Shown piece after piece: positions 1-64,000 of a stretch of 64,000 nucleotides of DNA (positions within the stretch are counted from its first letter, which is position 1; each line of letters starts with the position of its first letter). A program made the position numbers and the translations under genes. The notes under the pieces are model-generated. The model saw nothing but the letters and a program-made list of their open reading frames with translations. It did no database searches and was not told the DNA's origin. This DNA is from Collinsella stercoris DSM 13279 (GTDB taxonomy: Bacteria > Actinomycetota > Coriobacteriia > Coriobacteriales > Coriobacteriaceae): positions 744,001-808,000 of the forward strand of contig NZ_CP085935.1 of NCBI RefSeq assembly GCF_020735465.1. Reading direction: 5' to 3'.

Positions 1-328
1 CTGCCTTGAGCCCGCGGCCTTCGAGGTCGCCGGCGAGATCGAGGAGTACTACCTGTTCGAGGAGCCCGAGGACCCCGAGAGCTACGAGGACGGGTTCGAG
101 CTCATCGGCCCCGATCGCGTGATCGACTTGGGCGACGCGATCTCGGATGCCGTCGTGATGGACACGCCGTTCGTGGTGTTGTGTCAGCCCGACTGCAAGG
201 GCCTGTGCCCTACGTGCGGGGCAAACCTCAACGAGGGCGATTGCGGGTGCGCCGAGGCGGCCGAGCAGGCGTGGGTCGACTCCGACGAGAACCCCTTTGC
301 GGCGCTCAAGGGCCTTAAGCTCGACTGA
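1..328 (+). CDS. DUF177 / YceD family protein, 3' part (5' end outside the window)
   Basis: The reading frame is open from the first base to the TGA at 326-328, so the gene starts upstream. The visible part is very acidic (a run of Glu-Glu-Tyr-Tyr-Leu-Phe-Glu-Glu), followed by a Cys-x3-Cys-Lys-Gly-Leu-Cys-x2-Cys-Gly zinc-type motif, as in DUF177/YceD proteins. YceD is encoded directly before rpmF in most bacteria and has been linked to 23S rRNA or large-subunit assembly; its biochemical role is not settled. The position about 100 bp before rpmF agrees. It ends with the Asn-Pro-Phe-x3-Lys-x2 tail usual for the family. Identification is secure from motif plus neighbour. Confidence 0.85.
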   Translation, partial: CLEPAAFEVAGEIEEYYLFEEPEDPESYEDGFELIGPDRVIDLGDAISDAVVMDTPFVVLCQPDCKGLCPTCGANLNEGDCGCAEAAEQAWVDSDENPFAALKGLKLD

Positions 329-352
329 TTCCCCTGTCCGTTTTTTAATGTT

Positions 353-381
353 TTGTGTATGCGGGTGATTTCTGCTACTAT
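353..381 (+). promoter_or_regulatory. Promoter of rpmF: TTGTGT - 17 bp - TACTAT with extended -10
   Basis: A TTGTGT hexamer lies at 353-358 and TACTAT at 376-381, separated by exactly 17 bp. The bases TGC before the -10 make an extended -10 element. It is placed about 45 bp before the rpmF start and after the YceD stop, so rpmF can be transcribed separately from the upstream gene. Confidence 0.6.
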
Positions 382-431
382 CGTTGCTTGCGCGTAATCG
401 CCGCCAGTTATGAGTTGTAAGGAAGGTCAAC

Positions 432-611
432 ATGCCAGTACCTAAGCAAAAAAAGGGTCGCGCCAAGACGCACTCTCGTCGTTCGACGAACATGAAGATC
501 AACGCTGCTTCCCAGTCCACCTGCCCTCGCTGCGGTGCCGTGAAGCTCCCGCACCACGTGTGCGGCAACTGCGGTTTCTACAAGGACCGCGAGGTCATCG
601 TCGTCGAGTAG
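432..611 (+). CDS. rpmF: 50S ribosomal protein L32
   Basis: This 59-residue protein starts MPVPKQKKGRAKTHSRRS, the classic L32 N-terminus, and carries two Cys-x2-Cys pairs (CPRCG and CGNCG) that form the zinc ribbon of the zinc-binding type of L32. The start is preceded by the ribosome site AAGGAAGG at 419-426. L32 is a late-assembling large-subunit protein. Its neighbours, yceD before and plsX after, are the standard arrangement. The retained cysteines make this the zinc-containing paralogue and not the Cys-less form that some actinobacteria use under zinc starvation. Confidence 0.97.
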   Translation: MPVPKQKKGRAKTHSRRSTNMKINAASQSTCPRCGAVKLPHHVCGNCGFYKDREVIVVE

Positions 612-640
612 ACTCGACTGGCGGTTACGTTGAGTTCAGT

Positions 641-667
641 ATGGCCGGCTCGGTGAGTCGGCCATTT
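641..667 (+). terminator. Hairpin between rpmF and plsX, possible attenuating terminator
   Basis: ATGGCCG at 641-647 pairs with CGGCCAT at 659-665 and is followed by a short T run (TTT). The T tract is short, so partial termination that lowers plsX relative to rpmF is more likely than a full stop. This is inference from structure only. Confidence 0.45.
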
Positions 668-686
668 CTCTATCGAGGGGGTTTAC

Positions 687-1703
687 ATGGATAAGGTGCG
701 CGTGTGCGTCGACGCGGTTGGCGGCGACGAGCCGGCGGAGGTCGTGCTTGCGGGCATCGAGGCCGCACTCGAGGCCGATGCGGACCTCGAGGTCCTCGTC
801 GCGGGTCCCGAGGAGGTCATCGCCGAGTTCTGCGCGACGCACGAGCGCGCCGAGGCGCTGGTTGCCCCCGAGATCATCACCATGGAGGACGACCCCATCA
901 CGGCGGTCATGACGCGGCGCAAGTCCTCGATCGTCCTCGGTTGCCGTGCGGTCAAGAAGGGGCAGGCCGGCGGGTTTTTCTCCGCGGGGTCGACCGGCGC
1001 CGTCACCGCGGCCGGCACCGCCTACGTGACCCCGTTCAAGGCCGCCCTCGAAGACAGGCGCACGGCGATCCGTCCCTGCCTGACCAATGCGCTGCCCAAT
1101 CGCGCGGGAGGGCTGACCGTGCTGTGCGACATGGGCGCCAACCCCGACGTCGAGCCCCTGGATGTGGTGCGTTTCGCGCAGATGGGCGCGGCGTACGCGT
1201 CGTGCGTCCTGGGCATCGACCATCCGCGCGTCGGCCTGCTGTCAAACGGCACCGAGGAGCATAAGGGCAGCGCGTTCACCCATGCGTGCTTTCCGCTCAT
1301 GAGCCAGCTCGTCCCGGGTTTTGCCGGCAACTGCGAGGGCACGGACCTCACGAGCGGGAACTTCGACGTCGTGGTGTGCGACGGTTTCGCCGGCAACATC
1401 GCCCTCAAATCCATCGAGGGCGCGGCCAAGCTCATGATGGAGGAGCTCAAGCGCGGGCTGACCTCATCGCTTGCGGGCAAGGTCTCCGCGGTGCTCATGA
1501 AGCCGATGCTCCGCCAGCTCAAGCGCAAGCTGTCCGGCGACGCCAAGGGCGGCGCGGTGCTGCTGGGCTTGCGCGGCGTGGTGATGATCGGCCATGGGGC
1601 AACGAGCGTCGAGGCCGTGAAGAACGGCACCTTGGCCTGCGCGCAGTGCGTGCGCGAGGGGCTCGTCGATCGCGTGGCCGACGCCATGGGGCTCGACGCG
1701 TAG
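687..1703 (+). CDS. plsX: Phosphate acyltransferase PlsX
   Basis: PlsX converts acyl-ACP and phosphate to acyl-phosphate, the donor used by PlsY (encoded at 45.9 kb here) for the first acylation of glycerol-3-phosphate. The 338-residue product has the family N-terminus DAVGGDEPAEVV (usually DAMGGD), the Gly-rich GGFFSAGSTGAVTAAG segment around residue 95, and the C-terminal HGATSVEAVKNG block. The start is an ATG with AGGGGGT just upstream. It lies between rpmF and acpP as in many Gram-positives. It is predicted to be a peripheral membrane enzyme with no transmembrane segments. Confidence 0.96.
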   Translation: MDKVRVCVDAVGGDEPAEVVLAGIEAALEADADLEVLVAGPEEVIAEFCATHERAEALVAPEIITMEDDPITAVMTRRKSSIVLGCRAVKKGQAGGFFSAGSTGAVTAAGTAYVTPFKAALEDRRTAIRPCLTNALPNRAGGLTVLCDMGANPDVEPLDVVRFAQMGAAYASCVLGIDHPRVGLLSNGTEEHKGSAFTHACFPLMSQLVPGFAGNCEGTDLTSGNFDVVVCDGFAGNIALKSIEGAAKLMMEELKRGLTSSLAGKVSAVLMKPMLRQLKRKLSGDAKGGAVLLGLRGVVMIGHGATSVEAVKNGTLACAQCVREGLVDRVADAMGLDA

Positions 1704-1855
1704 CGCGGGCGTTGCCATCGCCTGCGGGGCGCCCGACGTCCATCGGGGCTTTCCAGCCTGTGCGCACGCGTTCACGACGCGCCGACGCCGCGTGGGCGTT
1801 GGCTGAGCGCGCACGCGCGGTGGCGGTCGCCCGCGTAGGCATCGCGCGCTTGGGG

Positions 1856-1861
1856 TAGAAT
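1856..1861 (+). promoter_or_regulatory. Possible -10 element (TAGAAT) before acpP
   Basis: TAGAAT stands at 1856-1861 in an otherwise very GC-rich 217-bp gap, about 60 bp before acpP. The same hexamer recurs upstream of pyrH and of the FHA gene in this window. I see no convincing -35 at the correct distance, so this is a tentative call. Confidence 0.35.
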
Positions 1862-1920
1862 GACCAACATGTGTGAATGGCCGGCGCGCGTGCGACGGCC
1901 CTGTTGAAGGGAGTATCCCC

Positions 1921-2169
1921 ATGACGCTCGATCGCACGGAGATTTTCGACAAGGTCTGCGACATCGCCGCGGATGTGCTCGGCGTGGAGCCCGACGGTCT
2001 TTCCGAGGCGACCACCTTTGACGACCTCGACGCCAACTCCCTCGACCGCCTCCAGCTCGTGACCGCCATGGAGGATGAGTTCGATATCGAGATCGACGAC
2101 GACAAGCTCATGGCCATCAATTCCGTGGCCGAGGCCATCGACGCCATCGAGCAGACCTTGGAGGCATAG
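1921..2169 (+). CDS. acpP: Acyl carrier protein
   Basis: The product is an 82-residue acidic protein with four predicted helices and the phosphopantetheine attachment site DANSLDRL, the modified serine being Ser40. Canonical AcpP has DSLD; here Asn replaces the first Asp, a tolerated change. The ATG at 1921 is chosen over upstream in-frame starts because GAAGGGAG lies just before it and the family begins here. The gene directly precedes rnc, the usual order. AcpP carries the growing acyl chain in fatty-acid synthesis and supplies acyl-ACP to PlsX. Confidence 0.95.
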   Translation: MTLDRTEIFDKVCDIAADVLGVEPDGLSEATTFDDLDANSLDRLQLVTAMEDEFDIEIDDDKLMAINSVAEAIDAIEQTLEA

Positions 2170-2174
2170 CGACC

Positions 2175-2900
2175 TTGTCCATCCGCGAGAAGCTCGAGCG
2201 CGCGCAGGAGATCTGCGGGCGCGCATTCAACGACACCTCGCTGCTCCGCAGCGCCATCACGCACCCCTCCGCCGTCGAGGGCGAGCCCGTTTCCGCCTCC
2301 TACGAGCGCCTGGAGTTTTTGGGCGACTCGATCCTGGGGTCGGTCGTCGCGCTCTCCCTGTTCAAGACGTATGGCGATTTTGACGAGGGAAAGCTCACCC
2401 GCCTCAAGGTCTCGCTCGTCTCGGGCGCCACGCTCTCCGACGTGGGCCGCGAGCTCGGGATCGACCAGGTGATCATCCTCGGCGCCTCCGAGCAGGGCAC
2501 CGGGGCCCGCGGCATGCACTCCGCCCTCGAGAACGTCTATGAGGCGCTCGTGGGCGCGCTGTACCTCGATGGGGGTTGGGAGGCTGCCGAGGCGTTCATC
2601 ATGCGCACGCTCAAGCCGCATCTGGCGACCGAGCGCGCGGAGCATCCGTCCAACCCCAAGAGCTTCTTGCAGGAGTGCGTCCAGTCCGACCATATGGAGG
2701 CGCCCTCCTATAAGGTCGTGGGGGAGGAGGGCCCGGCCCACGAGCCCACCTTCACCGCGGTTGCCCTGGTTGGCGGGGTCCGTCGCGGTCGCGGCACCGG
2801 TTCGTCCAAGAAGGAGGCCGAGGCGGCGGCGGCGCTCGATGCGCTCGATCGCATGGGGTACACCACGAACGGCGTCATCTTGAAGAAGAAGCTCGGATAG
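2175..2900 (+). CDS. rnc: Ribonuclease III
   Basis: This 241-residue enzyme cleaves double-stranded RNA and processes the rRNA precursor. The signature ERLEFLGDSILG and the second acidic cluster ENVYEALVGALYLD mark the catalytic RNase III domain (about residues 1-150). The last 80 residues form a double-stranded RNA-binding domain with GSSKKEAEAAAA. The start is a TTG at 2175, five bases after the acpP stop, with GGAGG inside the end of acpP; the two genes are likely translationally coupled. Neighbouring smc follows nine bases later. Confidence 0.96.
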   Translation: MSIREKLERAQEICGRAFNDTSLLRSAITHPSAVEGEPVSASYERLEFLGDSILGSVVALSLFKTYGDFDEGKLTRLKVSLVSGATLSDVGRELGIDQVIILGASEQGTGARGMHSALENVYEALVGALYLDGGWEAAEAFIMRTLKPHLATERAEHPSNPKSFLQECVQSDHMEAPSYKVVGEEGPAHEPTFTAVALVGGVRRGRGTGSSKKEAEAAAALDALDRMGYTTNGVILKKKLG

Positions 2901-2909
2901 CGAGGCACC

Positions 2910-5900
2910 GTGTACCTGAAGTCGCTCACCCTCAAGGGATTCAAATCCTTCGCCGACCGCGCGCACATGACGTTCGAGCCGGGGCTCACGGTCATCGTGG
3001 GCCCCAACGGTTCGGGCAAATCCAACGTGTCCGACGCCATCCTGTGGGTGCTCGGCGAGCAGAGCGCCAAGCAGCTGCGCGGCCAGGCCATGGAGGACGT
3101 GATCTTCTCCGGTTCGTCGGCGCGCAAGCCCGTCGGCGTGGCGGAGGTCACGCTCGTCCTCGACAACTCCGACCACATGCTGCCGGTCGATTTCAACGAG
3201 GTCGCCATCACGCGGCGCATGTACCGCTCGGGCGAGAGCGAGTACCTCATCAACTCCAGCCCGTGCCGACTTATGGACATCCAGGACATCCTGCACGACT
3301 CCGGCCTGGGCAAGGACACGCACTCCATCATCTCCCAGGGCAAGCTCGACGCCATTTTGCAGAGCCGTCCCGAGGAGCGCCGCAGCCTCATCGAGGAGGC
3401 CGCGGGCATCTCCAAGCACAAGCGGCGCAAGGAGCGCGCCCTGCGCAAGATCAAGAGCATGGACGAGCACCTCACGCGGGCCCGCGACATCAACCGCGAG
3501 ATCTCGCGCCAGCTCAAGCCCCTCGAGCGCCAGGTCGACCGCGCGCGCAAGTACAAGGACCTGTCCTCCCGCGCAAACGAGCTCACGCAGATCCTCGCGG
3601 TCGATGAGCTCCGCCAGCTCCAGGCCCAGTGGGTCGACCTCGAGGCCTCCTCGCGCGAGAGCGCGGCCTCGCTCGAGCTCGCGCGCTACCGCCTCTCCGA
3701 GAAGGAGCGCGAGCTCGAAAAGCTCCAGGTCATGCTGGAGGAGAAGGGCCTGTTCGTGGGCGACCTGGGCGAGCAGCGCCGGCATATGCAAGACGTCGTG
3801 GGACGCATCGGCTCCGACATGCGCCTGCTTGAGGAAAAGGGCCGCAACATGGTCGCCCGCCTCTCCGAGATGCGCGGGACCCTGTCCGGCTCCGAGCATC
3901 AGCGCCGCCGCACCGTCGAGGAGCTCTCCGATGTCAACCGCCAGCTCGATGAGGAGCGCGCGGCGGCAACCGTCGCCTCCGATGACGTGGCCGCCCTCGA
4001 GCCCGCCTCCGATGAGCTGCATGCGCGCCGCGTCGAACTGGACGAGGCGATCTCAGCCCTCGTCCGCGAGCAGCGGGAGGTGCAGCGGACGGCCGATGCC
4101 GCCTCGCTCGACCTCGTCAAGGTCAAGGAGACGCTTTCCAACGCCGAGATCGAGGACGGCATGTACGCGCGGCGCCTCGAGCAGATCGATGAGGAGGCCG
4201 ACGAGCTGCAGGCGTCCCTCGATTTTCGACGCACGCGCGTCGAGGAGCTGGAGGCCGAGCTCGAGAGTGCGCGCGACCGGCGCGATGAGGCGAAGGGTGC
4301 CGTCGATGTGGCGCTCGCCGCCCTCGATGATCTGCGCGACAAGGAGGCGCGGGCGCGCGAGAAGCTCGCGGACGTGCGGTCCGAGCTCTCCGGCCTTCGC
4401 AAGGTCGACGCGAGCCTGAGCGACGCCTCGCCGCTGACGGCGCGGGTGGTGAGCAACCACCCCGATGCGATCGCGGCGCGCCTGGGCGACGTGATCGAGG
4501 CGCCCGTGGAGCTCGAGGGCCTGGTGGAGCAGCTGCTCGCCGGCGATATCGACGCGCTCGTGTGCATGAGCGGTCCGGCGTTGGCGCGCGCCGCGTCGTT
4601 CGCGCTCGAGGCGGGCGACGCCACCGGCGAGGCGCTCCTGCTCGCGCGCGACGTCGACGCCCCCGCCGCGTGCGATGGCGCGCCGGGCTATCGCCTGGTC
4701 GAGCGCCTTCAGGTGCGGGACGGGTACGCGCCCGCGGTGGCTGCGCTGTTGGGCCACGTGTACGTGGTGGACACGCTTGACGAGGCGCTTGCGGCGCCCG
4801 CCCTTCCCGGCGTCCTCTACGTCACGCCCCAGGGCGCGCGCGTGCGCGACGGCGGCGTGGTGCGCGTGGGCGCCTCGAGCGGCGCCGCGGCCGGATCGCT
4901 CGAGCGCAAGCGCCGCATCCGCGAGCTTGAGCGGTTCGAGCCCGAGCTCGTGGCGGTGTTCGACCGGGCCGTCGAGCGCGTCGCCGAGGCTGCCGACGCC
5001 ATCGAGCAGGCCCGCGCGGCCGAGCGCGACGCGGCGGGCTCCATCTCCCGCCTGGAGGGCGAGCGCTCCTCGCTGCTCTCCGAAGTCGGGCGCATGGAGC
5101 ACTCGCTGTCCGTCAAGCTCGGTGAGCGCTCAAACCTCGCGCGGCGGCGCGAGGAGGCCGCCGCGGCCGTGCGCGAGGCTCAGCCGCGCGTCGACGAGCT
5201 CGAGCAGACCCGAGACGAGGCGCGCGAACGCCTCGATGACCTGGGGCGGCGCATAGCAGAGGCGCAAGACGACCTCGAGCGCGTCCGACGCGATGACGCC
5301 GAGGCCGGCTCAAAGCTCGCCGATGCCAAGGTGCGCTTGGCGCGCGCCAACGAGCGCGTCAAGAGCCTCTCGGCCCGCGTGCCCGAGCTCGAGCGCCGGC
5401 TCGAGGGGATCGACCGGCGCATTCGCGGCACTGAGCAGTCCGCCCGCTCGCTCGAGGTGCTCCGCCTGCGCGTCGACCCGCTGCACGACCGCTACCAGGC
5501 GCTGTCCGAGCGCGCGATGGACTGGGCGGCGCGCCTGCGTGATCGCGCCTCGCTCGAGGAGGCCGATTCGGCCTCGCTCAAACGCACCATCGAGGACGCC
5601 AAGGGCGAGGTCGCCCGCGCCAAGGTCGAGGTCGATCTGGCCACCGCCGCCGTCAACGACGCCAAGGTCGCGCGCGGCAAGCTCGAGGTGCAGGTCGAGG
5701 CGGCCGTGCGCGCCATCACGGCCGATGGGACCACCGTGCTCGAGGAGGCGCTGCAGCTTCCCGCCCCGGACGACCGCGCGGCCGCCGAGCGGGAGCTCAA
5801 CAGCCTCGTGCGTCAGATCAACAACCTCGGCCCTGTGAACCAGGTGGCCATGGAGGAGTACGAGACCCTCAAGCAGCGCGCCGATTACATCGCGACGCAG

Positions 5901-6446
5901 CTGGAGGACCTCGAGAGCGCGCGCAAGGCGCTCACCAAGATCACCGCGGCGATCGACCGCAAGATGCGCACGAGCTTCCTCACGACCTTCGAGAAGGTCG
6001 ACGAGAACTTCCGCGAGGTCTTCTCCATGCTCTTCCCGGGCGGTCAGGCCCACCTGGAGATGACCGACCCCGAGCACCCGGCCGAGACGGGCATCGAGGT
6101 CGTCGCCCAGCCGCGCGGCAAGCGCATCACCAAGATGATGCTCATGAGCGGCGGTGAGAAGAGCCTCACGGCGCTGGCGCTGCTGTTCGCCGTGTATCGC
6201 ACGCGCACCGTGCCGTTCTACGTGCTCGATGAGGTCGAGGCGGCGCTGGACGATTCCAACCTCTCCAAGCTCATCGGCGCCATCGACTACCTGCGCAAGA
6301 CGACGCAGCTGCTCGTCATCTCTCACCAGCGCCGCACCATGGAGGACGCCGACGTCCTCTACGGCGTGTCCATGCAGGCCGACGGCGTGAGCCGTGTGGT
6401 CAGCCAAAAACTCGATCGCGAAACCGGAAAGGTCGTGAATGCCTAA
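2910..6446 (+). CDS. smc: Chromosome segregation protein SMC
   Basis: The 1178-residue ATPase forms the core of the bacterial condensin with ScpA and ScpB, both encoded at 38-39.7 kb. Walker A GPNGSGKSN is at residues 31-39. Two long coiled coils surround a Gly-rich hinge near residues 490-640. The ABC signature MSGGEKS (about residue 1080) and Walker B FYVLDE (about 1105) form the C-terminal head. The GTG start lies nine bases after rnc. The stop overlaps the ftsY start as TAATG. The length is standard for actinobacterial SMC. Confidence 0.97.
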   Translation: MYLKSLTLKGFKSFADRAHMTFEPGLTVIVGPNGSGKSNVSDAILWVLGEQSAKQLRGQAMEDVIFSGSSARKPVGVAEVTLVLDNSDHMLPVDFNEVAITRRMYRSGESEYLINSSPCRLMDIQDILHDSGLGKDTHSIISQGKLDAILQSRPEERRSLIEEAAGISKHKRRKERALRKIKSMDEHLTRARDINREISRQLKPLERQVDRARKYKDLSSRANELTQILAVDELRQLQAQWVDLEASSRESAASLELARYRLSEKERELEKLQVMLEEKGLFVGDLGEQRRHMQDVVGRIGSDMRLLEEKGRNMVARLSEMRGTLSGSEHQRRRTVEELSDVNRQLDEERAAATVASDDVAALEPASDELHARRVELDEAISALVREQREVQRTADAASLDLVKVKETLSNAEIEDGMYARRLEQIDEEADELQASLDFRRTRVEELEAELESARDRRDEAKGAVDVALAALDDLRDKEARAREKLADVRSELSGLRKVDASLSDASPLTARVVSNHPDAIAARLGDVIEAPVELEGLVEQLLAGDIDALVCMSGPALARAASFALEAGDATGEALLLARDVDAPAACDGAPGYRLVERLQVRDGYAPAVAALLGHVYVVDTLDEALAAPALPGVLYVTPQGARVRDGGVVRVGASSGAAAGSLERKRRIRELERFEPELVAVFDRAVERVAEAADAIEQARAAERDAAGSISRLEGERSSLLSEVGRMEHSLSVKLGERSNLARRREEAAAAVREAQPRVDELEQTRDEARERLDDLGRRIAEAQDDLERVRRDDAEAGSKLADAKVRLARANERVKSLSARVPELERRLEGIDRRIRGTEQSARSLEVLRLRVDPLHDRYQALSERAMDWAARLRDRASLEEADSASLKRTIEDAKGEVARAKVEVDLATAAVNDAKVARGKLEVQVEAAVRAITADGTTVLEEALQLPAPDDRAAAERELNSLVRQINNLGPVNQVAMEEYETLKQRADYIATQLEDLESARKALTKITAAIDRKMRTSFLTTFEKVDENFREVFSMLFPGGQAHLEMTDPEHPAETGIEVVAQPRGKRITKMMLMSGGEKSLTALALLFAVYRTRTVPFYVLDEVEAALDDSNLSKLIGAIDYLRKTTQLLVISHQRRTMEDADVLYGVSMQADGVSRVVSQKLDRETGKVVNA

Positions 6447-7366
6447 TGGGATTGTTCGATTCGCTTAAGCGCGGGCTCGAGCGCAGCCGCGAGGCCCTGA
6501 ACGAGGTCTTCTACTTTGGCGGCGAGGTGGACGAGAGCTTTTGGGAGGAGCTCGAGGACACGCTCGTGATGGGGGACATGGGCGGCGAGATCGCCATGCG
6601 GGTCACTGACGACCTGCGCGAGACGGCCGCCCGCAAGAACCTCAAGACCGCCGACCAGCTCCGCGCCGCCCTCGCCGAGCGGCTGCGGGAGTTCTTCGTC
6701 GAGCCCGAGAGCGACATCTTCGATGACACGCCGAGCTGCGTGCTCTTCGTGGGCATCAACGGCGCCGGCAAGACCACCACGGTGGGAAAGATCGCGAGCG
6801 CCGAGGCCGAGGCCCATGCGGGCAAGCGCGTCGTCATCGGCAGCGCCGACACGTTCCGCGCCGCCGCCATCGAGCAGCTGGACGTGTGGGGGCAGCGCGC
6901 GGACGTGCCGGTCATCAAGCGCGACCGCGGCAGCGATCCCGCGAGCGTGTGCTACGACGTCCTCGACGAGGCCGACAAGCGCGGCAGCGACCTCGTGCTC
7001 ATCGACACCGCGGGGCGCCTCCACTCCAGCCCGGAGCTCATGCGCGAGCTCGCCAAGGTCGTCAAGGTCACGCGCAAGCGCGCCGAGTCGTGCGCGGCCG
7101 GTCCCATGCCCGTGCACGTGGTGCTGGTGATCGACTCCGCGACCGGCCAGAACGGGCTTGTCCAGGCTGAGGAGTTCAACGATGCGCTCGGTCTTGACGG
7201 CATCATCATGACCAAGCTCGACGGCACGGCCAAGGGCGGCATCGCGCTCGCCGTCGCCGAGAAGCTCAAGCTTCCGATCTACCGCATCGGCGTGGGCGAG
7301 CAGGTCGAGGACCTGCAGCGCTTCGACGCCGCGGACTTCTGCCGCGCGCTCGTGGGGCTGGACTGA
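6446..7366 (+). CDS. ftsY: Signal recognition particle receptor FtsY
   Basis: FtsY is the GTPase that receives the SRP-ribosome complex at the membrane. Residues 103-112 give the GINGAGKTTT P-loop, followed by the DTFRAAAIEQL, DTAGR and TKLDGTAKGG motifs of SRP-type GTPases. At 306 residues it lacks the long acidic A domain of the E. coli protein, as is common in Gram-positives, and keeps only a short amphipathic N-terminus (MGLFDSLKRG) for membrane contact. The start overlaps the smc stop by one base. Ffh, its partner GTPase, follows after a 124-bp gap that carries a REP-like repeat. Confidence 0.96.
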   Translation: MGLFDSLKRGLERSREALNEVFYFGGEVDESFWEELEDTLVMGDMGGEIAMRVTDDLRETAARKNLKTADQLRAALAERLREFFVEPESDIFDDTPSCVLFVGINGAGKTTTVGKIASAEAEAHAGKRVVIGSADTFRAAAIEQLDVWGQRADVPVIKRDRGSDPASVCYDVLDEADKRGSDLVLIDTAGRLHSSPELMRELAKVVKVTRKRAESCAAGPMPVHVVLVIDSATGQNGLVQAEEFNDALGLDGIIMTKLDGTAKGGIALAVAEKLKLPIYRIGVGEQVEDLQRFDAADFCRALVGLD

Positions 7367-7381
7367 GCTTCACGTCGTCGG

Positions 7382-7469
7382 CCTCAGATTAGGGACAGGC
7401 GCTAATCTGAGGTCCTCATCGCCGTTGTTTTGTCTGACCTCAGATTGGTGCCTGTCCCTAATTTGAGGT
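7382..7469. repeat. REP-like inverted pair of palindromes between ftsY and ffh
   Basis: Two units of about 31 bp lie at 7382-7412 and 7438-7469. Each is itself a palindrome, with CCTCAGATTA pairing with TAATCTGAGG around a gggacaggc core. The second unit is the reverse complement of the first with three mismatches by my count. A 25-bp spacer separates them. The layout resembles a bacterial interspersed mosaic element made of two REP sequences in opposite orientation, and the GGGACAGGC core is like those I associate with REP-associated Y1 transposases. No such transposase is in this window. The second unit ends about 12 bp before the ffh ribosome site. Confidence 0.75.
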
Positions 7470-7490
7470 TTGTGAATGTTGGGAGTATCC

Positions 7491-8960
7491 ATGGCAGCTT
7501 TCGGCTCGCTTTCCGACCGCCTCAACGACACCTTTGACCGCCTGCGCGGCAAGGGCAAGCTCACGGAGGCCGATATCAACGTCGCTATGCGCGAGATCCG
7601 CATGGCGCTGCTCGAGGCCGACGTCAACTACCGCGTGGTCAAGGACTTCGTGACGCGCACCAAGGAGCGCTGCCTCACCGCCGAGGTCCTCGAGTCGCTC
7701 ACGCCGGCGCAAAACGTCGTCAAGATTGTGCTCGACGAGTTGACGGAGCTGCTCGGCGGCACTGAGAGCAAGCTCGTGCTCTCGAGCCGCATCCCCAACG
7801 TGATCATGCTCGTGGGCCTGCAGGGCTCCGGTAAGACCACCGCGGCCGTCAAGCTCGCCTACATGCTCAAGAAGCAGGGCAAGAGCCCGCTTCTGGCGGC
7901 GTGCGACGTCTACCGTCCCGCCGCCGCCGACCAGCTCGCCACGCTCGGCGGCGAGATCGGCGTTCCCGTTTTTCGCGGCGACGGCGCGCATCCGGTCGAG
8001 ATCGCCCGCGCGTCCATCCGCGAGGCCGTCGACACCATGCGCGATGTGGTCATCGTCGACACCGCCGGCCGTCTGCAGATCGACGAGGAGATGATGCAGG
8101 AGGCCGTCGACATCAAGAAGGCGGTCAAGCCCGATCAGGTCCTCATGGTCGTCGACGCCATGACGGGCCAGGACATCGTCAACGTGGTGTCCACCTTCGC
8201 CGAGCGCACCGACTTCGACGGCGTGATCATCTCCAAGCTCGACGGCGATGCCCGCGGCGGTGGCGCGCTCTCCGTGCGCGAGGTCACCGGCAAGCCCATC
8301 AAGTTCGTCTCCATGGGAGAGAAGCCCGATTCCCTCGAGGTGTTCAGCCCCGAGCGCATGGCCAAGCGCATCCTCGGCATGGGCGACGTCATCGGCATCA
8401 TCGAGAAGGCCCAGGAGGCCGCGACCGCCGAGCAGCTCGCCTCCGCCGAGCGCATGCTGCGCGACGGCTTTACCATGGACGATATGCTCGAGCAGATGAA
8501 GGCCGTCAAGAAGATGGGCGGCATGAAGGGCATCCTGGGGATGCTGCCCGGTGGCCAGCGCGCGCTCAACCAGATGGGCGGCAACCTCGATGAGGCGGTC
8601 TTCGACCGCAACGAGGCCATCATCCTCTCCATGACGGCCGAGGAGCGCCGTCGCCCCTCCATCATCAACGGCCAGCGCCGCGCCCGCATCGCGCGCGGTT
8701 GCGGCCTCACGCCCACCGACGTCAACGCCCTCATGAAGCAGTGGGGCGAGATGAACAAGATGATGGGCAAGGTGCGCGCCATGGCCCAGCAGCAGACCGG
8801 CGGCAAGAAGGGCAAAAAGGGGAAGAAGGGCAAGAAGATGCGCATGCCCGGCATGGGCGGCATGAACATGAACCAGCTCATGAACCAGATGGGCGGCATG
8901 GGCGGTATGTCCGATATGGACAAGCTCATGCAGATGAACGAGCAATTCAAGCGTAAGTAG
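7491..8960 (+). CDS. ffh: Signal recognition particle protein Ffh
   Basis: This is the SRP54 homologue that binds signal sequences on 4.5S RNA and docks with FtsY. The 489-residue product has an N domain, a G domain with P-loop GLQGSGKTT at about 109-117, DTAGRLQ and SKLDGDARGG motifs, and a Met-rich M domain. The extreme C-terminus is unusual in composition: a Lys-Gly-Lys-Lys repeat is followed by a Met/Gly-rich tail. I chose the ATG at 7491 over the in-frame ATG at 7476 because GGGAG at 7481-7485 is correctly spaced only for the former. Confidence 0.95.
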   Translation: MAAFGSLSDRLNDTFDRLRGKGKLTEADINVAMREIRMALLEADVNYRVVKDFVTRTKERCLTAEVLESLTPAQNVVKIVLDELTELLGGTESKLVLSSRIPNVIMLVGLQGSGKTTAAVKLAYMLKKQGKSPLLAACDVYRPAAADQLATLGGEIGVPVFRGDGAHPVEIARASIREAVDTMRDVVIVDTAGRLQIDEEMMQEAVDIKKAVKPDQVLMVVDAMTGQDIVNVVSTFAERTDFDGVIISKLDGDARGGGALSVREVTGKPIKFVSMGEKPDSLEVFSPERMAKRILGMGDVIGIIEKAQEAATAEQLASAERMLRDGFTMDDMLEQMKAVKKMGGMKGILGMLPGGQRALNQMGGNLDEAVFDRNEAIILSMTAEERRRPSIINGQRRARIARGCGLTPTDVNALMKQWGEMNKMMGKVRAMAQQQTGGKKGKKGKKGKKMRMPGMGGMNMNQLMNQMGGMGGMSDMDKLMQMNEQFKRK

Positions 8961-8966
8961 GTTGCC

Positions 8967-9815
8967 ATGAGCAAGGCCGACAAGCTATTTGTGACCATGT
9001 GCCGCGACATCTTGGATCACGGCACCACGACGGAGGGGGAGAAGGTCCGTCCGCGCTGGGAGGACGGCACCCCCGCCTATACCATCAAGAACTTCGGCAT
9101 CACGAATCGTTACGACCTGCGCGAGGAGTTTCCCGCGCTCACGCTGCGCCGCACGGCGCTCAAGTCCGCCATGGACGAGATCTTGTGGATCTACCAGAAG
9201 AAGTCGAACAACATCAACGACCTCAATTCCCATATCTGGGATCAGTGGGCCGACGAGACCGGCTCGATCGGCAAGGCGTACGGCTACCAGATCGCGCAGA
9301 AGTCGCACTACAGGGAGGGCGACTTCGACCAGATGGACCGCGTGCTCTACGACCTGACGCACACGCCGTACTCGCGCCGCATCATGACGAACATGTACAC
9401 GTTCTCCGATCTCTCGGAGATGCACCTGTACCCGTGCGCGTATTCGGTGACGTACAACGTGACCTCCGAGCCCGGCTGCGACAAGCCCGTGCTCAACATG
9501 GTGCTCATGCAGCGCAGCCAGGACATCCTCGCCGCGAACAACTGGAACGTGTGCCAGTATGCGATCCTGCTCATGATGGTCGCGCGCCATTGCGACATGA
9601 TTGCCGGCGAGCTGCTGCACGTGATCGTGGATGCGCATATCTACGACCGTCACGTCGACATCGTGCGCGAGCTCATCGAGCGCCCGCAGTTCCCCGCGCC
9701 CAAGGTGTCGCTCAATCCCGAGGTCACGAACTTCTACGATTTCACGACCGACGATCTCATCGTCGAGGACTACAACCACGGCCCGCAGGTCAAGGGCATT
9801 CCGATCGCGGTGTAA
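8967..9815 (+). CDS. thyA: Thymidylate synthase
   Basis: The enzyme methylates dUMP to dTMP with methylenetetrahydrofolate; the dihydrofolate produced is recycled by the folA product encoded next. The 282-residue protein has the nucleophile Cys157 in LYPCAYS, the QRSQDI segment, and the HIYDRH dUMP-binding block. The motifs differ from the E. coli type (PCH becomes PCA, RSCD becomes RSQD) and look like the ThyA branch common in gut Firmicutes, which suggests an old transfer or a shared divergent lineage. The gene starts six bases after ffh. Confidence 0.93.
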   Translation: MSKADKLFVTMCRDILDHGTTTEGEKVRPRWEDGTPAYTIKNFGITNRYDLREEFPALTLRRTALKSAMDEILWIYQKKSNNINDLNSHIWDQWADETGSIGKAYGYQIAQKSHYREGDFDQMDRVLYDLTHTPYSRRIMTNMYTFSDLSEMHLYPCAYSVTYNVTSEPGCDKPVLNMVLMQRSQDILAANNWNVCQYAILLMMVARHCDMIAGELLHVIVDAHIYDRHVDIVRELIERPQFPAPKVSLNPEVTNFYDFTTDDLIVEDYNHGPQVKGIPIAV

Positions 9816-9827
9816 CCTTTATGCGTT

Positions 9828-9947
9828 GCCTCTGCGCCGCCCCATATCATCCCGTGCTCGAACAGCCCTGCTCGCACGAAGGCCACATGAGGTGGCCTTC
9901 GGCTCGTGCGGAACTGCGCGCGGGACGATATGGGGCGGCGCAGAGGC
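9828..9947 (-). repeat. Large intergenic palindrome, copy A (thyA-folA gap)
   Basis: Arms at 9828-9854 and 9921-9947 are 27 bp long and complementary except for one position; weak pairing continues a few bases outward. The 66-nt interior contains AGTTCCGCACGAGCC on the minus strand (9901-9915), an inner hairpin around 9871-9910, and a minus-strand match to GCGAGCAGGRCTGTYCGAGC. The same interior, at the same length, occurs in copy D at 44.4 kb, while the outer arm sequences differ between copies. The element begins within 13 bp of the thyA stop. Confidence 0.85.
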
Positions 9948-9984
9948 AGCGTGCAGTCGGCACGTGCTTGGTGAAGGAGTGAAT

Positions 9985-10503
9985 ATGACCTGTCAATTGA
10001 AGGCGATCGTCGCGGTTTGCGACGACTGGGGGATCGGGCGCGATGGGGACATGGTCGTGTCCAATCGCGCCGATATGCGTCATTTCGTGGCGTGTACCAA
10101 AGGGCATCCCGTCATCATGGGCCGCAAGACCCTGGAGAGCTTTCCCGGCGGCCGTCCGCTCAAAGACCGCCGCAATATCGTCCTCACGCGGGACGGCTCG
10201 TTTGCGCGCGAGGGTTTCGAGGTCGTCCATTCGGTCGATGAGGCGCGTGCCGCGGTCACGGACGAGGAGGTCGCCTGGGTCATCGGTGGGGGAGCCGTGT
10301 ACGAGCAGTTCCTGCCCTATTGCGTCGAGGCCGAGGTCACGCGCAACCATGTGGTGCACCCCGCAGACACCTTCTTTCCGAACCTCGACGAGGACGCCGC
10401 GTGGAAGGCGGCCGAGCGCCAAGGCGAGCGCACGATCGAAGAGGGTCAGGGAGACGCCGGCCTGCGCTATGAGTTCGTCACCTATCGCAAGGTGTCGTCG
10501 TAG
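9985..10503 (+). CDS. folA: Dihydrofolate reductase
   Basis: DHFR reduces dihydrofolate with NADPH and closes the cycle opened by ThyA. The 172-residue protein shows AIVAVCDDWGIGRDGDM at the N-terminus, the PVIMGRKTLESFPGGRPLKDRRNIVLTR cofactor region (split here by family motifs MGRKT and GRPL), and the WVIGGGAVYEQFLP nucleotide-binding block. The ATG at 9985 has GAAGGAG five bases upstream. Its pairing with thyA is the standard arrangement, but here palindrome copy A separates the two genes by 169 bp. Confidence 0.95.
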   Translation: MTCQLKAIVAVCDDWGIGRDGDMVVSNRADMRHFVACTKGHPVIMGRKTLESFPGGRPLKDRRNIVLTRDGSFAREGFEVVHSVDEARAAVTDEEVAWVIGGGAVYEQFLPYCVEAEVTRNHVVHPADTFFPNLDEDAAWKAAERQGERTIEEGQGDAGLRYEFVTYRKVSS

Positions 10504-10597
10504 CTTGTTGGTTGCGTCGGGGCGTCGCGGGGTGGACGGTGCGTGCTTCGCCTTGGTGGTCGCTCTGATTGGTTTTCGGCTTATGTAAGGTTCCCAT

Positions 10598-10624
10598 CGC
10601 CAGGGCGCTTGTTCGCCCGTGGCG
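10598..10624 (+). other. Small hairpin upstream of the VOC gene
   Basis: CGCCA-GGGCG at 10598-10607 pairs with CGCCC-TGGCG at 10614-10624 with a single bulged base and a six-base loop. There is no T run after it, so it is not a standard terminator. It lies about 20 bp before the ribosome site of the next gene. The 140-bp gap holds nothing else I can name. Confidence 0.4.
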
Positions 10625-10643
10625 CTCACCATAGGAAAGGTGC

Positions 10644-11015
10644 ATGATGAATTTCAAGATGGCTCATACGGAGATCCACGTGCTCGATCTTGACGCGTCG
10701 CTCAATTTTTACGAGCGGGCGCTCGGCCTTGTGCCCGTCCGCGAGAAAGGACCCGAGGACGGGTCGTGGAAGCTCGTCTTCCTGGGCAATGACTCGTCCG
10801 ATCATCTTTTGGAGCTCACGTGGAACCGAGGTCGCGTGGAGCCGTACAACCAGGGCGGTCGCGACATCCACCTCGCCTTCGAGGTCGATGACATCGACGC
10901 AGCGCATAAGCTCCACGAGTCCATGAGCTGCATCGTGAAGGAGAACCCCTCCATGGGCATCTACTTCATCGAGGACCCGGACGGGTTCTACATCGAGATC
11001 GTCCCCGCTCGATAA
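10644..11015 (+). CDS. VOC-superfamily protein, glyoxalase I-like
   Basis: This 123-residue protein has the two-repeat vicinal-oxygen-chelate fold of lactoylglutathione lyases. The four expected metal ligands can be placed at His8, Glu57, His76 and Glu118, matching the GloA pattern, and the C-terminus carries the DPDGFYIEI motif. In this lineage glutathione is not expected, so the true thiol substrate is unknown; methylglyoxal detoxification with another thiol is plausible. AGGAAAGG lies upstream, and an alternative start is the next codon (ATG at 10647). The following methyltransferase starts two bases after its stop. Confidence 0.85.
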   Translation: MMNFKMAHTEIHVLDLDASLNFYERALGLVPVREKGPEDGSWKLVFLGNDSSDHLLELTWNRGRVEPYNQGGRDIHLAFEVDDIDAAHKLHESMSCIVKENPSMGIYFIEDPDGFYIEIVPAR

Positions 11016-11017
11016 CG

Positions 11018-11929
11018 ATGGGGCATATCGACGTCATTCATGTCGCCAGCCTCGATGATCCCAGGTTGGAGGCCTACACGAAGTTGACCGAGCGCCAGCT
11101 TCGATCGGTGCTCGAGCCCGAAAAGGGGATTTTCATCGCGGAAAGCGGAAAAGTTATTGAGCGCGCCGTTGAGGCGGGTCTGGAGCCGGTGAGCTTTTTG
11201 CTGGGGGAGCGGTGGCTCGAGCACATGACGCCGTTGTTCGACGTGGTCGCTCGGGAACATCCCGGTTTGGAAGTTCCGGTCTTCGTGGGAGCCATGGAGC
11301 TTCTCGAAGAGCTGACTGGCTTTTCCGTTACACGTGGCGCGCTGGCCGCCTTCCGGCGGCCGCCAATGCCCGATGCCCGCGCGTTTCTCGATGGTCTTGT
11401 CGATCGTGCCGCCGGACGCCCGGTTCGCGTATGCATTCTCGAGGGCATCGTCGATCACTCCAACGTCGGCGCCATTTTTCGCTCCGCGGCAGCCCTCAAC
11501 GTTGACGGCATCTTGGCGAGCCCCACGTGCGTCGACCCGCTGTATCGTCGTTCCGCCCGTGTCTCCATGGGAACGGTCTTCCAGGTTCCCTGGACGCGCA
11601 TTGGCACAGAGGCGAGGACTTGGCCTCGCGACGGCTTGGCGGTTCTGCATGACGCAGGCTTCACGTGCGCCGCGATGGCGCTCTCCGACGACTCGGTTTC
11701 ACTGGATGACCCTGCGCTCCAGAGCATCGAGCGCCTTGCGGTGTTCATGGGCACCGAGGGCGCAGGTCTGCAGCCAAAGACAATTGCGGGCTGCGACAAG
11801 ACCATCCGCATTCCCATGGCGCACGGCGTCGACTCCCTGAACGTCGCCGCCGCGAGCGCCGTCGCGTTCTGGCAGCTCTGTCCACATGTGGATAACGGCT
11901 ATACCTATAAGCCGGGCATGTTCGCATAG
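11018..11929 (+). CDS. SpoU/TrmH-family RNA 2'-O-methyltransferase
   Basis: The 303-residue protein has an N-terminal substrate-binding part and a C-terminal SPOUT knot domain. Knot motifs are visible: ILEGIVDHSNVGAIFRSA (motif 1, with the Asn and Arg needed for catalysis), FMGTEGAGL (motif 2) and IPMAHGVDSLNVAAASAVAFW in pieces (motif 3). It therefore transfers methyl from SAM to a ribose 2'-OH in rRNA or tRNA; the exact site cannot be told. No clear ribosome site is seen, so translation may be coupled to the VOC gene two bases upstream. Confidence 0.88.
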   Translation: MGHIDVIHVASLDDPRLEAYTKLTERQLRSVLEPEKGIFIAESGKVIERAVEAGLEPVSFLLGERWLEHMTPLFDVVAREHPGLEVPVFVGAMELLEELTGFSVTRGALAAFRRPPMPDARAFLDGLVDRAAGRPVRVCILEGIVDHSNVGAIFRSAAALNVDGILASPTCVDPLYRRSARVSMGTVFQVPWTRIGTEARTWPRDGLAVLHDAGFTCAAMALSDDSVSLDDPALQSIERLAVFMGTEGAGLQPKTIAGCDKTIRIPMAHGVDSLNVAAASAVAFWQLCPHVDNGYTYKPGMFA

Positions 11930-11935
11930 CTGCGT

Positions 11936-12056
11936 CTTGCCTGCGGGTCCTACTCGGGTGGTCCGGGGCCGGCATATTCTCGCAGGGCGTTTTTGTGGAG
12001 CGAATCGCAACCGCGCCCGAAGAGATCATGCCGGCCCTGGACCGAGGTGCAGGTCG
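11936..12056 (+). repeat. Large intergenic palindrome, probable diverged copy B
   Basis: GGTCCGGGGCCGGCAT at 11960-11975 pairs with ATGCCGGCCCTGGACC at 12028-12043 with one mismatch. Outside this, CTCGG and CCTGC on the left match CCGAG and GCAGG on the right with small bulges. The 52-nt interior aligns loosely with copy C (shared CATATT and GAGCG blocks in the same order). It starts within about 10 bp of the methyltransferase stop and fills the 167-bp gap before the MATE gene. Membership in the same family as copies A and D is an inference. Confidence 0.6.
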
Positions 12057-12096
12057 AGCTATTTTCTTGGCAGATTCCTAGAGTGCGGAGGGGCGC

Positions 12097-13479
12097 ATGG
12101 CAAAACGAGCCGCTAACGGGTCAATCGACGTCACGCAGGGCGTGATCTGGCGGCAGCTGCTCGCGCTGTGCGTACCGATCTTCTTCAGCTCTTTCTTCCA
12201 GCAGGCCTACGCCCTCATCAACACCTATATCGTCGGTCAGTTCGGTGGAAAGATCGCGCTGGGCGGTATCCAGTCGACGCTCTCGCTCTCCGAGCTCGCC
12301 ATCGGTTTTTGCGTCGGTCTCGGTGCCGGCTGCGCCGTCATCACCGGGCAGTTCTTTGGGCAGCGCGACGATGAGCGCCTATCCAGGTCCGTGCATACCG
12401 CCATGACGCTCGCGCTCGTTGTGGGGGCGCTCATCTCGGTCCTGGGCGTCATGTTTCTACCCGCCATCCTCACCCTCATGGGCACCCCGCGCGAGCTCAT
12501 GTGGGAGGCCTTGGCGTATTCTCGCTGCTATTTTGGGGCCATGGTGTTCTCGCTCGTGCTCAACATGGGGACGGCGCTGCTCCGTGCCGTCGGCGACACG
12601 CGGGCGCCCGCCCTCATCATCGCATCGGGCTGCGTGTTCAATGTCACATTTGATCTCATTTTCGTCGCTGGGTTCAAGATGGAGGCGCTCGGGTGCGGTA
12701 TCGCCACGGCGCTCACCATCACCATCAATGCCTCGATGGTGATGGTGAGGCTCATGCGTGTCCAAGGCGCGTGGAGGCTCGATCCCCGGCGACTCGGCAT
12801 CGATCGCTCCATCTGCCGAAGCATGCTCGCAACGGGCCTTCCGCTGGCGGTCCAGTCGTCGTTGTACTCGATCTCCAACATCATCGTGCAGTCGACGGTG
12901 AATTCCTTCGGTGCGGATGCGGTGACCGGGTGGGGGCTCGCCGCCCGTTTGGACGGGATCGTCTGGATGGTCACCGAGGCGCTCGGCGTCGCCATGACGA
13001 CGTTTTCCGCGCAGAACTTCGGAGCGCGCAACTACGAGCGCATGCGGCGCGGATACCACGTCTCGCTCGTCATCACGGTCGGGGTCATCGGGAGCATGGC
13101 GCTGTTCCTCCTCGCGTTCGTCGAGCCCCTTGCGCGCTTCTTCATCGACGACTCGGCGGTCGTGTCCTACACCTCCACGATGATTCACTTCATCGCGCCG
13201 TTTTACCTGTTCTACTCGATCGTCGACAACACGTCGGGCGCCATTCGCGGGTCCGGCGAGAGCCTGCGCCCCATGCTCCTCACGGTTATCGGTACGGTCG
13301 TGTTCCGCGTCGCGTGGCTGCTCGTGGTGGTGCCGTTGCACCACACGCTGCAGACCATGCTGCTGGTCTATCCGGTCACGTGGATCCTGACCGCGGCCCT
13401 GTTCGTCGCGTATCATCACTTCGGGCATTGGCTCGCCCATGCCGAGACGCGGCGCGATCGCCTGGAGCTGGACATTTAG
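12097..13479 (+). CDS. MATE-family multidrug/solute efflux transporter
   Basis: The 460-residue protein is very hydrophobic with about twelve predicted transmembrane helices in two homologous halves, the MatE layout. The start of the first half, with WRQLLALCVPIFFSSFFQQ and an early Asn-Thr-Tyr-Ile-Val-Gly segment, is typical of NorM/DinF-like exporters, which use sodium or proton gradients. The substrate cannot be inferred. GGAGGGG lies before the ATG at 12097. The nearest genes do not suggest a pathway. Confidence 0.9.
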   Translation: MAKRAANGSIDVTQGVIWRQLLALCVPIFFSSFFQQAYALINTYIVGQFGGKIALGGIQSTLSLSELAIGFCVGLGAGCAVITGQFFGQRDDERLSRSVHTAMTLALVVGALISVLGVMFLPAILTLMGTPRELMWEALAYSRCYFGAMVFSLVLNMGTALLRAVGDTRAPALIIASGCVFNVTFDLIFVAGFKMEALGCGIATALTITINASMVMVRLMRVQGAWRLDPRRLGIDRSICRSMLATGLPLAVQSSLYSISNIIVQSTVNSFGADAVTGWGLAARLDGIVWMVTEALGVAMTTFSAQNFGARNYERMRRGYHVSLVITVGVIGSMALFLLAFVEPLARFFIDDSAVVSYTSTMIHFIAPFYLFYSIVDNTSGAIRGSGESLRPMLLTVIGTVVFRVAWLLVVVPLHHTLQTMLLVYPVTWILTAALFVAYHHFGHWLAHAETRRDRLELDI

Positions 13480-13644
13480 CGTGGCTACATGGCTGCTGAG
13501 CCGATCTCGCGCCCGCGCCCTCGAGACTCGTGTGGACGGGTGCGGCTCGCGCCCGCGGCAGGGTGTTCGCAATTCCTGCGTTTAGCCGGGGCCTCTCGCG
13601 GGTATCCTCTGAGCATTACTGAACGTACGGACGGAGTATCCCCC

Positions 13645-15552
13645 ATGGAGATGGACGACCATAAACGCAGGAGGAACCTTATCCTCTATGTGCTGATCGC
13701 TTTTGCGGTCTACCTGGTCTTGAGCAGCGTGCTTTTCCCCAATTTCAAGAACGGCGGGCTCGAGGTCAAAGAGGTGACGTATTCGCAACTGCTCAAGGAC
13801 CTTGAGAACAAAAAGGTCGATGAGATCAGCTATACCACCGACGACGCGCAGGCGCTCTACACCCTCAAGGGCGAGGAGGACAAGGCGTATCAGACGACGA
13901 CCATGCCCACCGATGTGGATCTGACCAACCGCATCGAGGAGGCCGGCGCGACCCTCAAGGTCACGATACCCAAGCAAGATTCCGGCATGTGGACGTACCT
14001 GTTCATCACGGTGTTCGCGCCCATGCTCATCTTCTTCCTGCTGGGCTGGTGGCTCAACCGTCGCATGAAGAAGGCCATGGGGGACGACAACCCCTCGATG
14101 GACTTCTCGGGCGGCGGATTCGGCGGCCTGGGCGGCGGCAACTTGGGCAAGTCCGGCGCGCGCATCGTCGCCTCCAAGGACGTGGGCGTGACCTTTAAGG
14201 ACGTCGCGGGCCAGGAGGAGGCCAAGGAGTCCCTCAAGGAGGTCGTCGACTTCCTCGAGAAGCCCAAGCGCTATGAGGAGATCGGCGCCAAGCTGCCGCG
14301 CGGCGCCCTGCTCGTGGGTCCTCCCGGCACCGGCAAGACGCTGCTCGCCAAGGCGGTCGCCGGCGAGGCGGGCGTTCCGTTCTTCTCCATCTCGGGCTCT
14401 GAGTTCGTCGAGATGTTCGTGGGCCGTGGCGCCGCCAAGGTGCGCGACCTGTTCAAGCAGGCCAAGGAAAAGGCCCCCTGCATCGTCTTTATCGACGAGA
14501 TCGACACCATCGGCAAGAAGCGCGACGGCGGCGGGTTCTCGGGCAACGACGAGCGCGAGCAGACCCTCAACCAGCTGCTCACCGAGATGGACGGCTTCGA
14601 CAACCAAAAGGGCATCGTGGTGCTCGCAGCCACGAATCGCCCGGACTCCCTCGACGCCGCGCTGTTGCGCCCGGGCCGCTTTGACCGCCGCGTGCCCGTG
14701 GAGCTGCCCGACCTCGCGGGACGCAAGGCGATCCTCGAGCTTCATTCCAAGGACGTGAAGACGGAGCCCGGCATCGACCTCACCGCGATCGCCCGCGCCA
14801 CGCCCGGCGCGTCCGGCGCCGACCTTGCCAACATCATCAACGAGGGCGCGCTGCGCGCGGTGCGCCTGGGACGCACCCGCGCCACGCAGGAGGACTTCGA
14901 GGAGAGCGTCGAGGTGGTCATCGCCGGCCAGCAGCGCAAGTCCACGGTTCTGTCCGACCATGAGAAGCAGGTCGTCGCCTACCACGAGATCGGCCACGCC
15001 ATCGTTGCGGCCCGTCAAAAGGGCTCCGCGCCGGTGACCAAGATCACCATCGTGCCGCGCACGAGCGGTGCGCTCGGCTACACCATGCAGGTCGAGGAGG
15101 ACGAGCGCTTCCTCACCACCAAGCAGGAGGTCCTGGACAAGCTCGCGGTGTACTGCGGCGGCCGCGCCGCCGAGGAGCTCATCTTCGGCGAGATGACCAC
15201 CGGTGCCGCCAACGACATCGAGCAGGCGACCAAGCTGGCGCGCAACATGATCACGCGCTTCGGCATGTCCGACGAGTTCGGCATGATGGCGCTCGGCACG
15301 GTGCAGAACGCCTACCTCAATCAGGACACGTCGCTCACCTGCGCCCCCGGCACCGCGGAGCGCGTCGACGCGGCGGTTCGCAAGCTTATCTTCGAGGCGC
15401 ATGACAGCGCGTTGCAGATCTTGCGCGAGAACAAATTCAAGCTGCACGAGCTCGCCCATTACCTCTACAAAAAGGAGACCATCACGGGCGATGAGTTCAT
15501 GAGCCTGCTCACGCGCGAGAACCCGCTCATGCCCAAACCCACGCAGGAGTAG
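13645..15552 (+). CDS. ftsH: ATP-dependent zinc metalloprotease FtsH
   Basis: FtsH degrades misassembled membrane proteins and some cytosolic regulators. The 635-residue product has two transmembrane segments (about 12-30 and 116-136) around a small extracytoplasmic domain, an AAA+ module with Walker A GPPGTGKT at 225-232, Walker B FIDEID, the second region of homology ending in RPGRFDRRV, and the zinc site HEIGH at 447-451. The ATG at 13645 is chosen over upstream frames because GGAG lies at 13633-13636 and the family begins with a short basic segment before TM1. A weak TATCCT -10 lies at 13603. Confidence 0.96.
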
Positions 15553-15581
15553 CGCGATGTCAGGTGCCCAGCGCCTGTCGA

Positions 15582-15614
15582 GGACCCCGTCGGCGCCAGT
15601 CGTTGACGGGGTCC
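15582..15614 (+). other. Perfect 10-bp hairpin in the ftsH-NYN gap
   Basis: GGACCCCGTC at 15582-15591 and GACGGGGTCC at 15605-15614 are exact complements around a 13-nt loop. A smaller hairpin (GGTGT/ACACC, 15616-15629) follows at once. There is no U tract, so an mRNA-stabilising or processing structure is as likely as a terminator. Confidence 0.5.
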
Positions 15615-15651
15615 CGGTGTGATGACACCCCCTCCACGCAGAAAGGACCCT

Positions 15652-16545
15652 ATGTTCGAATCGACTTCCGAGCTTCGCTTCGCCGTGCTCATCGATGCCG
15701 ACAACATCAGCGAGAAGTACGTCAAGGTGGTGCTCGACGAGATCTCCAACGCGGGCGTCGCCACCTACAAGCGCATCTACGGGGACTGGACGAGCCCTCG
15801 CTTGGCGAGTTGGAAGAGCTGCCTGCTCGACAACTCGATCATCCCCATGCAGCAGTACAGCTACACCTACGGCAAGAACGCGACCGATTCCGCGATGATC
15901 ATCGACGCCATGGACATCCTGTACTCGGGGACCGTCGACGGCTTCGCCATCGTGAGCTCCGATTCGGATTTCACCCGGCTGGTCGCCCGTCTGCGCGAGA
16001 GCGGCATGGTGGTGATCGGCATGGGCGAGCAGAAGACGCCCAAGCCCTTCATCTCCGCATGCAATCAATTCAAGTACCTCGATCTTCTGTATGCCCAGCA
16101 GGTCGAGGCCCCCGAGGAGCCGGCGTCCGCCGCGGCAGACGACGGCGACGAGCAGGCCGGCAGATCATCCCAGCGCAAGCGCCGTCGGCGCCCGGGCGAT
16201 GCCGGCGGCGTCGCCGCAGAGGCCTGCGCCTGCGATGACCTCGAGGACGACGGCGAGGGGGAGGTCGCCTTTGGCGAGATGAGCCGCGCCGACAAGCGCC
16301 GCCACCTGCGCGCCATCCGGTGCGCCATCAACGCTGTCATCGACTCCTTCGCCGACGAGGACGGATGGGTGTCGCTCGGGCAGCTCGGCGATCAGCTCTC
16401 AAAGCGCCTGCCCGATTTCGACGTGCGCAATTACGGCTACAAGCGGCTGAGACCCTTCCTCAAATCGCTGGGCGTGTATGAATTCGACGAGCCCACCGGG
16501 GAGTCCGGCAAGCGCCAGATCTACCTGCGCGCCCGCGACGCCTAA
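15652..16545 (+). CDS. NYN-domain (PIN-like) protein with C-terminal OST-HTH/LOTUS domain
   Basis: The 297-residue protein begins with a NYN domain (about 8-150): Asp15 in LIDADN, the Asp pair in TDSAMIIDAMD and the SSDSDF motif give the acidic cluster of PIN-like nucleases. A disordered, Lys/Arg- and acid-rich linker (about 150-215) leads to an OST-HTH/LOTUS winged-helix domain (about 220-295), which in other proteins binds RNA. A LabA/MARF1-like RNA nuclease is the best guess; no function is established. GAAAGGA at 15641-15647 sets the ATG at 15652. It stands alone between ftsH and rplS. Confidence 0.85.
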   Translation: MFESTSELRFAVLIDADNISEKYVKVVLDEISNAGVATYKRIYGDWTSPRLASWKSCLLDNSIIPMQQYSYTYGKNATDSAMIIDAMDILYSGTVDGFAIVSSDSDFTRLVARLRESGMVVIGMGEQKTPKPFISACNQFKYLDLLYAQQVEAPEEPASAAADDGDEQAGRSSQRKRRRRPGDAGGVAAEACACDDLEDDGEGEVAFGEMSRADKRRHLRAIRCAINAVIDSFADEDGWVSLGQLGDQLSKRLPDFDVRNYGYKRLRPFLKSLGVYEFDEPTGESGKRQIYLRARDA

Positions 16546-16715
16546 CGGTCGGGTGCCAAGGTGTTGCTCGCGTCGCGATGGAGGCTGGCGGGGTTCGACC
16601 GCTTTCGCGCCTGACCGCGCATAGCGCGAACGGGGTATGTGGCCCATGACATGCGCAGGGCTTGTGTAAAAGGGCAACGGCCCACTTTTACGTATCATGC
16701 ACCGGGTTTCTTGTG

Positions 16716-16721
16716 TATACT
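16716..16721 (+). promoter_or_regulatory. Possible -10 (TATACT) for rplS
   Basis: TATACT lies at 16716-16721, about 70 bp before rplS, within an AT-rich patch of the 245-bp gap after the NYN gene. No good -35 is at the right distance. An imperfect hairpin (16666-16691, GTAAAA/TTTTAC plus GGGC/GCCC) sits just upstream. Confidence 0.4.
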
Positions 16722-16743
16722 CTCAAACGTTTGTTCAACCTAT

Positions 16744-16766
16744 GTGCCGGCGTACGCGTGCGGCAC
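16744..16766 (+). other. Hairpin in the rplS 5' leader
   Basis: GTGCCG at 16744-16749 pairs with CGGCAC at 16761-16766, enclosing the palindromic GCGTACGC. It lies 25 bp before the rplS start, in the expected transcript leader. Ribosomal-protein leaders often carry autoregulatory structures, so this is a candidate, not a proven one. Confidence 0.4.
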
Positions 16767-16790
16767 CTCTAGAAGAGTAAGGAATCTGTC

Positions 16791-17132
16791 ATGGATTACA
16801 TCCGCGCAATCGAGCGTCAGCAGATCCGCGAGGACATGCCTCGCATCCTCGTCGGCGACAACGTCAAGGTGCACTACCGCATCAAGGAGGGCGACCGCGA
16901 GCGCGTCCAGGTGTTCCAGGGCGACGTCATCCGTCTCCAGGGCGCCGGTTCCCGCGAGACCTTCACGGTCCGCAAGGTCTCCTACGGCGTCGGCGTTGAG
17001 CGTACCTTCCCGGTTCACTCCCCGAAGATCGCCAAGCTCGAGGTCGTTCGTCACGGTAAGGTCCGTCGCGCCAAGCTCTACTACCTGCGCGACAAGGTGG
17101 GCAAGGCTGCCCGCATCCCCGAGAAGCGCTAA
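16791..17132 (+). CDS. rplS: 50S ribosomal protein L19
   Basis: The 113-residue basic protein contains the L19 hallmarks: the [20 protein letters not shown] segment (seen as VKVHYRI and [12 protein letters not shown]) and the C-terminal [12 protein letters not shown], near the usual RLFYLR-type block here written KLYYLRDK. L19 sits at the 30S-50S interface. The start has TAAGGA upstream. Here it is a single-gene unit, without rpsP-rimM-trmD, ended by a strong terminator; loss of that classic operon context is notable but not rare. Confidence 0.97.
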
Positions 17133-17167
17133 GCGCGGCCTCGAGGCTCACAGATCCGTACGGAAGG

Positions 17168-17196
17168 CGGGCCGCTCGCAAGGGCGGCCCGTTTTT
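17168..17196 (+). terminator. Intrinsic terminator of rplS
   Basis: CGGGCCGC at 17168-17175 pairs with GCGGCCCG at 17184-17191 around an eight-base loop, followed directly by TTTTT. This is a textbook Rho-independent terminator about 36 bp after the rplS stop. Confidence 0.9.
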
Positions 17197-17258
17197 CTTT
17201 GAGACGCCGCTTGGGGCGTCTTGCTTGCAGCGCGCCAGAACTTGAAGGGGAGTCGCGT

Positions 17259-18047
17259 ATGGCCAATATGACAAGTTCCGCTTCCGCCGCCCAAGTGGCC
17301 GCGGAGCTCGCGAGCGCCTCCTTCGAGGAGATCGACGCGCTCATCGCCCGATACGCGGACGACCCGCGCATGCAGGTCCAGAAGGCCTGCGAACGCGCCC
17401 GTCGCCGCATGGACAAGGAGAGGGCCGAGCGCGAGCGCGTCGAGGGCATGTACGAGGCCATGCGCGAGTTGGGAGGCGAGGGCGTCGTCGTGGGCGTCGA
17501 CGAGGTCGGCAGGGGGTCGGTGGCCGGCCCCCTCACCGTGTGCGCCGTGTGCCTGCCCGATGAGCCGCGCTTGTGGGGGATCAACGACTCCAAGCAGCTT
17601 TCTCCCGCTAAGCGCGAGATCCTCGCGGTCCGCATCGCCGAATGCGCCCGCGCGGTCGGCATCTGCCACATTCCGCCGGAGCGCATCGATGAGATCGGCA
17701 TGGCGCGGGCGCTTCGCGAGGCCGTCGCGGGCGCGGTGGCTGATACCGGCCTGCAGCCCGATTGCGTGCTGATGGACGGCAACCCCTTGGGCGCGGTCCC
17801 CCATGAGCGCGATGTGGTGAAGGGCGACGCGACGGTCGCCTGCATCGCAGCCGCGTCGATCGTCGCCAAGGTGACGCGTGACGAGCTGATGGTCGAGTAC
17901 GATGCGGAATACCCCGGCTACCATCTCGCGCAATCAAAGGGCTACGCGTCCGCCGAGCACATACAAGCCATCAGGGAACGGGGCTTGAGCCCCATCCATC
18001 GCGTGAGCTTTTGCGGTAATTTCCTGGAGACCGCGCGCCTTTTCTGA
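17259..18047 (+). CDS. rnhB: Ribonuclease HII
   Basis: RNase HII removes ribonucleotides and RNA primers from DNA. In the 262-residue product the catalytic DEVGRGSVAGP motif is at 81-91, GINDSK follows, and the remaining acidic residues appear in VLMDGN and KGDATVACIAAASIVAKVTRD (seen as KGD and AAASIVAK). The first about 70 residues are a charged helical extension not present in short RNase HII forms. AAGGGGAG precedes the ATG at 17259, which rules out the upstream frame opening inside the terminator. Confidence 0.94.
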   Translation: MANMTSSASAAQVAAELASASFEEIDALIARYADDPRMQVQKACERARRRMDKERAERERVEGMYEAMRELGGEGVVVGVDEVGRGSVAGPLTVCAVCLPDEPRLWGINDSKQLSPAKREILAVRIAECARAVGICHIPPERIDEIGMARALREAVAGAVADTGLQPDCVLMDGNPLGAVPHERDVVKGDATVACIAAASIVAKVTRDELMVEYDAEYPGYHLAQSKGYASAEHIQAIRERGLSPIHRVSFCGNFLETARLF

Positions 18048-18210
18048 CGAGGGCGCCTGCCTTGGCGTCTTGCGACAGGCGCGCTGCCAGCGGGCCTTCT
18101 CGCGTGTCAGAAAAGCGCGGAGGATGTGCCCGAGAACGCGGCGACGACGCGCGGTTGTCGTCAGATGCGCCGTGACACACTCCTTTCGTCACCGACGAAG
18201 GGAGCATGAG

Positions 18211-18684
18211 ATGGGTGCGGACAAGAACCGGAAACGGGTCGGGGAGATTCTCGACCGAGCCATGGAGGGCGAGCCCGAGCTGCTGGACGCCCGCCATGTG
18301 GAGGAGATGCCGCCCAAGGTCCTCGGCGCACTGGGGGAGGAGCTCGCCGCTCGATACCTGGAGAGCCGTGGGTACGAGATCGTCGAGAGGAACTACCGCT
18401 GCTGCGAGGGGGAGGCCGATCTCGTCGTGTACGACCCCTCATCGGAGGAGGTCGTTCTCGTCGAGGTGAAGGCCAGGAGGGGCCACGAGGCGGACTGCTA
18501 TCCCGAGGAGGCCGTGAGTCGCTCCAAGCGGAGGCGGTATCGCAGGATCGCCCATCAGTTCATCGCCGACCACTATCCGTGCCCCTCGATCCGATTCGAT
18601 GTCATAGCCGTGTCCTTCGACACGGTGAGCGTAGGGGAGATACGCCACCTGTACGGCGCGTTCGACTGGGAGGCAGGTCAGTGA
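18211..18684 (+). CDS. UPF0102 / YraN family nuclease-like protein
   Basis: The 157-residue protein carries the YraN core: LGALGEELAARYLESRGYEI, NYRCCEGEADLV and VLVEVKARRG, in which Glu, Asp, Glu and Lys correspond to a restriction-endonuclease-like active site. The fold suggests a Holliday-junction-resolvase-like nuclease, but no activity is established for the family. The N-terminal 40 residues are an extra charged extension. GAAGGGAG lies just before the ATG at 18211. The stop overlaps the next start (GTGA), so it is co-translated with the ComM-like gene, a frequent association. Confidence 0.85.
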   Translation: MGADKNRKRVGEILDRAMEGEPELLDARHVEEMPPKVLGALGEELAARYLESRGYEIVERNYRCCEGEADLVVYDPSSEEVVLVEVKARRGHEADCYPEEAVSRSKRRRYRRIAHQFIADHYPCPSIRFDVIAVSFDTVSVGEIRHLYGAFDWEAGQ

Positions 18685-20213
18685 GCGCGCGGTGCGCCAC
18701 GTTCGCCGTCCATGCGGCGTGCCTGAGGGGCGTGGAGGCCTTCGGGGTGACCGTCGAGGTCTCCGCCTCGGGAACCATACCGAGCCTGACCATCGTCGGC
18801 ATGGCCGACGCCGCGGTCATGGAGGCGCGCAGCCGCATACGGTGCGCATTGCGATCGAGCGGGTTCGATGTCCCGCGCTGCGCGCTTACCGTGAGCCTTG
18901 CGCCGGGAGACATCCGCAAAACCGGGTCGGGCCTCGACTTGCCGATCGCCGTGGCGATCCTCGCGCTCACCGGGCAAATTCCCGTCAACGGGCTCGATGG
19001 CTGCCTGTTCGTCGGCGAGCTCGCGCTGGACGGCGGCATCTGCTCGGTTCGCGGCGAGGTCGCCTATCAGCTGCTCGCGCGCGAGCAGGGGTTGGCCTAC
19101 ATCGGCGGTGCCACCGATGGGCATGTGTCTATTCAGGGAACGGACGCATGGCGCCTCGACGACCTCGCGCGCCTTAAGGATGGAATCGAGCAGGCGAGGC
19201 GGCCCTATCGCGCGCCCGCGCCCCGCCCCGCGCCGGAGTTGATGCTTGATTTCTCAGACGTCTGCGGACAGGAGATCGCGAAGCGGGGCATCGCGGTCGC
19301 GGCGACCGGCGAGTTGGGCCTCATGATGATCGGCGCCCCGGGCTCGGGCAAGACGATGCTCGCCAAGCGCATGACGGGGATATTGCCCGCCATCGAGGAC
19401 CGTGAGCTCCAGGAGGCCCTGTGTGTCCATTCCGTCGCCGGCGAGCCCGTTGACGGGCTCTTGCGCGGGACGCGCCCCTTTCGAAGCCCGCATCACAGCA
19501 TCTCCGCCGCGGGCCTCGTGGGAGGGGGCCGACCGGTGAGGCCCGGGGAGATCAGCCTGGCGCACGGTGGGGTGCTGTACCTCGATGAGCTCGGCGAGTT
19601 TCCCTCAAACACGCTGCAGATGCTCCGGCAGCCGCTCGAGGATGGGTCGGTCCGCATCGTGCGCGTCGACGGCGCCTACCTTTTGCCCGCGCGTTTCCAG
19701 CTGGTGGCGGCGAGCAACCCGTGCCCCTGCGGGTATCTGGGCGATCGCGACGTCGCCTGTCGCTGCTCGGATGCGGCCATCGAGCGATATCAAGCCAAGC
19801 TCGGTGGCCCCCTCGCGGATCGCATCGATATCGTGCTGCATATCGCGCGCCCCGATCCCAGCCTCATCATCGAGGGTGCGGAGGGGCTCTCGACCAAAGA
19901 GCTTGCCGACATGGTCCGTCGGGGGCGTGCGTTCAGGGCGTCTCGCGAGCGGGCGCGGGGCGGGCCGGCGCAAGGGAGCCTCTCGCTCGAGTCCTCGCTG
20001 GCCCCCGCACTCATCGATAGCGAGGCGCGCGAGGTCATGCTCGAAATCGCGAAGCGCACCAACCTGACGGGTCGCGGCATCGCGCGGCTGGCGAGAATCG
20101 CCCGCGCCATCGCGGATTTGGAGGAGGCCGATCGGGTGGACGTCGCGCACGTTCTGGAGGCGTCGCAACTGCAAGGGAGGCGAGATGTCGGAGGCGGCTA
20201 TGGACAGGTTTGA
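18681..20213 (+). CDS. comM: YifB/ComM-family Mg-chelatase-like AAA+ ATPase
   Basis: The 510-residue protein begins with a Lon-protease-like domain (VEVSASGTIPSLTIVGMADAAV in parts) and continues with a Mg-chelatase AAA+ module: Walker A GAPGSGKT, the RPFRSPHHSISAAGLVGGG insert (in parts) and a Cys-rich NPCPCGYLG loop. In competent bacteria ComM is a branch-migration helicase for integration of transforming DNA. Its coupling with dprA supports a DNA-uptake or recombination role here. The GTG start at 18681 is fixed by the overlap with the yraN stop. Confidence 0.92.
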   Translation: MSARCATFAVHAACLRGVEAFGVTVEVSASGTIPSLTIVGMADAAVMEARSRIRCALRSSGFDVPRCALTVSLAPGDIRKTGSGLDLPIAVAILALTGQIPVNGLDGCLFVGELALDGGICSVRGEVAYQLLAREQGLAYIGGATDGHVSIQGTDAWRLDDLARLKDGIEQARRPYRAPAPRPAPELMLDFSDVCGQEIAKRGIAVAATGELGLMMIGAPGSGKTMLAKRMTGILPAIEDRELQEALCVHSVAGEPVDGLLRGTRPFRSPHHSISAAGLVGGGRPVRPGEISLAHGGVLYLDELGEFPSNTLQMLRQPLEDGSVRIVRVDGAYLLPARFQLVAASNPCPCGYLGDRDVACRCSDAAIERYQAKLGGPLADRIDIVLHIARPDPSLIIEGAEGLSTKELADMVRRGRAFRASRERARGGPAQGSLSLESSLAPALIDSEAREVMLEIAKRTNLTGRGIARLARIARAIADLEEADRVDVAHVLEASQLQGRRDVGGGYGQV

Positions 20214-21114
20214 GATCAGGCTCGGCGAGGAGGGCTACCCTGAGAGCGTGGCGGAGCTGCCCGATCCCCCGAGCGTCCTATACGGGAGGGGCGACCCCTC
20301 GGCGCTCTCGACGCCGGCGCTATCCGTCATCGGGTCGCGTCGCGCCTCCCCCTACGGTATCGCGGTCGCGGAGCTCACCGGGCGCATAGCCGCCGAGTCG
20401 GGCGTCACCGTCGTCTCCGGAGGCGCGCGCGGGTGCGATCAGGCCGCCGGCAGGGCGGCGCTCGATGCGGGCGGCAGGCACGTCGTGGTTCTCGGAACGG
20501 GAGCCGACGTCGTGTACCCCGCCACCTCCAGAACGCTTATCGACCGCGCGATCGACGCGTCGGGATGCGCGCTCTCGATCGAGCCCTGGGGGACGCCGCC
20601 GCAAAAATGGGCGTTTCCCAAGAGGAATCGCGTCATTGCCGCTCTGTCGAGGGCGACGCTGGTGGCCGAGGCGGGGATGCCTTCGGGGACGTTCTCCACG
20701 GCGGAGACTGCCAACGCGCTGGGGCGCGAGGTCCTCGCCGCGCCCGGCTCGATCTTCTCGCCCGAGTCGCGGGGGTCGAACTATCTCATCGCCAACGGGG
20801 CGTGCTGCATCGCCGACGACGAGTCCCTCGAGGTGGCGATCTCGAGGATCTACGGAACGTTGCGCTTTTGCCGGGGCGGGGCTCCCGGCCTTTCGGGGCT
20901 CGACGGCGCCGAGCGCAAGGCCATGGACATGCTCGTCGCGAACCCCCTGCGTCCCGAGGAGCTGGCCGCGCACTTGCGACTCGACGCCATCGCGTGCCTC
21001 ACGATGTTGAGCTCCCTTGAGGTGGCGGGTATGGTGACGAGGCTCTCCGATGGGCGGGTTTCGCCGTCCAAGTCGGCTCTTCACGCGCTATCTCGCTTGG
21101 GGCACAATAGGTGA
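20185..21114 (+). CDS. dprA: DNA processing protein DprA/Smf
   Basis: DprA loads RecA on incoming single-stranded DNA. The 309-residue product has the Rossmann-like core with VIGSRRASPYG, VVSGGARGCDQAAGRAAL, VVVLGTGADVVYP and AFPKRNRVIAALS, plus a C-terminal winged-helix (about 235-305). It lacks an obvious N-terminal SAM domain. The gene overlaps the 3' end of comM by 29 bp. Two starts (20185 and 20200) both have GGAGG-type sites; the first is given. In many actinobacteria topA follows, but here trmFO does. Confidence 0.92.
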   Translation: MSEAAMDRFEIRLGEEGYPESVAELPDPPSVLYGRGDPSALSTPALSVIGSRRASPYGIAVAELTGRIAAESGVTVVSGGARGCDQAAGRAALDAGGRHVVVLGTGADVVYPATSRTLIDRAIDASGCALSIEPWGTPPQKWAFPKRNRVIAALSRATLVAEAGMPSGTFSTAETANALGREVLAAPGSIFSPESRGSNYLIANGACCIADDESLEVAISRIYGTLRFCRGGAPGLSGLDGAERKAMDMLVANPLRPEELAAHLRLDAIACLTMLSSLEVAGMVTRLSDGRVSPSKSALHALSRLGHNR

Positions 21115-21141
21115 GTTAGATCACGAGAGTTGGGAGTCCCG

Positions 21142-22476
21142 ATGACGTTTGAGCGCGTGACGGTTGTGGGTGGAGGCCTGGCGGGGTGCGAGTGCGCTTG
21201 CCAGCTTGCCGACCGTGGTGTTTCGGTCCTGCTGCGCGAGATGCGCCCCGCCGTATCCTCGCCGGCGCACCGCACCTCGCGCCTCGCCGAACTCGTCTGC
21301 TCCAATTCCCTCAAGTCGACTCGCGTCGATTCCGCGGCGGGGTTGCTCAAGGAGGAGCTGCGGCGCATGGGGTCGGTCCTGCTCGCCTGCGCCGAGCGTG
21401 CCGCGGTTCCCGCCGGCGGTGCGCTCGCGGTCGACCGCGAGGTGTTCTCGCGGGAGGTCGAGGACGAAGTCGCCTCTCGTCCCCTCATCGAGCAACAGCG
21501 TGGTGAGGTGACCTCCATACCCGACGGCCCGTGCGTCATCGCTGCGGGGCCGCTTTGCTCCGCGGCCCTGTCCCGGCAGGTGCTCGACCTGGTGGGCGGC
21601 GATGCGCTGTCCTTCTTCGACGCGGCGGCCCCCATCGTCGACGCGACGACCATCGACCGCGACGTCGTCTTTGCCCAGTCGCGCTACGACGAGCGAGGGG
21701 GCGGCGACTACCTGAATGCCCCCTTCACCAAAGACGAGTACGATGTCTTCATCGATGCGCTCGTGAGCGCGGAGCGCGTGGTCCTCAAGGATTTCGAGAG
21801 GCGCGAGCTCTTCCAGGCGTGCCAGCCCGCCGAGGAGGTCGCGCGCACCGGGCATGACGCCATCAGGTTCGGCGCGATGAAGCCCGTGGGCCTCATCGAC
21901 CCCCGCACCGGAAAACGCCCCTGGGCCGCCGTCCAGCTGCGCGCCGAGAACGCGGAGTGCACCGCGTACAACTTGGTGGGATTCCAGACGAATCTCACGT
22001 TCTCCGAGCAAAAGCGCGTGTTTCGCATGATTCCCGGCCTTGAGCGCGCCGAGTTCTTCCGATACGGCGTGATGCACCGCAACACGTTCGTCGACGCGCC
22101 CCGCGTGCTCGACAAGACGTTTGCGGTGCCGGGGACGCGCATCCGCCTTGCGGGGCAGATCACGGGGACGGAAGGCTACACCGAGGCTATCGCATCCGGT
22201 CTGCTCGCCGCGCTGAACACGTACGCCGATCTTTCGGGCGCGCCTCGGGTGGAGCTTCCCGTCACGGGGGCCCTCGGCTCGCTCGTCGCCTACGCCACCG
22301 ACCGCGCGACCGAGGACTACCAGCCCATGCACGTCAACTTCGGCGTCGTCCCGCCGCTTTCCGATGGGGTGCGGCGCAGCAAGCGCGACCGCTACGCCGC
22401 GTACTCGTCTCGCGCCCTGGGCGACCTCGATGCGTACCTCGCGTCCCGGGCGGAACTGTTCCCGTCCAGGGGCTGA
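21142..22476 (+). CDS. trmFO: Methylenetetrahydrofolate-tRNA-(uracil-5-)-methyltransferase TrmFO
   Basis: TrmFO makes m5U54 in the tRNA T loop using methylenetetrahydrofolate and FAD. The 444-residue protein opens with the FAD-binding VVGGGLAGCECA, has LVCSNSLKS with the conserved Cys, and later the KDEYDVFIDAL, GAMKPVGLIDPRTGKRP and YRNTFVDAP-like (here MHRNTFVDAP) blocks and a C-terminal GGQ-TGTEGYTE-like segment (AGQITGTEGYTE). GGGAG at 21132-21136 sets the ATG at 21142. The order dprA-trmFO-xer is a common Gram-positive arrangement with topA removed. Confidence 0.95.
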   Translation: MTFERVTVVGGGLAGCECACQLADRGVSVLLREMRPAVSSPAHRTSRLAELVCSNSLKSTRVDSAAGLLKEELRRMGSVLLACAERAAVPAGGALAVDREVFSREVEDEVASRPLIEQQRGEVTSIPDGPCVIAAGPLCSAALSRQVLDLVGGDALSFFDAAAPIVDATTIDRDVVFAQSRYDERGGGDYLNAPFTKDEYDVFIDALVSAERVVLKDFERRELFQACQPAEEVARTGHDAIRFGAMKPVGLIDPRTGKRPWAAVQLRAENAECTAYNLVGFQTNLTFSEQKRVFRMIPGLERAEFFRYGVMHRNTFVDAPRVLDKTFAVPGTRIRLAGQITGTEGYTEAIASGLLAALNTYADLSGAPRVELPVTGALGSLVAYATDRATEDYQPMHVNFGVVPPLSDGVRRSKRDRYAAYSSRALGDLDAYLASRAELFPSRG

Positions 22477-22526
22477 CGCGCCGTGCAAGGGCGTCTGCGA
22501 GCGGCCGCATGAGGGGAGGCGGACAC

Positions 22527-23444
22527 ATGGACGACGAGAGCGCCCGCCTGCTGGGGCTCATCGACGACTACATCGCGCACCTCTCCCGCTTCGAGGGCGC
22601 CTCGTCCGAGACCGTTCGCGCCTACACGCAGCATCTGGAGGCGTATGCGCGTTGGGCGGCGCGCGCGGGCCGCGATGGTCTTGCGCCCTCGACGCGCGAT
22701 GTGCGCGCATATCTATCGGAGCTGCGCGCGGCGGGCTACGCGGCGCGGACCGTCGCCGCCCACCTCTCGTCGATCCGTTCGTTTTTCCGCTGGCTCTCGG
22801 ATGAGGGCCTGGCGGGCGCGGACCCGGTCACCGCGATCGCGAGCCCCAAGCTCGATCGCCCGCTTCCTCACGTCCTGGCGCCCGATCAGCTCGCGCGCCT
22901 CATGGACGCGCCCGACCTCGCGAGCGCCGGCGGCAAGCGCGACGCCGCGATGCTCGAGCTGTTCATAGCCACGGGCGCGCGCATCTCCGAGCTCGCCGCC
23001 TTGGACCTGGCCGACGTCGACGTCTCCCGCGCCTCGGTGCGCCTGTTCGGCAAAGGCTCCAAGGAGCGGTTGGTCCCCCTGTACGACCGCGCGTGCTCCG
23101 TATGCGCGCGCTATCTCGAGGAGGGCAGGGGGGAGCTGCTGGGGCGGGGAGCCGCGTCGTCTCGCGAGGCGAGCTTTTTCATATCCGATAGGGGGCGACC
23201 CATGAGCGCCTCCTCGCTGCGCCATCGCTTCGACGCCTTGAAGCGCCGCGCTGGGATCCCCGCGGACATCACCCCGCACGCCATGCGCCACACGTTCGCC
23301 ACCGAGCTGCTGATCGGGGGAGCCGACCTGCGCAGCGTCCAGGAGCTTCTGGGCCACGCGAGCCTGTCCACCACGCAGATCTACACCCATCTCACGCCCG
23401 ACCGCCTCAAGTCGGCCGTGCACCAGGCCCATCCGCGCGCGTGA
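22527..23444 (+). CDS. Tyrosine site-specific recombinase of the Xer family
   Basis: The 305-residue recombinase has an N-terminal SAM-like core-binding domain (8-95) and a catalytic domain. The active-site set is complete: Arg152 in TGARISEL, Lys in GKGSKE, His251 and Arg254 in HAMRH, His277 in LLGHAS, and the nucleophile Tyr286. Length, lack of an attachment arm domain and location in a housekeeping operon after trmFO argue for dimer resolution (XerC or XerD) and not a phage integrase. GGGGAGG lies just before the ATG at 22527, so the upstream in-frame ATG is not used. Confidence 0.92.
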   Translation: MDDESARLLGLIDDYIAHLSRFEGASSETVRAYTQHLEAYARWAARAGRDGLAPSTRDVRAYLSELRAAGYAARTVAAHLSSIRSFFRWLSDEGLAGADPVTAIASPKLDRPLPHVLAPDQLARLMDAPDLASAGGKRDAAMLELFIATGARISELAALDLADVDVSRASVRLFGKGSKERLVPLYDRACSVCARYLEEGRGELLGRGAASSREASFFISDRGRPMSASSLRHRFDALKRRAGIPADITPHAMRHTFATELLIGGADLRSVQELLGHASLSTTQIYTHLTPDRLKSAVHQAHPRA

Positions 23445-23478
23445 TGCGCGGGCCGCTTGACGCTGAGTTTGTGAAGGC

Positions 23479-23507
23479 TTGGCAATGCGTGCGCGACCTG
23501 CTATTAT
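23479..23507 (+). promoter_or_regulatory. Strong promoter of rpsB-tsf: TTGGCA - 17 bp - TATTAT
   Basis: TTGGCA at 23479-23484 and TATTAT at 23502-23507 are exactly 17 bp apart, and TG at 23499-23500 makes an extended -10. It is the best promoter match in the window, as expected for a ribosomal-protein operon. It implies a leader of about 130 nt. Confidence 0.8.
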
Positions 23508-23548
23508 TCATCAGGTTGCGAACACGCAACATTCCATCACACACGCAC

Positions 23549-23586
23549 GGCTACGCGCCGGCCGCGGTGCCCGGGCACTGGTAGCC
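23549..23586 (+). other. Structured leader of rpsB
   Basis: GGCTAC at 23549-23554 pairs with GTAGCC at 23581-23586 and encloses the perfect 12-base palindrome GTGCCCGGGCAC (23567-23578). The structure lies in the transcript leader, 57 bp before the rpsB start. Autoregulation of rpsB-tsf by S2 through the leader is known in some bacteria; whether this structure does so is an inference. Confidence 0.45.
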
Positions 23587-23643
23587 CTTGCTCGGGTGGT
23601 CGACGCGGACGACACCGTGCGAAAGACAAACCGGGAGGTAAAC

Positions 23644-24390
23644 ATGGCTACCAAGATCAACATCCGTACCCTGCTCGAGGCTGGCTGCCACTTCGGCCAC
23701 CAGACCCGCCGCTGGAACCCCAAGATGAAGCCGTTCATCTTCGGCGAGCGCAACAACATCTACATCCTCGACCTCAAGCAGACCATCGTCGAGGCCGACA
23801 AGGCGTACACCTTCCTCAAGGAGACCGCTGCCAAGGGCGGCAAGGTCCTGTTCGTCGGCACCAAGAAGCAGGCTCAGGAGGCCGTGAAGACCGCTGCCGA
23901 GCGCGCCAACATGCCCTACATCAACCAGCGCTGGCTCGGCGGCATGCTCACCAACTTCGTGACCATCCGCTCCCGCATCAACCGCCTCGAGGAGCTCGAG
24001 GGCATGGTCGCCGACGGCTCCATGGCCCTGCGCGGCAAGAAGGAGCAGGCCGTCCTGGGCAAGGAGCTCGCCAAGCTGCAGGCCAACCTCGGTGGCGCCC
24101 GTGAGCTCAAGAGCACCCCTGCTGCCCTCTTCGTCATCGACACCAAGCGCGAGGAGAACGCCATCAAGGAGGCCAAGCGCCTCGGCATCCCCGTGGTCGC
24201 CCTCATCGACACCAACTCCGACCCCGACGTGGTCGATTACGGCATCCCCTGCAACGACGACGCCATCTCCGCGATCCAGCTCATGAGCGAGCTCTTCGCC
24301 GATGCCTGCCTCGCCGGTTCCGGCAAGGAGCAGATCTCCGAGGCCGAGATGGCCGCCGCGGCTCCTGCCACCGAGGCCGCTGCCGAGTAG
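23644..24390 (+). CDS. rpsB: 30S ribosomal protein S2
   Basis: The 248-residue protein begins MATKINIRTLLEAGCHFGHQ, with the S2 signature HFGHQTRRWNPKM, and contains RWLGGMLTNF and the DTNSDPDVVDYGIPCNDDA region (in parts). S2 binds the head of the 30S subunit and is needed for S1 attachment. GGGAGG at 23633-23638 fixes the start. The C-terminus is a short Ala/Glu tail. tsf follows 46 bp later with its own AAAGGA, the conserved S2-EF-Ts operon. Confidence 0.98.
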   Translation: MATKINIRTLLEAGCHFGHQTRRWNPKMKPFIFGERNNIYILDLKQTIVEADKAYTFLKETAAKGGKVLFVGTKKQAQEAVKTAAERANMPYINQRWLGGMLTNFVTIRSRINRLEELEGMVADGSMALRGKKEQAVLGKELAKLQANLGGARELKSTPAALFVIDTKREENAIKEAKRLGIPVVALIDTNSDPDVVDYGIPCNDDAISAIQLMSELFADACLAGSGKEQISEAEMAAAAPATEAAAE

Positions 24391-24436
24391 CATCCCCTTC
24401 GACCCCATTGGTTATCCTCCTTCGAAAGGAATGAAC

Positions 24437-25306
24437 ATGGCTCAGATCACCGCCGCTATGGTCAAGCAGCTCCGCGAGATGACCGACTCCCCGATGATGG
24501 AGTGCAAGAAGGCTCTCGTCGAGGCTGAGGGCGATATGGAGGCCGCTGTCGACATCCTCCGCAAGAACGGCCTCGCCGCCGCCGCCAAGAAGGCCGGCCG
24601 CGACACCAACGAGGGCGCCGTCGCCGCCTACATCTCCGAGGACGGCACCAAGGGCGCCCTCGCCGAGATCGCCTGCGAGACCGACTTCGTCGCCTCCAAC
24701 CCCAAGTTCACCGGCTTTGCCGCCGAGGTCGCCCAGGTCGTGTGCGACAACGAGCCCGCCGACACGGACGCGCTGCTCGCCCTCGACATGAACGGCGAGA
24801 CTGTCGAGGCCGCCCTCACCGAGATGATCCACATCATCGGCGAGAACATGAAGATCTCCCGCACCGTCGTGCGCAAGCCCGCCTCCGGTGCCGTCGCCAG
24901 CTACATCCACATGGGCGGCAAGATCGGCGTCCTCGTCGAGTTCTCCTTCGAGAAGCCCGAGACCGCTTCCGCCGAGGCCTTCAAGACCTTCGCTCACGAC
25001 GTCGCCATGCAGGTCGCCGCGACCGCTCCCATCGCCGCCGTGCGCGAGGACGTGGACCAGGACGTCATCGACCACGAGGTCGCCATCTACAAGGCCCAGG
25101 CTGCCGAGTCCGGTAAGCCCGAGGCCATCCAGGAGAAGATGGCCGTCGGCCGTCTCGAGAAGTTCTTCAAGGGCTTCGTCCTGAACGAGCAGGAGTTCAT
25201 CAAGGATTCCAGCCTCACCATCAAGGGCTACGCCGAGAAGGTCTCCAAGGAGCTCGGCGACACCGTCAAGGTCGTCGCCTTCGACCGTCTGGTCTGCGGC
25301 GAGTAA
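24437..25306 (+). CDS. tsf: Translation elongation factor Ts
   Basis: EF-Ts exchanges GDP on EF-Tu. The 289-residue product has the N-terminal UBA-like domain with LREMTDSPMMECKKAL, the TDFVASNPKF motif that contacts EF-Tu, the HIHMGGKIGVLVEF-like segment (here YIHMGGKIGVLVEF) and a C-terminal coiled-coil module. The second ATG (24437) is used because AAAGGA at 24425-24430 is well spaced for it. A strong terminator follows, closing the operon. Confidence 0.98.
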   Translation: MAQITAAMVKQLREMTDSPMMECKKALVEAEGDMEAAVDILRKNGLAAAAKKAGRDTNEGAVAAYISEDGTKGALAEIACETDFVASNPKFTGFAAEVAQVVCDNEPADTDALLALDMNGETVEAALTEMIHIIGENMKISRTVVRKPASGAVASYIHMGGKIGVLVEFSFEKPETASAEAFKTFAHDVAMQVAATAPIAAVREDVDQDVIDHEVAIYKAQAAESGKPEAIQEKMAVGRLEKFFKGFVLNEQEFIKDSSLTIKGYAEKVSKELGDTVKVVAFDRLVCGE

Positions 25307-25325
25307 ATTGGCGCATTAGCATGAG

Positions 25326-25362
25326 AGCAGGTCGTGGGGTGCAGCCTCACGGCCTGCTTTTT
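25326..25362 (+). terminator. Intrinsic terminator of rpsB-tsf
   Basis: AGCAGGTCGTGGGG (from 25326) pairs with CCTCACGGCCTGCT (to 25358) with two wobble pairs and a TGCAG-type loop, followed by TTTTT. It is a clear Rho-independent terminator. Confidence 0.9.
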
Positions 25363-25402
25363 CATGTGCAACGCAGGCGAGTATGCGCGGGGTGCACAAC
25401 CC

Positions 25403-25411
25403 TGTTAGAAT
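25403..25411 (+). promoter_or_regulatory. Extended -10 promoter of pyrH (TGT-TAGAAT)
   Basis: TAGAAT at 25406-25411 is preceded by TG plus one base, an extended -10 that can work without a -35. No -35 is evident. Transcription would begin near 25418, which excludes the in-frame GTG at 25414 as the pyrH start. Confidence 0.5.
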
Positions 25412-25440
25412 AGGTGAAATTGCGTCATAAGGAGGATTCC

Positions 25441-26163
25441 TTGTCTGAGTACCAGTACAAACGCGTTCTGCTCAAGATTTCCGGCGAGGCCCTCATGGGC
25501 AACGCGGAGTACGGCATCGATCCCGACGTCGTCGAGCGCATGGCGATCCAGGTCAAGCAGTTGCACGATGAGGGCATCGAGGTCGCGGTCGTCGTGGGCG
25601 GCGGCAACATCTTCCGCGGAGTCGCGGGTTCCGCCAAGGGCATGGAGCGCGCGCAGGCCGATTACATGGGCATGCTCGCCACGGTCATGAACGCCCTCGC
25701 CCTGCAGGATGCCATCGAGCGCATCGATTGCCCCTGCCGCGTGATGAGCGGTATTCAGATGAACGAGGTCTGCGAGCCCTATATCCGCCGCCGTGCCATG
25801 AGGAGCCTGGAGAAGGGCGACGTCGTCATCTTCGCCGCCGGTTCGGGCAACCCGTATTTCACCACCGACACCGCCGCCGCGCTCCGCGCCTGCGAGATCG
25901 GTGCCGACTGCCTGCTCAAGGCGACCAAGGTCGACGGCGTCTACGACATGGACCCCGTCAAGAACGAGGACGCCGTGCGCTTTGACAGCATCAGCTATCA
26001 CGAGGTGCTCGTGCGCGGCCTGCAGGTCATGGATTCCACCGCTACGGCCCTGTGCCAGGATAACCACATGCCCATCATCGTCCTCAACATCGATGGGGAC
26101 GACAACATCAAGCGCGCTCTGGCCGGAGAGCCGGTGGGCACCGTCGTCATGGAAGAGGAGTAA
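25441..26163 (+). CDS. pyrH: Uridylate kinase
   Basis: UMP kinase phosphorylates UMP to UDP for pyrimidine and envelope-sugar synthesis. The 240-residue product has the amino-acid-kinase fold motifs [25 protein letters not shown], and the [11 protein letters not shown] segment. TAAGGAGG at 25428-25435 precisely fixes a TTG start at 25441, supported by the promoter position. frr begins three bases after the stop, the conserved pyrH-frr pair. Confidence 0.95.
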
Positions 26164-26166
26164 GAC

Positions 26167-26700
26167 ATGTCCGACATCCGCGAGAACATGGACAAGGCCC
26201 TTGAGAGCCTGAAGCACAACTTCGCCAAGGTCCGCACCGGCCGGGCGAACGCCAATGTCCTGTCCGACATCACCGTCGACTACTACGGCGTGGCCACCCC
26301 CATCACGCAGGTCGCCGCCGTCAAGGTTCCCGAGGCGCACATGCTCGTCATCGAGCCCTGGGACAAGGCGCTCGTGAACGCCATCGTCAAGGCCGTCACC
26401 GCGTCGGATCTGGGCATCACCCCCAACTCCGACGGCATCGTCGTCCGCCTGCCGTTCCCCGCGCCAACCGAGGAGCGCCGTCGCGAGCTCGTCAAGGAGT
26501 GCCGCGAGCTCGCCGAGCACGCCAAGATCGCCATCCGCAACACCCGCCGCGATGCCAACAACAAGCTGGAGCGCGATGAGGAGCTGACCGAGGACGAGGT
26601 CCGTCGCGAGCAGGCCAAGGTCCAAAAGGCCACCGACGAGTACGTCTCCAAGGTCGACGAGATGCTCAAGGCCAAAGAAGCAGAAGTGATGGAGATCTAG
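26167..26700 (+). CDS. frr: Ribosome recycling factor
   Basis: With EF-G, RRF splits post-termination ribosomes. The 177-residue protein has the RRF signature FAKVRTGRANANVLSDITVDYYG (in parts), VPEAHMLVIEPWDK, and the long three-helix-bundle C-terminus with IRNTRRDANNKL. GAGGAG in the end of pyrH serves as ribosome site for the ATG at 26167. uppS starts four bases after the stop. Confidence 0.97.
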   Translation: MSDIRENMDKALESLKHNFAKVRTGRANANVLSDITVDYYGVATPITQVAAVKVPEAHMLVIEPWDKALVNAIVKAVTASDLGITPNSDGIVVRLPFPAPTEERRRELVKECRELAEHAKIAIRNTRRDANNKLERDEELTEDEVRREQAKVQKATDEYVSKVDEMLKAKEAEVMEI

Positions 26701-26703
26701 CCC

Positions 26704-27489
26704 ATGCGTTATGACGTGGAAAAGCTCGGCGAGTTCTTTGCCGAGCATCCTGCGGACATATCTCTCGACGACATCGACATGGCGCGCATCCCGCGCCATG
26801 TCTCTTGCATCATGGACGGCAACGGCCGATGGGCGACGGCGCGCGGCCTCGGCAGGGGAGAGGGGCACAAGGCGGGCATCGTCGCGTTGCAGGACGTCAT
26901 CACCGCCTGCGTGCGCTTGGGCGTCGACGTCTTGTCCGCCTACGCGTTCTCGACCGAGAACTGGAACCGCCCGCAGACCGAGGTCAACCTCCTCATGCAC
27001 CTGTTCGCCAAGACCTTCGTCGACGAGCTGCCGCTGCTCAAGCGCGAGAACGTCCGCGTCGAGTTCCTCGGCGACATCTCCGTGCTGCCCAAAAAGACGC
27101 GCGAGGTGTTCGAGTACGGCCTGGAGCAGACGAGCGACCATACGGGCATGACGCTCGCGCTCGCCGTCAACTACGGGGCGCGCGCCGAGCTCGCGCGCGC
27201 CGCGCGGCTGCTTGCGAAGGAGGTCGCCGCGGGCCACCTGTCGCCGGACGATATCGACGAGTCCGCGATCGCCGACCACCTGTACACCGCGGACCTGCCC
27301 GATCCCGAGTTGGTCATCCGCACCTCCGGCGAGATGCGCCTCTCCAATTACCTGCTGTGGCAGGTCGCGTACGCGGAGTTTTACCTTACCGACACCTATT
27401 GGCCCGATTTCGATCGGTGGGGCCTGCTGCGCGCCATTGCGGCGTTCCAGGGCCGCGATCGTCGCTTTGGAGGCCTTTCCGCTCGATAG
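26704..27489 (+). CDS. uppS: Isoprenyl transferase (undecaprenyl diphosphate synthase)
   Basis: This cis-prenyltransferase extends farnesyl diphosphate to the C55 carrier of cell-wall precursors. The 261-residue product has the catalytic Asp38 in MDGNGRW, then YAFSTENWNRP, and the C-terminal PELVIRTSGEMRLSNYLLWQ and TYWPDF blocks. The usual RxxGH after the first motif is LGRGEGH here, a minor change. The first about 30 residues are an extra acidic extension. It sits in the frr-uppS-cdsA-dxr-rseP block conserved in many bacteria. Confidence 0.95.
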   Translation: MRYDVEKLGEFFAEHPADISLDDIDMARIPRHVSCIMDGNGRWATARGLGRGEGHKAGIVALQDVITACVRLGVDVLSAYAFSTENWNRPQTEVNLLMHLFAKTFVDELPLLKRENVRVEFLGDISVLPKKTREVFEYGLEQTSDHTGMTLALAVNYGARAELARAARLLAKEVAAGHLSPDDIDESAIADHLYTADLPDPELVIRTSGEMRLSNYLLWQVAYAEFYLTDTYWPDFDRWGLLRAIAAFQGRDRRFGGLSAR

Positions 27490-27515
27490 CGAGCGGACTG
27501 TTGAGGAGATTCTTG

Positions 27516-28376
27516 ATGAGTTCCCAGGTACCCGTTACACCCGATTCGCAGGAAGGGGCGCCGGCTGGACGGGCGCACGCCTTCTTGGTCCGGTCCATCG
27601 CCGGAATCATCTACGCCGTCCTGTTCATCGGGTCGCTGCTGCTCGGCGTCGTTCCCACCGCCCTGTTCACCGCCGCGATGGCCGGGCTTTGCTGCTATGA
27701 GTTCTACCGCATGGTGCGCATCGACGGCAAGGTGCCCAATGAGTTCGTGGGCCTCGTCGCGGCGGTCCTGTTTCCGCTGTCGGCGCTCGTCGACGCCGTG
27801 TGGCTCACGGTCCTCAACTTCCTCATGGTGCTCCTGGTGGGCCTGTGGTACGTCCAGAACCCCCGCACCCGTATGGCCGACGTCGCCGTCACCGTCTTTG
27901 GACCGCTGTATACCGGCTACATGCTGTCGGCTATCGTCCTGCTGCGCGAGGCCATTCCCGGCATGGAGGGCGCCCTGCTCTCCATCGGCGTCTGCGCCTC
28001 GCTGTGGCTCTCCGACTCCTTCGCGTACATGGTCGGAAGCAAATTCGGCAAGCACAAGATGGTCCCCAAGATCTCGCCCAAGAAGAGCTGGGAGGGCTTT
28101 TTTGGCGGGCTGCTCGGCTCCGTCGCCGTCTGGCTCGTTCTCTGGTCGACCGGGCTCTATGAGATGAATATCTGGTTCGCCGTGCTATGCGGCGTCGTCA
28201 TCTCCGTCATGGGCGTCTTTGGCGACCTGATCGAGAGCCGCATCAAGCGCGGCGTAGGCGTCAAGGACTCCGGCAACCTGATTCCCGGGCATGGCGGCAT
28301 GCTCGACCGCTCCGACTCCCTCATCATCGGCGTCATCACCGCCTATCTCATGCTGCACCTGGGTGGTGTTCTGTAA
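27516..28376 (+). CDS. cdsA: Phosphatidate cytidylyltransferase
   Basis: CdsA makes CDP-diacylglycerol, the substrate of the PgsA-like enzyme encoded at 52.5 kb. The 286-residue integral membrane protein has about eight transmembrane helices and the signature near its C-terminus: SRIKRGVGVKDSGNLIPGHGG followed by DRSDS, close to the S-x8-K-R-x4-K-D-x5-PGHGGxxDRxDS pattern. GAGGAG at 27503-27508 sets the ATG at 27516. The stop overlaps the dxr start as TAATG. Confidence 0.94.
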   Translation: MSSQVPVTPDSQEGAPAGRAHAFLVRSIAGIIYAVLFIGSLLLGVVPTALFTAAMAGLCCYEFYRMVRIDGKVPNEFVGLVAAVLFPLSALVDAVWLTVLNFLMVLLVGLWYVQNPRTRMADVAVTVFGPLYTGYMLSAIVLLREAIPGMEGALLSIGVCASLWLSDSFAYMVGSKFGKHKMVPKISPKKSWEGFFGGLLGSVAVWLVLWSTGLYEMNIWFAVLCGVVISVMGVFGDLIESRIKRGVGVKDSGNLIPGHGGMLDRSDSLIIGVITAYLMLHLGGVL

Positions 28377-29554
28377 TGCGGAAGCGCATCGACTCTCACG
28401 CGCGCACGCCCGTCGCCATCCTCGGCTGCACCGGCTCCATCGGCACGCAGGCGCTCGATGTCTGCCGTCAGCATGCCGACCGGCTCCAGGTCGTCGCGCT
28501 CTCCGCGCACAGCAGGACCGAGGAGCTCGTTCGCTACGCCCGCGAGTTCGACGTCGCGCACGCCGCCGTCACCGATCCCCGCCATGCGGCAGACCCGATT
28601 CTCTCCGAGCTGCCGCACGGCTGCGATTTGTTGACGGGCGAGGACTCGGCCGCCGAGCTCGCGTGCATGGATGATTGCGATGTCGTGCTCGTCTCGATCG
28701 TCGGGGCCGCGGGACTCGCCGCCAGTCACGCGGCGCTCACGAGCGGCAAGCGCCTCGCCCTCGCGAACAAGGAGTCCCTCGTGGTGGGCGGCGATCTTCT
28801 CATGCCGCTCGCGCGCCCCGGTCAACTCCTGCCCGTCGACTCGGAGCACGGCGCGATCTTCCAGTGCCTGATCGGGGAGGACGCGCGCGAGGTCCATTGC
28901 ATCTGGCTCACCTGCTCCGGTGGCCCCTTTTACGGCCGCAGCCCGCGTGAGCTCGAGTCGGTGACGCGTCGCGACGCCCTGGCTCACCCCACGTGGAACA
29001 TGGGGGCCAAGATCACCATCGATTCGGCGACGCTCATGAACAAGGGCCTCGAGCGCATCGAGGCCATGCATCTCTTTGGTATGGGCCTTGACCGCATCAA
29101 CGTCCTCATCCAGCGCGAATCCAAGATCCACTCCATGGTCGAGTTCGTGGACGGGTCCGTGATCGCGCATCTGGGCGCCTCCGACATGCGCATTCCCATC
29201 CAATATGCCCTCTCGTATCCCGAGCGCTGGGATTCCCCCGCGCCACGCGTTGATTTTCGAGAGCTCGGGTCCCTTTCCTTCGGGGCCCCGGATATGGATG
29301 CCTTCCGATGCCTCAAGCTCGCCGAGATCGCCGGCGAGATGGGTGGGACGATGCCATGCGTGCTCAACGCCGCCAATGAGGTCGCGGTCGACGCCTTCCT
29401 GCACGATCGCCTCGGATTCAACGACATCGCCCGGGTCGTCGATGCCTGCATGAACGCCCATGAGCGCCTCGATGTCGTCTCGTTCGAGCAACTCGCAGAC
29501 GTCGATGCGTGGACGCGCCGTCGCGCCGCGCAGGCGATCGCGTCGCTCGCATAA
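28376..29554 (+). CDS. dxr: 1-deoxy-D-xylulose 5-phosphate reductoisomerase
   Basis: DXR makes 2-C-methyl-D-erythritol 4-phosphate, the committed step of the MEP isoprenoid pathway. The 392-residue protein has the NADPH site VAILGCTGSIGTQALDV, ANKESLVVGGDLL, VDSEHGAIFQC with the metal-binding acidic residues, and TCSGGPFYG. It overlaps cdsA by one base. ispG and ispH, later steps of the pathway, lie at 31.0 and 41.9 kb. Confidence 0.96.
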   Translation: MRKRIDSHARTPVAILGCTGSIGTQALDVCRQHADRLQVVALSAHSRTEELVRYAREFDVAHAAVTDPRHAADPILSELPHGCDLLTGEDSAAELACMDDCDVVLVSIVGAAGLAASHAALTSGKRLALANKESLVVGGDLLMPLARPGQLLPVDSEHGAIFQCLIGEDAREVHCIWLTCSGGPFYGRSPRELESVTRRDALAHPTWNMGAKITIDSATLMNKGLERIEAMHLFGMGLDRINVLIQRESKIHSMVEFVDGSVIAHLGASDMRIPIQYALSYPERWDSPAPRVDFRELGSLSFGAPDMDAFRCLKLAEIAGEMGGTMPCVLNAANEVAVDAFLHDRLGFNDIARVVDACMNAHERLDVVSFEQLADVDAWTRRRAAQAIASLA

Positions 29555-29570
29555 CGTGGATTAGGGATAT

Positions 29571-31019
29571 ATGGACTCCGTCATCGCTTTCATCGGCCCC
29601 TTGTTCTGGGGCCTCGTGCTTCTTTCCGCTCTCGTCTTCGTCCACGAGGGCGGACATTTTCTCGCCGCGCGCGTTTGCGGCGTTCGCGTGCTCGAGTTCT
29701 TCCTCGGCATGCCCTGCAGATTCAACCTGCATCACGTCTCCAAGCGCATAGGGACCAAATTCGGCGTGACGCCCATCCTGTTGGGAGGCTACGCCGAGAT
29801 CTGCGGCATGGACCCGACCGACGTCGCCTGCGCGCCGCGGGTCCTCGGCTCCATCCATCGCAGCGGCGTCGCCCGCGTCTCCGACCTCGCAGCCGAGCTC
29901 GACGTTTCCCAGTCCGAGATCGAAGACGCCTGCTCGCTGCTGTACGGCTGGGGATCGATCGTTCCCTGGGACGTCGAGCCCATGCAGGGCGAGGAGGGGT
30001 CCCAGGGCTCCAAGGGCTTCCCGACGGCATTCGCCGCCGTCGCGCGCGATGCGGCGGGCAACACCCTGTACGATGGGCGGGCCTTCGACCGCGCGCATGC
30101 CACCAAACAAGGTGAGCCCTGGAACCCGCCCATGGACGATCAGGCGTTCTTTGATGCCGAGCGGTCGCATACGTATGTGGGAAAGGGTTTTTGGAAGCGC
30201 GCGCTCATGCTCGTCGCCGGTATCGCCGTGAACATCCTCACGGGGTTCCTGCTGGTAATCGCCGTGTATTCGGTGCTCGGTGTTTCAACGCCGGTCGACG
30301 CCAACGTGGTGGGCGGCGTCGTCGAGGGCTCACCTGCCGACGAGGCGGGGCTCAAGGTCGGTGACCGTATCCAAGGTGTCGATGGAACGTCCGTCGACTC
30401 GTGGATGTCCCTGCTTGAGGCGCTTGATGCCCACGGCGACCAGGACGCGATCTCGCTGGAGGTATGGCGCCCGCGCGATCAAGCCGATGCGTTCGAGCAC
30501 GTCATGCCCGACGATCTCGACAGGGCCGACGCTTGGTTCGACGAGCATGGCGATTTCAAGACGATCGAGGTCTCCTTTGATGAGGACGGGATGCTCGGCA
30601 TCAACGTCCCGACGCAAGTCGTGCGGCTCGATCCCCTCCAGTCGTGCCAGATCGCCATCGACAACATCGTCGCGACGGCTCAGTCCGTGATGAACCTGTT
30701 GAACCCCCGTCACACCATGGAGGTCCTTGATAACTCAACGTCCGTTGTCGGCATCTCGGTCATGTCTGCTGAGGCGGCGGCTGCGGGCCCGGCGACCTTC
30801 CTCAACCTCGCCGCGCTCATCTCGTTCTCGCTCGGCTTCATGAACCTCCTGCCCATTCCGCCCCTCGATGGCGGCAAGCTGCTCATCGAGGTGATCCAGG
30901 CGGTGACGAGGCGCGAGGTCCCCATCAAGATCCAAAGCGCCATCTCGGTGGTGGGTATCGTGCTGTTCGGCTTGCTGTTCATCTACATGCTGCGCGCCGA
31001 TTTCCTGCGGTTCTTCTAG
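29571..31019 (+). CDS. RseP-like site-2 zinc metalloprotease (M50) with PDZ domain and an unusual cytosolic insert
   Basis: The protein cleaves substrates inside the membrane. HEGGH at residues 25-29 in TM1 and PPLDGGK near residue 430 form the zinc site; a PDZ domain spans about 245-340. Between the LLGGY segment (about 71-74) and the second transmembrane helix (about 208-236) lies an insert of roughly 120 residues. Residues 88-133 look like a winged helix (VLGSIHRSGVARVSDLAAEL, then VSQSEIEDACSLL), and the rest is Gly/Pro-rich. By RseP topology this insert should be cytosolic. The gene follows dxr by 16 bp; ispG follows by 13 bp. Intramembrane protease assignment is firm, substrate unknown. 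Confidence 0.9.
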   Translation: MDSVIAFIGPLFWGLVLLSALVFVHEGGHFLAARVCGVRVLEFFLGMPCRFNLHHVSKRIGTKFGVTPILLGGYAEICGMDPTDVACAPRVLGSIHRSGVARVSDLAAELDVSQSEIEDACSLLYGWGSIVPWDVEPMQGEEGSQGSKGFPTAFAAVARDAAGNTLYDGRAFDRAHATKQGEPWNPPMDDQAFFDAERSHTYVGKGFWKRALMLVAGIAVNILTGFLLVIAVYSVLGVSTPVDANVVGGVVEGSPADEAGLKVGDRIQGVDGTSVDSWMSLLEALDAHGDQDAISLEVWRPRDQADAFEHVMPDDLDRADAWFDEHGDFKTIEVSFDEDGMLGINVPTQVVRLDPLQSCQIAIDNIVATAQSVMNLLNPRHTMEVLDNSTSVVGISVMSAEAAAAGPATFLNLAALISFSLGFMNLLPIPPLDGGKLLIEVIQAVTRREVPIKIQSAISVVGIVLFGLLFIYMLRADFLRFF

Positions 31020-31032
31020 AAGGGAGAGGGAT

Positions 31033-32094
31033 ATGGCTCCATGCGCCCGTGAGCTCACGCGTCCCGTTGTAGTCGGAGATGTCCAGATCGGCGGGGGCGC
31101 CCCCGTCGTCGTGCAGTCCATGACGTGCACGCCCACCACCGATGTCGCCTCGACGCTCGCCCAGGTCCGCGCGTTGGCGGAGGCCGGATGCGACATCGTT
31201 CGCGTGAGTGTTCCCACCAAAGAGGCCCTCGGCCCCTTCGGTGTGGTCTGTCGCGAGTCGCCGGTCCCTATCGTCGCAGATATTCATTTCGACTATCGCC
31301 TGGCGATCGGGGCCGTTCAGGCCGGGGCCGCAAAACTGCGAATCAACCCCGGCAACATCGGCGATTGGGATCGCGTCGACGCCGTGATCGATGCGGCGGG
31401 GGAGGCGGGAGCCGCCATTCGCATCGGCGTGAACGCCGGCTCGCTCGACCGCACCATCGCCGAGCGCGATGACTTGACGCAGCCCGAGAAGCTCGTCGCC
31501 TCCTCTCTTGAGTTCATCGAGCATTTCGAAAACCGCGGCTTTGCCGATATCGTGCTTTCCGCCAAGGCCCACAGCGTCCTCACCACGCTCGACACGTATC
31601 GCGCCCTTTCCCGCGAGATCCCGCATGTGCCGCTGCACCTGGGCGTCACGGAGGCCGGAACGGTTCAGCAGGGGACGATCAAGAGCTCCGTCGGCCTGGG
31701 CATCCTGCTTTCCGAGGGAATCGGCGACACCATGCGCGTCTCGCTCACCGCTGACCCTGTCGAGGAGCCCCCCGTGTGTTGGGGCATCCTTTCCGCCTTG
31801 GGGCTGCGCCGTCGCGGCCCGGAGCTCGTGAGCTGTCCCACCTGCGGCCGTACGCAGGTGGATCTCATCGGTTTGGCCGAGTGCGTGTCCGACCGGCTCA
31901 AGACCTGCGACAAGCCCATCTCGGTCGCCGTCATGGGCTGCGTGGTGAACGGTCCCGGCGAGGCCAGCGACGCCGACGTGGGCGTTGCGTGCGGCAGGGG
32001 AGTGGGCATGGTCTTTCGCCATGGCGAGGTCATTCGCAAGGTCCCCGAAGCCCAGATCGTCGACGCCCTCATGGAGGAAATCGACAAGCTCTAG
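31033..32094 (+). CDS. ispG: 4-hydroxy-3-methylbut-2-en-1-yl diphosphate synthase
   Basis: IspG (GcpE) is the [4Fe-4S] enzyme that makes HMBPP, the substrate of IspH. The 353-residue product has the TIM-barrel motif VQSMTCTPTTDV, VADIHFDYRLA, and the cluster cysteines in CPTCGRTQVD and MGCVVNGPGEASDADVG. AGGGAG lies before the ATG at 31033. It is last in the frr-uppS-cdsA-dxr-rseP-ispG unit; palindrome C follows directly. Confidence 0.96.
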   Translation: MAPCARELTRPVVVGDVQIGGGAPVVVQSMTCTPTTDVASTLAQVRALAEAGCDIVRVSVPTKEALGPFGVVCRESPVPIVADIHFDYRLAIGAVQAGAAKLRINPGNIGDWDRVDAVIDAAGEAGAAIRIGVNAGSLDRTIAERDDLTQPEKLVASSLEFIEHFENRGFADIVLSAKAHSVLTTLDTYRALSREIPHVPLHLGVTEAGTVQQGTIKSSVGLGILLSEGIGDTMRVSLTADPVEEPPVCWGILSALGLRRRGPELVSCPTCGRTQVDLIGLAECVSDRLKTCDKPISVAVMGCVVNGPGEASDADVGVACGRGVGMVFRHGEVIRKVPEAQIVDALMEEIDKL

Positions 32095-32105
32095 TCCGTC
32101 CCAAC

Positions 32106-32189
32106 GCCTCGTTCCAGACATAATTCCTTCAAGTGTTGTTCGCGTTCCGCTCACGGAAACACCGTACGGAAATATGTCCGGCACGAGGC
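32106..32189 (-). repeat. Large intergenic palindrome, probable diverged copy C (ispG-proS gap)
   Basis: GCCTCG plus a 15-nt continuation at 32106-32127 pairs with 32168-32189, with three mismatches over about 21 bp by my count. A small inner hairpin (TTCCG/CGGAA) lies at 32145-32158. Read on the minus strand, the interior aligns loosely with copy B and shares a TTCCG...GAGC block. It begins 12 bp after the ispG stop. The proS promoter lies outside it, so it is not a leader structure of proS. Confidence 0.6.
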
Positions 32190-32213
32190 TGCGCCGCCAT
32201 CATGCCTTTGGGG

Positions 32214-32241
32214 TTGGGCAACTCGGATAACCTGCTATCAT
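32214..32241 (+). promoter_or_regulatory. Promoter of proS: TTGGGC - 16 bp - TATCAT, extended -10
   Basis: TTGGGC at 32214-32219 and TATCAT at 32236-32241 are 16 bp apart, with TG two bases before the -10. Transcription would start near 32248, giving a leader of only about 30 nt, too short for a T-box. Confidence 0.65.
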
Positions 32242-32278
32242 CTGTAACGTTTAACTGGAAAAGACTGAGGAGGTCGCC

Positions 32279-34006
32279 GTGTCAAAGACGCGCGCCATGA
32301 AGATGTCCAAGCTGTACGCCCCCACGCTCAAGGAGGATCCCGCCGAGGCCGAGCTCGCGAGCCATCGCCTGATGCTCCGCGCGGGCCTCATCCGCAAGCA
32401 GGCCGCCGGCCTGTACAGCTACCTGCCGCTCGCGTGGCGCTCGCTGCGCAAGATCGAGGACATCGTGCGCGATGAGATGGATGCCGCCGGCGCCCAGGAG
32501 CTGCTCATGCCCATCATGGTCGATGCCCAGGTGTGGCGTGAGTCCGGTCGTTACAACGCCTACGGCCCCGAGCTGATGCGTATCGACGACCGCCACGATC
32601 GCGAGTTCGTCTTGGGCCCCACGCACGAGGAGACGGTGACCGACCTCATCAAGAACGAGCTCAAGAGCTACAAGCAGCTGCCCGTCAACCTGTACCAGAT
32701 CCAGGACAAGTTCCGTGACGAGATGCGTCCCCGCTTTGGCCTCATGCGCGGTCGCGAGTTCATCATGAAGGACGGGTATTCCTTCAACGCCACGCAGGAG
32801 TCGCTGCAGGAGACCTACGACGAGATGAAGCAGGCCTACGCCAACATCTGCGAGCGTTGCGGCCTGAAGGCGCTGCCCGTCGTGGCTGACTCCGGCCAGA
32901 TCGGCGGCGACACGTCCGTCGAGTTCATGGCGCTCGCCGACGCCGGCGAGGCCGCGCTCGTCTACTGCGACGCCTGCGGCTACGCCGCCGACGATGAGGC
33001 GGCCTCCACGCAGGTCGTCGTGACCGAGGGCCCCGGCGACGGCACGCTCAGCAAGGTGCATACGCCTGGCATGGGGACCATCGCCGCGGTCGCCGAGTTC
33101 TTCGGGTTCCCCGAGAACGGCACGCGCAAGGCGCTGGCCATCATCGACGCGGAGGGCAATCCCGTCGTCGCCATCGTCCCGGGCGACCACGAGCTCAACG
33201 ACTGCAAGGCGGAGCATGTCTTCGGCGAGGGCTACCGCATGATGACCGATGAGGAGCTCGAGGCCCACGGGCTGTTCAAGGGCTTCATCGGGCCGGTCAA
33301 CCTGCCTGAGGGCATTCGCCTGGTGTGCGATGTCACGCTCAAGGATTCCCAGAAGTGGGCCTGCGGCGCCAATGAGGTCGACTACCACTTCACCGGTGCC
33401 TGCCCGGGGCGCGATTTCACGCCCGATGCGTGGGAGGACCTCATCACCGTCATCGCCGGCGACCCCTGTCCCCACTGCGGCGCCTCGCTTGCCGGCGCGC
33501 GCGGTATCGAGGTCTCCCAGGTGTTCCAGCTCGGTACCAAGTACTCCGAGGCCATGGGCGCCACGTTCGCCGACGAGAACGGCGAGGAGAAGCCCTTCCT
33601 CATGGGTTGCTACGGCGTCGGCGTGTCCCGCACGCTTGCCGCGTCCGTCGAGCAGCATCACGACGGGCATGGCATCATCTGGCCCGTCTCGATCGCGCCG
33701 TATGAGGTCTCCATCATGCCGCTCGATCCCACGATCGAGGAGTGCGCCGAGGTGTGCGCCCGTCTGACGGACGAGCTGTGCGCAGCGGGCATCGAGGTCA
33801 TCGTCGACGACCGCGACATCCGCCCCGGCGTGAAGTTCGCCGACAACGATCTCATGGGCTTCCCGTATCAGATCGTGCTCGGCAAGCGCGGGCTCAAGAA
33901 CGGCACGGTCGAGCTCAAGGACCGCGCGACCGGCGAGCGCGAGGACGTCGCCATCGATGAGGTCGCGGCCAAGGTCGCCGACCTCGTGATCTCTCAGCGC
34001 CGATAA
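32279..34006 (+). CDS. proS: Prolyl-tRNA synthetase, bacterial type with editing insert
   Basis: ProRS charges tRNA-Pro (a GGG tRNA-Pro is encoded at 52.3 kb). The 575-residue class II synthetase shows RQAGLIRKQAAGLYSYLP-like motif 1 context (LRAGLIRKQAAGLYSYLPL in parts), motif 2 KFRDEMRPRFGLMRGREF in parts, and motif 3 GCYGVGVSR. An INS editing domain of about 180 residues separates motifs 2 and 3. The start is a GTG at 32279 with GAGGAGG at 32267-32273; ATG at 32297 is an alternative. A strong terminator follows. Confidence 0.96.
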   Translation: MSKTRAMKMSKLYAPTLKEDPAEAELASHRLMLRAGLIRKQAAGLYSYLPLAWRSLRKIEDIVRDEMDAAGAQELLMPIMVDAQVWRESGRYNAYGPELMRIDDRHDREFVLGPTHEETVTDLIKNELKSYKQLPVNLYQIQDKFRDEMRPRFGLMRGREFIMKDGYSFNATQESLQETYDEMKQAYANICERCGLKALPVVADSGQIGGDTSVEFMALADAGEAALVYCDACGYAADDEAASTQVVVTEGPGDGTLSKVHTPGMGTIAAVAEFFGFPENGTRKALAIIDAEGNPVVAIVPGDHELNDCKAEHVFGEGYRMMTDEELEAHGLFKGFIGPVNLPEGIRLVCDVTLKDSQKWACGANEVDYHFTGACPGRDFTPDAWEDLITVIAGDPCPHCGASLAGARGIEVSQVFQLGTKYSEAMGATFADENGEEKPFLMGCYGVGVSRTLAASVEQHHDGHGIIWPVSIAPYEVSIMPLDPTIEECAEVCARLTDELCAAGIEVIVDDRDIRPGVKFADNDLMGFPYQIVLGKRGLKNGTVELKDRATGEREDVAIDEVAAKVADLVISQRR

Positions 34007-34079
34007 GGTCGTTGCTTTCTGAGCGTTTGCAATAGCGGCTATTAGTTAGTTTGCACGCCTGTACCGTGCATGGATGCTC

Positions 34080-34110
34080 GCGGCCCCGCTACAGCGCGGG
34101 GCCGCTCTTT
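34080..34110 (+). terminator. Intrinsic terminator of proS
   Basis: GCGGCCCCGC at 34080-34089 and GCGGGGCCGC at 34096-34105 are exact complements with a six-base loop, followed by TCTTT. It lies 74 bp after the proS stop. Confidence 0.85.
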
Positions 34111-34240
34111 GACTGTATGCCTCCAATGATGCTCTATTGCACGGCCATCGGGCCCCAACGCGTCTTCATCGAATTCCAATCCGACTCTATTGCGTCTGCT
34201 TTCACTCCGACTCGTTCGGTTCAAGCCTTCCTCGAAAGAC
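34111..34240. other. Gene-free stretch after proS
   Basis: The interval between the proS terminator and the tandem hairpins has no convincing open frame or ribosome site and is less GC-rich than its surroundings. The whole proS to tRNA-Val gap is about 500 bp. I see no recognisable function in this sub-segment. Confidence 0.5.
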
Positions 34241-34298
34241 TGTGCGTAACCGGCCTTTTGAAATAAGCCGATTCGTTTCAAAAGGCCGGTTACGCACA
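34241..34298. repeat. Palindromic repeat, unit 1 (perfect 23-12-23 hairpin)
   Basis: The left arm 34241-34263 (begins TGTGCGTAACCG, ends TTTGAAA) is the exact complement of the right arm 34276-34298, around a 12-nt loop. Twenty-three perfect pairs in DNA of this age suggest a recent or selected element. AAAAAT follows the right arm, so on the + strand it could also end transcription. Confidence 0.85.
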
Positions 34299-34314
34299 AA
34301 AATAGCCATGATAA

Positions 34315-34372
34315 TGTGCTTTACCATAGGTTTGAAAGATACGGCGCGTTTTCAAAGCAGCGGTTACGCACA
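34315..34372. repeat. Palindromic repeat, unit 2 (same 23-12-23 geometry, decayed left arm)
   Basis: The right arm 34350-34372 shares TTTCAAA and CGGTTACGCACA with unit 1 and differs only in the four bases between them. The loop is again 12 nt. The left arm 34315-34337 keeps TGTGC, ACC and TTTGAAA but has lost about six pairs. The two units are 16 bp apart and clearly belong to one family. Confidence 0.75.
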
Positions 34373-34471
34373 CGAAGTCTATTCGTGTCAGCACCGTGCA
34401 TTACGGCTCTTTATGTACTTGAGCGTGATTTCAATGACGGGTTTCGATTTCGGATAACGACTATCGAAAAG

Positions 34472-34500
34472 AAAAGCCAGAGACAATGTCCCTGGCTTTT
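34472..34500 (-). terminator. Terminator of tRNA-Val (functional on the minus strand, near-symmetric)
   Basis: AAAAGCCAG at 34472-34480 pairs with CTGGCTTTT at 34492-34500, with further pairs toward a small loop. On the minus strand the stem is followed by TTTTC and it lies just downstream of tRNA-Val. The A and T flanks mean it could also stop rightward transcription. Confidence 0.8.
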
Positions 34501-34508
34501 AAGTTTGA

Positions 34509-34583
34509 TGGTGGGCGATACAAGATTCGAACTTGTGACCCCATCCGTGTGAAGGATATGCTCTACCCCTGAGCCAATCGCCC
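34509..34583 (-). tRNA. tRNA-Val (anticodon CAC)
   Basis: The minus strand folds into a full cloverleaf: acceptor GGGCGAT/ATCGCCC, D arm GCTC...GAGC, anticodon loop TTCACAC giving CAC, T loop TTCGAAT. The CCA end is encoded (34509-34511 on the + strand as TGG). It reads GUG codons. It is the only leftward gene in the first 57 kb. Confidence 0.93.
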
Positions 34584-34602
34584 GTGCTTTTCAGCAAGGA
34601 GA

Positions 34603-34632
34603 ATATTAGCATCGAGTGTGCCTCGAACGCAA
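34603..34632 (-). promoter_or_regulatory. Promoter of tRNA-Val: TTGCGT - 18 bp - TAATAT (minus strand)
   Basis: On the minus strand TTGCGT (34627-34632) and TAATAT (34603-34608) are 18 bp apart, with TG before the -10. The tRNA begins about 20 bp downstream, so a short 5' leader would be removed by RNase P. Confidence 0.65.
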
Positions 34633-34687
34633 CAACTTTTTAGAAAAAGATTCGACTCGCTTGGGCAAAACTTTTTTGAAAAAGTAG

Positions 34688-34716
34688 TTGCGCCTTTCGG
34701 ATTCTTCCCGTATAGT
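34688..34716 (+). promoter_or_regulatory. Promoter of the tRNA-Ala pair: TTGCGC - 17 bp - TATAGT
   Basis: TTGCGC at 34688-34693 and TATAGT at 34711-34716 are 17 bp apart. The first tRNA-Ala starts 16 bp after the -10. Diverges from the tRNA-Val promoter across an AT-rich 150-bp gap. Confidence 0.75.
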
Positions 34717-34731
34717 ACTTTTTCGTTGCAC

Positions 34732-34807
34732 GGGGGCGTAGCTCAGCTGGGAGAGCGCTTGACTGGCAGTCAAGAGGTCAGGGGTTCGATCCCCCTCGTC
34801 TCCACCA
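34732..34807 (+). tRNA. tRNA-Ala (anticodon GGC), copy 1
   Basis: The cloverleaf is complete: acceptor GGGGGCG with CGTCTCC (two G-U pairs), anticodon stem CTTGA/TCAAG, loop CTGGCAG giving GGC, T loop TTCGATC, encoded CCA. It reads GCC and GCU. Confidence 0.95.
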
Positions 34808-34826
34808 TGCAACTCTTTCCCAAAGT

Positions 34827-34902
34827 GGGGGCGTAGCTCAGCTGGGAGAGCGCTTGACTGGCAGTCAAGAGGTCAGGGGTTCGATCCCCCTCGTCTCCAC
34901 CA
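34827..34902 (+). tRNA. tRNA-Ala (anticodon GGC), copy 2, identical to copy 1
   Basis: This is base-for-base the same 76-nt gene as the one 95 bp upstream, with encoded CCA, separated by 19 bp of unrelated sequence. The pair is a tandem duplication and shares one promoter and one terminator. GCC is a favoured codon in this high-GC genome. Confidence 0.95.
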
Positions 34903-34913
34903 CTTGAACTTTC

Positions 34914-34936
34914 AAGCCTCGCTAAGAGGCTTTTTT
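34914..34936 (+). terminator. Terminator of the tRNA-Ala pair
   Basis: AAGCCTC at 34914-34920 pairs with GAGGCTT at 34926-34932 with a five-base loop, followed by a TTTTTT run. It separates the Ala pair from the following CAU tRNA. Confidence 0.85.
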
Positions 34937-34967
34937 CATAGGGAGCGAGACTGCATGAGCGCAGCAA

Positions 34968-35043
34968 GGGCTCTTGGCGCAACGGTTAGCGCAGGGGACT
35001 CATAATCCCTGGGTTCTGGGTTCGAATCCCGGAGGGCCCACCA
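34968..35043 (+). tRNA. tRNA with CAU anticodon (tRNA-Ile2 or elongator tRNA-Met)
   Basis: Acceptor GGGCTCT/AGGGCCC, D arm GCGC...GCGC, anticodon loop CTCATAA giving CAU, T loop TTCGAAT and encoded CCA are all present. The acceptor pairs C4-G69, U5-G68 and C6-G67 resemble those read by TilS, so an Ile2 tRNA (lysidine-modified, reading AUA) is somewhat favoured, but sequence alone does not settle it. An initiator is excluded because the first pair is G1-C72. No clear promoter lies between it and the preceding terminator. Confidence 0.88.
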
Positions 35044-35053
35044 TTGTTTGCTA

Positions 35054-35078
35054 AGACCTCGGCCCCCGGGGTCTTTTT
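35054..35078 (+). terminator. Terminator after the CAU tRNA
   Basis: AGACCTCGG at 35054-35062 pairs with CCGGGGTCT at 35066-35074 (one G-U) around CCC, followed by TTTT. It stands 33 bp before the ABC-F start. Confidence 0.8.
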
Positions 35079-35110
35079 GATATCGAGCGTTGCCTTCGGA
35101 GGGCCACAGC

Positions 35111-37132
35111 ATGATTCTCCTTGTCGACAAGATCGAAAAGTCATTTGGCGCACGCACGCTCTTCTCGGGCGCCACGCTGCAAATCAACGCGGGCGAACGC
35201 TACGCGCTTGTGGGGCCCAACGGCGCGGGCAAGACCACGCTGCTCAAGATCATCATGGGCATCGACAGCCCCGACGCCGGGTCGATCACGTTCGCCAAGG
35301 ACGCGAACGTGGGGTATTTGGAGCAGGAGACCAAACTCGCCTCCGATACGACCATCATCCAGGAGGTTATGGACGCCGCCATCGAGATCAAATCGATGGG
35401 TGAGCGCGCTGAGGAGCTGCAGCTCAAAATCGCCGAGGCGGGGGAGAGCGTGGACGTCCCGCGCGCCCTTCTCGATGAGTACGGCCACGTCCAGGACCGC
35501 TTCGAGCGTCTCGGCGGGTACGAGCTCGAGAGCAACGCGCGCCAGATCCTCGCCGGCCTGGGTTTCAAGCCCTCTGATTTCGATCAGCCCTGCTCGGAGT
35601 TCTCCGGCGGCTGGCAGATGCGCATCGCGCTCGCCAAGCTGTTCCTGCGCCACCCGGACGTCCTGCTTTTGGACGAGCCGACGAACCACCTCGACCTTGA
35701 AAGCGTCCAATGGCTGCGCGGCTTCATCTCCGCCTATGAGGGCGCCGTGCTCATCGTCTCCCACGACCGCGCCTTCATGGACGCCTGCGTGGACCACGTC
35801 GCGGCGCTCGAGAACCGCCGTATCACCACCTATACGGGCAACTACAGCTCGTATCTCAAGCAGCGCGAGGACAACCTCGAGCAGATGCGCGCCAAGCGCG
35901 CGGCCCAGGAGCGCGAGATCGCCCACATGCAGGTGTTCGTGGATAAGTTCCGCTACAAGCCCACCAAGGCGGCTCAGGCCCAGGAGCGCATGCGCCGCAT
36001 CGAGCAGATCAAAAGCGAGCTCGTTATCCTGCCCGAGGGCCACAAGCACGTGCACTTCAAGTTCCCCGACCCGCCTCGTTCCGGAGATATGGTGATCAAG
36101 CTCGAAGGCCTCACCAAGCGCTTTGGCAGCAAGACGCTCTACGAGAACGCCGACCTCACGCTCTACCGCGGCGACCGCGTCGCCCTGGTGGGCCCCAACG
36201 GCGCCGGCAAGTCGACGCTGCTCAAGCTGCTGCTGGGTAAGGAGGCGCCGAGCGAGGGTACGCGCGAGCTCGGCGTGAACGTGGGCGTCGCGTACTATGC
36301 GCAGCACCAGCTCGAGGGCCTCAACGAGGCGAACACCGTCTTGCAGGAGATCGACTCCGTCGCGCCGACGTGGACCGTCCCGCAGCAGCGAAGCCTTTTG
36401 GGCGCGTTCCTCTTCGCCGGCGATGACGTCGATAAGCGCGTGGGCGTGCTCTCGGGCGGCGAGCGCGCGCGTCTGGCGCTCGCCAAGATGCTCGTGGCCC
36501 CCGAGGCGCTGCTCTGCCTGGACGAGCCCACCAACCACCTCGATATCGATTCGGTCGACATGCTCGAGGAGGCGCTCAAGAACTTCCCGGGCACCATCGT
36601 GCTCATCAGCCACGACGAGCATCTGGTGCGCTCCGTCGCCAACCGCGTGGTCGATATCCGCGATGGCAAGATGACCGTCTACGATGGCGATTACGAGTAC
36701 TACCTCTTCAAGCGCGAGGATTTGGCACAGCGTGCGGCGGCGGCTGCTGCTGCGAACACACCGGGTCCTTCCGCACCCGCAAAGTCCGCGGTTGCCGAGC
36801 GCTCGGCGGATGCGGCCCCCGCCGTTCGAGAGGGCAAGAAGACCAAGGAGCAAAAACGCGCCGAGGCGGCGGCTCGCGCCGAGCTCAACCGGCGCCTCAA
36901 GGGCACCAAGGATCGCCTCAAGAAGGTCGAGGCCGCCCTCGAGGTGAAGCGCGCCCGCTACGACGAACTCATGGCCCTCATGGCGAGCGAGGAGCTCTAT
37001 GCCGATCAGGACAAGTTCAACGAGGCTCTTGCGGAGTACAACGCGCTCAAGCAGGAGCTCCCGGGCCTCGAGGACGAGTGGCTCGAGCTCTCGACCACTA
37101 TCGAGGAGGAGACCGCCCGTGGACTCGCGTAG
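35111..37132 (+). CDS. ABC-F family ribosome-associated ATPase
   Basis: Two ABC domains lie in one 673-residue chain without membrane segments. Each has a Walker A (GPNGAGKTT, GPNGAGKST), a signature (FSGGWQMRIALA, LSGGERARLALA) and Walker B with LDEPTNHLD. A P-site-tRNA-interaction-type linker (about 235-310) joins them, and an Ala-rich segment leads to a C-terminal coiled coil. ABC-F proteins act on stalled ribosomes; some give antibiotic resistance. The long C-terminal coiled coil is like Uup/YdiF forms, so a housekeeping role is more likely. CGGAGGG precedes the ATG at 35111. Confidence 0.92.
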   Translation: MILLVDKIEKSFGARTLFSGATLQINAGERYALVGPNGAGKTTLLKIIMGIDSPDAGSITFAKDANVGYLEQETKLASDTTIIQEVMDAAIEIKSMGERAEELQLKIAEAGESVDVPRALLDEYGHVQDRFERLGGYELESNARQILAGLGFKPSDFDQPCSEFSGGWQMRIALAKLFLRHPDVLLLDEPTNHLDLESVQWLRGFISAYEGAVLIVSHDRAFMDACVDHVAALENRRITTYTGNYSSYLKQREDNLEQMRAKRAAQEREIAHMQVFVDKFRYKPTKAAQAQERMRRIEQIKSELVILPEGHKHVHFKFPDPPRSGDMVIKLEGLTKRFGSKTLYENADLTLYRGDRVALVGPNGAGKSTLLKLLLGKEAPSEGTRELGVNVGVAYYAQHQLEGLNEANTVLQEIDSVAPTWTVPQQRSLLGAFLFAGDDVDKRVGVLSGGERARLALAKMLVAPEALLCLDEPTNHLDIDSVDMLEEALKNFPGTIVLISHDEHLVRSVANRVVDIRDGKMTVYDGDYEYYLFKREDLAQRAAAAAAANTPGPSAPAKSAVAERSADAAPAVREGKKTKEQKRAEAAARAELNRRLKGTKDRLKKVEAALEVKRARYDELMALMASEELYADQDKFNEALAEYNALKQELPGLEDEWLELSTTIEEETARGLA

Positions 37133-37415
37133 GGCCGCCGCCATCGCCTTGACGGTCGTCGGCATGGCGTGCCGCGTCATCGCGCTCGTGCTGTGCGCGC
37201 TCACGGTGGCGCTCTGCTTCAACGGCGTGGCCACCAAGCTCAACATCGTCACGTTCGTGGTCGAGCTCACGCAGACGCTGCCCGACGTCATCGCCGGGTA
37301 CGGGTTGATCGCCACGCCGTTCGGGGGCGTCTTCAGGTTCGATTTCGCCTGCATGGCCGTCGTGTTCTTTGCGCTCGACTACCTGTGCGCGCGTTGCGCC
37401 CGCACGCTTCGATAG
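37119..37415 (+). CDS. Small hypothetical membrane protein
   Basis: A 98-residue frame starts with GTG at 37119, overlapping the last 14 bases of the ABC-F gene, with GAGGAGG about ten bases upstream. It has a basic N-terminus, a transmembrane segment about residues 6-28 (Ala/Leu/Val-rich with two Cys), a second near 75-92, and a CARCARTLR tail. I do not recognise a family. The overlap and the next gene 11 bp downstream suggest co-translation with the ABC-F gene and M50 protease. Confidence 0.7.
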   Translation: MDSRRAAAIALTVVGMACRVIALVLCALTVALCFNGVATKLNIVTFVVELTQTLPDVIAGYGLIATPFGGVFRFDFACMAVVFFALDYLCARCARTLR

Positions 37416-37425
37416 GATCATTACG

Positions 37426-38109
37426 ATGAACATACCGTATCTGGTGAGCCTTCTCTCGAGCGCCTGCGCGCTCATCATCGGCATCGTCATCCATGAGAGC
37501 GCGCATGCCCTCGCGGCGTATGCGCTCGGGGACCGCACGGCGCGCTCACGCGGCCGCGTCTCGCTCAACCCGCTCAACCATATCGACCCCTTTGGCACTG
37601 TGCTGTTGCCGCTCATCATGATCTTGGCCGGCGGTCCGGTCTTCGCGTTCGCCAAGCCGGTCCCGGTGTACGTGAACAACCTCAAGAACCCGCGGCGAGA
37701 CGAGGTGCTCATCTCGCTTGCCGGGCCCGCCTCCAACATCGTCCTCGCCTGCATATGCGCGCTCATCCTTCGCGGCATGCCGGGCGCCACGCTCGTGAGC
37801 CCGCTTTCGAGCGACGTCGTCAACCTCCTCGTGGGCTTCCTGTTCACGGCGATGTCGGTCAACCTGTCCCTGGCGTTCTTCAACCTCATTCCCTTGCCGC
37901 CCCTGGACGGCTCGTCGATCCTCGTGCTGTTTCTCAAGGGCCGCGCACTGCAGACGTACTACGAGGTTCAGCGGTACGCCATGCCCATCCTCATCGTCGT
38001 CCTCTACGTGTTGCCCAGCGTGCTCCACATCGACCTGCTCGATTGGTATTTCGGCGTTACCGTCGACCCGCTGTTCCTGGGCCTGCTGCGCTTCGCGCTC
38101 GGCGCGTAG
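37426..38109 (+). CDS. Site-2 protease family (M50) membrane metalloprotease, YwhC-like
   Basis: The 227-residue protein is a compact M50 protease without a PDZ domain. HESAH at 23-27 in the first helix, the NPLNHIDPFG segment and LPPLDGSS near residue 158 make the zinc site. About five transmembrane helices are predicted. The group includes Bacillus YwhC and related proteins of unknown substrate. It is distinct from the RseP-like enzyme at 29.6 kb. It lies just upstream of scpA, as in a number of Gram-positive genomes. Confidence 0.9.
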   Translation: MNIPYLVSLLSSACALIIGIVIHESAHALAAYALGDRTARSRGRVSLNPLNHIDPFGTVLLPLIMILAGGPVFAFAKPVPVYVNNLKNPRRDEVLISLAGPASNIVLACICALILRGMPGATLVSPLSSDVVNLLVGFLFTAMSVNLSLAFFNLIPLPPLDGSSILVLFLKGRALQTYYEVQRYAMPILIVVLYVLPSVLHIDLLDWYFGVTVDPLFLGLLRFALGA

Positions 38110-38158
38110 TGCGCTACACTAACCTACGTATGTGCGTCGACTGCCAAGGGGGAGGATC

Positions 38159-38968
38159 GTGTCCTATCGAGTTTCCACGCAAGGGTACTCGGGTCCCTTC
38201 GACCTCCTGCTGCAGTTGGTGAGCAGGCAGAAAGTCGATATCGGATCGATTTCTATCGCCGAGGTCGCCGAGCAGTACCTTGCGGAGGTCGAACGCCTCG
38301 AGGCGCTCGATTTGGATGTCGCGAGCGATTTTTTGCTCGTCGCGGCCACGCTTTTGGACATCAAGGCCGCGTCCCTCGTCCCCGAGGACGCCGATCGCCC
38401 GCGTTCGCGCGCCGATGAGGAGCTCGATGACGAGTTGGAGGGCCTTGACGCCGACTCCCTGCGCGAGGTGCTCATCCAACGCCTGATCGCGTACAAGCAG
38501 TTCAAGGGCGCCGCCGCGGCCCTGGGCGCGCGCATGGAGGCCGAGTGCCGCATGCACCCGCGCGTCGCCGGGCCCGACCCGGAGTTCCTCAACCTCATGC
38601 CCGATTACCTCGCGGGCATCACCTTGAGGGGCCTCGCGGTCATCTGCGCGGACCTGGACGGCAAGCGCGAGACGTTCCTCCTGGAGGCGGAGCATGTGGC
38701 CCCGCACCGGATTCCCATCGAGCTCACCGTCGCATCCGTCGACCGCGTGACCATCTCACGCCCCCATACGACGTTTCGCGAGCTTCTGGATGGGGATGCC
38801 ACGACCGAGCAGGTGGTCGCCACCTTCCTGGCCATCCTCGAGCTCGCCAAACGCGGGTCGCTCGTCCTCGAGCAGGACGAGAACTTTGGAACCATTCGCA
38901 TCGACCGCGTGGAGGGCGCGCCGGAGTATCATCCCAGCGACGGATCCCTCTTTGACGAGGAGGACTAG
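38159..38968 (+). CDS. scpA: Segregation and condensation protein ScpA
   Basis: ScpA is the kleisin that bridges the SMC heads. The 269-residue product begins with the family block FDLLLQLVSRQKVDIGSISIAEVAEQYL (in parts), has an acidic middle, and ends in a winged-helix with FLAILELAKRGSLVLEQDENFG-like sequence (in parts) that binds the second SMC head. The start is GTG at 38159, directly after GGGGGAGG. scpB starts on the base after its stop. smc itself is 32 kb away. Confidence 0.94.
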   Translation: MSYRVSTQGYSGPFDLLLQLVSRQKVDIGSISIAEVAEQYLAEVERLEALDLDVASDFLLVAATLLDIKAASLVPEDADRPRSRADEELDDELEGLDADSLREVLIQRLIAYKQFKGAAAALGARMEAECRMHPRVAGPDPEFLNLMPDYLAGITLRGLAVICADLDGKRETFLLEAEHVAPHRIPIELTVASVDRVTISRPHTTFRELLDGDATTEQVVATFLAILELAKRGSLVLEQDENFGTIRIDRVEGAPEYHPSDGSLFDEED

Positions 38969-39676
38969 ATGAACGATCTCGAGTCGCTCGAAACCGACTC
39001 CCTCAAGGGCCCGCTGGAGGCGCTGTTGCTCGTCTCCAGCGACCCGGTGAGCGCCAGCCAGCTCGCCTCCGTCCTGGATGCGACCCCCGGCGAGGTGGCA
39101 TCGCTTTTGGCCGAGCTCAAGGTCGAGTACGAGGAGGCCAACCGCGGCTTCCAGCTGCGCGAGGTGGCCGGCGGGTGGCGCCTGTTCACGCATCCCGCCT
39201 ATCACGAGCAGGTGGAGGCCTTCGTCCTCTCCTGGGACACGCAGCGCCTTTCCCAGGCCGCCCTCGAGACGCTCGCCGTCATCGCGTATCACCAACCCGT
39301 CACCCGCGAGATGGTCAAGGGCATCCGCGGCGTCAACTCCGACGGCGTGATCTCCTCCCTCGTCGACAAGGGCCTTATTCGCGAGATGGGTCGCGACCCG
39401 GAGCGCGGGCAGGCCATTATCTACGGAACGACGAATGCCTTTTTGGAGAAGTTCGGCCTGCGCAGCACGCGCGATTTGCCCGACCTCGAGCAGTTCGCCC
39501 CCGATGAGCAGGCGCGTCAGTTCATTCGCGAGCGCTTGAGCGGCAGGACGATCCAGTCGACCCTCGACGAGGTGGACGAGGACCTCGAGGAGGAGCGTGA
39601 GCTCATCGAGGGGAGCGATCCCGACGAGGGCCATGTGATCGGCGGCGATGCGTCCGATGGGGATCTCGATGCGTAG
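38969..39676 (+). CDS. scpB: Segregation and condensation protein ScpB
   Basis: The 235-residue protein has the two winged-helix domains of ScpB: LKGPLEALLLVSSDPVSASQLA and LSQAALETLAVIAYHQPVTREMV (each in parts), with the RGVNSDGVISSLVDKGLI motif. It dimerises and binds the ScpA linker. The last about 60 residues are acidic and disordered. It abuts scpA with no gap and overlaps rluB by eight bases. Confidence 0.95.
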   Translation: MNDLESLETDSLKGPLEALLLVSSDPVSASQLASVLDATPGEVASLLAELKVEYEEANRGFQLREVAGGWRLFTHPAYHEQVEAFVLSWDTQRLSQAALETLAVIAYHQPVTREMVKGIRGVNSDGVISSLVDKGLIREMGRDPERGQAIIYGTTNAFLEKFGLRSTRDLPDLEQFAPDEQARQFIRERLSGRTIQSTLDEVDEDLEEERELIEGSDPDEGHVIGGDASDGDLDA

Positions 39677-40505
39677 CGACCGGGATATCGAGCGCACGCC
39701 TCTCAAGGTCCACCCGGACGACGAGCGCGTGGTGCCCATGCGGCTGCAGCGGTTCCTGGCTCGCGCCGGCGTCGCGAGCCGCCGTGGGTCGGAGGCCCTC
39801 ATGAGCGCGGGGCGCGTGAGCGTGAACGGTGAGGTCAAGACTGAGCTGGGCACCAAGGTCGACCCCGCCATCGACCAGGTGGCCGTCGACGGGGTCCCGG
39901 TCGTGTTGGGGGTGGGCGCCGCCTACCTCATGCTCAACAAGCCCGCTGGCGTTCTCACCACCATGAGCGATCCGCATGGGCGCCCGTGCGTGGCGGACAT
40001 CATGCCCGTCCGTTCGTATCCCGGGCTGTTCCCCGTGGGGCGCCTTGACATGGACACCACCGGGCTGCTGCTCTTCACCACCGACGGCGACTTGGGCCAC
40101 GCCCTGCTGCACCCCTCGCGCCACGTGTGGAAGACCTACGTCGCGGTCGTCGACGGCGTGTGCCGCGAGGGCGATCTGGAGCCGTTGCGGCGCGGCATCG
40201 TCTTGGATGACGGCCCGTGCCAGCCGGCGCGCTGCGCGCTGCGCGACGAGCGAGACGTGCGCGACATCGCCCCCCGCGGCCTTCGAGCCGGCACCACCGC
40301 GGTGCGCATAGAGATCCGCGAGGGCAGGAAGAACCAGGTCAAGCGCATGCTCTCCAAGATAGGCCATCCCGTTCTCCGCCTGCACCGCCTGCGCTTCGGC
40401 CCGCTCGAGCTCAACGACCTGCCGTGCGGCTCGTGGCGCGAGCTCACGCCCACCGAGGTCGCGGCCCTGCAATCAACCCCTGCTGTAGAGGAGATTTCCG
40501 CATGA
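39669..40505 (+). CDS. rluB: 23S rRNA pseudouridine synthase, RluB/RsuA family
   Basis: The 278-residue enzyme carries an N-terminal S4 RNA-binding domain (MRLQRFLARAGVASRRGSEAL) and a catalytic domain with the nucleophilic Asp in GRLDMDTTGLLLFTTDG, plus the EGRKNQVKRM motif. The position after scpB is classic for RluB, which modifies U2605-equivalent of 23S rRNA; a paralogous site cannot be excluded. The start at 39669 overlaps scpB. Its stop overlaps cmk as ATGA. Confidence 0.93.
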   Translation: MRSDRDIERTPLKVHPDDERVVPMRLQRFLARAGVASRRGSEALMSAGRVSVNGEVKTELGTKVDPAIDQVAVDGVPVVLGVGAAYLMLNKPAGVLTTMSDPHGRPCVADIMPVRSYPGLFPVGRLDMDTTGLLLFTTDGDLGHALLHPSRHVWKTYVAVVDGVCREGDLEPLRRGIVLDDGPCQPARCALRDERDVRDIAPRGLRAGTTAVRIEIREGRKNQVKRMLSKIGHPVLRLHRLRFGPLELNDLPCGSWRELTPTEVAALQSTPAVEEISA

Positions 40506-41182
40506 TCATCGCAATTGACGGACCGGCCGGTTCCGGCAAATCCACCATCGCCCGCGAAGTCGCCCGCCGCTTCGGCTTTGCCAAGCTCGACACCGGCGCC
40601 ATGTACCGCTCGGTCGCGCTCGCCGCGCTGCGGCGCGGCGTCGACCTCGACGACGCCGACGCCGTTGTCGCCCTGGCTCGCGGGCTTTCCATCACCTTCG
40701 GCTCCGAGTGCCATGGCAACGTCTCCGTCTTCGTCGACGGCGAGGATGTGAGCGAGGCGATTCGCACGCCCGAGGTGGACCGCAACGTTTCGGCCGCCGC
40801 GGCGAACGCCGGTGTCCGCGCCGCCATGCTCGCGCCGCAGCGCCTGTTCGCCGAGGGCCGCGATGTCGTTGCCGAGGGCCGCGACATCGGCTCGGTGGTG
40901 TTCCCCAACGCCGAGCTCAAGGTGTTCCTGACCGCCGATCCGCGCGAGCGCGCCCGTCGCCGCGTGCTGCAGCGTCATGAGGGCGAGCATGTCGATGCCG
41001 CCCTGCTCGATGCGGAGATCGAGCAGACCCTCGCCGACATCGAGCGTCGTGATGCCATCGATTCGCAGCGCGCCGCGGCGCCTCTCGTCTGCCCTGTAGA
41101 CGCGGTGCGCATCGACTCCACGAGCTTCACCGTCGAGGAGATCGTGAATCGGATCGAGCGCCTCATCGCCGAGCGGAGGTAG
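40502..41182 (+). CDS. cmk: Cytidylate kinase
   Basis: CMP kinase feeds CTP and dCTP pools and recycles CMP released by phospholipid synthesis. The 226-residue product has Walker A DGPAGSGKSTIA, LDTGAMYRSVAL and GRDIGSVVFPNAELKVFL. The ATG at 40502 overlaps the rluB stop; GAGGAG lies at 40489-40494. plsC follows by three bases, placing CMP recycling next to lipid synthesis. Confidence 0.96.
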   Translation: MIIAIDGPAGSGKSTIAREVARRFGFAKLDTGAMYRSVALAALRRGVDLDDADAVVALARGLSITFGSECHGNVSVFVDGEDVSEAIRTPEVDRNVSAAAANAGVRAAMLAPQRLFAEGRDVVAEGRDIGSVVFPNAELKVFLTADPRERARRRVLQRHEGEHVDAALLDAEIEQTLADIERRDAIDSQRAAAPLVCPVDAVRIDSTSFTVEEIVNRIERLIAERR

Positions 41183-41185
41183 CGC

Positions 41186-41929
41186 ATGGCACGCGAAGGC
41201 AAGGTCTCGGGCCTCAACGCCGCGTCCCACTACGATGCGGCCATGAGCGTCTTTCCCTGGTATGAGCGGGCCATCTACGCATTGGTGATGGCGGTGCTCT
41301 GGGTGTTCTCCAAGCTCATGTGGCGCTGGAGCGTGGAAGACCCCTCAAGGCTCCCCGAGCGAGTCGGGGGTTCCACCGGTTCCGTCGTCATCTGCAACCA
41401 CACCTCCATGGCCGAGGTCGTCGCGCTCGTGCCGTATCTATGGGCGCGCGGGCACCGCGTTCGCCCCATCTTCAAGTCCGAGTTCAACAAGATCGGCATC
41501 GCCCGATGGGCCTTCGCGCTCGCGGGCGGCATTCCCGTCGAGCGCGGCGAAGCCGACATGGCGGCGCTGCGGGCGGCGCAGCATGCGCTCCAGCGCGGCG
41601 AGGACGTGCTCATCTTCCCTGAGGGCACCCGCATCCGCACCGATGACCAGCCCGTCGAGATCCATGGCGGCTTCGCGCTCATCGCGCAGATGGGCAAGGC
41701 CCGGATCCTGCCCATGGCCGTATGCGGGTTTCGCGATGTGACTCCCGAGGGCAAGAGGCTCATGCGTCCCGTCACCTGCTGGATCGCGGTGGGCGATGCG
41801 CTCGACGCGAAGGATGCGCCCCAGGGCCTCAAGCGCCGCGAGCGCGCGCAATGGGTCGAGAACGAGGCGATCTGTCGCATGTACGCCCTGCGCGACGCCC
41901 TGCGCGCCGCTCACCCCGGGAGGTTCTGA
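41186..41929 (+). CDS. plsC: 1-acyl-sn-glycerol-3-phosphate acyltransferase with HX4E motif
   Basis: PlsC adds the second acyl chain to make phosphatidic acid. The 247-residue protein has a membrane segment at about 29-47, the FPEGTRIR block near residue 150 and the GIPVERGEAD segment. The catalytic motif is NHTSMAE: His72 is present, but the Asp four residues later, usual as NHX4D, is Glu77. The change keeps the charge, so activity is possible, but it departs from a near-universal residue. Neighbours cmk and ispH are tightly linked. Confidence 0.88.
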   Translation: MAREGKVSGLNAASHYDAAMSVFPWYERAIYALVMAVLWVFSKLMWRWSVEDPSRLPERVGGSTGSVVICNHTSMAEVVALVPYLWARGHRVRPIFKSEFNKIGIARWAFALAGGIPVERGEADMAALRAAQHALQRGEDVLIFPEGTRIRTDDQPVEIHGGFALIAQMGKARILPMAVCGFRDVTPEGKRLMRPVTCWIAVGDALDAKDAPQGLKRRERAQWVENEAICRMYALRDALRAAHPGRF

Positions 41930-41931
41930 CA

Positions 41932-42783
41932 ATGGCGCTCACCATCGAGGTCGCTCGCCATGCCGGCGTGTGCTACGGCGTCGAGCGTGCCCTGACCCTT
42001 GCGGCGGAAGCGGCGCGCGAGTCGCGCGGCCCGGTCCGCACGCTCGGCCCGCTCATCCACAACCCGCTGGTCGTCTCCGAGCTCGAGCATGCCGGCGTGA
42101 CGGTGGCCGATCGCGTCGAGGAGGTCGATGCCGGCACGGTGATCATCCGCGCCCATGGCGTCGTGCCCCAGGTCGTCGATCGGGCCGAGCGGTTGGGGTT
42201 GACGGTGCTGGACGCCACATGCCCCTACGTCAAAAAGGTGCACATGGCCGCGGAGAAGCTCGTGCGCGAGGGGTATCAGCTCATCGTCGTGGGGGAGAGC
42301 GGCCACCCGGAGGTCGAGGGCATCATGGGGCATGCCGATGAGCGCGCCCGCGTGGTCTCCACTCCCGCCGACCTCGACGCCATCGAGCTGTCGCGCAAGG
42401 TAGGCGTCGTGGTGCAGACGACGCAGACCGTGGGCGCGCTGAGCTCGATCGTCTCCGCGCTTCTTTCGCGCACGTCGGAGCTGCGCGTCATCAACACCAT
42501 CTGCGCCGCCACGCAGGAGCGCCAGGACAGCGCCGCCGAGCTCGCCGCGCGCGTTGACGTCATGATCGTCGTGGGCGGGAAGAACTCCGGCAACACGCGC
42601 CGACTTGCCCAGATCTGCCAGATGGGTTGCGCCCATACGCACCATATCGAGGACTCCTCCGAGCTCGAGGCCTCCTGGTTCACCGGCGTCGAGCACATCG
42701 GCGTCACCGCCGGCGCCTCGACGCCGGCCGCGCACATCGACCGCGCCGTCGAGAAGATCCGCGCGCTCACGGAGGCCCGATGA
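41932..42783 (+). CDS. ispH: 4-hydroxy-3-methylbut-2-enyl diphosphate reductase
   Basis: IspH reduces HMBPP to IPP and DMAPP, ending the MEP pathway. In the 283-residue product the three cluster cysteines appear in HAGVCYGVERAL, DATCPYVKKVH and NTICAATQERQ. HNPLVV and RAHGV hold substrate-binding histidines. The gene begins three bases after plsC, and its stop overlaps the DUF512 start as ATGA. Confidence 0.95.
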   Translation: MALTIEVARHAGVCYGVERALTLAAEAARESRGPVRTLGPLIHNPLVVSELEHAGVTVADRVEEVDAGTVIIRAHGVVPQVVDRAERLGLTVLDATCPYVKKVHMAAEKLVREGYQLIVVGESGHPEVEGIMGHADERARVVSTPADLDAIELSRKVGVVVQTTQTVGALSSIVSALLSRTSELRVINTICAATQERQDSAAELAARVDVMIVVGGKNSGNTRRLAQICQMGCAHTHHIEDSSELEASWFTGVEHIGVTAGASTPAAHIDRAVEKIRALTEAR

Positions 42784-44240
42784 GCGAATCGACCCCTATG
42801 CCCGCCGCTCTGGGCGATGGGGGTTCCGCTTTCGACGTGCCCCCGTCGTCACCGACCGTCCCGGCGTACGCATCGACCACCGCGCCGTACGGGTCGCTCG
42901 CGCCCGACGACGGCGAGGGTGCCCTCGTCATAGCCGTCGCCCCCGAGTCGCCCGCGGACGACTTGGGCATCGAGTGCGGGATGCGCGTGCTCAGCGTCAA
43001 CGGCAAGCCCCTCACCGACATGATCGTCTGGCTGTGGGAAAGCGACGGGGACGACGTCGAGATCGAGGTGTTCGACCCGCGTGACGACACCGTGACGCCT
43101 GCGATCCTTGAGCGCTTCCCCGGGGAAGAATGGGGCTTGGAGTTCGACGGCGCGGTTTTTGACGGCATGAGGACGTGCGTGAACGCCTGCGTGTTCTGCT
43201 TCATGAACATGTTGCCCAGGGAGAGCCGCAACACCCTCACCATCCGCGACGACGACTATCGGCTCAGTTTTTTGCAGGGCAACTTCGTCACCCTCACGAA
43301 CATGACCGACGCCGAGGTCGACGACGCGATCGACAAGATGCTCTCGCCCATGAACGTGAGCCTGCACGCCATCACCCCGGAGTGCCGTCGCAAGCTGATC
43401 GGCCGGAACGCCCCCCGGGGCATCGAGGTGCTCGAAAGGTTCCTCGACGCCGGCATCGAGATCCATGCGCAGATCGTGCTCTGCCCCGGCTTGAATGATG
43501 GGGACGAGCTGCTGTCCACGCTGAGATACGTCGAGGCGCACCCCGGCATCACGAGTCTCGCCATCGTGCCCCTTGGATTCACCAAGCACCAGAAGCGATT
43601 CACGACCTCGTATTCCGACGACGTCGAGGCGTCTCGCGCCGTCGTGCGGATGCTCGAGCCCTTTCAGCGGCGCGCCCGCACGACGCGCGGCGCGACGGTC
43701 TTTCAGCTCGCGGACGAATTCTACATCGACGCCGAGCTCCCCGTCCCCCCCGCGGAGACCTACGACGGGTTCCCTCAGTTCTACGACGGCATCGGCATGC
43801 TGCGCAGCTTCCTCGACGAGGTGGACGCGCTGCGCTGCGATCGGGCCGAGGACCTTTCCGTCGTAGGCGAGCGGCTTGCGGCTGACGGCCGCCGGGCCCT
43901 CGTCATCTGCGGCGAGGCCGCCCAAAGCACCTTCGACGCGTTCTGCGCGGCCTTCGCTCCCGCGGGCGCCGTCTCCTCCCGCGCCATCAAGAACGAGTAC
44001 TTTGGCGGCAACGTCAACGTCACCGGCCTCATCTGCGCCTGCGATCTTTTGGCGCAGCTCCCGCGGGATCTCGCCGCCATCACGGTCCTCATCCCCGACG
44101 TGATGTTCAACTACGACTCCCTCACCCTTGACGGAGTTGAGAGGCGCTCCATCACCGTGGAGCTCGAGCGTCGCGGCGCCACCGTCCGCTATTCGACCCC
44201 CGCCCCGTCCCAGCTCCTCGATGCCCTGTTGATGGGCTAG
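42780..44240 (+). CDS. DUF512 protein: PDZ-like plus radical-SAM-like domains
   Basis: The 486-residue protein has a Pro/Ser-rich N-terminal stretch (1-45), a PDZ-like segment (about 47-105), and a radical SAM-like core with Cys133, Cys137 and Cys140 in CVNACVFCF. The C-terminal DUF512 part holds EYFGGNVNVTGL and PDVMFNYD. In many Gram-positives the gene stands directly before der, as here, so a ribosome or cofactor-linked role has been suspected; no reaction is known. Most family members lack the 45-residue N-terminal extension. Confidence 0.88.
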   Translation: MSESTPMPAALGDGGSAFDVPPSSPTVPAYASTTAPYGSLAPDDGEGALVIAVAPESPADDLGIECGMRVLSVNGKPLTDMIVWLWESDGDDVEIEVFDPRDDTVTPAILERFPGEEWGLEFDGAVFDGMRTCVNACVFCFMNMLPRESRNTLTIRDDDYRLSFLQGNFVTLTNMTDAEVDDAIDKMLSPMNVSLHAITPECRRKLIGRNAPRGIEVLERFLDAGIEIHAQIVLCPGLNDGDELLSTLRYVEAHPGITSLAIVPLGFTKHQKRFTTSYSDDVEASRAVVRMLEPFQRRARTTRGATVFQLADEFYIDAELPVPPAETYDGFPQFYDGIGMLRSFLDEVDALRCDRAEDLSVVGERLAADGRRALVICGEAAQSTFDAFCAAFAPAGAVSSRAIKNEYFGGNVNVTGLICACDLLAQLPRDLAAITVLIPDVMFNYDSLTLDGVERRSITVELERRGATVRYSTPAPSQLLDALLMG

Positions 44241-44352
44241 TCTTTGCTGCTGCAAAGCGAAGGGATTCTCCCTTGCAGGTCGCCTGCCGTTCTGTCGAAG
44301 CCGCGCCGCTGTGCTTCGGGAAGAAACGGGTGGCGCAGCGTGGGCACGCGCA
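44241..44352. other. Gene-free sequence upstream of palindrome D
   Basis: The DUF512-der gap is 335 bp in total. This first part has no convincing gene. GGCGCAGC at 44333-44340 could pair with GCTGCGCC beyond palindrome D (about 44482-44489), so the folded region may begin here. Confidence 0.4.
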
Positions 44353-44468
44353 GTTCCGGGGCCCGGCATGTCGTCCGCCGCGAGTTCCGCACGAACCGAA
44401 GGCCCCTTATGGGGCCTCCGTGCGAGCAGGACTGTCCGAGCGCCGGACGACATGCCGGGCCCCGGGAC
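44353..44468 (+). repeat. Large intergenic palindrome, copy D (DUF512-der gap)
   Basis: Arms of 25 bp at 44353-44377 and 44444-44468 are complementary with one mismatch. The 66-nt interior holds AGTTCCGCACGAACC (44383-44397), an inner GGCCCC/GGGGCC hairpin, and a match to GCGAGCAGGRCTGTYCGAGC near 44422-44441. This is the same interior as copy A read on its minus strand. An A-T pair in the arm of A next to the core is a G-C pair here, a compensated change. Confidence 0.85.
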
Positions 44469-44535
44469 GGTGGGTTGCGAGGCTGCGCCCAACATACGGA
44501 GGTTCTGGGACGGACCGCGAGCGCGTGGGACCGCA

Positions 44536-44544
44536 TGGTAAAAT
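44536..44544 (+). promoter_or_regulatory. Extended -10 promoter of der (TGG-TAAAAT)
   Basis: TAAAAT at 44539-44544 follows TG plus one base. No -35 is apparent. Transcription would begin near 44551, about 25 bp before the der start, and just beyond palindrome D. Confidence 0.5.
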
Positions 44545-44575
44545 TCTTGCAGTTATGACTACTCAAGGAGTACGT

Positions 44576-45910
44576 ATGTCTCGACCCATCGTAGCGATCG
44601 TCGGCCGCCCGAACGTGGGCAAGTCGACGCTCGTCAATCGTATCGCCCAGACCTCCGACGCCATCGTGCACCAGAGCCGCGGCGTCACCCGCGACCGCAG
44701 CTACCACGTGGCCGACTGGAACGGTCGCGAGTTCACGCTCGTCGACACCGGCGGCATCGAGCCCATGAAGAGCGACGACGTGTTCGCCACCTCCATCCGT
44801 GACCAGGCGCTCGCGGCGGCCGAGGAGGCCGCCGTCATCCTGTTCGTCGTCGACGGCTCGGTGGGCGTCACCGAGGAGGACGAGAGCGTGGCGCGCATGG
44901 TGCGCAAGCTCAAGAAGCCCACGTTCCTGCTCGTCAACAAGCTCGACAACCCTGCCCGCGAGAACGACAACCTGTGGGAGTTCTACTCCCTGGGCGTCGG
45001 CGACCCGGTCGCGGTCTCCGCGCTGCACGGCCATGGCACGGGTGATCTGCTCGACGAGGTCGTCGCCCTTCTGCCCGAGGATGCGGGCGAGGAGGACGAG
45101 CCCGACACCCTGCGCGTCGCCATCATCGGGCGCCCCAACGCCGGCAAGTCCTCGCTCTTCAACAAGATGATCGGCAACGACCGCTCCATCGTGAGCAACA
45201 TCGCCGGCACCACGCGCGACGCCATCGACACGGTGGTCGAGCGCGACGGCAAGCGCTACCGCATGGTCGACACCGCGGGCATCCGCAAGAAGAGCACCGT
45301 CTACGAGAACATCGAGTACTACTCCATGGTCCGCGGCCTGCGCGCGATCGATCGCGCCGATGTGGCCTTGCTCGTGGTCGACGCGTCCACGGGCGTTACC
45401 GAGCAGGACCAGAAGGTCGCGAACCTCGCCATCGAGCGCGGCTGCGCGCTCGTCGTCCTGCTCAACAAGTGGGACCTGCTCAAGGACGACTACGAGCGCG
45501 ATGCCGTCATGGAGACGGTCGACCGCCGCCTCACTATGGCCCCGTGGGCCGAGTACCTGCGCATCTCCGCCATGACCGGGCGCAGCGTGCATAAGATCTG
45601 GGACATGGTGGACGCCGCCGCCGAGCGCCGCGCCTGCCACATCACCACGTCGCAGCTCAACCGCCTGCTCACCGACATGCGCGAGTTCGGCCACACCGTC
45701 TCCGACGGCAAGCGCCGCCTCAAGATGCACTACGTCACGCAGACCGGCGAGAAGCCCCCGGCGTTCACGTTCTTCGTCAACCACACGGACCTGGTCACTG
45801 ACAACTACAAGCGCTATATCGAGAACCGCATGCGCGCGACGTTCGATTTCAAGGGCACGCCGATCCGCCTGCGCTTCCGCGCCAAGAAGTCCGACAAGGA
45901 CAAGGAGTAG
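44576..45910 (+). CDS. der: Ribosome-associated GTPase Der (EngA)
   Basis: Der has two tandem GTPase domains needed for 50S assembly. The 444-residue product shows GRPNVGKST near residue 10, DTGGIE, then GRPNAGKSS near 185, DTAGIRKK and NKWDLL, and a C-terminal KH-like domain. AAGGAG at 44565-44570 selects the ATG at 44576 over an in-frame ATG at 44555. It is followed by plsY and gpsA, the arrangement found in many Gram-positives. Confidence 0.96.
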   Translation: MSRPIVAIVGRPNVGKSTLVNRIAQTSDAIVHQSRGVTRDRSYHVADWNGREFTLVDTGGIEPMKSDDVFATSIRDQALAAAEEAAVILFVVDGSVGVTEEDESVARMVRKLKKPTFLLVNKLDNPARENDNLWEFYSLGVGDPVAVSALHGHGTGDLLDEVVALLPEDAGEEDEPDTLRVAIIGRPNAGKSSLFNKMIGNDRSIVSNIAGTTRDAIDTVVERDGKRYRMVDTAGIRKKSTVYENIEYYSMVRGLRAIDRADVALLVVDASTGVTEQDQKVANLAIERGCALVVLLNKWDLLKDDYERDAVMETVDRRLTMAPWAEYLRISAMTGRSVHKIWDMVDAAAERRACHITTSQLNRLLTDMREFGHTVSDGKRRLKMHYVTQTGEKPPAFTFFVNHTDLVTDNYKRYIENRMRATFDFKGTPIRLRFRAKKSDKDKE

Positions 45911-45913
45911 GGA

Positions 45914-46603
45914 ATGGGTTCCACGTCCATGCATGTGTGGCTTTGCCTCGCATTGGCCTGCGTGGTCAGTTACGCGCTTTGTGGCATTCCGTTTGGCAAG
46001 TTCTTTGCCAAGTGTCTTGCCCATGTGGACTTGCAGAAGGTCGGATCGGGCAACATCGGTACCACAAATGCGCTGCGCGCCGGCGGACCCAAGGTGGCCA
46101 TCCTCACGCTTGTGTGTGATGTCCTCAAGGCGGTCATCAGCATCAACTGTGCGCTTCCGCTCCTCTCTTGGGCGTTCGGCTGCTCCGTCGCGTCGTTCTA
46201 CCCCGGCGGTTCACATGATTTCGTCATTGCCGTTCTCGGCATCTCGTGTGTCGTTGGCCACATGTTCAGCTTCTATCTGCGCTTCAAGGGCGGGAAGTCC
46301 ATCGCCACCGGAGTCGGCGTGCTTTTTGCCATCAACCTGCCCTGGGCCTTGCTGCACCTCGGCATCTTTATCGTGCTCGTCGCCCTTACCAAGTTCGTGA
46401 GCGTCGGCTCGATTGCGACTGCCGGGTTGGTCGGCATCACGGCCTGCCTGCTGTTTCCGCACGCGTCCCTCGCGTTCAAGCTCATCATGGGGGCCCTCGG
46501 CCTGCTGGTGGTGTGGGCGCATCGCTCCAACATCAAGAAGCTCATGAACGGCACCGAGTCCAAGCTTTCATTTACCAAACGCGTCGACAAGATGGATGAG
46601 TGA
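45914..46603 (+). CDS. plsY: Glycerol-3-phosphate acyltransferase PlsY
   Basis: PlsY uses acyl-phosphate from PlsX to acylate glycerol-3-phosphate. The 229-residue membrane protein has about six transmembrane helices and the motifs GSGNIGTTNALRAGG, GHMFSFYLRFKGGKSIATG and a third near the C-terminus (here in altered form). AAGGAG in the end of der is its ribosome site. gpsA, which supplies the substrate, follows with overlap. Confidence 0.94.
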   Translation: MGSTSMHVWLCLALACVVSYALCGIPFGKFFAKCLAHVDLQKVGSGNIGTTNALRAGGPKVAILTLVCDVLKAVISINCALPLLSWAFGCSVASFYPGGSHDFVIAVLGISCVVGHMFSFYLRFKGGKSIATGVGVLFAINLPWALLHLGIFIVLVALTKFVSVGSIATAGLVGITACLLFPHASLAFKLIMGALGLLVVWAHRSNIKKLMNGTESKLSFTKRVDKMDE

Positions 46604-47612
46604 TATGCGCATTGCACTGATAGGCACCGGCTCGTGGGGCACCGCCATGGCGGGCCTCGTCGCATCGCATGGCCATGACGTCGTCATGTGGTCCTACGAT
46701 GCCGATCCGGTCATCGAGATCAACGAGCGCCATACGAACGCCTGTTACCTCAAGGACTACACCCTGCCTGGCAACGTCACGGCGACCAATTCGCACGAGG
46801 AGGCCCTTACCGGCGCGGACGCCGCGATCTTCGCCGTGCCGTCCGCGTTTCTACGCGGCGTGGCGCGGGATTGCGCGCCGTATGTGAGCGACTCGCTGCC
46901 CGTCCTCTGCCTCGCCAAGGGCATCGAGCTCGGTACCGGTCTGCTCATGAGCGACGTCATCGCCAGCGAGATCGGCCATCCCGAGCGCATCGCCGCGCTC
47001 TCGGGCCCCAACCACGCCGAGGAGATCTGCCACGGGTCGCTTTCCGCCTCGACCATCGCCTGCGAGAGCGTCGAGGTCGGCGAGTTCTTCAAGGAGCTCA
47101 CGCTGAGCCCCGCGTTTCGCGTGTACCTGTCCTCCGATATGGTGGGCGTCGAGCTCTGCGGCGCCATGAAGAACGTCATGGCCATCATCTGCGGTATCGC
47201 GGCCGGTTCCGGCATGGGCGACAACGCCCTCGCGCTCATCATGACGCGCGGCCTGGCCGAGATCAGCCGCCTGGTGCACGCCTGCGGCGGCGAGGCGATG
47301 ACCTGCATGGGTCTTGCCGGCATGGGCGACCTCATCGTCACCTGCACCTCCCGGCACTCGCGCAACCGCACGTTCGGCGAGGCGTTCGCCCACGGCGAAT
47401 CGCTCGAGGAGTACCAGAGCCGCCGCCGCATGGTCGTCGAGGGCGCCGCCGCCGCGCGCAGTGTGAGCGAGCTCGCCCGCTCCAAGGGCGTCGACGTGCC
47501 TCTCACGTTCGCGCTCGAGAGCGTCCTGTACGGCGGCGTCACCCTCGAGTCCGTCCTGGAGACGCTCGTCAACCGCATCCCCAACGAGGAGTTCTACGGC
47601 CTCGACGAGTAG
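46596..47612 (+). CDS. gpsA: Glycerol-3-phosphate dehydrogenase [NAD(P)+]
   Basis: GpsA reduces dihydroxyacetone phosphate to glycerol-3-phosphate for PlsY. The 338-residue product has the nucleotide site IALIGTGSWGTAMA, LSGPNHAEEI, the catalytic Lys in GAMKNVMAI, and the GLAGMGDLIVTCTSRHSRN block. The ATG at 46596 overlaps plsY by eight bases; the next in-frame ATG (46605) is equally possible since neither has a strong ribosome site. The last start would remove only MSD. Confidence 0.95.
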   Translation: MSDMRIALIGTGSWGTAMAGLVASHGHDVVMWSYDADPVIEINERHTNACYLKDYTLPGNVTATNSHEEALTGADAAIFAVPSAFLRGVARDCAPYVSDSLPVLCLAKGIELGTGLLMSDVIASEIGHPERIAALSGPNHAEEICHGSLSASTIACESVEVGEFFKELTLSPAFRVYLSSDMVGVELCGAMKNVMAIICGIAAGSGMGDNALALIMTRGLAEISRLVHACGGEAMTCMGLAGMGDLIVTCTSRHSRNRTFGEAFAHGESLEEYQSRRRMVVEGAAAARSVSELARSKGVDVPLTFALESVLYGGVTLESVLETLVNRIPNEEFYGLDE

Positions 47613-47736
47613 CGCCTACGGGTGGCCCGCTGCCCTGCGCACAGGGGTCGCCCGCTGCGGTCCGCCGCCGGCCGGGTCCTTTTGGCCCCCGTCCACATCC
47701 ATCAATCGCATATTGTCCGTTCGAAAGGAACACGCC

Positions 47737-48417
47737 ATGTCCGCACCTATCAAGATCTCGCCCTCGATTCTTTCCGCCGACATGGCGCATCTGGCGCGCG
47801 ACCTCGACCTCATCGCCTGCGCGGACCTCATCCATGTCGACGTGATGGACGGGCACTTCGTTCCCAACCTGAGCTACGGCACCGCCATCGTGAAGGCGTG
47901 CAAGGGCGCGACGGACATCCCGCTCGATGTGCACCTCATGGTCTCCAACCCCGATGACACCATCGACTGGTACATCGATGCCGGCGCCGACCTCCTTACC
48001 GTGCACTACGAGGCCTCGACGCACCTGCACCGCACCATCGCGCACATCAAGGAGCGCGGGTGCAAGGCAGGCGTCGTCCTCAACCCCGCAACCCCCGTCT
48101 TCGTCCTCGAGGACATCATCGAGGATGTCGATATGGTCCTGCTCATGAGCGTCAACCCCGGGTTCGGTGGCCAGGCGTTCATTCCGCGCACCATCGAAAA
48201 GCTACGGCAGCTCACCGCCTTGTGCGCCTCGCATGGCGTCGCGCCGCTCATCGAGGTCGACGGCGGCGTGGGCATCGCCAACGCGGAGGGGATCGCTGCC
48301 GCGGGCGCCACGGTGCTCGTCGCCGGGTCCGCGGTCTTTGGCGCGAAGGACCCGGCGGCAGCCGTCGAGGCCATCCGCTCCGCGGCCGAGCTCGGCCGCT
48401 CTCGGATCGGCGCGTAG
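47737..48417 (+). CDS. rpe: Ribulose-phosphate 3-epimerase
   Basis: Rpe interconverts ribulose 5-phosphate and xylulose 5-phosphate in the pentose-phosphate pathway. The 226-residue TIM barrel shows SPSILSADMAHL, HVDVMDGHFVPNLSYG, HLMVSNPDD and MSVNPGFGGQAF, with His, Asp and His metal ligands in place. GAAAGGA at 47723-47729 selects the ATG at 47737. It is the first gene of a five-gene unit through coaBC. Confidence 0.95.
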   Translation: MSAPIKISPSILSADMAHLARDLDLIACADLIHVDVMDGHFVPNLSYGTAIVKACKGATDIPLDVHLMVSNPDDTIDWYIDAGADLLTVHYEASTHLHRTIAHIKERGCKAGVVLNPATPVFVLEDIIEDVDMVLLMSVNPGFGGQAFIPRTIEKLRQLTALCASHGVAPLIEVDGGVGIANAEGIAAAGATVLVAGSAVFGAKDPAAAVEAIRSAAELGRSRIGA

Positions 48418-48420
48418 CCC

Positions 48421-49587
48421 ATGTCCACGCAACGGTATGTGAATCTCGACTACGCCGCATCCACGCCGATGCGGCCCGAGGCGGTTCGGGCGCAGGCCGA
48501 CTACGACGCCTCCCGTCTCGCGGGGGTCAACCCCAATTCGCTTCATTCCCTGGGACGTCAAGCCGCCATACGGCTGGAGGAGTGCCGCCGTGCCGTCGCG
48601 GCAAGCCTCGGTACGCGCGTGCGCGCGAGCGAGATCGTGTTCACGGGCGGCGGCACCGAGGCGAACGTCCTCGCCCTTCTGGGCATCGCCCAGGCCGTGC
48701 GCGAGCGCGATCGCGGCAGGTCGCGCGTCATCGTCTCGGCGATCGAGCACGACTCCATCCTCGACAACCTGCCCCTGCTGCGCGCCGATGGGTTTACGGT
48801 CGATGTAATCAAACCCGACTCGACGGGTCGCATCGACCCATCGTCGCTCGAGCGGCTCATCTCGAGCGACGTCGCGCTCGTGTCGGTCATGCTCGCCAAC
48901 AACGAGACGGGCGTCGTCCAGCCCATCGCTGATCTTGCGCGCATCGCGCACGGCGCGGGGGCGCGCATGCACAGCGACGCGATCCAGGGGTGGCTGCACA
49001 TCCCCTTCGACGTGTCCGCGCTCGGCGTCGATGCGCTCTCGCTTGCCGGCCACAAGGTGGGCGGCCCGGTCGGTATCGGCGCGCTCTACCTCAAGTCGCG
49101 CACGCCCATACGGGCGAGGAGCTTCGGCGGCGGACAGGAAGGCGGCCTCAGGCCCGGCACGCAGGACCTGCGCGCTATCGTCGCGCTCGCCGCGGCGGCG
49201 AGCGCCCTGCGGCCCCTGGTCGCGCATCACCGCGAGCAGGTCGGCTCCCTTGCGAACGGGCTCTACACGCGCCTGTGCGCCCACCCGCGCATCCATGCGA
49301 CGATGGGCGATTGGACGTCCGTCGAGCGGCTGCCGGGCATCGTGAGCATCTACGTCGACGGCATCGACTCCGAGGAGCTCATTCTCCAGCTCGATGGGCT
49401 CGGCTACGAGGTCTCGGCGGGCAGCGCGTGCTCCAGCGCGAGCCTCGACGCGAGCCATGTCCTGCGCGCCATGGGCATTCCGCGCGAGAAGGCGCTGGGG
49501 TCCTTGCGGATCTCCTTCGACGACCGGGTGGAGCCCGACTCGCTCGAGCGGTTCGCACAGGCGCTTTTCGAGGTGGTGGGCGCATGA
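48421..49587 (+). CDS. Cysteine desulfurase (IscS/NifS family)
   Basis: The 388-residue PLP enzyme moves sulfur from cysteine to acceptors. The pyridoxal Lys212 is in SLAGHKVGGP, the PLP-contacting His/Asp are in MHSDAIQG, and the active Cys337 is in SAGSACSSASL. Group I architecture fits Fe-S cluster or tRNA thiolation service, e.g. for IspG and IspH. No scaffold gene (iscU, mnmA) is adjacent, which leaves the acceptor unknown. Its stop overlaps the nif3 start (ATGA). Confidence 0.92.
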   Translation: MSTQRYVNLDYAASTPMRPEAVRAQADYDASRLAGVNPNSLHSLGRQAAIRLEECRRAVAASLGTRVRASEIVFTGGGTEANVLALLGIAQAVRERDRGRSRVIVSAIEHDSILDNLPLLRADGFTVDVIKPDSTGRIDPSSLERLISSDVALVSVMLANNETGVVQPIADLARIAHGAGARMHSDAIQGWLHIPFDVSALGVDALSLAGHKVGGPVGIGALYLKSRTPIRARSFGGGQEGGLRPGTQDLRAIVALAAAASALRPLVAHHREQVGSLANGLYTRLCAHPRIHATMGDWTSVERLPGIVSIYVDGIDSEELILQLDGLGYEVSAGSACSSASLDASHVLRAMGIPREKALGSLRISFDDRVEPDSLERFAQALFEVVGA

Positions 49588-50390
49588 ACGTAGGGGAGTT
49601 GGAGCGCGCGCTCTTCGAGGCGTTCCCTGCCCGGGACGCGGAGCCCTGGGATCGCGTCGGGCTCTCGGTGGGCGATCCGGACGCCGAGGTGGCGGGCGTC
49701 GCCTGCGCGCTCGACGCGACGGTCGCCTCGCTGGATGAGGCCGTCCGGCGCGGAGCCAACGTCCTGGTGACGCACCATCCCGTCTACCTTTCGGCTCCCG
49801 ACCGGTTCTGCCCCGCCGCGCCCGGCAGGCCGAGCTCCTCGGCGACGGTGTTCGAGGCCGCCCGCCGCGGCGTGAGCATCATCTCGATGCACACCAACCT
49901 CGACCGCTCATGTGCCGCCCGCACGCTGCTTCCGCGGCTCATGGGGCTTGCGGCGCGCACGTCGCTGGAATGGGCGGAGGAGCCGGAGCGCACGGGCATC
50001 GGGGGGATCTGCGAGACTGACCCCATCACGGTGAAGGAGCTCGCTCTCCGCGCGCAAGAGGCGTTCGCGACATGCGCGCAGGCGTGGGGGAGACCCGACG
50101 CCCTCGTGCGGCGCATCGCGTTCGTGGGCGGCTCGCTCGGTGACTTCGGTGAGCTTGCGCTCGAGCACGGCTGCGACGCGGTCGTGACCGGGGAGCTGGG
50201 CTACCACCGCGCGCAGGATCTCGCGCTCCGTGGGCTTTCTGTCGTGCTGCTCGGCCATGACCGGATCGAGCAGCCGTTTTGCCGCATACTTGCCGATGCG
50301 ACCGCGCATGCGGGCGTCGCGCAAGACCGTATACATATCATTCCGCTCCCCCAGCAGTGGTGGGTGCCGTCGCAAGGAGGACATGCATGA
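49584..50390 (+). CDS. Nif3-like / DUF34 metal-binding protein
   Basis: The 268-residue protein carries Nif3 (YqfO) motifs: WDRVGLSVGD, VTHHPVYL with the metal-binding His pair, HTNLDRS, and VVTGELGYHRAQD with the C-terminal ligand set. The family forms toroidal hexamers with a bimetal site; its function is unsettled, and GTP cyclohydrolase-I-like annotations are doubtful. The LGHDRIEQ tail replaces the usual LGHxxSE with Ile for Ser. It overlaps both neighbours, so it is co-translated. Confidence 0.88.
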   Translation: MNVGELERALFEAFPARDAEPWDRVGLSVGDPDAEVAGVACALDATVASLDEAVRRGANVLVTHHPVYLSAPDRFCPAAPGRPSSSATVFEAARRGVSIISMHTNLDRSCAARTLLPRLMGLAARTSLEWAEEPERTGIGGICETDPITVKELALRAQEAFATCAQAWGRPDALVRRIAFVGGSLGDFGELALEHGCDAVVTGELGYHRAQDLALRGLSVVLLGHDRIEQPFCRILADATAHAGVAQDRIHIIPLPQQWWVPSQGGHA

Positions 50391-51100
50391 GCCAAGGTTC
50401 CGATCTGATCAAGCTCCAGGAGACCGATCTCGAACTCGACCGCGAGCGCAAGACGCTCAAGGACCTGCCGCTCATCGCCGAGCTCGCCAAGAAGCGCGCC
50501 TCCTACGCCAAGCTCAAGTCCGAGGCGACGCGCCTGCTCGCCGATCGCAAGGACGCCCAGATCGCCGTCGACGACCTCGACGAGGCGGAGCGCTCCTGCC
50601 ACGAGGCCATCACCGCCGCCCAAGAGCGCCCGATCGACGCGAGCGACTATCGCGCCGTCCGCGATTTGGAGGAGGAGCTCTCGCTGCTCGCCAAGCGCCT
50701 GGACAAGATCGCGTTCGACCGACCGGCCGCCCTTGAGAAGCTCGAGGCGGCGCGCGAGCGCGAGGACAAGCTCGCCGGGTATATCAAGCGCTTCGAGGCG
50801 TCCATCATCGAGGACACCAAGGCCGCCCGCGAGCAGGCAGCCGGTCTGCAGGCCTCCATCGATGAGCTCACGCGCCGCCGGGAGCATCTCCTGGGGCGCC
50901 TGCCGCAGGAGACCCGCGCGATGTACGAGCGCGGTCTCGCGCGCTTTCGCGGCCTGACCGTCGAGCGCATCGAGGGCAACGTCCCCACGGTGTGCCGCAC
51001 GGCGCTGCAGCCCGCCTCCATGGACGCGCTGCGCCACGCGGGCGATATCGCCGAGTGCCCCTACTGCCACCGCATCATCGTCTTGAATGCCGAGGAGTAG
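50387..51100 (+). CDS. Coiled-coil zinc-ribbon protein (COG1579 type), ribbon degenerate
   Basis: The 237-residue protein is nearly all coiled coil (about 5-190) and ends in a zinc-ribbon-like segment. Family members have two Cys-x2-Cys pairs; here the first pair has only one Cys (Cys203 in PTVCRTAL) while CPYC (224-227) is intact, so three Cys remain, unless a His completes the site. The role is unknown, though the link to nif3 is conserved. AAGGAGG at 50374-50380 sets the ATG at 50387. Confidence 0.85.
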   Translation: MSQGSDLIKLQETDLELDRERKTLKDLPLIAELAKKRASYAKLKSEATRLLADRKDAQIAVDDLDEAERSCHEAITAAQERPIDASDYRAVRDLEEELSLLAKRLDKIAFDRPAALEKLEAAREREDKLAGYIKRFEASIIEDTKAAREQAAGLQASIDELTRRREHLLGRLPQETRAMYERGLARFRGLTVERIEGNVPTVCRTALQPASMDALRHAGDIAECPYCHRIIVLNAEE

Positions 51101-51103
51101 ACC

Positions 51104-52288
51104 GTGCAAAAGACCGTCCTGCTCTGCGTGACGGGGTGCATCGCCGCCTACAAGTCATGTGAGATCGCGCGCGCCCTGCAAAAGGCCGGCGTTCGCGTCA
51201 AGGTGTGCATGACGGAGCACGCCACCTCGTTCGTGGGCCCCACCACCTTCCGCGCGCTTACGCGCGAGGAGGTCGCCGTCGACCTGTTCGACAATCCCAG
51301 CGACCCCATTCACCACATCTCGCTGGCCAAGGAGCCCGATGTGGTGCTCGTCGCCCCCGCGACGGCGAACGTCGTCGCCAAGGTCGCGCACGGGCAGGCC
51401 GACGACCTGCTCACCACGACCGTCCTCGCCACCGATGCGCCGGTGGTCGTCGCGCCCGCCATGAACGTCGGCATGTGGCAGGCGGAGGCCACGCAGAAGA
51501 ACATCGCCACGCTCGAGCAGCGCGGCTTCGACATCGTGCGCCCCGCCACGGGTTACCTCGCGTGCGGCGACACGGGGGAGGGCAAGCTCGCCGACGTCGA
51601 CGACATCGTCGCGCGAACGCTCGTCGCCCTGAAGACCTCCCAGGCGCTGGCGGGGGAGCGCGTGCTCATCACCGCGGGGGGGACGCGCGAGGCGATCGAC
51701 CCCGTTCGCTACATCGGCAACCGCTCGTCGGGCAAGATGGGCCACGCGCTCGCGCGGGCGGCGCGCGCCATGGGGGCCGAGGTCACGCTCGTGACCGCCT
51801 CGACCCAGCTCTCGATCCCCTTTGGCGTCGAGGGCGTCCGCGTCGAGAGCGCGGCGCAGATGCTCGATGCCGTATCGCAGCGCTTCGATGCGTGCACCAT
51901 GCTCATCTGCGCCGCCGCGGTCGCCGATTACGCCCCCGCGCACCCGGCGTCCCATAAGTTGAGCAAGGCCGATGGCGAGCTCACGCATATCGACCTCGTC
52001 AAGACCGCCGACATCCTCGCCGAGATGTCCCGCGTCAAGGGAAATCGCGTGGTCATCGGCTTCGCCGCCGAGACCAACGACCTGGTGAGGCGTGCGCGCG
52101 CCAAGCTTGAGCGCAAGGGATGCGACGCCATCGTCGCCAACGACGTGTCGCGCGCCGAGTCGACCTTTGGCTCCGACACGAATGCCGTGACGTGGGTGAG
52201 TTCTCAAGGCGTTGAGGAGCTGCCATGCACCGGCAAGCAGGCTCTCGCATTTGAGCTGCTCAGACGTGCCGTCGCCCTAAAATCTTAG
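51104..52288 (+). CDS. coaBC: Phosphopantothenoylcysteine decarboxylase / phosphopantothenate-cysteine ligase
   Basis: The bifunctional enzyme performs two steps of coenzyme A synthesis. The 394-residue product has an FMN-binding CoaC half (VTGCIAAYK, HHISLAKEPDVVLVAPATANVVAK in parts, with the active-site His, and the LACGDTGEGKLAD loop with its Cys) and a CoaB half (TAGGTREAIDPVRYIGNRSSGKMG in parts, then AAVADYAP). It starts with GTG at 51104, three bases after the preceding stop, and ends the rpe unit. Confidence 0.95.
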   Translation: MQKTVLLCVTGCIAAYKSCEIARALQKAGVRVKVCMTEHATSFVGPTTFRALTREEVAVDLFDNPSDPIHHISLAKEPDVVLVAPATANVVAKVAHGQADDLLTTTVLATDAPVVVAPAMNVGMWQAEATQKNIATLEQRGFDIVRPATGYLACGDTGEGKLADVDDIVARTLVALKTSQALAGERVLITAGGTREAIDPVRYIGNRSSGKMGHALARAARAMGAEVTLVTASTQLSIPFGVEGVRVESAAQMLDAVSQRFDACTMLICAAAVADYAPAHPASHKLSKADGELTHIDLVKTADILAEMSRVKGNRVVIGFAAETNDLVRRARAKLERKGCDAIVANDVSRAESTFGSDTNAVTWVSSQGVEELPCTGKQALAFELLRRAVALKS

Positions 52289-52306
52289 GAAGTTTCAAAA
52301 TTCTTC

Positions 52307-52335
52307 TTGCATACGGGGCGGGCTTTGGGTAAAGT
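52307..52335 (+). promoter_or_regulatory. Promoter of tRNA-Pro: TTGCAT - 17 bp - TAAAGT
   Basis: TTGCAT at 52307-52312 and TAAAGT at 52330-52335 are 17 bp apart. The tRNA starts 12 bp after the -10, so the transcript may begin within a few bases of the mature 5' end. Confidence 0.8.
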
Positions 52336-52347
52336 ACTTCCTTGCTT

Positions 52348-52424
52348 CGGGACGTAGCGCAGCTTGGTAGCGCACTTGCATGGGGCGCAAGGGGTCGCTG
52401 GTTCAAATCCAGTCGTCCCGACCA
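52348..52424 (+). tRNA. tRNA-Pro (anticodon GGG)
   Basis: The cloverleaf has acceptor CGGGACG/CGTCCCG, D arm GCGC...GCGC, anticodon stem CTTGC/GCAAG with loop ATGGGGC giving GGG, T loop TTCAAAT and encoded CCA. It reads CCC and CCU. The first base pair C1-G72 is a bacterial proline identity feature. Confidence 0.94.
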
Positions 52425-52435
52425 CGGAGCATGAG

Positions 52436-52461
52436 AGGGCGGCTGTATGGCCGCCCTTTTT
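52436..52461 (+). terminator. Terminator of tRNA-Pro
   Basis: AGGGCGGC at 52436-52443 and GCCGCCCT at 52450-52457 pair perfectly around a six-base loop, then TTTT. It lies 11 bp after the tRNA. Confidence 0.9.
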
Positions 52462-52537
52462 GTTTAGCGTATGGGTTAGCCATCCGCAAAGCGGGTATCA
52501 TCCTTCCAGTGTTTTTCATCGACCAGGGGAGTCACGC

Positions 52538-53281
52538 GTGGCAGCAGGCAAGATCAGGAAGAAGATCAAGAAGGAGCTCATCGGCACGTCCGATTATCCG
52601 TCCAACAAGATCTTCACCATCTCCAACTTCATCACGTTCACCCGCCTGATCCTCACCGGCGTGTTCCTGTACCTGTTCGTCACCGATTTCAATCGATACG
52701 TCGCACTCGTCATCTACGCCGTCGCCGCGTCCACCGACTGGCTGGACGGCCAGATCGCCCGCATGACCAAGACGGTGAGCTGGCTGGGCAAGCTGCTCGA
52801 CCCCATCGTCGACCGCGCCCTGCTGTTCTGCGGCGTCGTGGGCCTCGTCGCCCGCGAGGAGCTGCCCCTGTGGATCTGCCTTGCCATCGTGGGGCGCGAC
52901 ATCTACCTGTTTTTGGGTAACTTCGTGGTCAAGCGCTACCATAAGCGGCCCATCGACGTCGTGTTCGTCGGCAAGCTGGCCACCGCGCTGCTCATGAGCG
53001 GGTTCACCCTCATGCTGCTCGGCCTGCCCGTCCTCGACGGCCTGGGCATCGTCCCCGATTCGCTCACGTGGCTTCCCGGGCTCAACTGCACGCCCGTCCC
53101 GCTCGGCATCTTCTTCGTGTACGCGGGCGTGTGCTGCTCGCTGCTCACCGGCCTCGTGTACACCGTCAAGGGCCTGCAGGCCATCCGCAACGCCATCGCC
53201 CATCCCGAGGACGAGGACGAGGACTTCCTCAACCCGGATATCGATGAGGGTGAAGAGGCTTCTGCGGCGGAGACTGCGTGA
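52538..53281 (+). CDS. CDP-alcohol phosphatidyltransferase, PgsA-like
   Basis: The enzyme joins CDP-diacylglycerol (from CdsA) to an alcohol, most likely glycerol-3-phosphate. The 247-residue membrane protein has the signature D-x2-DG-x2-AR-x8-G-x3-D-x3-D, seen as DWLDGQIARMTK then G-KLL-DPIVD. About six transmembrane helices and an acidic C-terminal tail are visible. AGGGGAG at 52525-52531 sets a GTG start at 52538. PgsA is likely, but cardiolipin or phosphatidylinositol-type synthases share the motif. Confidence 0.88.
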   Translation: MAAGKIRKKIKKELIGTSDYPSNKIFTISNFITFTRLILTGVFLYLFVTDFNRYVALVIYAVAASTDWLDGQIARMTKTVSWLGKLLDPIVDRALLFCGVVGLVAREELPLWICLAIVGRDIYLFLGNFVVKRYHKRPIDVVFVGKLATALLMSGFTLMLLGLPVLDGLGIVPDSLTWLPGLNCTPVPLGIFFVYAGVCCSLLTGLVYTVKGLQAIRNAIAHPEDEDEDFLNPDIDEGEEASAAETA

Positions 53282-53308
53282 TTGCTCCTGCACGCCCGTC
53301 GCTTGCGG

Positions 53309-53314
53309 TAGAAT
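53309..53314 (+). promoter_or_regulatory. Possible -10 (TAGAAT) for the FHA gene
   Basis: TAGAAT at 53309-53314 lies 58 bp before the FHA start. No -35 with good spacing was found. The hexamer matches those before acpP and pyrH. Confidence 0.35.
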
Positions 53315-53372
53315 GAATGAATCAGTGACGTTTTCCCGGATGGTAATCTGGGGTATCCAATAGGGGGTTCCC

Positions 53373-53783
53373 ATGGCCAACTTCGAGCAGAATGAGACGA
53401 CGCGCATCTTCCGCATGCCGAGCAGCGACGCAACGGCACCCGATTTGATGAAGAGCGCCTCGCTCGTCGTTCCCGTGCTCTCCATCATCAAGGGTCCCCA
53501 GACCGGCAACGTCTTCGAGATCGACGCCCCCGAGATCACCATCGGCCGCGATCCGGCCAACACCATTTTCCTCAACGACATGACCGTCTCGCGCAGCCAC
53601 GCCAAGATTCTGCGCAACGAGGCGGGTGTCCTCATCGAGGACCTGGGGTCCCTCAACGGCACCTGGGTCGATGGCGCGATCGTCAACTCCGCCCCTCTGC
53701 ACGACGGCTCTTCCGTGCAGATCGGCACCTTCACGCTGATGTACCACGAGAGCACCGTGGAGCGCATCGAAACCGGTGAGTAG
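53373..53783 (+). CDS. FHA-domain protein, GarA-like
   Basis: The 136-residue protein has a short N-terminal tail with a Thr-Thr motif (NETTRIF) and a single FHA domain (about 45-130) with ITIGRDPANTIFLND, VSRSHAKI and LGSLNGTWVDG. In mycobacteria GarA has the same build: the tail Thr pair is phosphorylated by Ser/Thr kinases, and the FHA domain then binds its own tail, releasing control of glutamate metabolism enzymes. The MerR gene that follows strengthens the match. Phosphorylation here is inferred. Confidence 0.88.
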   Translation: MANFEQNETTRIFRMPSSDATAPDLMKSASLVVPVLSIIKGPQTGNVFEIDAPEITIGRDPANTIFLNDMTVSRSHAKILRNEAGVLIEDLGSLNGTWVDGAIVNSAPLHDGSSVQIGTFTLMYHESTVERIETGE

Positions 53784-54672
53784 TTTGGCTGAGCGCAGCT
53801 ACCTCAGCATCGGGCAGGTGGTGAACCTGCTCCGCGGAACGTACCCCGACCTCTCAAACTCCAAGATCCGCTTCCTCGAGGACGAGGGGCTCATAACGCC
53901 GCACCGCACGCCCAAGGGCTACCGTCAGTACTCCAAAGCGGACGTCGATCGGCTTGAGGTCATTTTGCATCTGCAAAAAACGAGGTACATGCCGCTCTCG
54001 GCCATCAAGCAAAAGCTTGACAGCGCCTCCGACCTCTCCACGCTCGCGTTCGAGGTCGGCTTGCTCACCGATGCCCCCATGAAGGTTGCCTCCAAGGAGA
54101 CCCGCCAAAAGCTCCATCTCATCGAGGACGTCCCCGATATCCTGGGCGTCGACATCGCGTTTCTGCGCCAGCTGGCCGACAACGACCTCATACGCATCGT
54201 TCGCAGCCCCCAGAATCGCGAATTGATCGACGGCCGCGACTTCGAGATCATCCGTCACTGCGCCGAGCTCTCGCGCTTCCACATCGAGCCGCGCAACCTG
54301 CGCCAGTACGTCATCGCGGCGAACCGCGAGTCGGCCCTCTTCGAGCAGGTGCTCATCGGCATGCTCGGCACGGACGATTCGGATGACGACCGTGAGGCCA
54401 AGCTCGACCGCGCGTTCAAGACGCTGCACGACCTCACCGACGGGGTCCGCACCGCGCTGTTGCGCAACCGCGTCTTCGAATCGCTCAACGCGGTCGTCGA
54501 GGACGCCGACGTGGACGCCATCGACGACGAGATCACGCGCGCGGAGCAGGCGGCCCAGGGGCGCGCAGCCGCATCGTACGCCTCCTCCATCTCATCCTCA
54601 GGCATCTCTCCGCTCGACGCGAGCGAACTTGCAGCCCAGCCCATTCGCGTCCTGCCCTTGGACGCAGAGTAG
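53776..54672 (+). CDS. MerR-family regulator, FtsR-like
   Basis: The 298-residue protein has an N-terminal MerR winged helix (YLSIGQVVNLLRGTYPDLSNSKIRFLEDEG in parts, then TPKGYRQYSKADVDRLEVIL), and a second, shorter wHTH-like segment around 115-165. The pattern and the preceding FHA gene match the actinobacterial GarA-FtsR pair, where FtsR activates ftsZ and other division genes. The GTG at 53776 overlaps the FHA stop; TTG at 53785 is an alternative. No metal-binding Cys cluster is present. Confidence 0.88.
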   Translation: MSSLAERSYLSIGQVVNLLRGTYPDLSNSKIRFLEDEGLITPHRTPKGYRQYSKADVDRLEVILHLQKTRYMPLSAIKQKLDSASDLSTLAFEVGLLTDAPMKVASKETRQKLHLIEDVPDILGVDIAFLRQLADNDLIRIVRSPQNRELIDGRDFEIIRHCAELSRFHIEPRNLRQYVIAANRESALFEQVLIGMLGTDDSDDDREAKLDRAFKTLHDLTDGVRTALLRNRVFESLNAVVEDADVDAIDDEITRAEQAAQGRAAASYASSISSSGISPLDASELAAQPIRVLPLDAE

Positions 54673-54684
54673 AAAGCGCATACC

Positions 54685-55218
54685 ATGGCAAGCTTCGATT
54701 ACGAGTCCTACATCACCGACATCCCTGACTATCCCGAGCCGGGCGTCGTGTTCAAGGACATCACGCCCCTGTTCGCGGACGCCGAGGCCATGCGCCGCAC
54801 GGTCAAGGACATCGCCGATCATTTCCGCGATGCGGGCGTCACCAAGGTCGTCGGCCCCGAGGCGCGCGGCTTCATGATCGGCGTGCCCGTGGCCCTCGAG
54901 CTCGGCGCGGGCTTCATTCCGGCGCGCAAGCCCGGCAAGCTCCCGCGCGAGACCTATGCCGTGAGCTATGAGCTCGAGTACGGCACGGACACGCTCGAGA
55001 TCCACCGCGACGCCATCCAGCCCGGGGATCGCGTGCTCATCGTCGACGACCTGATCGCCACGGGCGGCACCGCCGCGGCGACCGGAAAACTTGTGCAAGA
55101 TGTGTCGGGCGTACTAGTAGGGTATGCTTGTATCTTGGAGCTGACGTTCCTCGAACCGCGCAAGGCGCTCGCCGCCGCCGGCGACCAGGAGCTGTACAGC
55201 CTCGTCAAGGTCCAGTAA
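54685..55218 (+). CDS. apt: Adenine phosphoribosyltransferase
   Basis: APRT salvages adenine to AMP. The 177-residue product has FKDITPLFAD near the N-terminus, GPEARGFMIGVPVA, and the PRPP-binding VLIVDDLIATGGTAAA. It follows the MerR gene by 12 bp. A purine permease gene lies at 60.3-61.6 kb, so salvage genes are present at both ends of this region but are not in one operon. Confidence 0.95.
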   Translation: MASFDYESYITDIPDYPEPGVVFKDITPLFADAEAMRRTVKDIADHFRDAGVTKVVGPEARGFMIGVPVALELGAGFIPARKPGKLPRETYAVSYELEYGTDTLEIHRDAIQPGDRVLIVDDLIATGGTAAATGKLVQDVSGVLVGYACILELTFLEPRKALAAAGDQELYSLVKVQ

Positions 55219-55256
55219 CCGAGCGCGCGTCATGCGCGCATCGAGGAGTTTCTCAT

Positions 55257-56372
55257 ATGACGCACTCTAAACGTAGCCTTACCGTTCGCCGTGCGATCGT
55301 CTCGGGCCTTACCGGCCTCGTGTTGTTCTCCGGCGTTCCCACCTTCGCCTTCGCCGATACCGAGTCCGATCTCGCCGCCGCCCGCGCGCAGCTCGAGGCC
55401 ATCGGTCGCCAATCCGAGCAGATCACCGGCGAGCTCGCCGAGCTCACGGGTGATCTCGAGCGCACGCGCGGCGAGATCGATCAGAAGAACTCCGAGATCG
55501 CCGAGCGCCAGGAGCTTCTCTCCACGTTCGCCTCCTCAGAGTACAAGGGCGGCCTTGCCGGGCTGCTCGAGATCGTGATGGCCTCCGAGTCGTTCGATCA
55601 GCTCGTTTCGAGCGTGACCTACATGAACAAGGTGGCCAACACGCAGGCCGAGACCATCTCCGAGGTGAAGACCCTCAAGCAGGAGCTCACCGACAAGCAG
55701 GCCGAGCAGGAGAAGAACGTTCAGGCGACGCAGAAGAAGGTCGATGAGCTGAACGAGCAGCGCGCGAGCGCCTCGTCGCTGGTCAACTCCCTCGACGCCA
55801 AGCTCCAGGAGGAGTTGGCTGCCGAGGCGGCCGCCAACGCGGCATTGCAGCAGGGTCTCAACGCCGGCTCGAGCGAACAGATCCAGGACGTCGAGAACAC
55901 CGAGACGCCCGATTCCGGTACCGGCAACCAAGGCGGTGGGACGCAGGGCGAGACCCCTTCCCAGCCCACTCCGACCCCGCAGCCGCAGCCGCAGCCGCAG
56001 CCGCAGCCGCAGCCGCAGCCCGAACCCGATCCCGAGCCCGGATACAATCCCGGCACCGGCAACGCCATCGTCGACCGCGCCTACAGCTGGGTCGGCAAGG
56101 CCGATTACGTGTGGGGCGCCTGCGCTCCCGGCCAGTTCGATTGCTCCGGATTCGTGAGCTACTGCCTGACGGGCAGCTACACGCGTCTGGGCACGACGTA
56201 CACCTTCCTCCGGTGGCCGCGCGTGAGCAACCCCCAGCCGGGTGATGTCGCCGTGAATTCCGGCCACTGCGGCATCTACATCGGCAACGGCCAGATGATC
56301 CACTCCGCCACGTATGGCGTCGGCGTGGTCGTCGGTCCCGTGCAGTCCGGCATGGTGTTCGTGCGCTACTAG
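55257..56372 (+). CDS. Secreted NlpC/P60 peptidoglycan hydrolase with coiled coil and Pro-Gln linker
   Basis: The 371-residue protein begins with a signal peptide (basic start, hydrophobic 13-30, cleavage near AFA-DT). A long coiled coil follows (about 35-215), then a (PQ)n linker and an NlpC/P60 domain with Cys296 in DCSGF, His337 in SGHCG and a third polar residue near His349. The build resembles division hydrolases such as RipA or PcsB, so action at the septum is plausible. GAGGAG precedes the ATG at 55257. Confidence 0.92.
   Translation: MTHSKRSLTVRRAIVSGLTGLVLFSGVPTFAFADTESDLAAARAQLEAIGRQSEQITGELAELTGDLERTRGEIDQKNSEIAERQELLSTFASSEYKGGLAGLLEIVMASESFDQLVSSVTYMNKVANTQAETISEVKTLKQELTDKQAEQEKNVQATQKKVDELNEQRASASSLVNSLDAKLQEELAAEAAANAALQQGLNAGSSEQIQDVENTETPDSGTGNQGGGTQGETPSQPTPTPQPQPQPQPQPQPQPEPDPEPGYNPGTGNAIVDRAYSWVGKADYVWGACAPGQFDCSGFVSYCLTGSYTRLGTTYTFLRWPRVSNPQPGDVAVNSGHCGIYIGNGQMIHSATYGVGVVVGPVQSGMVFVRY
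55980..56020. repeat. (CAGCCG)n hexanucleotide repeat coding the Pro-Gln linker
   Basis: Just under seven tandem copies of CAGCCG run from 55980 to 56020 inside the hydrolase gene. Changes in copy number keep the frame and would only lengthen or shorten the wall-spanning linker by two residues each. Confidence 0.9.
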
Positions 56373-56397
56373 CGCCCGAACAATACATAGAGCGCGC

Positions 56398-56430
56398 AAC
56401 GGCGGGGGAGCAGACCCTCCGCCGTTTTAT
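56398..56430 (+). terminator. Terminator of the NlpC/P60 gene
   Basis: AACGGCGGGGG from 56398 pairs with CCTCCGCCGTT (one G-U), followed by TTATTT. It lies about 25 bp after the hydrolase stop. Confidence 0.8.
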
Positions 56431-56491
56431 TTGGGTAGAAGGTGTCTTGACGTGGCAGATGGGTGGACGCCCGCGCCGGCGCAATAAGGTA

Positions 56492-56497
56492 TATACT
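56492..56497 (+). promoter_or_regulatory. Possible -10 (TATACT) for degV
   Basis: TATACT at 56492-56497 lies 34 bp before the degV start, in an AT-rich patch after a terminator. There is no good -35 at 16-18 bp. Confidence 0.4.
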
Positions 56498-56530
56498 CTG
56501 AGCACTCGCATATGGGCGAAAGGAATATGA

Positions 56531-57412
56531 ATGACTTGGGCACTCATCGCTGATTCAAGCTGCAACCTCCGCGAATATCGACCGACCGCTCCCGACTGCA
56601 TCTATGCGGTCGCGCCCCTCAAGATCGAGGTGGCAGGGGAGGAGTTCATCGATGACGCGTCGCTCGATGTCGAGGAGCTCAACCGTCGCGTCGCCGCGGA
56701 GAGCTCGGCATCGGGCAGCGCGTGCCCGAGCGCGGGGGAGTGGGCCGATCTTTTCCGCAGCGCCGATAACGTGATCGCGGTGACCATCTCGTCCAATCTC
56801 TCGGGAAGCTTCGACGCCGCCGAGATGGGGCGCAACCTCGTCATGGACGAGTACGCCCGCGAGCACGATGGCCAGATAGCCGGTAAGAACATCTACGTGC
56901 TCGATTCGCACGCCGCGGGCGGAAAGCTCGAATTGATCATCGAGCTATTAGATAGGCACCTTAGCAATAATCCTGACTGCACGTTCGATGAGGCGGTGGC
57001 CTACGCCGATCGCCTTGCCACCCATTCGCAGGTGCAGTACTCGCTGAGCAGCTATGACAATCTCACCAAGAACGGACGCATGCCCAAGCTGGTGGGGGCG
57101 TTGGCGAGCGGGCTTTCGATTCGCATGCTCGGAACCGCGAGTGCGCAGGGCACGATTAAGGTGGTGGCGCCGACGCGCGGTGACCGCAAGACGTATCGCA
57201 AGATCATCGATGTGATGCGCTCGGATGGATTCCGTGGCGGCTTGGTGTACATCGATCACGTCTCAAATGTGGCCGGCGCACAGGCCCTCAGCGATGCGAT
57301 TATGACCGAATGGCCGCAGTCGCAGATTCGCGTTCTTCCATGCGGGGGGCTCTGCTCGTACTATGCCGAGGCGACTGGACTCATCATCGGCTACGAATGG
57401 CTCGGAGAGTAG
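56531..57412 (+). CDS. DegV family fatty-acid-binding protein
   Basis: The 293-residue protein has the DegV (FakB-type) fold: IADSSCNL at the N-terminus, SACPSAGEW, VTISSNLSGSFDAA, VLDSHAAGG, and the C-terminal GGLCSYYAEATGLIIGY. FakB proteins bind a fatty acid for phosphorylation by FakA, giving acyl-phosphate for PlsX/PlsY; no fakA is in the window. GAAAGGA at 56518-56524 selects the ATG at 56531. A terminator before and a hairpin after make it a single-gene unit. Confidence 0.92.
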   Translation: MTWALIADSSCNLREYRPTAPDCIYAVAPLKIEVAGEEFIDDASLDVEELNRRVAAESSASGSACPSAGEWADLFRSADNVIAVTISSNLSGSFDAAEMGRNLVMDEYAREHDGQIAGKNIYVLDSHAAGGKLELIIELLDRHLSNNPDCTFDEAVAYADRLATHSQVQYSLSSYDNLTKNGRMPKLVGALASGLSIRMLGTASAQGTIKVVAPTRGDRKTYRKIIDVMRSDGFRGGLVYIDHVSNVAGAQALSDAIMTEWPQSQIRVLPCGGLCSYYAEATGLIIGYEWLGE

Positions 57413-57477
57413 GCCGAGTGGCCTCCGTTCCGCGCGTATTCCACGTGAGAACTATTCGTTGTTTCGCTCCATGCTTA

Positions 57478-57523
57478 GGCCTCCCGTTCCTTGGGACAAA
57501 TAACGCCCAAGGAACGGGAGGCC
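57478..57523. other. Perfect 18-bp inverted repeat with 10-nt loop after degV
   Basis: GGCCTCCCGTTCCTTGGG at 57478-57495 is the exact complement of 57506-57523. No T run follows, so it is not a classic terminator, although it lies between convergent genes degV(+) and trxB(-). Its arms are not shared with the other palindromes in the window. Confidence 0.75.
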
Positions 57524-57679
57524 GTTCATTATCGCATCGTGGCGTCAAATATCCTATGAAGTACGGTAAAAAGTCAACTTTACATAATATATATTATCAA
57601 CAGATTAGGTTTCGCAAAGGAAGTAACTGAACTGGAGGCAAAGACAGGATGCCATCCATGGCATTTCGTCTCGATACGA
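57524..57679. other. AT-rich gene-free sequence
   Basis: The 396-bp degV-trxB gap has an AT-rich patch near 57555-57605 (a run rich in ATATAT) that contrasts sharply with the genome. I see no gene or complete promoter in it. Such a patch can mark an insertion site or a promoter of an unseen small RNA; neither is shown. Confidence 0.4.
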
Positions 57680-57769
57680 CAGCAGGTGCCCGCCGTGCGC
57701 CTCATCGAAGTCAACGAGCTCGACGAACCGACCGCGGGTGCGGCGGCTTCGGCTCGAGCGGTTTGAAAC
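57680..57769 (+). pseudogene. Remnant of a dut 3' end, frameshifted
   Basis: About 90 bp on the + strand match the last 90 bp of the intact dut gene (61.6 kb, minus strand) with roughly eight mismatches and one deleted A. Before the deletion it still reads QVPAVRLIEVNELDE; after it, another frame reads DRGCGGFGSSG. No start or other dUTPase motif is present upstream. Most mismatches are silent, so the copy diverged while still under selection and decayed later, or came from a related strain. Confidence 0.85.
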
Positions 57770-57808
57770 ATTGAGTGTAGCTACGGATAGCACCTCATCG
57801 GGGTGTAA

Positions 57809-58744
57809 TCAATTGTGCTGCTCGATGTATTGATACGCGCTCATGGCCGCGATGGCGCCGTCGGATGCGGCGGTGATGACCTGCCGCAAGGTCTTTGAGC
57901 GCATGTCACCGGCGCAGAACAGTCCCGGGGTGCGCGTGGCCATGCCGTCATCGGTCAGGACACCGCCGTCGGCCCCAAGATCCACGAGCGGTTCGACCAA
58001 AGCGGTCGCCGGATCATGACCGACCGCGACGAAAATGCCGACGCTGCCCTCATCGAATCGTTCAACATGGGTTTCGCCCGTTGCATTGTCACGGAAGGTG
58101 ATGGCGTTGATGAACGTCTCGCCCTCGACATCGGTAATGCTAGTTTGGTACCTAACCGAGATATTCTCTCGTGCGAGAAGTCGATCGGCCATACCGCGCG
58201 AAGCGCGAAACTCATCGCGCCTGACGACCAGCTCGACCGATGAGGCGATATTGGACAGATACAGGGCCTCTTCGACGGCGGAATTCCCGCCGCCTATGAT
58301 AAAGACGCGTTTTCCACGGTAGAACATGCCGTCGCAGGTGGCGCAATACGATACTCCCCTGCCCCGGAACGCGTCCTCGCCGGTAAACCCACCTTGGCGG
58401 GGGGTCGCGCCGGTCGCGACGACGACCGCGCGCGCGGTCAGCTGCTCCATGTCCGTCGTGATGACAAACGAGCCCGAATCGTCCTTCTCAATGGCTTGCA
58501 CCCAGCCATAGGCGCTGTGCGCCCCGGCCTGCTCCGCGTGCGCCTGCATCTTCTGCCCGAGCTCGGCCCCCGAACAGCTTGGGATTCCCGGGTAGTTGTC
58601 GATGACATCGGACGTCGCGATCTGCCCGCCGGGCATACCGTGTTCCAGGACGAGCACGTCAAGACTGGCGCGTGCTGCGTACAGGGCCGCGGAATACCCT
58701 GCGGGGCCGCCTCCGATGACGATGAGGTCGTGCTTGGTTGCCAT
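57809..58744 (-). CDS. trxB: Thioredoxin reductase
   Basis: TrxB passes NADPH electrons to thioredoxin through FAD. The 311-residue product has the FAD site IVIGGGPAGYSAALYAARA, the redox pair Cys134/Cys137 in SYCATCDGM, the NADPH site VFIIGGGNSAVEEALYL and the C-terminal CAGDMRSKTLRQVITAASDGAIAA (in parts). The start at 58744 follows AAAGGA with a slightly long spacing. No thioredoxin gene is adjacent. Confidence 0.95.
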   Translation of the reverse strand: MATKHDLIVIGGGPAGYSAALYAARASLDVLVLEHGMPGGQIATSDVIDNYPGIPSCSGAELGQKMQAHAEQAGAHSAYGWVQAIEKDDSGSFVITTDMEQLTARAVVVATGATPRQGGFTGEDAFRGRGVSYCATCDGMFYRGKRVFIIGGGNSAVEEALYLSNIASSVELVVRRDEFRASRGMADRLLARENISVRYQTSITDVEGETFINAITFRDNATGETHVERFDEGSVGIFVAVGHDPATALVEPLVDLGADGGVLTDDGMATRTPGLFCAGDMRSKTLRQVITAASDGAIAAMSAYQYIEQHN

Positions 58745-58794
58745 AGGTTAATCATCCTTTCGTACGTCATTTCTTTGCTCATACCCGATTGCGG

Positions 58795-58822
58795 ATGACA
58801 CTTACACGCCAAGCAATACAAT
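58795..58822 (+). promoter_or_regulatory. Promoter of the glycosyltransferase gene: ATGACA - 16 bp - TACAAT
   Basis: ATGACA at 58795-58800 and TACAAT at 58817-58822 are 16 bp apart, in the 111-bp divergent gap with trxB. The start codon lies 33 bp after the -10. Confidence 0.5.
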
Positions 58823-58855
58823 GCTGATAGCTCAACGACTCTGGAGACTCTTGCC

Positions 58856-60154
58856 ATGCCGACTGACACCCGCGCCCCTGAACTCGACCCCGCGGATCGC
58901 CGCACCGATTCCGAGGCTTCCGTCGCCGCATCGTCGCGACGTCCCGTCATCACCATCATGCATGCCTCTGTGGGATCTGGCCATCGCGCCGCCGCGATGG
59001 CCATAGCCCAGGCGGTCGAGCAGCTCCGGGGCGATTCGGGCGTACCCGCGGACGTGGAGGTGGACGTCCTCGATGTCCTCGACTTCGGACGCATCCATTT
59101 TGACGGGAACAAGACGGCTGCGGCATTCACGGGGGCGACGCGCCCCATTTACGACGTCACGTGGCGCTATACGCTCACCGGGCGGTTCCTTTGGGGTGGA
59201 GGCTCGGCATGGTCGCGCATCATGTTCGGGTCGTTCAATGAGTACGTTGAGCAAAAGCGGCCCCTTGCGGTCATATGCACGCATATCACCGCCGCCAATA
59301 CCGCGGTCGGCGCGCGCATGATGACGGGTATCGAGTTTCCGGTGATTTGCGTTCCAACGGACTACGAGATCGAGGGATGGTGGCCCCACAAGGAGACGGA
59401 CCTGTTTTGCGTGGCGACGGAGTTTATGGCGGAGACGCTTCGTCCCCGCAAGGTACCTGAGCGCTGCATCGAGGTCACCGGAATCCCCATTCGTCCGGGG
59501 TTTAGCGAGCAGCGCGACCGTGCGCGGGATTGCGCCGCCTTCGGATTGCCCGCCGAAAAAATGCTCGTGCTCGTCATGGCGGGCGCCGCGCTGCCGCAAC
59601 CCTATGTGAGGTTTCGGGCCGCGATGGAGGAGACGCTTCCCTACCTGAGAAGTTTCGAGAACATGCATTTCGTGTTTCTCCCCGGCAAGGACATCGCCTA
59701 TGCGAAGCACCTCAATTCGGTGTTCGAGGGCATGAAGCTCCCCAACGCGAGCGTCCTCGATTACGTCGACGATATGGCCGCGCTCATGAGGACGTGCGAT
59801 CTTGCGATTCTCAAATCGGGCGGGCTGACGGTCACGGAGTGCCTCTGCGCCGAGCTCCCCATGATCTTGCTGGGAAAGTCGTACGGGCAAGAAAAGTCCA
59901 ATACAGTCATGCTCACCTCGTTTGGCGCGAGCATGCACGCGACGACCTCTCGAGAACTGATCATGCAGCTCAGGCACCTCCATGACAACTCCGAGGCGCT
60001 GCATGGGCTCCTGGTCAATGCCAACGCCCTGCGACGCCCCGATGCCGCGAAGGACATCGTGCGGGCGACGATGCGGCTGACCGGCGTTCCCTGCGAGCGT
60101 GAACGTCATTTTGCCGAGTTTTACTGGGGAGGAAAGCCGGCGCACACGAGGTGA
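58856..60154 (+). CDS. Diacylglycerol glycosyltransferase, UgtP/MGDG-synthase-like (GT28)
   Basis: The 432-residue protein matches the MGDG-synthase family: an N-terminal acceptor-binding half with IMHASVGSGHRAAAMAIAQAV (about 33-53) and a GT28 C-terminal half with KSGGLTVTECLCAELPMIL. It should add sugars to diacylglycerol, giving glycolipids and a lipoteichoic or lipoglycan anchor. The first about 30 residues are disordered. It is a single-gene unit with its own promoter and a shared bidirectional terminator. Confidence 0.9.
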   Translation: MPTDTRAPELDPADRRTDSEASVAASSRRPVITIMHASVGSGHRAAAMAIAQAVEQLRGDSGVPADVEVDVLDVLDFGRIHFDGNKTAAAFTGATRPIYDVTWRYTLTGRFLWGGGSAWSRIMFGSFNEYVEQKRPLAVICTHITAANTAVGARMMTGIEFPVICVPTDYEIEGWWPHKETDLFCVATEFMAETLRPRKVPERCIEVTGIPIRPGFSEQRDRARDCAAFGLPAEKMLVLVMAGAALPQPYVRFRAAMEETLPYLRSFENMHFVFLPGKDIAYAKHLNSVFEGMKLPNASVLDYVDDMAALMRTCDLAILKSGGLTVTECLCAELPMILLGKSYGQEKSNTVMLTSFGASMHATTSRELIMQLRHLHDNSEALHGLLVNANALRRPDAAKDIVRATMRLTGVPCERERHFAEFYWGGKPAHTR

Positions 60155-60201
60155 TGCGCCGTGGCATCTTGCAATGTGCATGATACGATGCGAGGTCTTG
60201 T

Positions 60202-60243
60202 AAAAAGCCGCCCACAGACAATGGTTCTGCAGGCGGCTTTTTC
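60202..60243. terminator. Bidirectional terminator between the glycosyltransferase and permease genes
   Basis: AAAAAGCCGCC at 60202-60212 is the exact complement of GGCGGCTTTTT at 60232-60242; an inner CAGA/TCTG pairing extends it. A and T flanks make it work for both convergent genes. Confidence 0.88.
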
Positions 60244-60288
60244 CGTTGTGGCGCGCTATGCGCGTCCCGTTGGTTGCGTCAGCTCGGC

Positions 60289-61602
60289 TTACACGAGCAG
60301 GAAGTACGCGAGGAACGCGGCGGCGGCGACCCACATGAGCGGGCGCACCTTCTTGAGGTTGCCGGTCACTGCGGCGACGATGACATAGGCGATGAAGCCC
60401 AGGCCGATGCCATTGGAGATGGAATAGGTGAACGGGATGCCGATGATGATCATAAAGGTCGGGAATCCCTCGAGGATATCGGACCAATCAACCTCGGTGA
60501 CCTCGCTCATCATGAGGAAGCCCACGTACACGAGCGCGCCGCAGGTGGCGGCGGAGCTGATGCAGCCGATCAACGGCGAGAAGAACGCGGCGAGCAGGAA
60601 GAGCACGCCGGCGGTCACGGAGGTGAGACCGGAACGGCCACCGTCGGCGGCGCCAGATGCGGACTCGACGAACGTGGTGATGGAGGAGGCGCCAAAGACG
60701 CCACCGGCTGCCGCGGCGACGGAGTCGACGATCAAGATGGGCTTGATGTCCTCAACCTTGCCGTCCTCCGTGAGGAACTCGCCTTGTTTGGCGACGGCCA
60801 TGGCGGTGCCCATGGTGTCGAAGAAGTCACTCATCATGAGCGAGAACGCGAAGAGCAGCAGCGCCGGGGTGGTCAGGGCCTTGACGACGCCCATCACGCC
60901 ATCGGCGTCGGCCATGAAGGGCGCGCCGAAGGTGGTGAAATCGAGCGGTGCCACGATGCTCGTCGGAGCGGCGGTGACGCCCAGCGGGATACCCAGGACG
61001 GAGGCGATCACGATGCCCCACAGCAGGGCTCCCTTGACCTTCATGGAGGACAGAACGACCGTGGCGACGATGGAGATGAGGCCGACGAGGAAGACCGGGT
61101 CGGTCACCTTGCCGAGCGCCACCATGGTCGCCTCGTTCGCGACGATGATGCCGCCGTCCTTGAGGCCGATCATGGCGATGAAGAGGCCCAGGCCGATCGA
61201 GATGCCGTGGCGCAGGGACACCGGAATCGCGTCCATGATGGCCTCGCGCAGGCCGCAGAGCACGAGCAGCAGGATCGCGATGCCCTCGACGAAAATGATG
61301 GCCATGGCGGTCTGCCAGCCGAGGCCCATGGCACCGCACAGCGTGTATGCCACGATGGAGTTGATGCCCATGCCGGATGCGCACGCGAGCGGACGGTTGG
61401 CGATGAGTCCCATCGCGATCGTCATGACGGCGGCGCCGATGCACGTGGCGGTGACCGCAGCGGAGACGGGAACGCCGCCCGCGGACAGGATGAGCGGGTT
61501 CACGACGATGATGTAGGACATCGCCAGAAACGTGGTCAGGCCCGCGCGCAACTCAGTTGCGACGTCGGACTTGCGCTCCCCCAACTTGAAAAACTGGTCC
61601 AT
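60289..61602 (-). CDS. NCS2-family purine (adenine/guanine/hypoxanthine) permease, AzgA/PbuG-like
   Basis: The 437-residue membrane protein has about 12-14 transmembrane segments and AzgA-type motifs: TELRAGLTTFLAMSYIIVVNP (in parts) at the N-terminus, ACASGMGINSIVAYTL, and GASSITTFVESASGAADGGRSGLT (in parts). It imports purine bases for salvage with the apt product. GAGGGGG lies before the ATG at 61602. No guanine riboswitch-like fold was visible in the 28 bp before it; dut ends immediately upstream. Confidence 0.92.
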   Translation of the reverse strand: MDQFFKLGERKSDVATELRAGLTTFLAMSYIIVVNPLILSAGGVPVSAAVTATCIGAAVMTIAMGLIANRPLACASGMGINSIVAYTLCGAMGLGWQTAMAIIFVEGIAILLLVLCGLREAIMDAIPVSLRHGISIGLGLFIAMIGLKDGGIIVANEATMVALGKVTDPVFLVGLISIVATVVLSSMKVKGALLWGIVIASVLGIPLGVTAAPTSIVAPLDFTTFGAPFMADADGVMGVVKALTTPALLLFAFSLMMSDFFDTMGTAMAVAKQGEFLTEDGKVEDIKPILIVDSVAAAAGGVFGASSITTFVESASGAADGGRSGLTSVTAGVLFLLAAFFSPLIGCISSAATCGALVYVGFLMMSEVTEVDWSDILEGFPTFMIIIGIPFTYSISNGIGLGFIAYVIVAAVTGNLKKVRPLMWVAAAAFLAYFLLV

Positions 61603-61630
61603 AGATTATCCCCCTCTATGTCTGGACCGA

Positions 61631-62074
61631 CTATTTCGAACCGCTCGACCCGAAACCGCCGCATCCGCGGTCGGTTTCGTCGAGTTCGTCGACTTCGATG
61701 AGGCGCACGACGGGCACCTGCTGGACGACGAGCTGGGCGATACGCTCGCCGCGCTCGATGTGAATGGTCTCATGTGGGTCGATGTTGACCGCGATGACCT
61801 TGAGCTCGCCGCGATAGTGGGCGTCGATAAGGCCCGGGGTGTTCGCGATCGTGAACCCGCGTTTGAGCGCCATGCCGCTCCTGGGCTGCACGAATCCGGC
61901 GAATCCGTCGGGGAGCGCGATAGCGAGGCCCGTCGGGATCAACACGCGCGAAAAGGGCGGTATATCGACGCTCTCGTTGGCGCGAAGATCGAGACCGGCA
62001 TCGCCCTCGTAGGCATAGGAGGGCAGCTCGACGGTGGGGTCAAGGCGCTTGACGGTTACGGTAAGCATGGGCAT
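61631..62074 (-). CDS. dut: Deoxyuridine 5'-triphosphate nucleotidohydrolase
   Basis: dUTPase removes dUTP and makes dUMP for ThyA. All five motifs of the trimeric family are seen in the 147 residues: AGLDLRA, PRSGMALK, NTPGLIDAHYRGE, RGERIAQLV and the C-terminal RGCGGFGSSG. The start at 62074 has GAGGTG; ATG at 62068 is an alternative. A decayed copy of its 3' end lies at 57.7 kb. It follows nrdR by four bases, so deoxynucleotide regulation and sanitation are linked. Confidence 0.95.
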   Translation of the reverse strand: MPMLTVTVKRLDPTVELPSYAYEGDAGLDLRANESVDIPPFSRVLIPTGLAIALPDGFAGFVQPRSGMALKRGFTIANTPGLIDAHYRGELKVIAVNIDPHETIHIERGERIAQLVVQQVPVVRLIEVDELDETDRGCGGFGSSGSK

Positions 62075-62078
62075 GGGT

Positions 62079-62522
62079 TCACCTCAATTTGTCGAGTTCG
62101 GAAAGAAACTCATCGATGTCTTGAAAATCGCGGTACACGGACGCGAAGCGGATATACGCGACCTTGTCGAGCTTCTCAAGGCGCTTGAGCACCATATCGC
62201 CGATGTCATGAGAACTCACGGCGGTGCGGGTGCCGCCTCGCAGCTCAAGCTCGATGTCGTCGATGAGCGCATTGAGCTGCGGCAGGTCGATGTCGCGCTT
62301 GGAGGTGGCGCGCATGAGGCCCACCATGAGCTTATTGCGATCGAATGGCTGCGTCGTGCCGTCGCTTTTGAGCACCTCGATGGGGTCCTCGCAGCGCTCG
62401 AAGGTGGTGAAGCGATACCCGCAGGAGCGGCACTCCCGACGACGCTTGATGGCGTTCGTCGACTCCTGCATGCGTGAATCGATGACGCGCGTATCGCCAT
62501 GTCCGCACTTGGGACAACGCAT
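62079..62522 (-). CDS. nrdR: Transcriptional repressor NrdR
   Basis: NrdR represses ribonucleotide reductase genes according to ATP/dATP. The 147-residue product has the N-terminal zinc ribbon MRCPKCGHGDTRV...CRSCGYRFTTFER and an ATP-cone (about 48-138) with VLKSDGTTQPFDRNKLMVGL (in parts). The start at 62522 follows GGGGAG; the longer upstream frame is not used. No NrdR box was seen inside the window, and no nrd gene is near. Confidence 0.95.
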   Translation of the reverse strand: MRCPKCGHGDTRVIDSRMQESTNAIKRRRECRSCGYRFTTFERCEDPIEVLKSDGTTQPFDRNKLMVGLMRATSKRDIDLPQLNALIDDIELELRGGTRTAVSSHDIGDMVLKRLEKLDKVAYIRFASVYRDFQDIDEFLSELDKLR

Positions 62523-62624
62523 GTGGACACTCCCCTCACAACGACAACTGATTAAGCATACCACATATGGCGACTCACGCTCCGCATGCCACTAGATACG
62601 GGATACTTGTATGCTTACAGAGAT

Positions 62625-63092
62625 TCATGCGGCCTGAGCTGTGACGGGGACCTCGATCTCCATGCCGGCGTGCAACGTGGCGGATGTGAGTGAGTTCATG
62701 GTGCGCATGAGCTCGACCTCATCGTCGATGGACATGCCCTCGACGTCATGCTCCGCGGCGATGCTCCACAGCGAATCGCCGGGTTCCACGGTGACCGTTC
62801 GCGTGTTGAGCTGGTCGAGGGCCAGCTGATGCGAGGCGCTTCGCGCAGCGCCATGGAACGCGGAGGCGCCAAGGGCCATGAGGAACAGGCATGCGGCGAC
62901 GAGGCAAAGGACGCCCTTGCGCGGACGTGCGGACTCGGCGACTTGTGAGAGCGCGTAGGTATCGGGTGCGGCGACTTGCAGGGCCCCCGTCTGGAGCATG
63001 GGCTTGGAACCGGGTATGACGCGCAGCGCGGTGGCGGCGGCGGGCTCGACCTCAAGGGCAAGGTTTCCATAGGTGCATGCGGTGGACTTCAT
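62625..63092 (-). CDS. LysM-domain membrane protein, SOS cell-division-inhibitor-like
   Basis: The 155-residue protein has a cytoplasmic N-terminus, one transmembrane helix (about 60-80) and an extracytoplasmic LysM domain (about 100-150: TVEPGDSLWSIAAEH and the VPV end). It is divergent from lexA and its promoter overlaps LexA boxes. The same arrangement holds for Bacillus yneA and mycobacterial Rv2719c, LysM proteins that halt division during SOS. The start at 63092 follows GAGAGGAG. Function is inferred from build and place. Confidence 0.82.
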   Translation of the reverse strand: MKSTACTYGNLALEVEPAAATALRVIPGSKPMLQTGALQVAAPDTYALSQVAESARPRKGVLCLVAACLFLMALGASAFHGAARSASHQLALDQLNTRTVTVEPGDSLWSIAAEHDVEGMSIDDEVELMRTMNSLTSATLHAGMEIEVPVTAQAA

Positions 63093-63162
63093 GAGTGCTC
63101 CTCTCGCTCTTCTTCTTGATGCACCAGTTATATCCGAGCGTCCAGACAAAACATGTGGCACA

Positions 63163-63176
63163 AGAACGAGTGTTCG
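63163..63176. promoter_or_regulatory. LexA box 1 (AGAACGAGTGTTCG)
   Basis: The 14-mer matches the Gram-positive SOS box CGAAC-N4-GTTCG with one base changed. It lies in the spacer of the lexA promoter (GTGGCA at 63155-63160, TATTAT at 63179-63184). Confidence 0.8.
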
Positions 63177-63190
63177 TGTATTATTATCTT

Positions 63191-63204
63191 CGAACAGTTG
63201 TTCT
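63191..63204. promoter_or_regulatory. LexA box 2 (CGAACAGTTGTTCT)
   Basis: One mismatch from CGAAC-N4-GTTCG. It covers the expected lexA transcript start and the spacer of the leftward promoter (TTGACA on the minus strand at 63205-63210, 18 bp, TAATAA at 63181-63186), so binding blocks both genes. Confidence 0.88.
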
Positions 63205-63218
63205 TGTCAAGAAAAATA

Positions 63219-63232
63219 CGAACAGATGTTTG
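63219..63232. promoter_or_regulatory. LexA box 3 (CGAACAGATGTTTG)
   Basis: One mismatch from CGAAC-N4-GTTCG, next to the leftward -35 and inside the lexA leader, 18 bp before the lexA start. Box starts are spaced exactly 28 bp (63163, 63191, 63219). Confidence 0.85.
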
Positions 63233-63250
63233 TATTTGGAAGGAGCGCCC

Positions 63251-63889
63251 ATGGCACGCAAGATCTCCAAGCGCCAGCAGCAGATCTACGACTTCATCCG
63301 CTCATACCAAAAGGAGAAGGGCTATCCTCCGAGCGTGCGCGAGATGGCCGCCGCCGTCGGCCTCTCCTCCCCTTCGACGGTCCACGCCCATCTCAGCGCA
63401 CTCGAGGACCTGGGGCTCATCAAACGCGACGCGACGAAACCGCGTGCACTCGAGGTGTTCAATTCGGACGGAAGCTCATGTGCCGTGACCGAGACGGAGC
63501 GGCCGGCGTCCCGGGGCACGGTGTCCCTTCCCTTGGTCGGGCGCGTCGCCGCGGGTCTGCCCATCCTCGCAGAGCAAAATATCGAGGACACGTTCACGCT
63601 GCCCACCGAGATCGCGACCGATTCCAGCTCCTTCATGCTCGAGGTGCACGGCGAGTCGATGATCAACGCGGGGATCTACAACGGCGATTACATCGTTGTA
63701 CGCGAGCAGAAAAGCGCCATGAACGGGGAGATCGTCGTTGCCCTGATCGACGGTGAGGCCACGGTGAAGACGTTTTACAAGGAACAGGGCAGGGTTCGCC
63801 TACAGCCCGAGAACGACGCGATGGAGCCGATTTACGCCGAGAACCCCACGATTTTAGGTAAGGTCGTCGCGCTGATGCGGCGCTTCTAG
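63251..63889 (+). CDS. lexA: SOS repressor LexA
   Basis: LexA represses DNA-damage genes and cleaves itself when RecA is activated. The 212-residue product has the winged-helix DNA-binding domain ([21 protein letters not shown], in parts), the Ala-Gly cleavage site in RVAAGLP, the catalytic Ser in HGESM and the Lys in ATVKTF. AAGGAG just before the ATG at 63251 fixes the start. It controls itself and the divergent LysM gene through the three boxes. Confidence 0.97.
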
Positions 63890-63909
63890 GCCGCTGGAAC
63901 ATCTCATCT

Positions 63910-64000
63910 ATGATGGATCGACATGAGGACGGAAAACCTGGTTCGGGAAAACGCCTTCACGCGCTCGATGAGTTGAGGGGCGCCGCGGTTCTCTCCATGG
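63910..64000 (+). CDS. Start of an acyltransferase-like (DUF1624/HGSNAT-type) membrane protein, cut by the window end
   Basis: A frame from ATG 63910 (or the next codon) is open to the end. It reads a hydrophilic start and then RLHALDELRGAAVLSM, the pattern of the first helix in DUF1624 or acyltransferase-3 proteins (RxxxLDxLRGxAxxxM). No ribosome site is clear. Only 30 residues are visible, so the family call is tentative. Confidence 0.5.
   Translation, partial: MMDRHEDGKPGSGKRLHALDELRGAAVLSM

Follow-up and report, generated by a model that had tools for sequence, protein, structure and literature searches.

A predicted winged-helix domain is inserted beside the substrate-binding strand of the site-2 protease RseP throughout Coriobacteriia

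Introduction

In the current understanding, the activity of site-2 proteases is restrained either from the outside, through PDZ size filters and site-1 cleavage, or through separate inhibitor proteins. In group III enzymes the accessory CBS domain is cytosolic and C-terminal. Among site-2 proteases, PDZ domains are characteristic of group I and CBS domains of group III, which lacks PDZ (PMC10202637). The PDZ part of Escherichia coli RseP has been suggested to hold back uncut substrates as a size filter, and cleavage without site-1 cleavage is permitted when PDZ is disrupted (PMC10202637). On the other side of the membrane, a membrane-reentrant beta-loop of E. coli RseP enters from the cytoplasmic side (PMC4597795), and the strand Gly67-Val70 binds the substrate in an extended form (PMC4597795, PMC10024687). 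Control from the cytosol also has a precedent, as EcsAB has been reported to regulate RasP, a group I site-2 protease of Bacillus subtilis (PMC7478892).

Here we describe the RseP of Collinsella stercoris DSM 13279 and its relatives in Coriobacteriia, in which a further domain is inserted into the protease itself. The window that was analysed is a stretch of 64,000 nucleotides (contig NZ_CP085935.1, positions 744,001 to 808,000), and all positions given without a locus name are counted from its first letter.

Results

The window protein is a group I site-2 protease with an insert

The gene and the parts of the enzyme that are shared with E. coli RseP are as follows.

29571..31019, plus strand: rseP, M50 site-2 protease of 482 residues, between dxr and ispG (TIGR00054 and Peptidase_M50 matches)
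29643..29657, plus strand: HEGGH zinc-binding and catalytic motif in TM1, residues 25-29 (read from the sequence; H25, E26, G28 and H29 invariant in the alignment)
29784..29801, plus strand: GGYAEI, end of the membrane-reentrant beta-loop, residues 72-77 (strand 73-77 in the model)
30189..30278, plus strand: second membrane helix (TM2), residues 207-236, with a GxxxN-like motif (model; G217 invariant and N221 nearly invariant in the alignment)
30291..30479, plus strand: single PDZ domain, residues 241-303 (Pfam), on the extracytoplasmic side by homology
30858..30875, plus strand: PPLDGG, second zinc-ligand motif in TM3, residues 430-435 (read from the sequence; D433, G434 and G435 invariant in the alignment)

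With TIGR00054, the NCBIfam equivalog model for the RIP metalloprotease RseP, the rseP product scored 155.9 bits, which is above the cut-off of 147.55, and Pfam matched Peptidase_M50 (E 1.8e-40) together with PDZ (PDZ_6, E 5.7e-10; PDZ_2, E 1e-8; span 236-304, between TM2 and TM3). The gene lies in the cluster tsf-pyrH-frr-uppS-cdsA-dxr-rseP-ispG-proS, in which the neighbours were named by reading their translations, and in the RseP tree the protein adjoins Collinsella sequences. Both zinc motifs, HEGGH at 25-29 and LDG at 432-434, were invariant or nearly so in the alignment, and GGYAEI corresponds to Gly67-Val70 of E. coli RseP, the edge strand to which the substrate binds. Like E. coli RseP and the TIGR00054 family (group I), the protein thus has HExxH and LDG motifs, a reentrant beta-loop with a GGY strand, PDZ between TM2 and TM3, and C-terminal membrane helices. 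It differs in carrying one PDZ domain where E. coli has two, and in having a winged helix of 70 residues and a linker behind the edge strand instead of the short stretch of RseP. The window RseP is an ordinary group I site-2 protease (M50) carrying an inserted domain. The initial annotation had described an RseP-like protease with an insert at 29811-30170 (residues 81-200), and the TIGR00054 score and the short stretch of outgroup RsePs bear this description out.

A second, shorter M50 protease without PDZ is encoded in the window at 37369-38109 on the plus strand (246 residues; Pfam E 4e-18), directly upstream of an scpA-like gene.

The insert is predicted to fold as a winged helix

The features of the insert are listed below.

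29826..30038, plus strand: winged-helix domain, residues 86-156 (AlphaFold2 models of the full-length protein and of the domain alone; Foldseek; weak Pfam matches of single members)
29832..29864, plus strand: helix 1, residues 88-98 (AlphaFold2 model)
29877..29900, plus strand: helix 2, residues 103-110 (AlphaFold2 model)
29910..29948, plus strand: helix 3, residues 114-126, in the "recognition" position, acidic (AlphaFold2 model; charge table)
29949..29951, plus strand: Trp127, at the junction of helix 3 and strand 2, near-invariant (aligned sequences)
29967..30026, plus strand: wing loop, residues 133-152, rich in Gly, Ser and Glu (low model confidence, pLDDT 57-77 in blocks 131-150)
30039..30179, plus strand: lineage-specific linker to TM2, residues 157-203 (alignment; a segment of about 40 residues conserved in f1 and f2 and partly in f5)

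The AlphaFold2 model of the full-length protein, built with 47 homologues, had a mean pLDDT of 93.3 and a pTM of 0.88. Within the insert, helices at 88-98, 103-110 and 114-126 and strands at 100-102, 130-132 and 153-156, with the wing at 133-152, were arranged as H1-S1-H2-H3-S2-wing-S3, and blocks 91-130 reached pLDDT values of 97-98. When the insert was folded alone, the same elements were obtained (mean pLDDT 81; core blocks 92-94). In a Foldseek search of the isolated domain against the PDB, the top 50 matches were mostly winged-helix proteins (MarR, Z-alpha, MntR, FtsK gamma), with probabilities mostly of 0.97-1.00, E-values of 0.03-0.14 and a TM-score to the target of up to 0.87. None of these PDB matches reached E 0.001 (best 0.03), as is to be expected of a small and common fold. 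Single family members matched the Pfam profiles TrmB (1.7e-5), MarR_2 (2.1e-4), FeoC (2.7e-4) and HTH_PafC (4.7e-4), and the window domain itself stayed below every Pfam gathering cut-off, the best being HTH_5 (14.5 bits against 22; E 0.034-0.12). A match to DDRGK1/UFL1 (E 7e-5) was set aside, as it was the sum of several weak stretches with no single significant one. The models thus indicate that residues 86-156, approximately, almost certainly adopt a winged-helix fold. The initial annotation had called the insert winged-helix-like and had proposed structure prediction with fold comparison; the predicted topology and the Foldseek matches agree with it and confine the structured part to about 86-156, followed by the linker at 157-203.

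The domain would face the cytosol next to the substrate-binding strand

The insert stands between the GGY edge strand and TM2, about ten residues or fewer from the strand that binds the substrate. The best Foldseek matches of the whole model were structures of RasP and of E. coli, A. aeolicus and K. koreensis RseP, and PDB 9a6w, in which RasP is modelled with EcsA, was among the matches. Because the insert directly follows the reentrant beta-loop and PDZ lies on the opposite face between TM2 and TM3, homology to E. coli RseP strongly implies that the winged helix is on the cytosolic side, where the initial annotation had also placed it.

The domain is a trait of the class

RseP was present in 295 of the 298 Coriobacteriia genomes searched. 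The part from helix 1 to strand 2 was nearly gap-free in every Coriobacteriia RseP that was read, covering about fifteen families, except for that of locus L110 (L110:3974-5119, Coriobacteriia MAG Lab288P1bin60), which has PDZ, only a short connection from the GGY strand to TM2, and no winged-helix insert. Outgroup RsePs from Caldisericia, Chloroflexi and other Actinomycetota also have only a short stretch there. Since L110 lacks the insert and forms an unresolved basal branch of Coriobacteriia in the RseP tree, the winged helix was either gained a single time close to the base of the class or lost in L110. The alignment across Coriobacteriia that had been proposed at the outset therefore presents the insert as a lineage trait; an oddity private to one genome is ruled out, as the insert is common to the sampled families. 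Origin of the insert as a chance or mistranslated reading frame is likewise ruled out by its uniform length, its invariant residues and its many homologues.

A profile of the insert plus its flanks was searched over 396 genomes of the phylum, and the matches outside Coriobacteriia arose almost only through the GGY flank. Weak longer matches were found in five genomes of f34 and f78 (E 1e-11 to 3e-8); these inserts, judged by eye from their sequences, are helical-looking without a winged-helix pattern and were rejected as homologues. Different helical-looking inserts occur at the same RseP site in f34 (L174-L177, L179-L184 and L189; up to about 130 residues), f78 (L178) and f50 (L187-L188), and the RsePs of Lactobacillaceae (L102, L103) carry there an insert of about 100 residues that also looks different. 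The loop between the GGY strand and TM2 thus accepts inserts in several lineages, and a winged helix was seen for the Coriobacteriia insert only.

The domain is constrained in length and at single residues

Over 44 diverse Coriobacteriia sequences, the length of residues 86-132 varied with an SD of 0.5 residues. Mean pairwise identity in this set was 34% for residues 86-132, 33% for PDZ and 44-62% for the catalytic membrane parts, so the winged helix evolves about as fast as PDZ and its overall sequence conservation is moderate. Leu124 and Trp127 were invariant in all 44 sequences; outside this set, Trp127 is replaced by Phe in one member, L050. At the equivalent position, eight GntR domains of the same genome have L, E, E, A, D, S, Q and E; because the position is variable in those domains, the near-invariance of Trp127 suggests a dedicated contact residue.

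PDZ is lost and the winged helix kept in Eggerthellaceae

The RsePs of Eggerthellaceae are mostly 345-370 residues long (one has 401) and lack PDZ, and the winged helix is kept. In a Pfam analysis of six RsePs of the Eggerthellaceae clade, M50 was matched in each and PDZ in none, whereas those of other families, including L110, have PDZ. PDZ-less enzymes were found at L085, L088, L091, L094, L099, L100 and other loci. In 12 Eggerthellaceae genomes, the PDZ-less enzyme was the only RseP-type M50 protease, beside a shorter M50 protein of about 230 residues. With PDZ missing, the winged helix is the only recognised accessory domain left in Eggerthellaceae RseP, and the absence of the PDZ filter would make it a natural candidate for substrate control.

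The charge of the domain differs from that of DNA-binding winged helices

The mean net charge over 42 members was -6.3 for the domain and -4.4 for helix 3, whereas a control of eight GntR winged-helix domains from this genome gave means of -0.4 for the domain and +0.9 for the recognition helix. Helix 3 was net negative in 40 of the 42 members, the remaining two having charges of 0 and +1; the 42 members as a group do not have the basic or neutral recognition helix of MarR/GntR/ArsR-type DNA binders. Where the recognition helices of the GntR domains have an Arg/Ser N-cap, the RseP domain has Asp/Glu. The wing region of the window protein has a net charge of -3, and most Eggerthellaceae wings are mildly basic (+1 to +3). 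Because helix 3 and the whole domain are acidic in comparison with the GntR control, DNA binding by the domain is unlikely, and it is best read as a cytosolic protein-binding module. Of the alternatives offered by the initial annotation, a DNA-binding or a protein-binding domain, the latter is therefore the better reading.

Candidate substrates are limited to some genomes

Sigma-70 region-2 proteins beyond the housekeeping one are present in the same genome. An ECF-type sigma factor adjoins a single-span DUF4179 protein (L205:33-1448, minus strand; own genome, near C1:377339-378308), in which a very basic segment precedes the membrane helix, and this DUF4179 protein is a plausible candidate anti-sigma substrate of RseP. 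No zf-HC2 anti-sigma factors were found in this genome. DUF4179-type anti-sigma candidates occurred in 21 of 99 Coriobacteriia genomes, which rules them out as a dedicated partner of a domain that is class-wide.

Discussion

The results point to a domain architecture that is real, shared by the class and apparently undescribed in a known family of proteases: a literature search that covered only a minority of subscription journals gave no account of a site-2 protease with a winged helix, nor any of the RseP of Coriobacteriia. We propose that early in Coriobacteriia a winged helix was inserted on the cytosolic side, some ten residues or fewer from the strand to which the transmembrane segment of the substrate binds, and that it acts as a protein-protein interaction module. 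It would most likely contact either the substrate, at its cytosolic part, or a cytosolic adaptor. This contact may select or gate the membrane proteins that enter the active site, so that the winged helix would be to the cytosolic side what the PDZ filter is to the extracytoplasmic one. We give this gating or selecting role a probability of roughly one half. It is supported by the computed fold, the site beside the substrate strand, the near-fixed length, the acidity, Trp127, the retention of the domain where PDZ is lost and the EcsAB precedent. Counting against it, no class-wide substrate is evident, because the DUF4179 candidates are limited to 21 of 99 genomes while the domain is class-wide; the moderate sequence conservation of the domain and its weak Foldseek E-values also weigh on this side.

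The architecture can be set beside those of other regulated site-2 proteases. B. subtilis SpoIVFB and Methanocaldococcus jannaschii S2P (group III) also carry an accessory regulatory domain (CBS), but the accessory domain of the Collinsella protein is a winged helix within the protease core, beside the substrate strand. We know of no winged-helix insert in RasP, whose cytosolic-membrane partner is a separate ABC transporter. The domains of MarR, TrmB, PafC and FeoC share the winged-helix fold and weak profile similarity with the Coriobacteriia domain, which differs from them in its acidic helix 3, its near-invariant Trp where helix 3 meets strand 2 and its embedding in a membrane protease. FeoC is itself a winged helix that acts on a membrane transporter.

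The FeoC matches of a few members (best 2.7e-4) would also suit a domain whose docking partner is not the substrate but a dedicated regulator, cytosolic or peripheral, such as an EcsAB-like ABC-type ATPase, or ClpXP/FtsH for hand-over. Regulation of RasP by EcsAB (PMC7478892; 9a6w) is a precedent for such docking, and the class-wide presence of the domain fits a class-wide partner; however, no candidate partner gene was seen, as the uppS-cdsA-dxr-rseP-ispG-proS cluster is common and holds no obvious extra gene. Docking of a regulator is possible but clearly less probable than contact with substrates or an adaptor. A narrower version of the gating role, in which the winged helix reads the cytosolic part of substrates as a specificity filter and in Eggerthellaceae replaces the lost PDZ, so that selection moves from outside to inside, is put forward only tentatively.

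The insert might instead serve mainly as structure: without any partner, it would be a folded spacer that lends stability to the edge strand or to TM2, or that lies on the membrane. The tolerance of this loop for inserts in several lineages (f34, with its helical-looking inserts, f78, f50 and Lactobacillaceae) is consistent with such a spacer, but an identity as high as that of PDZ, the near-fixed length, the near-invariant Trp127 and the retention of the domain in nearly every sampled member of Coriobacteriia, small genomes included, make it rather unlikely. Binding to DNA or RNA, by which the protease would be tethered to the chromosome and, as the initial annotation had supposed, intramembrane proteolysis coupled to transcription, draws on the fold, the weak MarR, TrmB and PafC matches, the DNA-binding proteins among the nearest solved folds and the mildly basic Eggerthellaceae wings, but is very improbable in view of the acidic helix 3, the negative wing of the window protein and the Asp/Glu N-cap, and the supposed coupling is left unsupported.

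If the protein-binding winged helix does gate substrates, it may control which membrane proteins get cut. A cytosolic winged helix that a whole class carries next to the substrate groove would add a built-in control element of a new kind to site-2 proteases, and the PDZ-less enzymes of Eggerthellaceae that keep it would offer, in bacteria common in the human gut, a natural experiment for telling one filter from the other.
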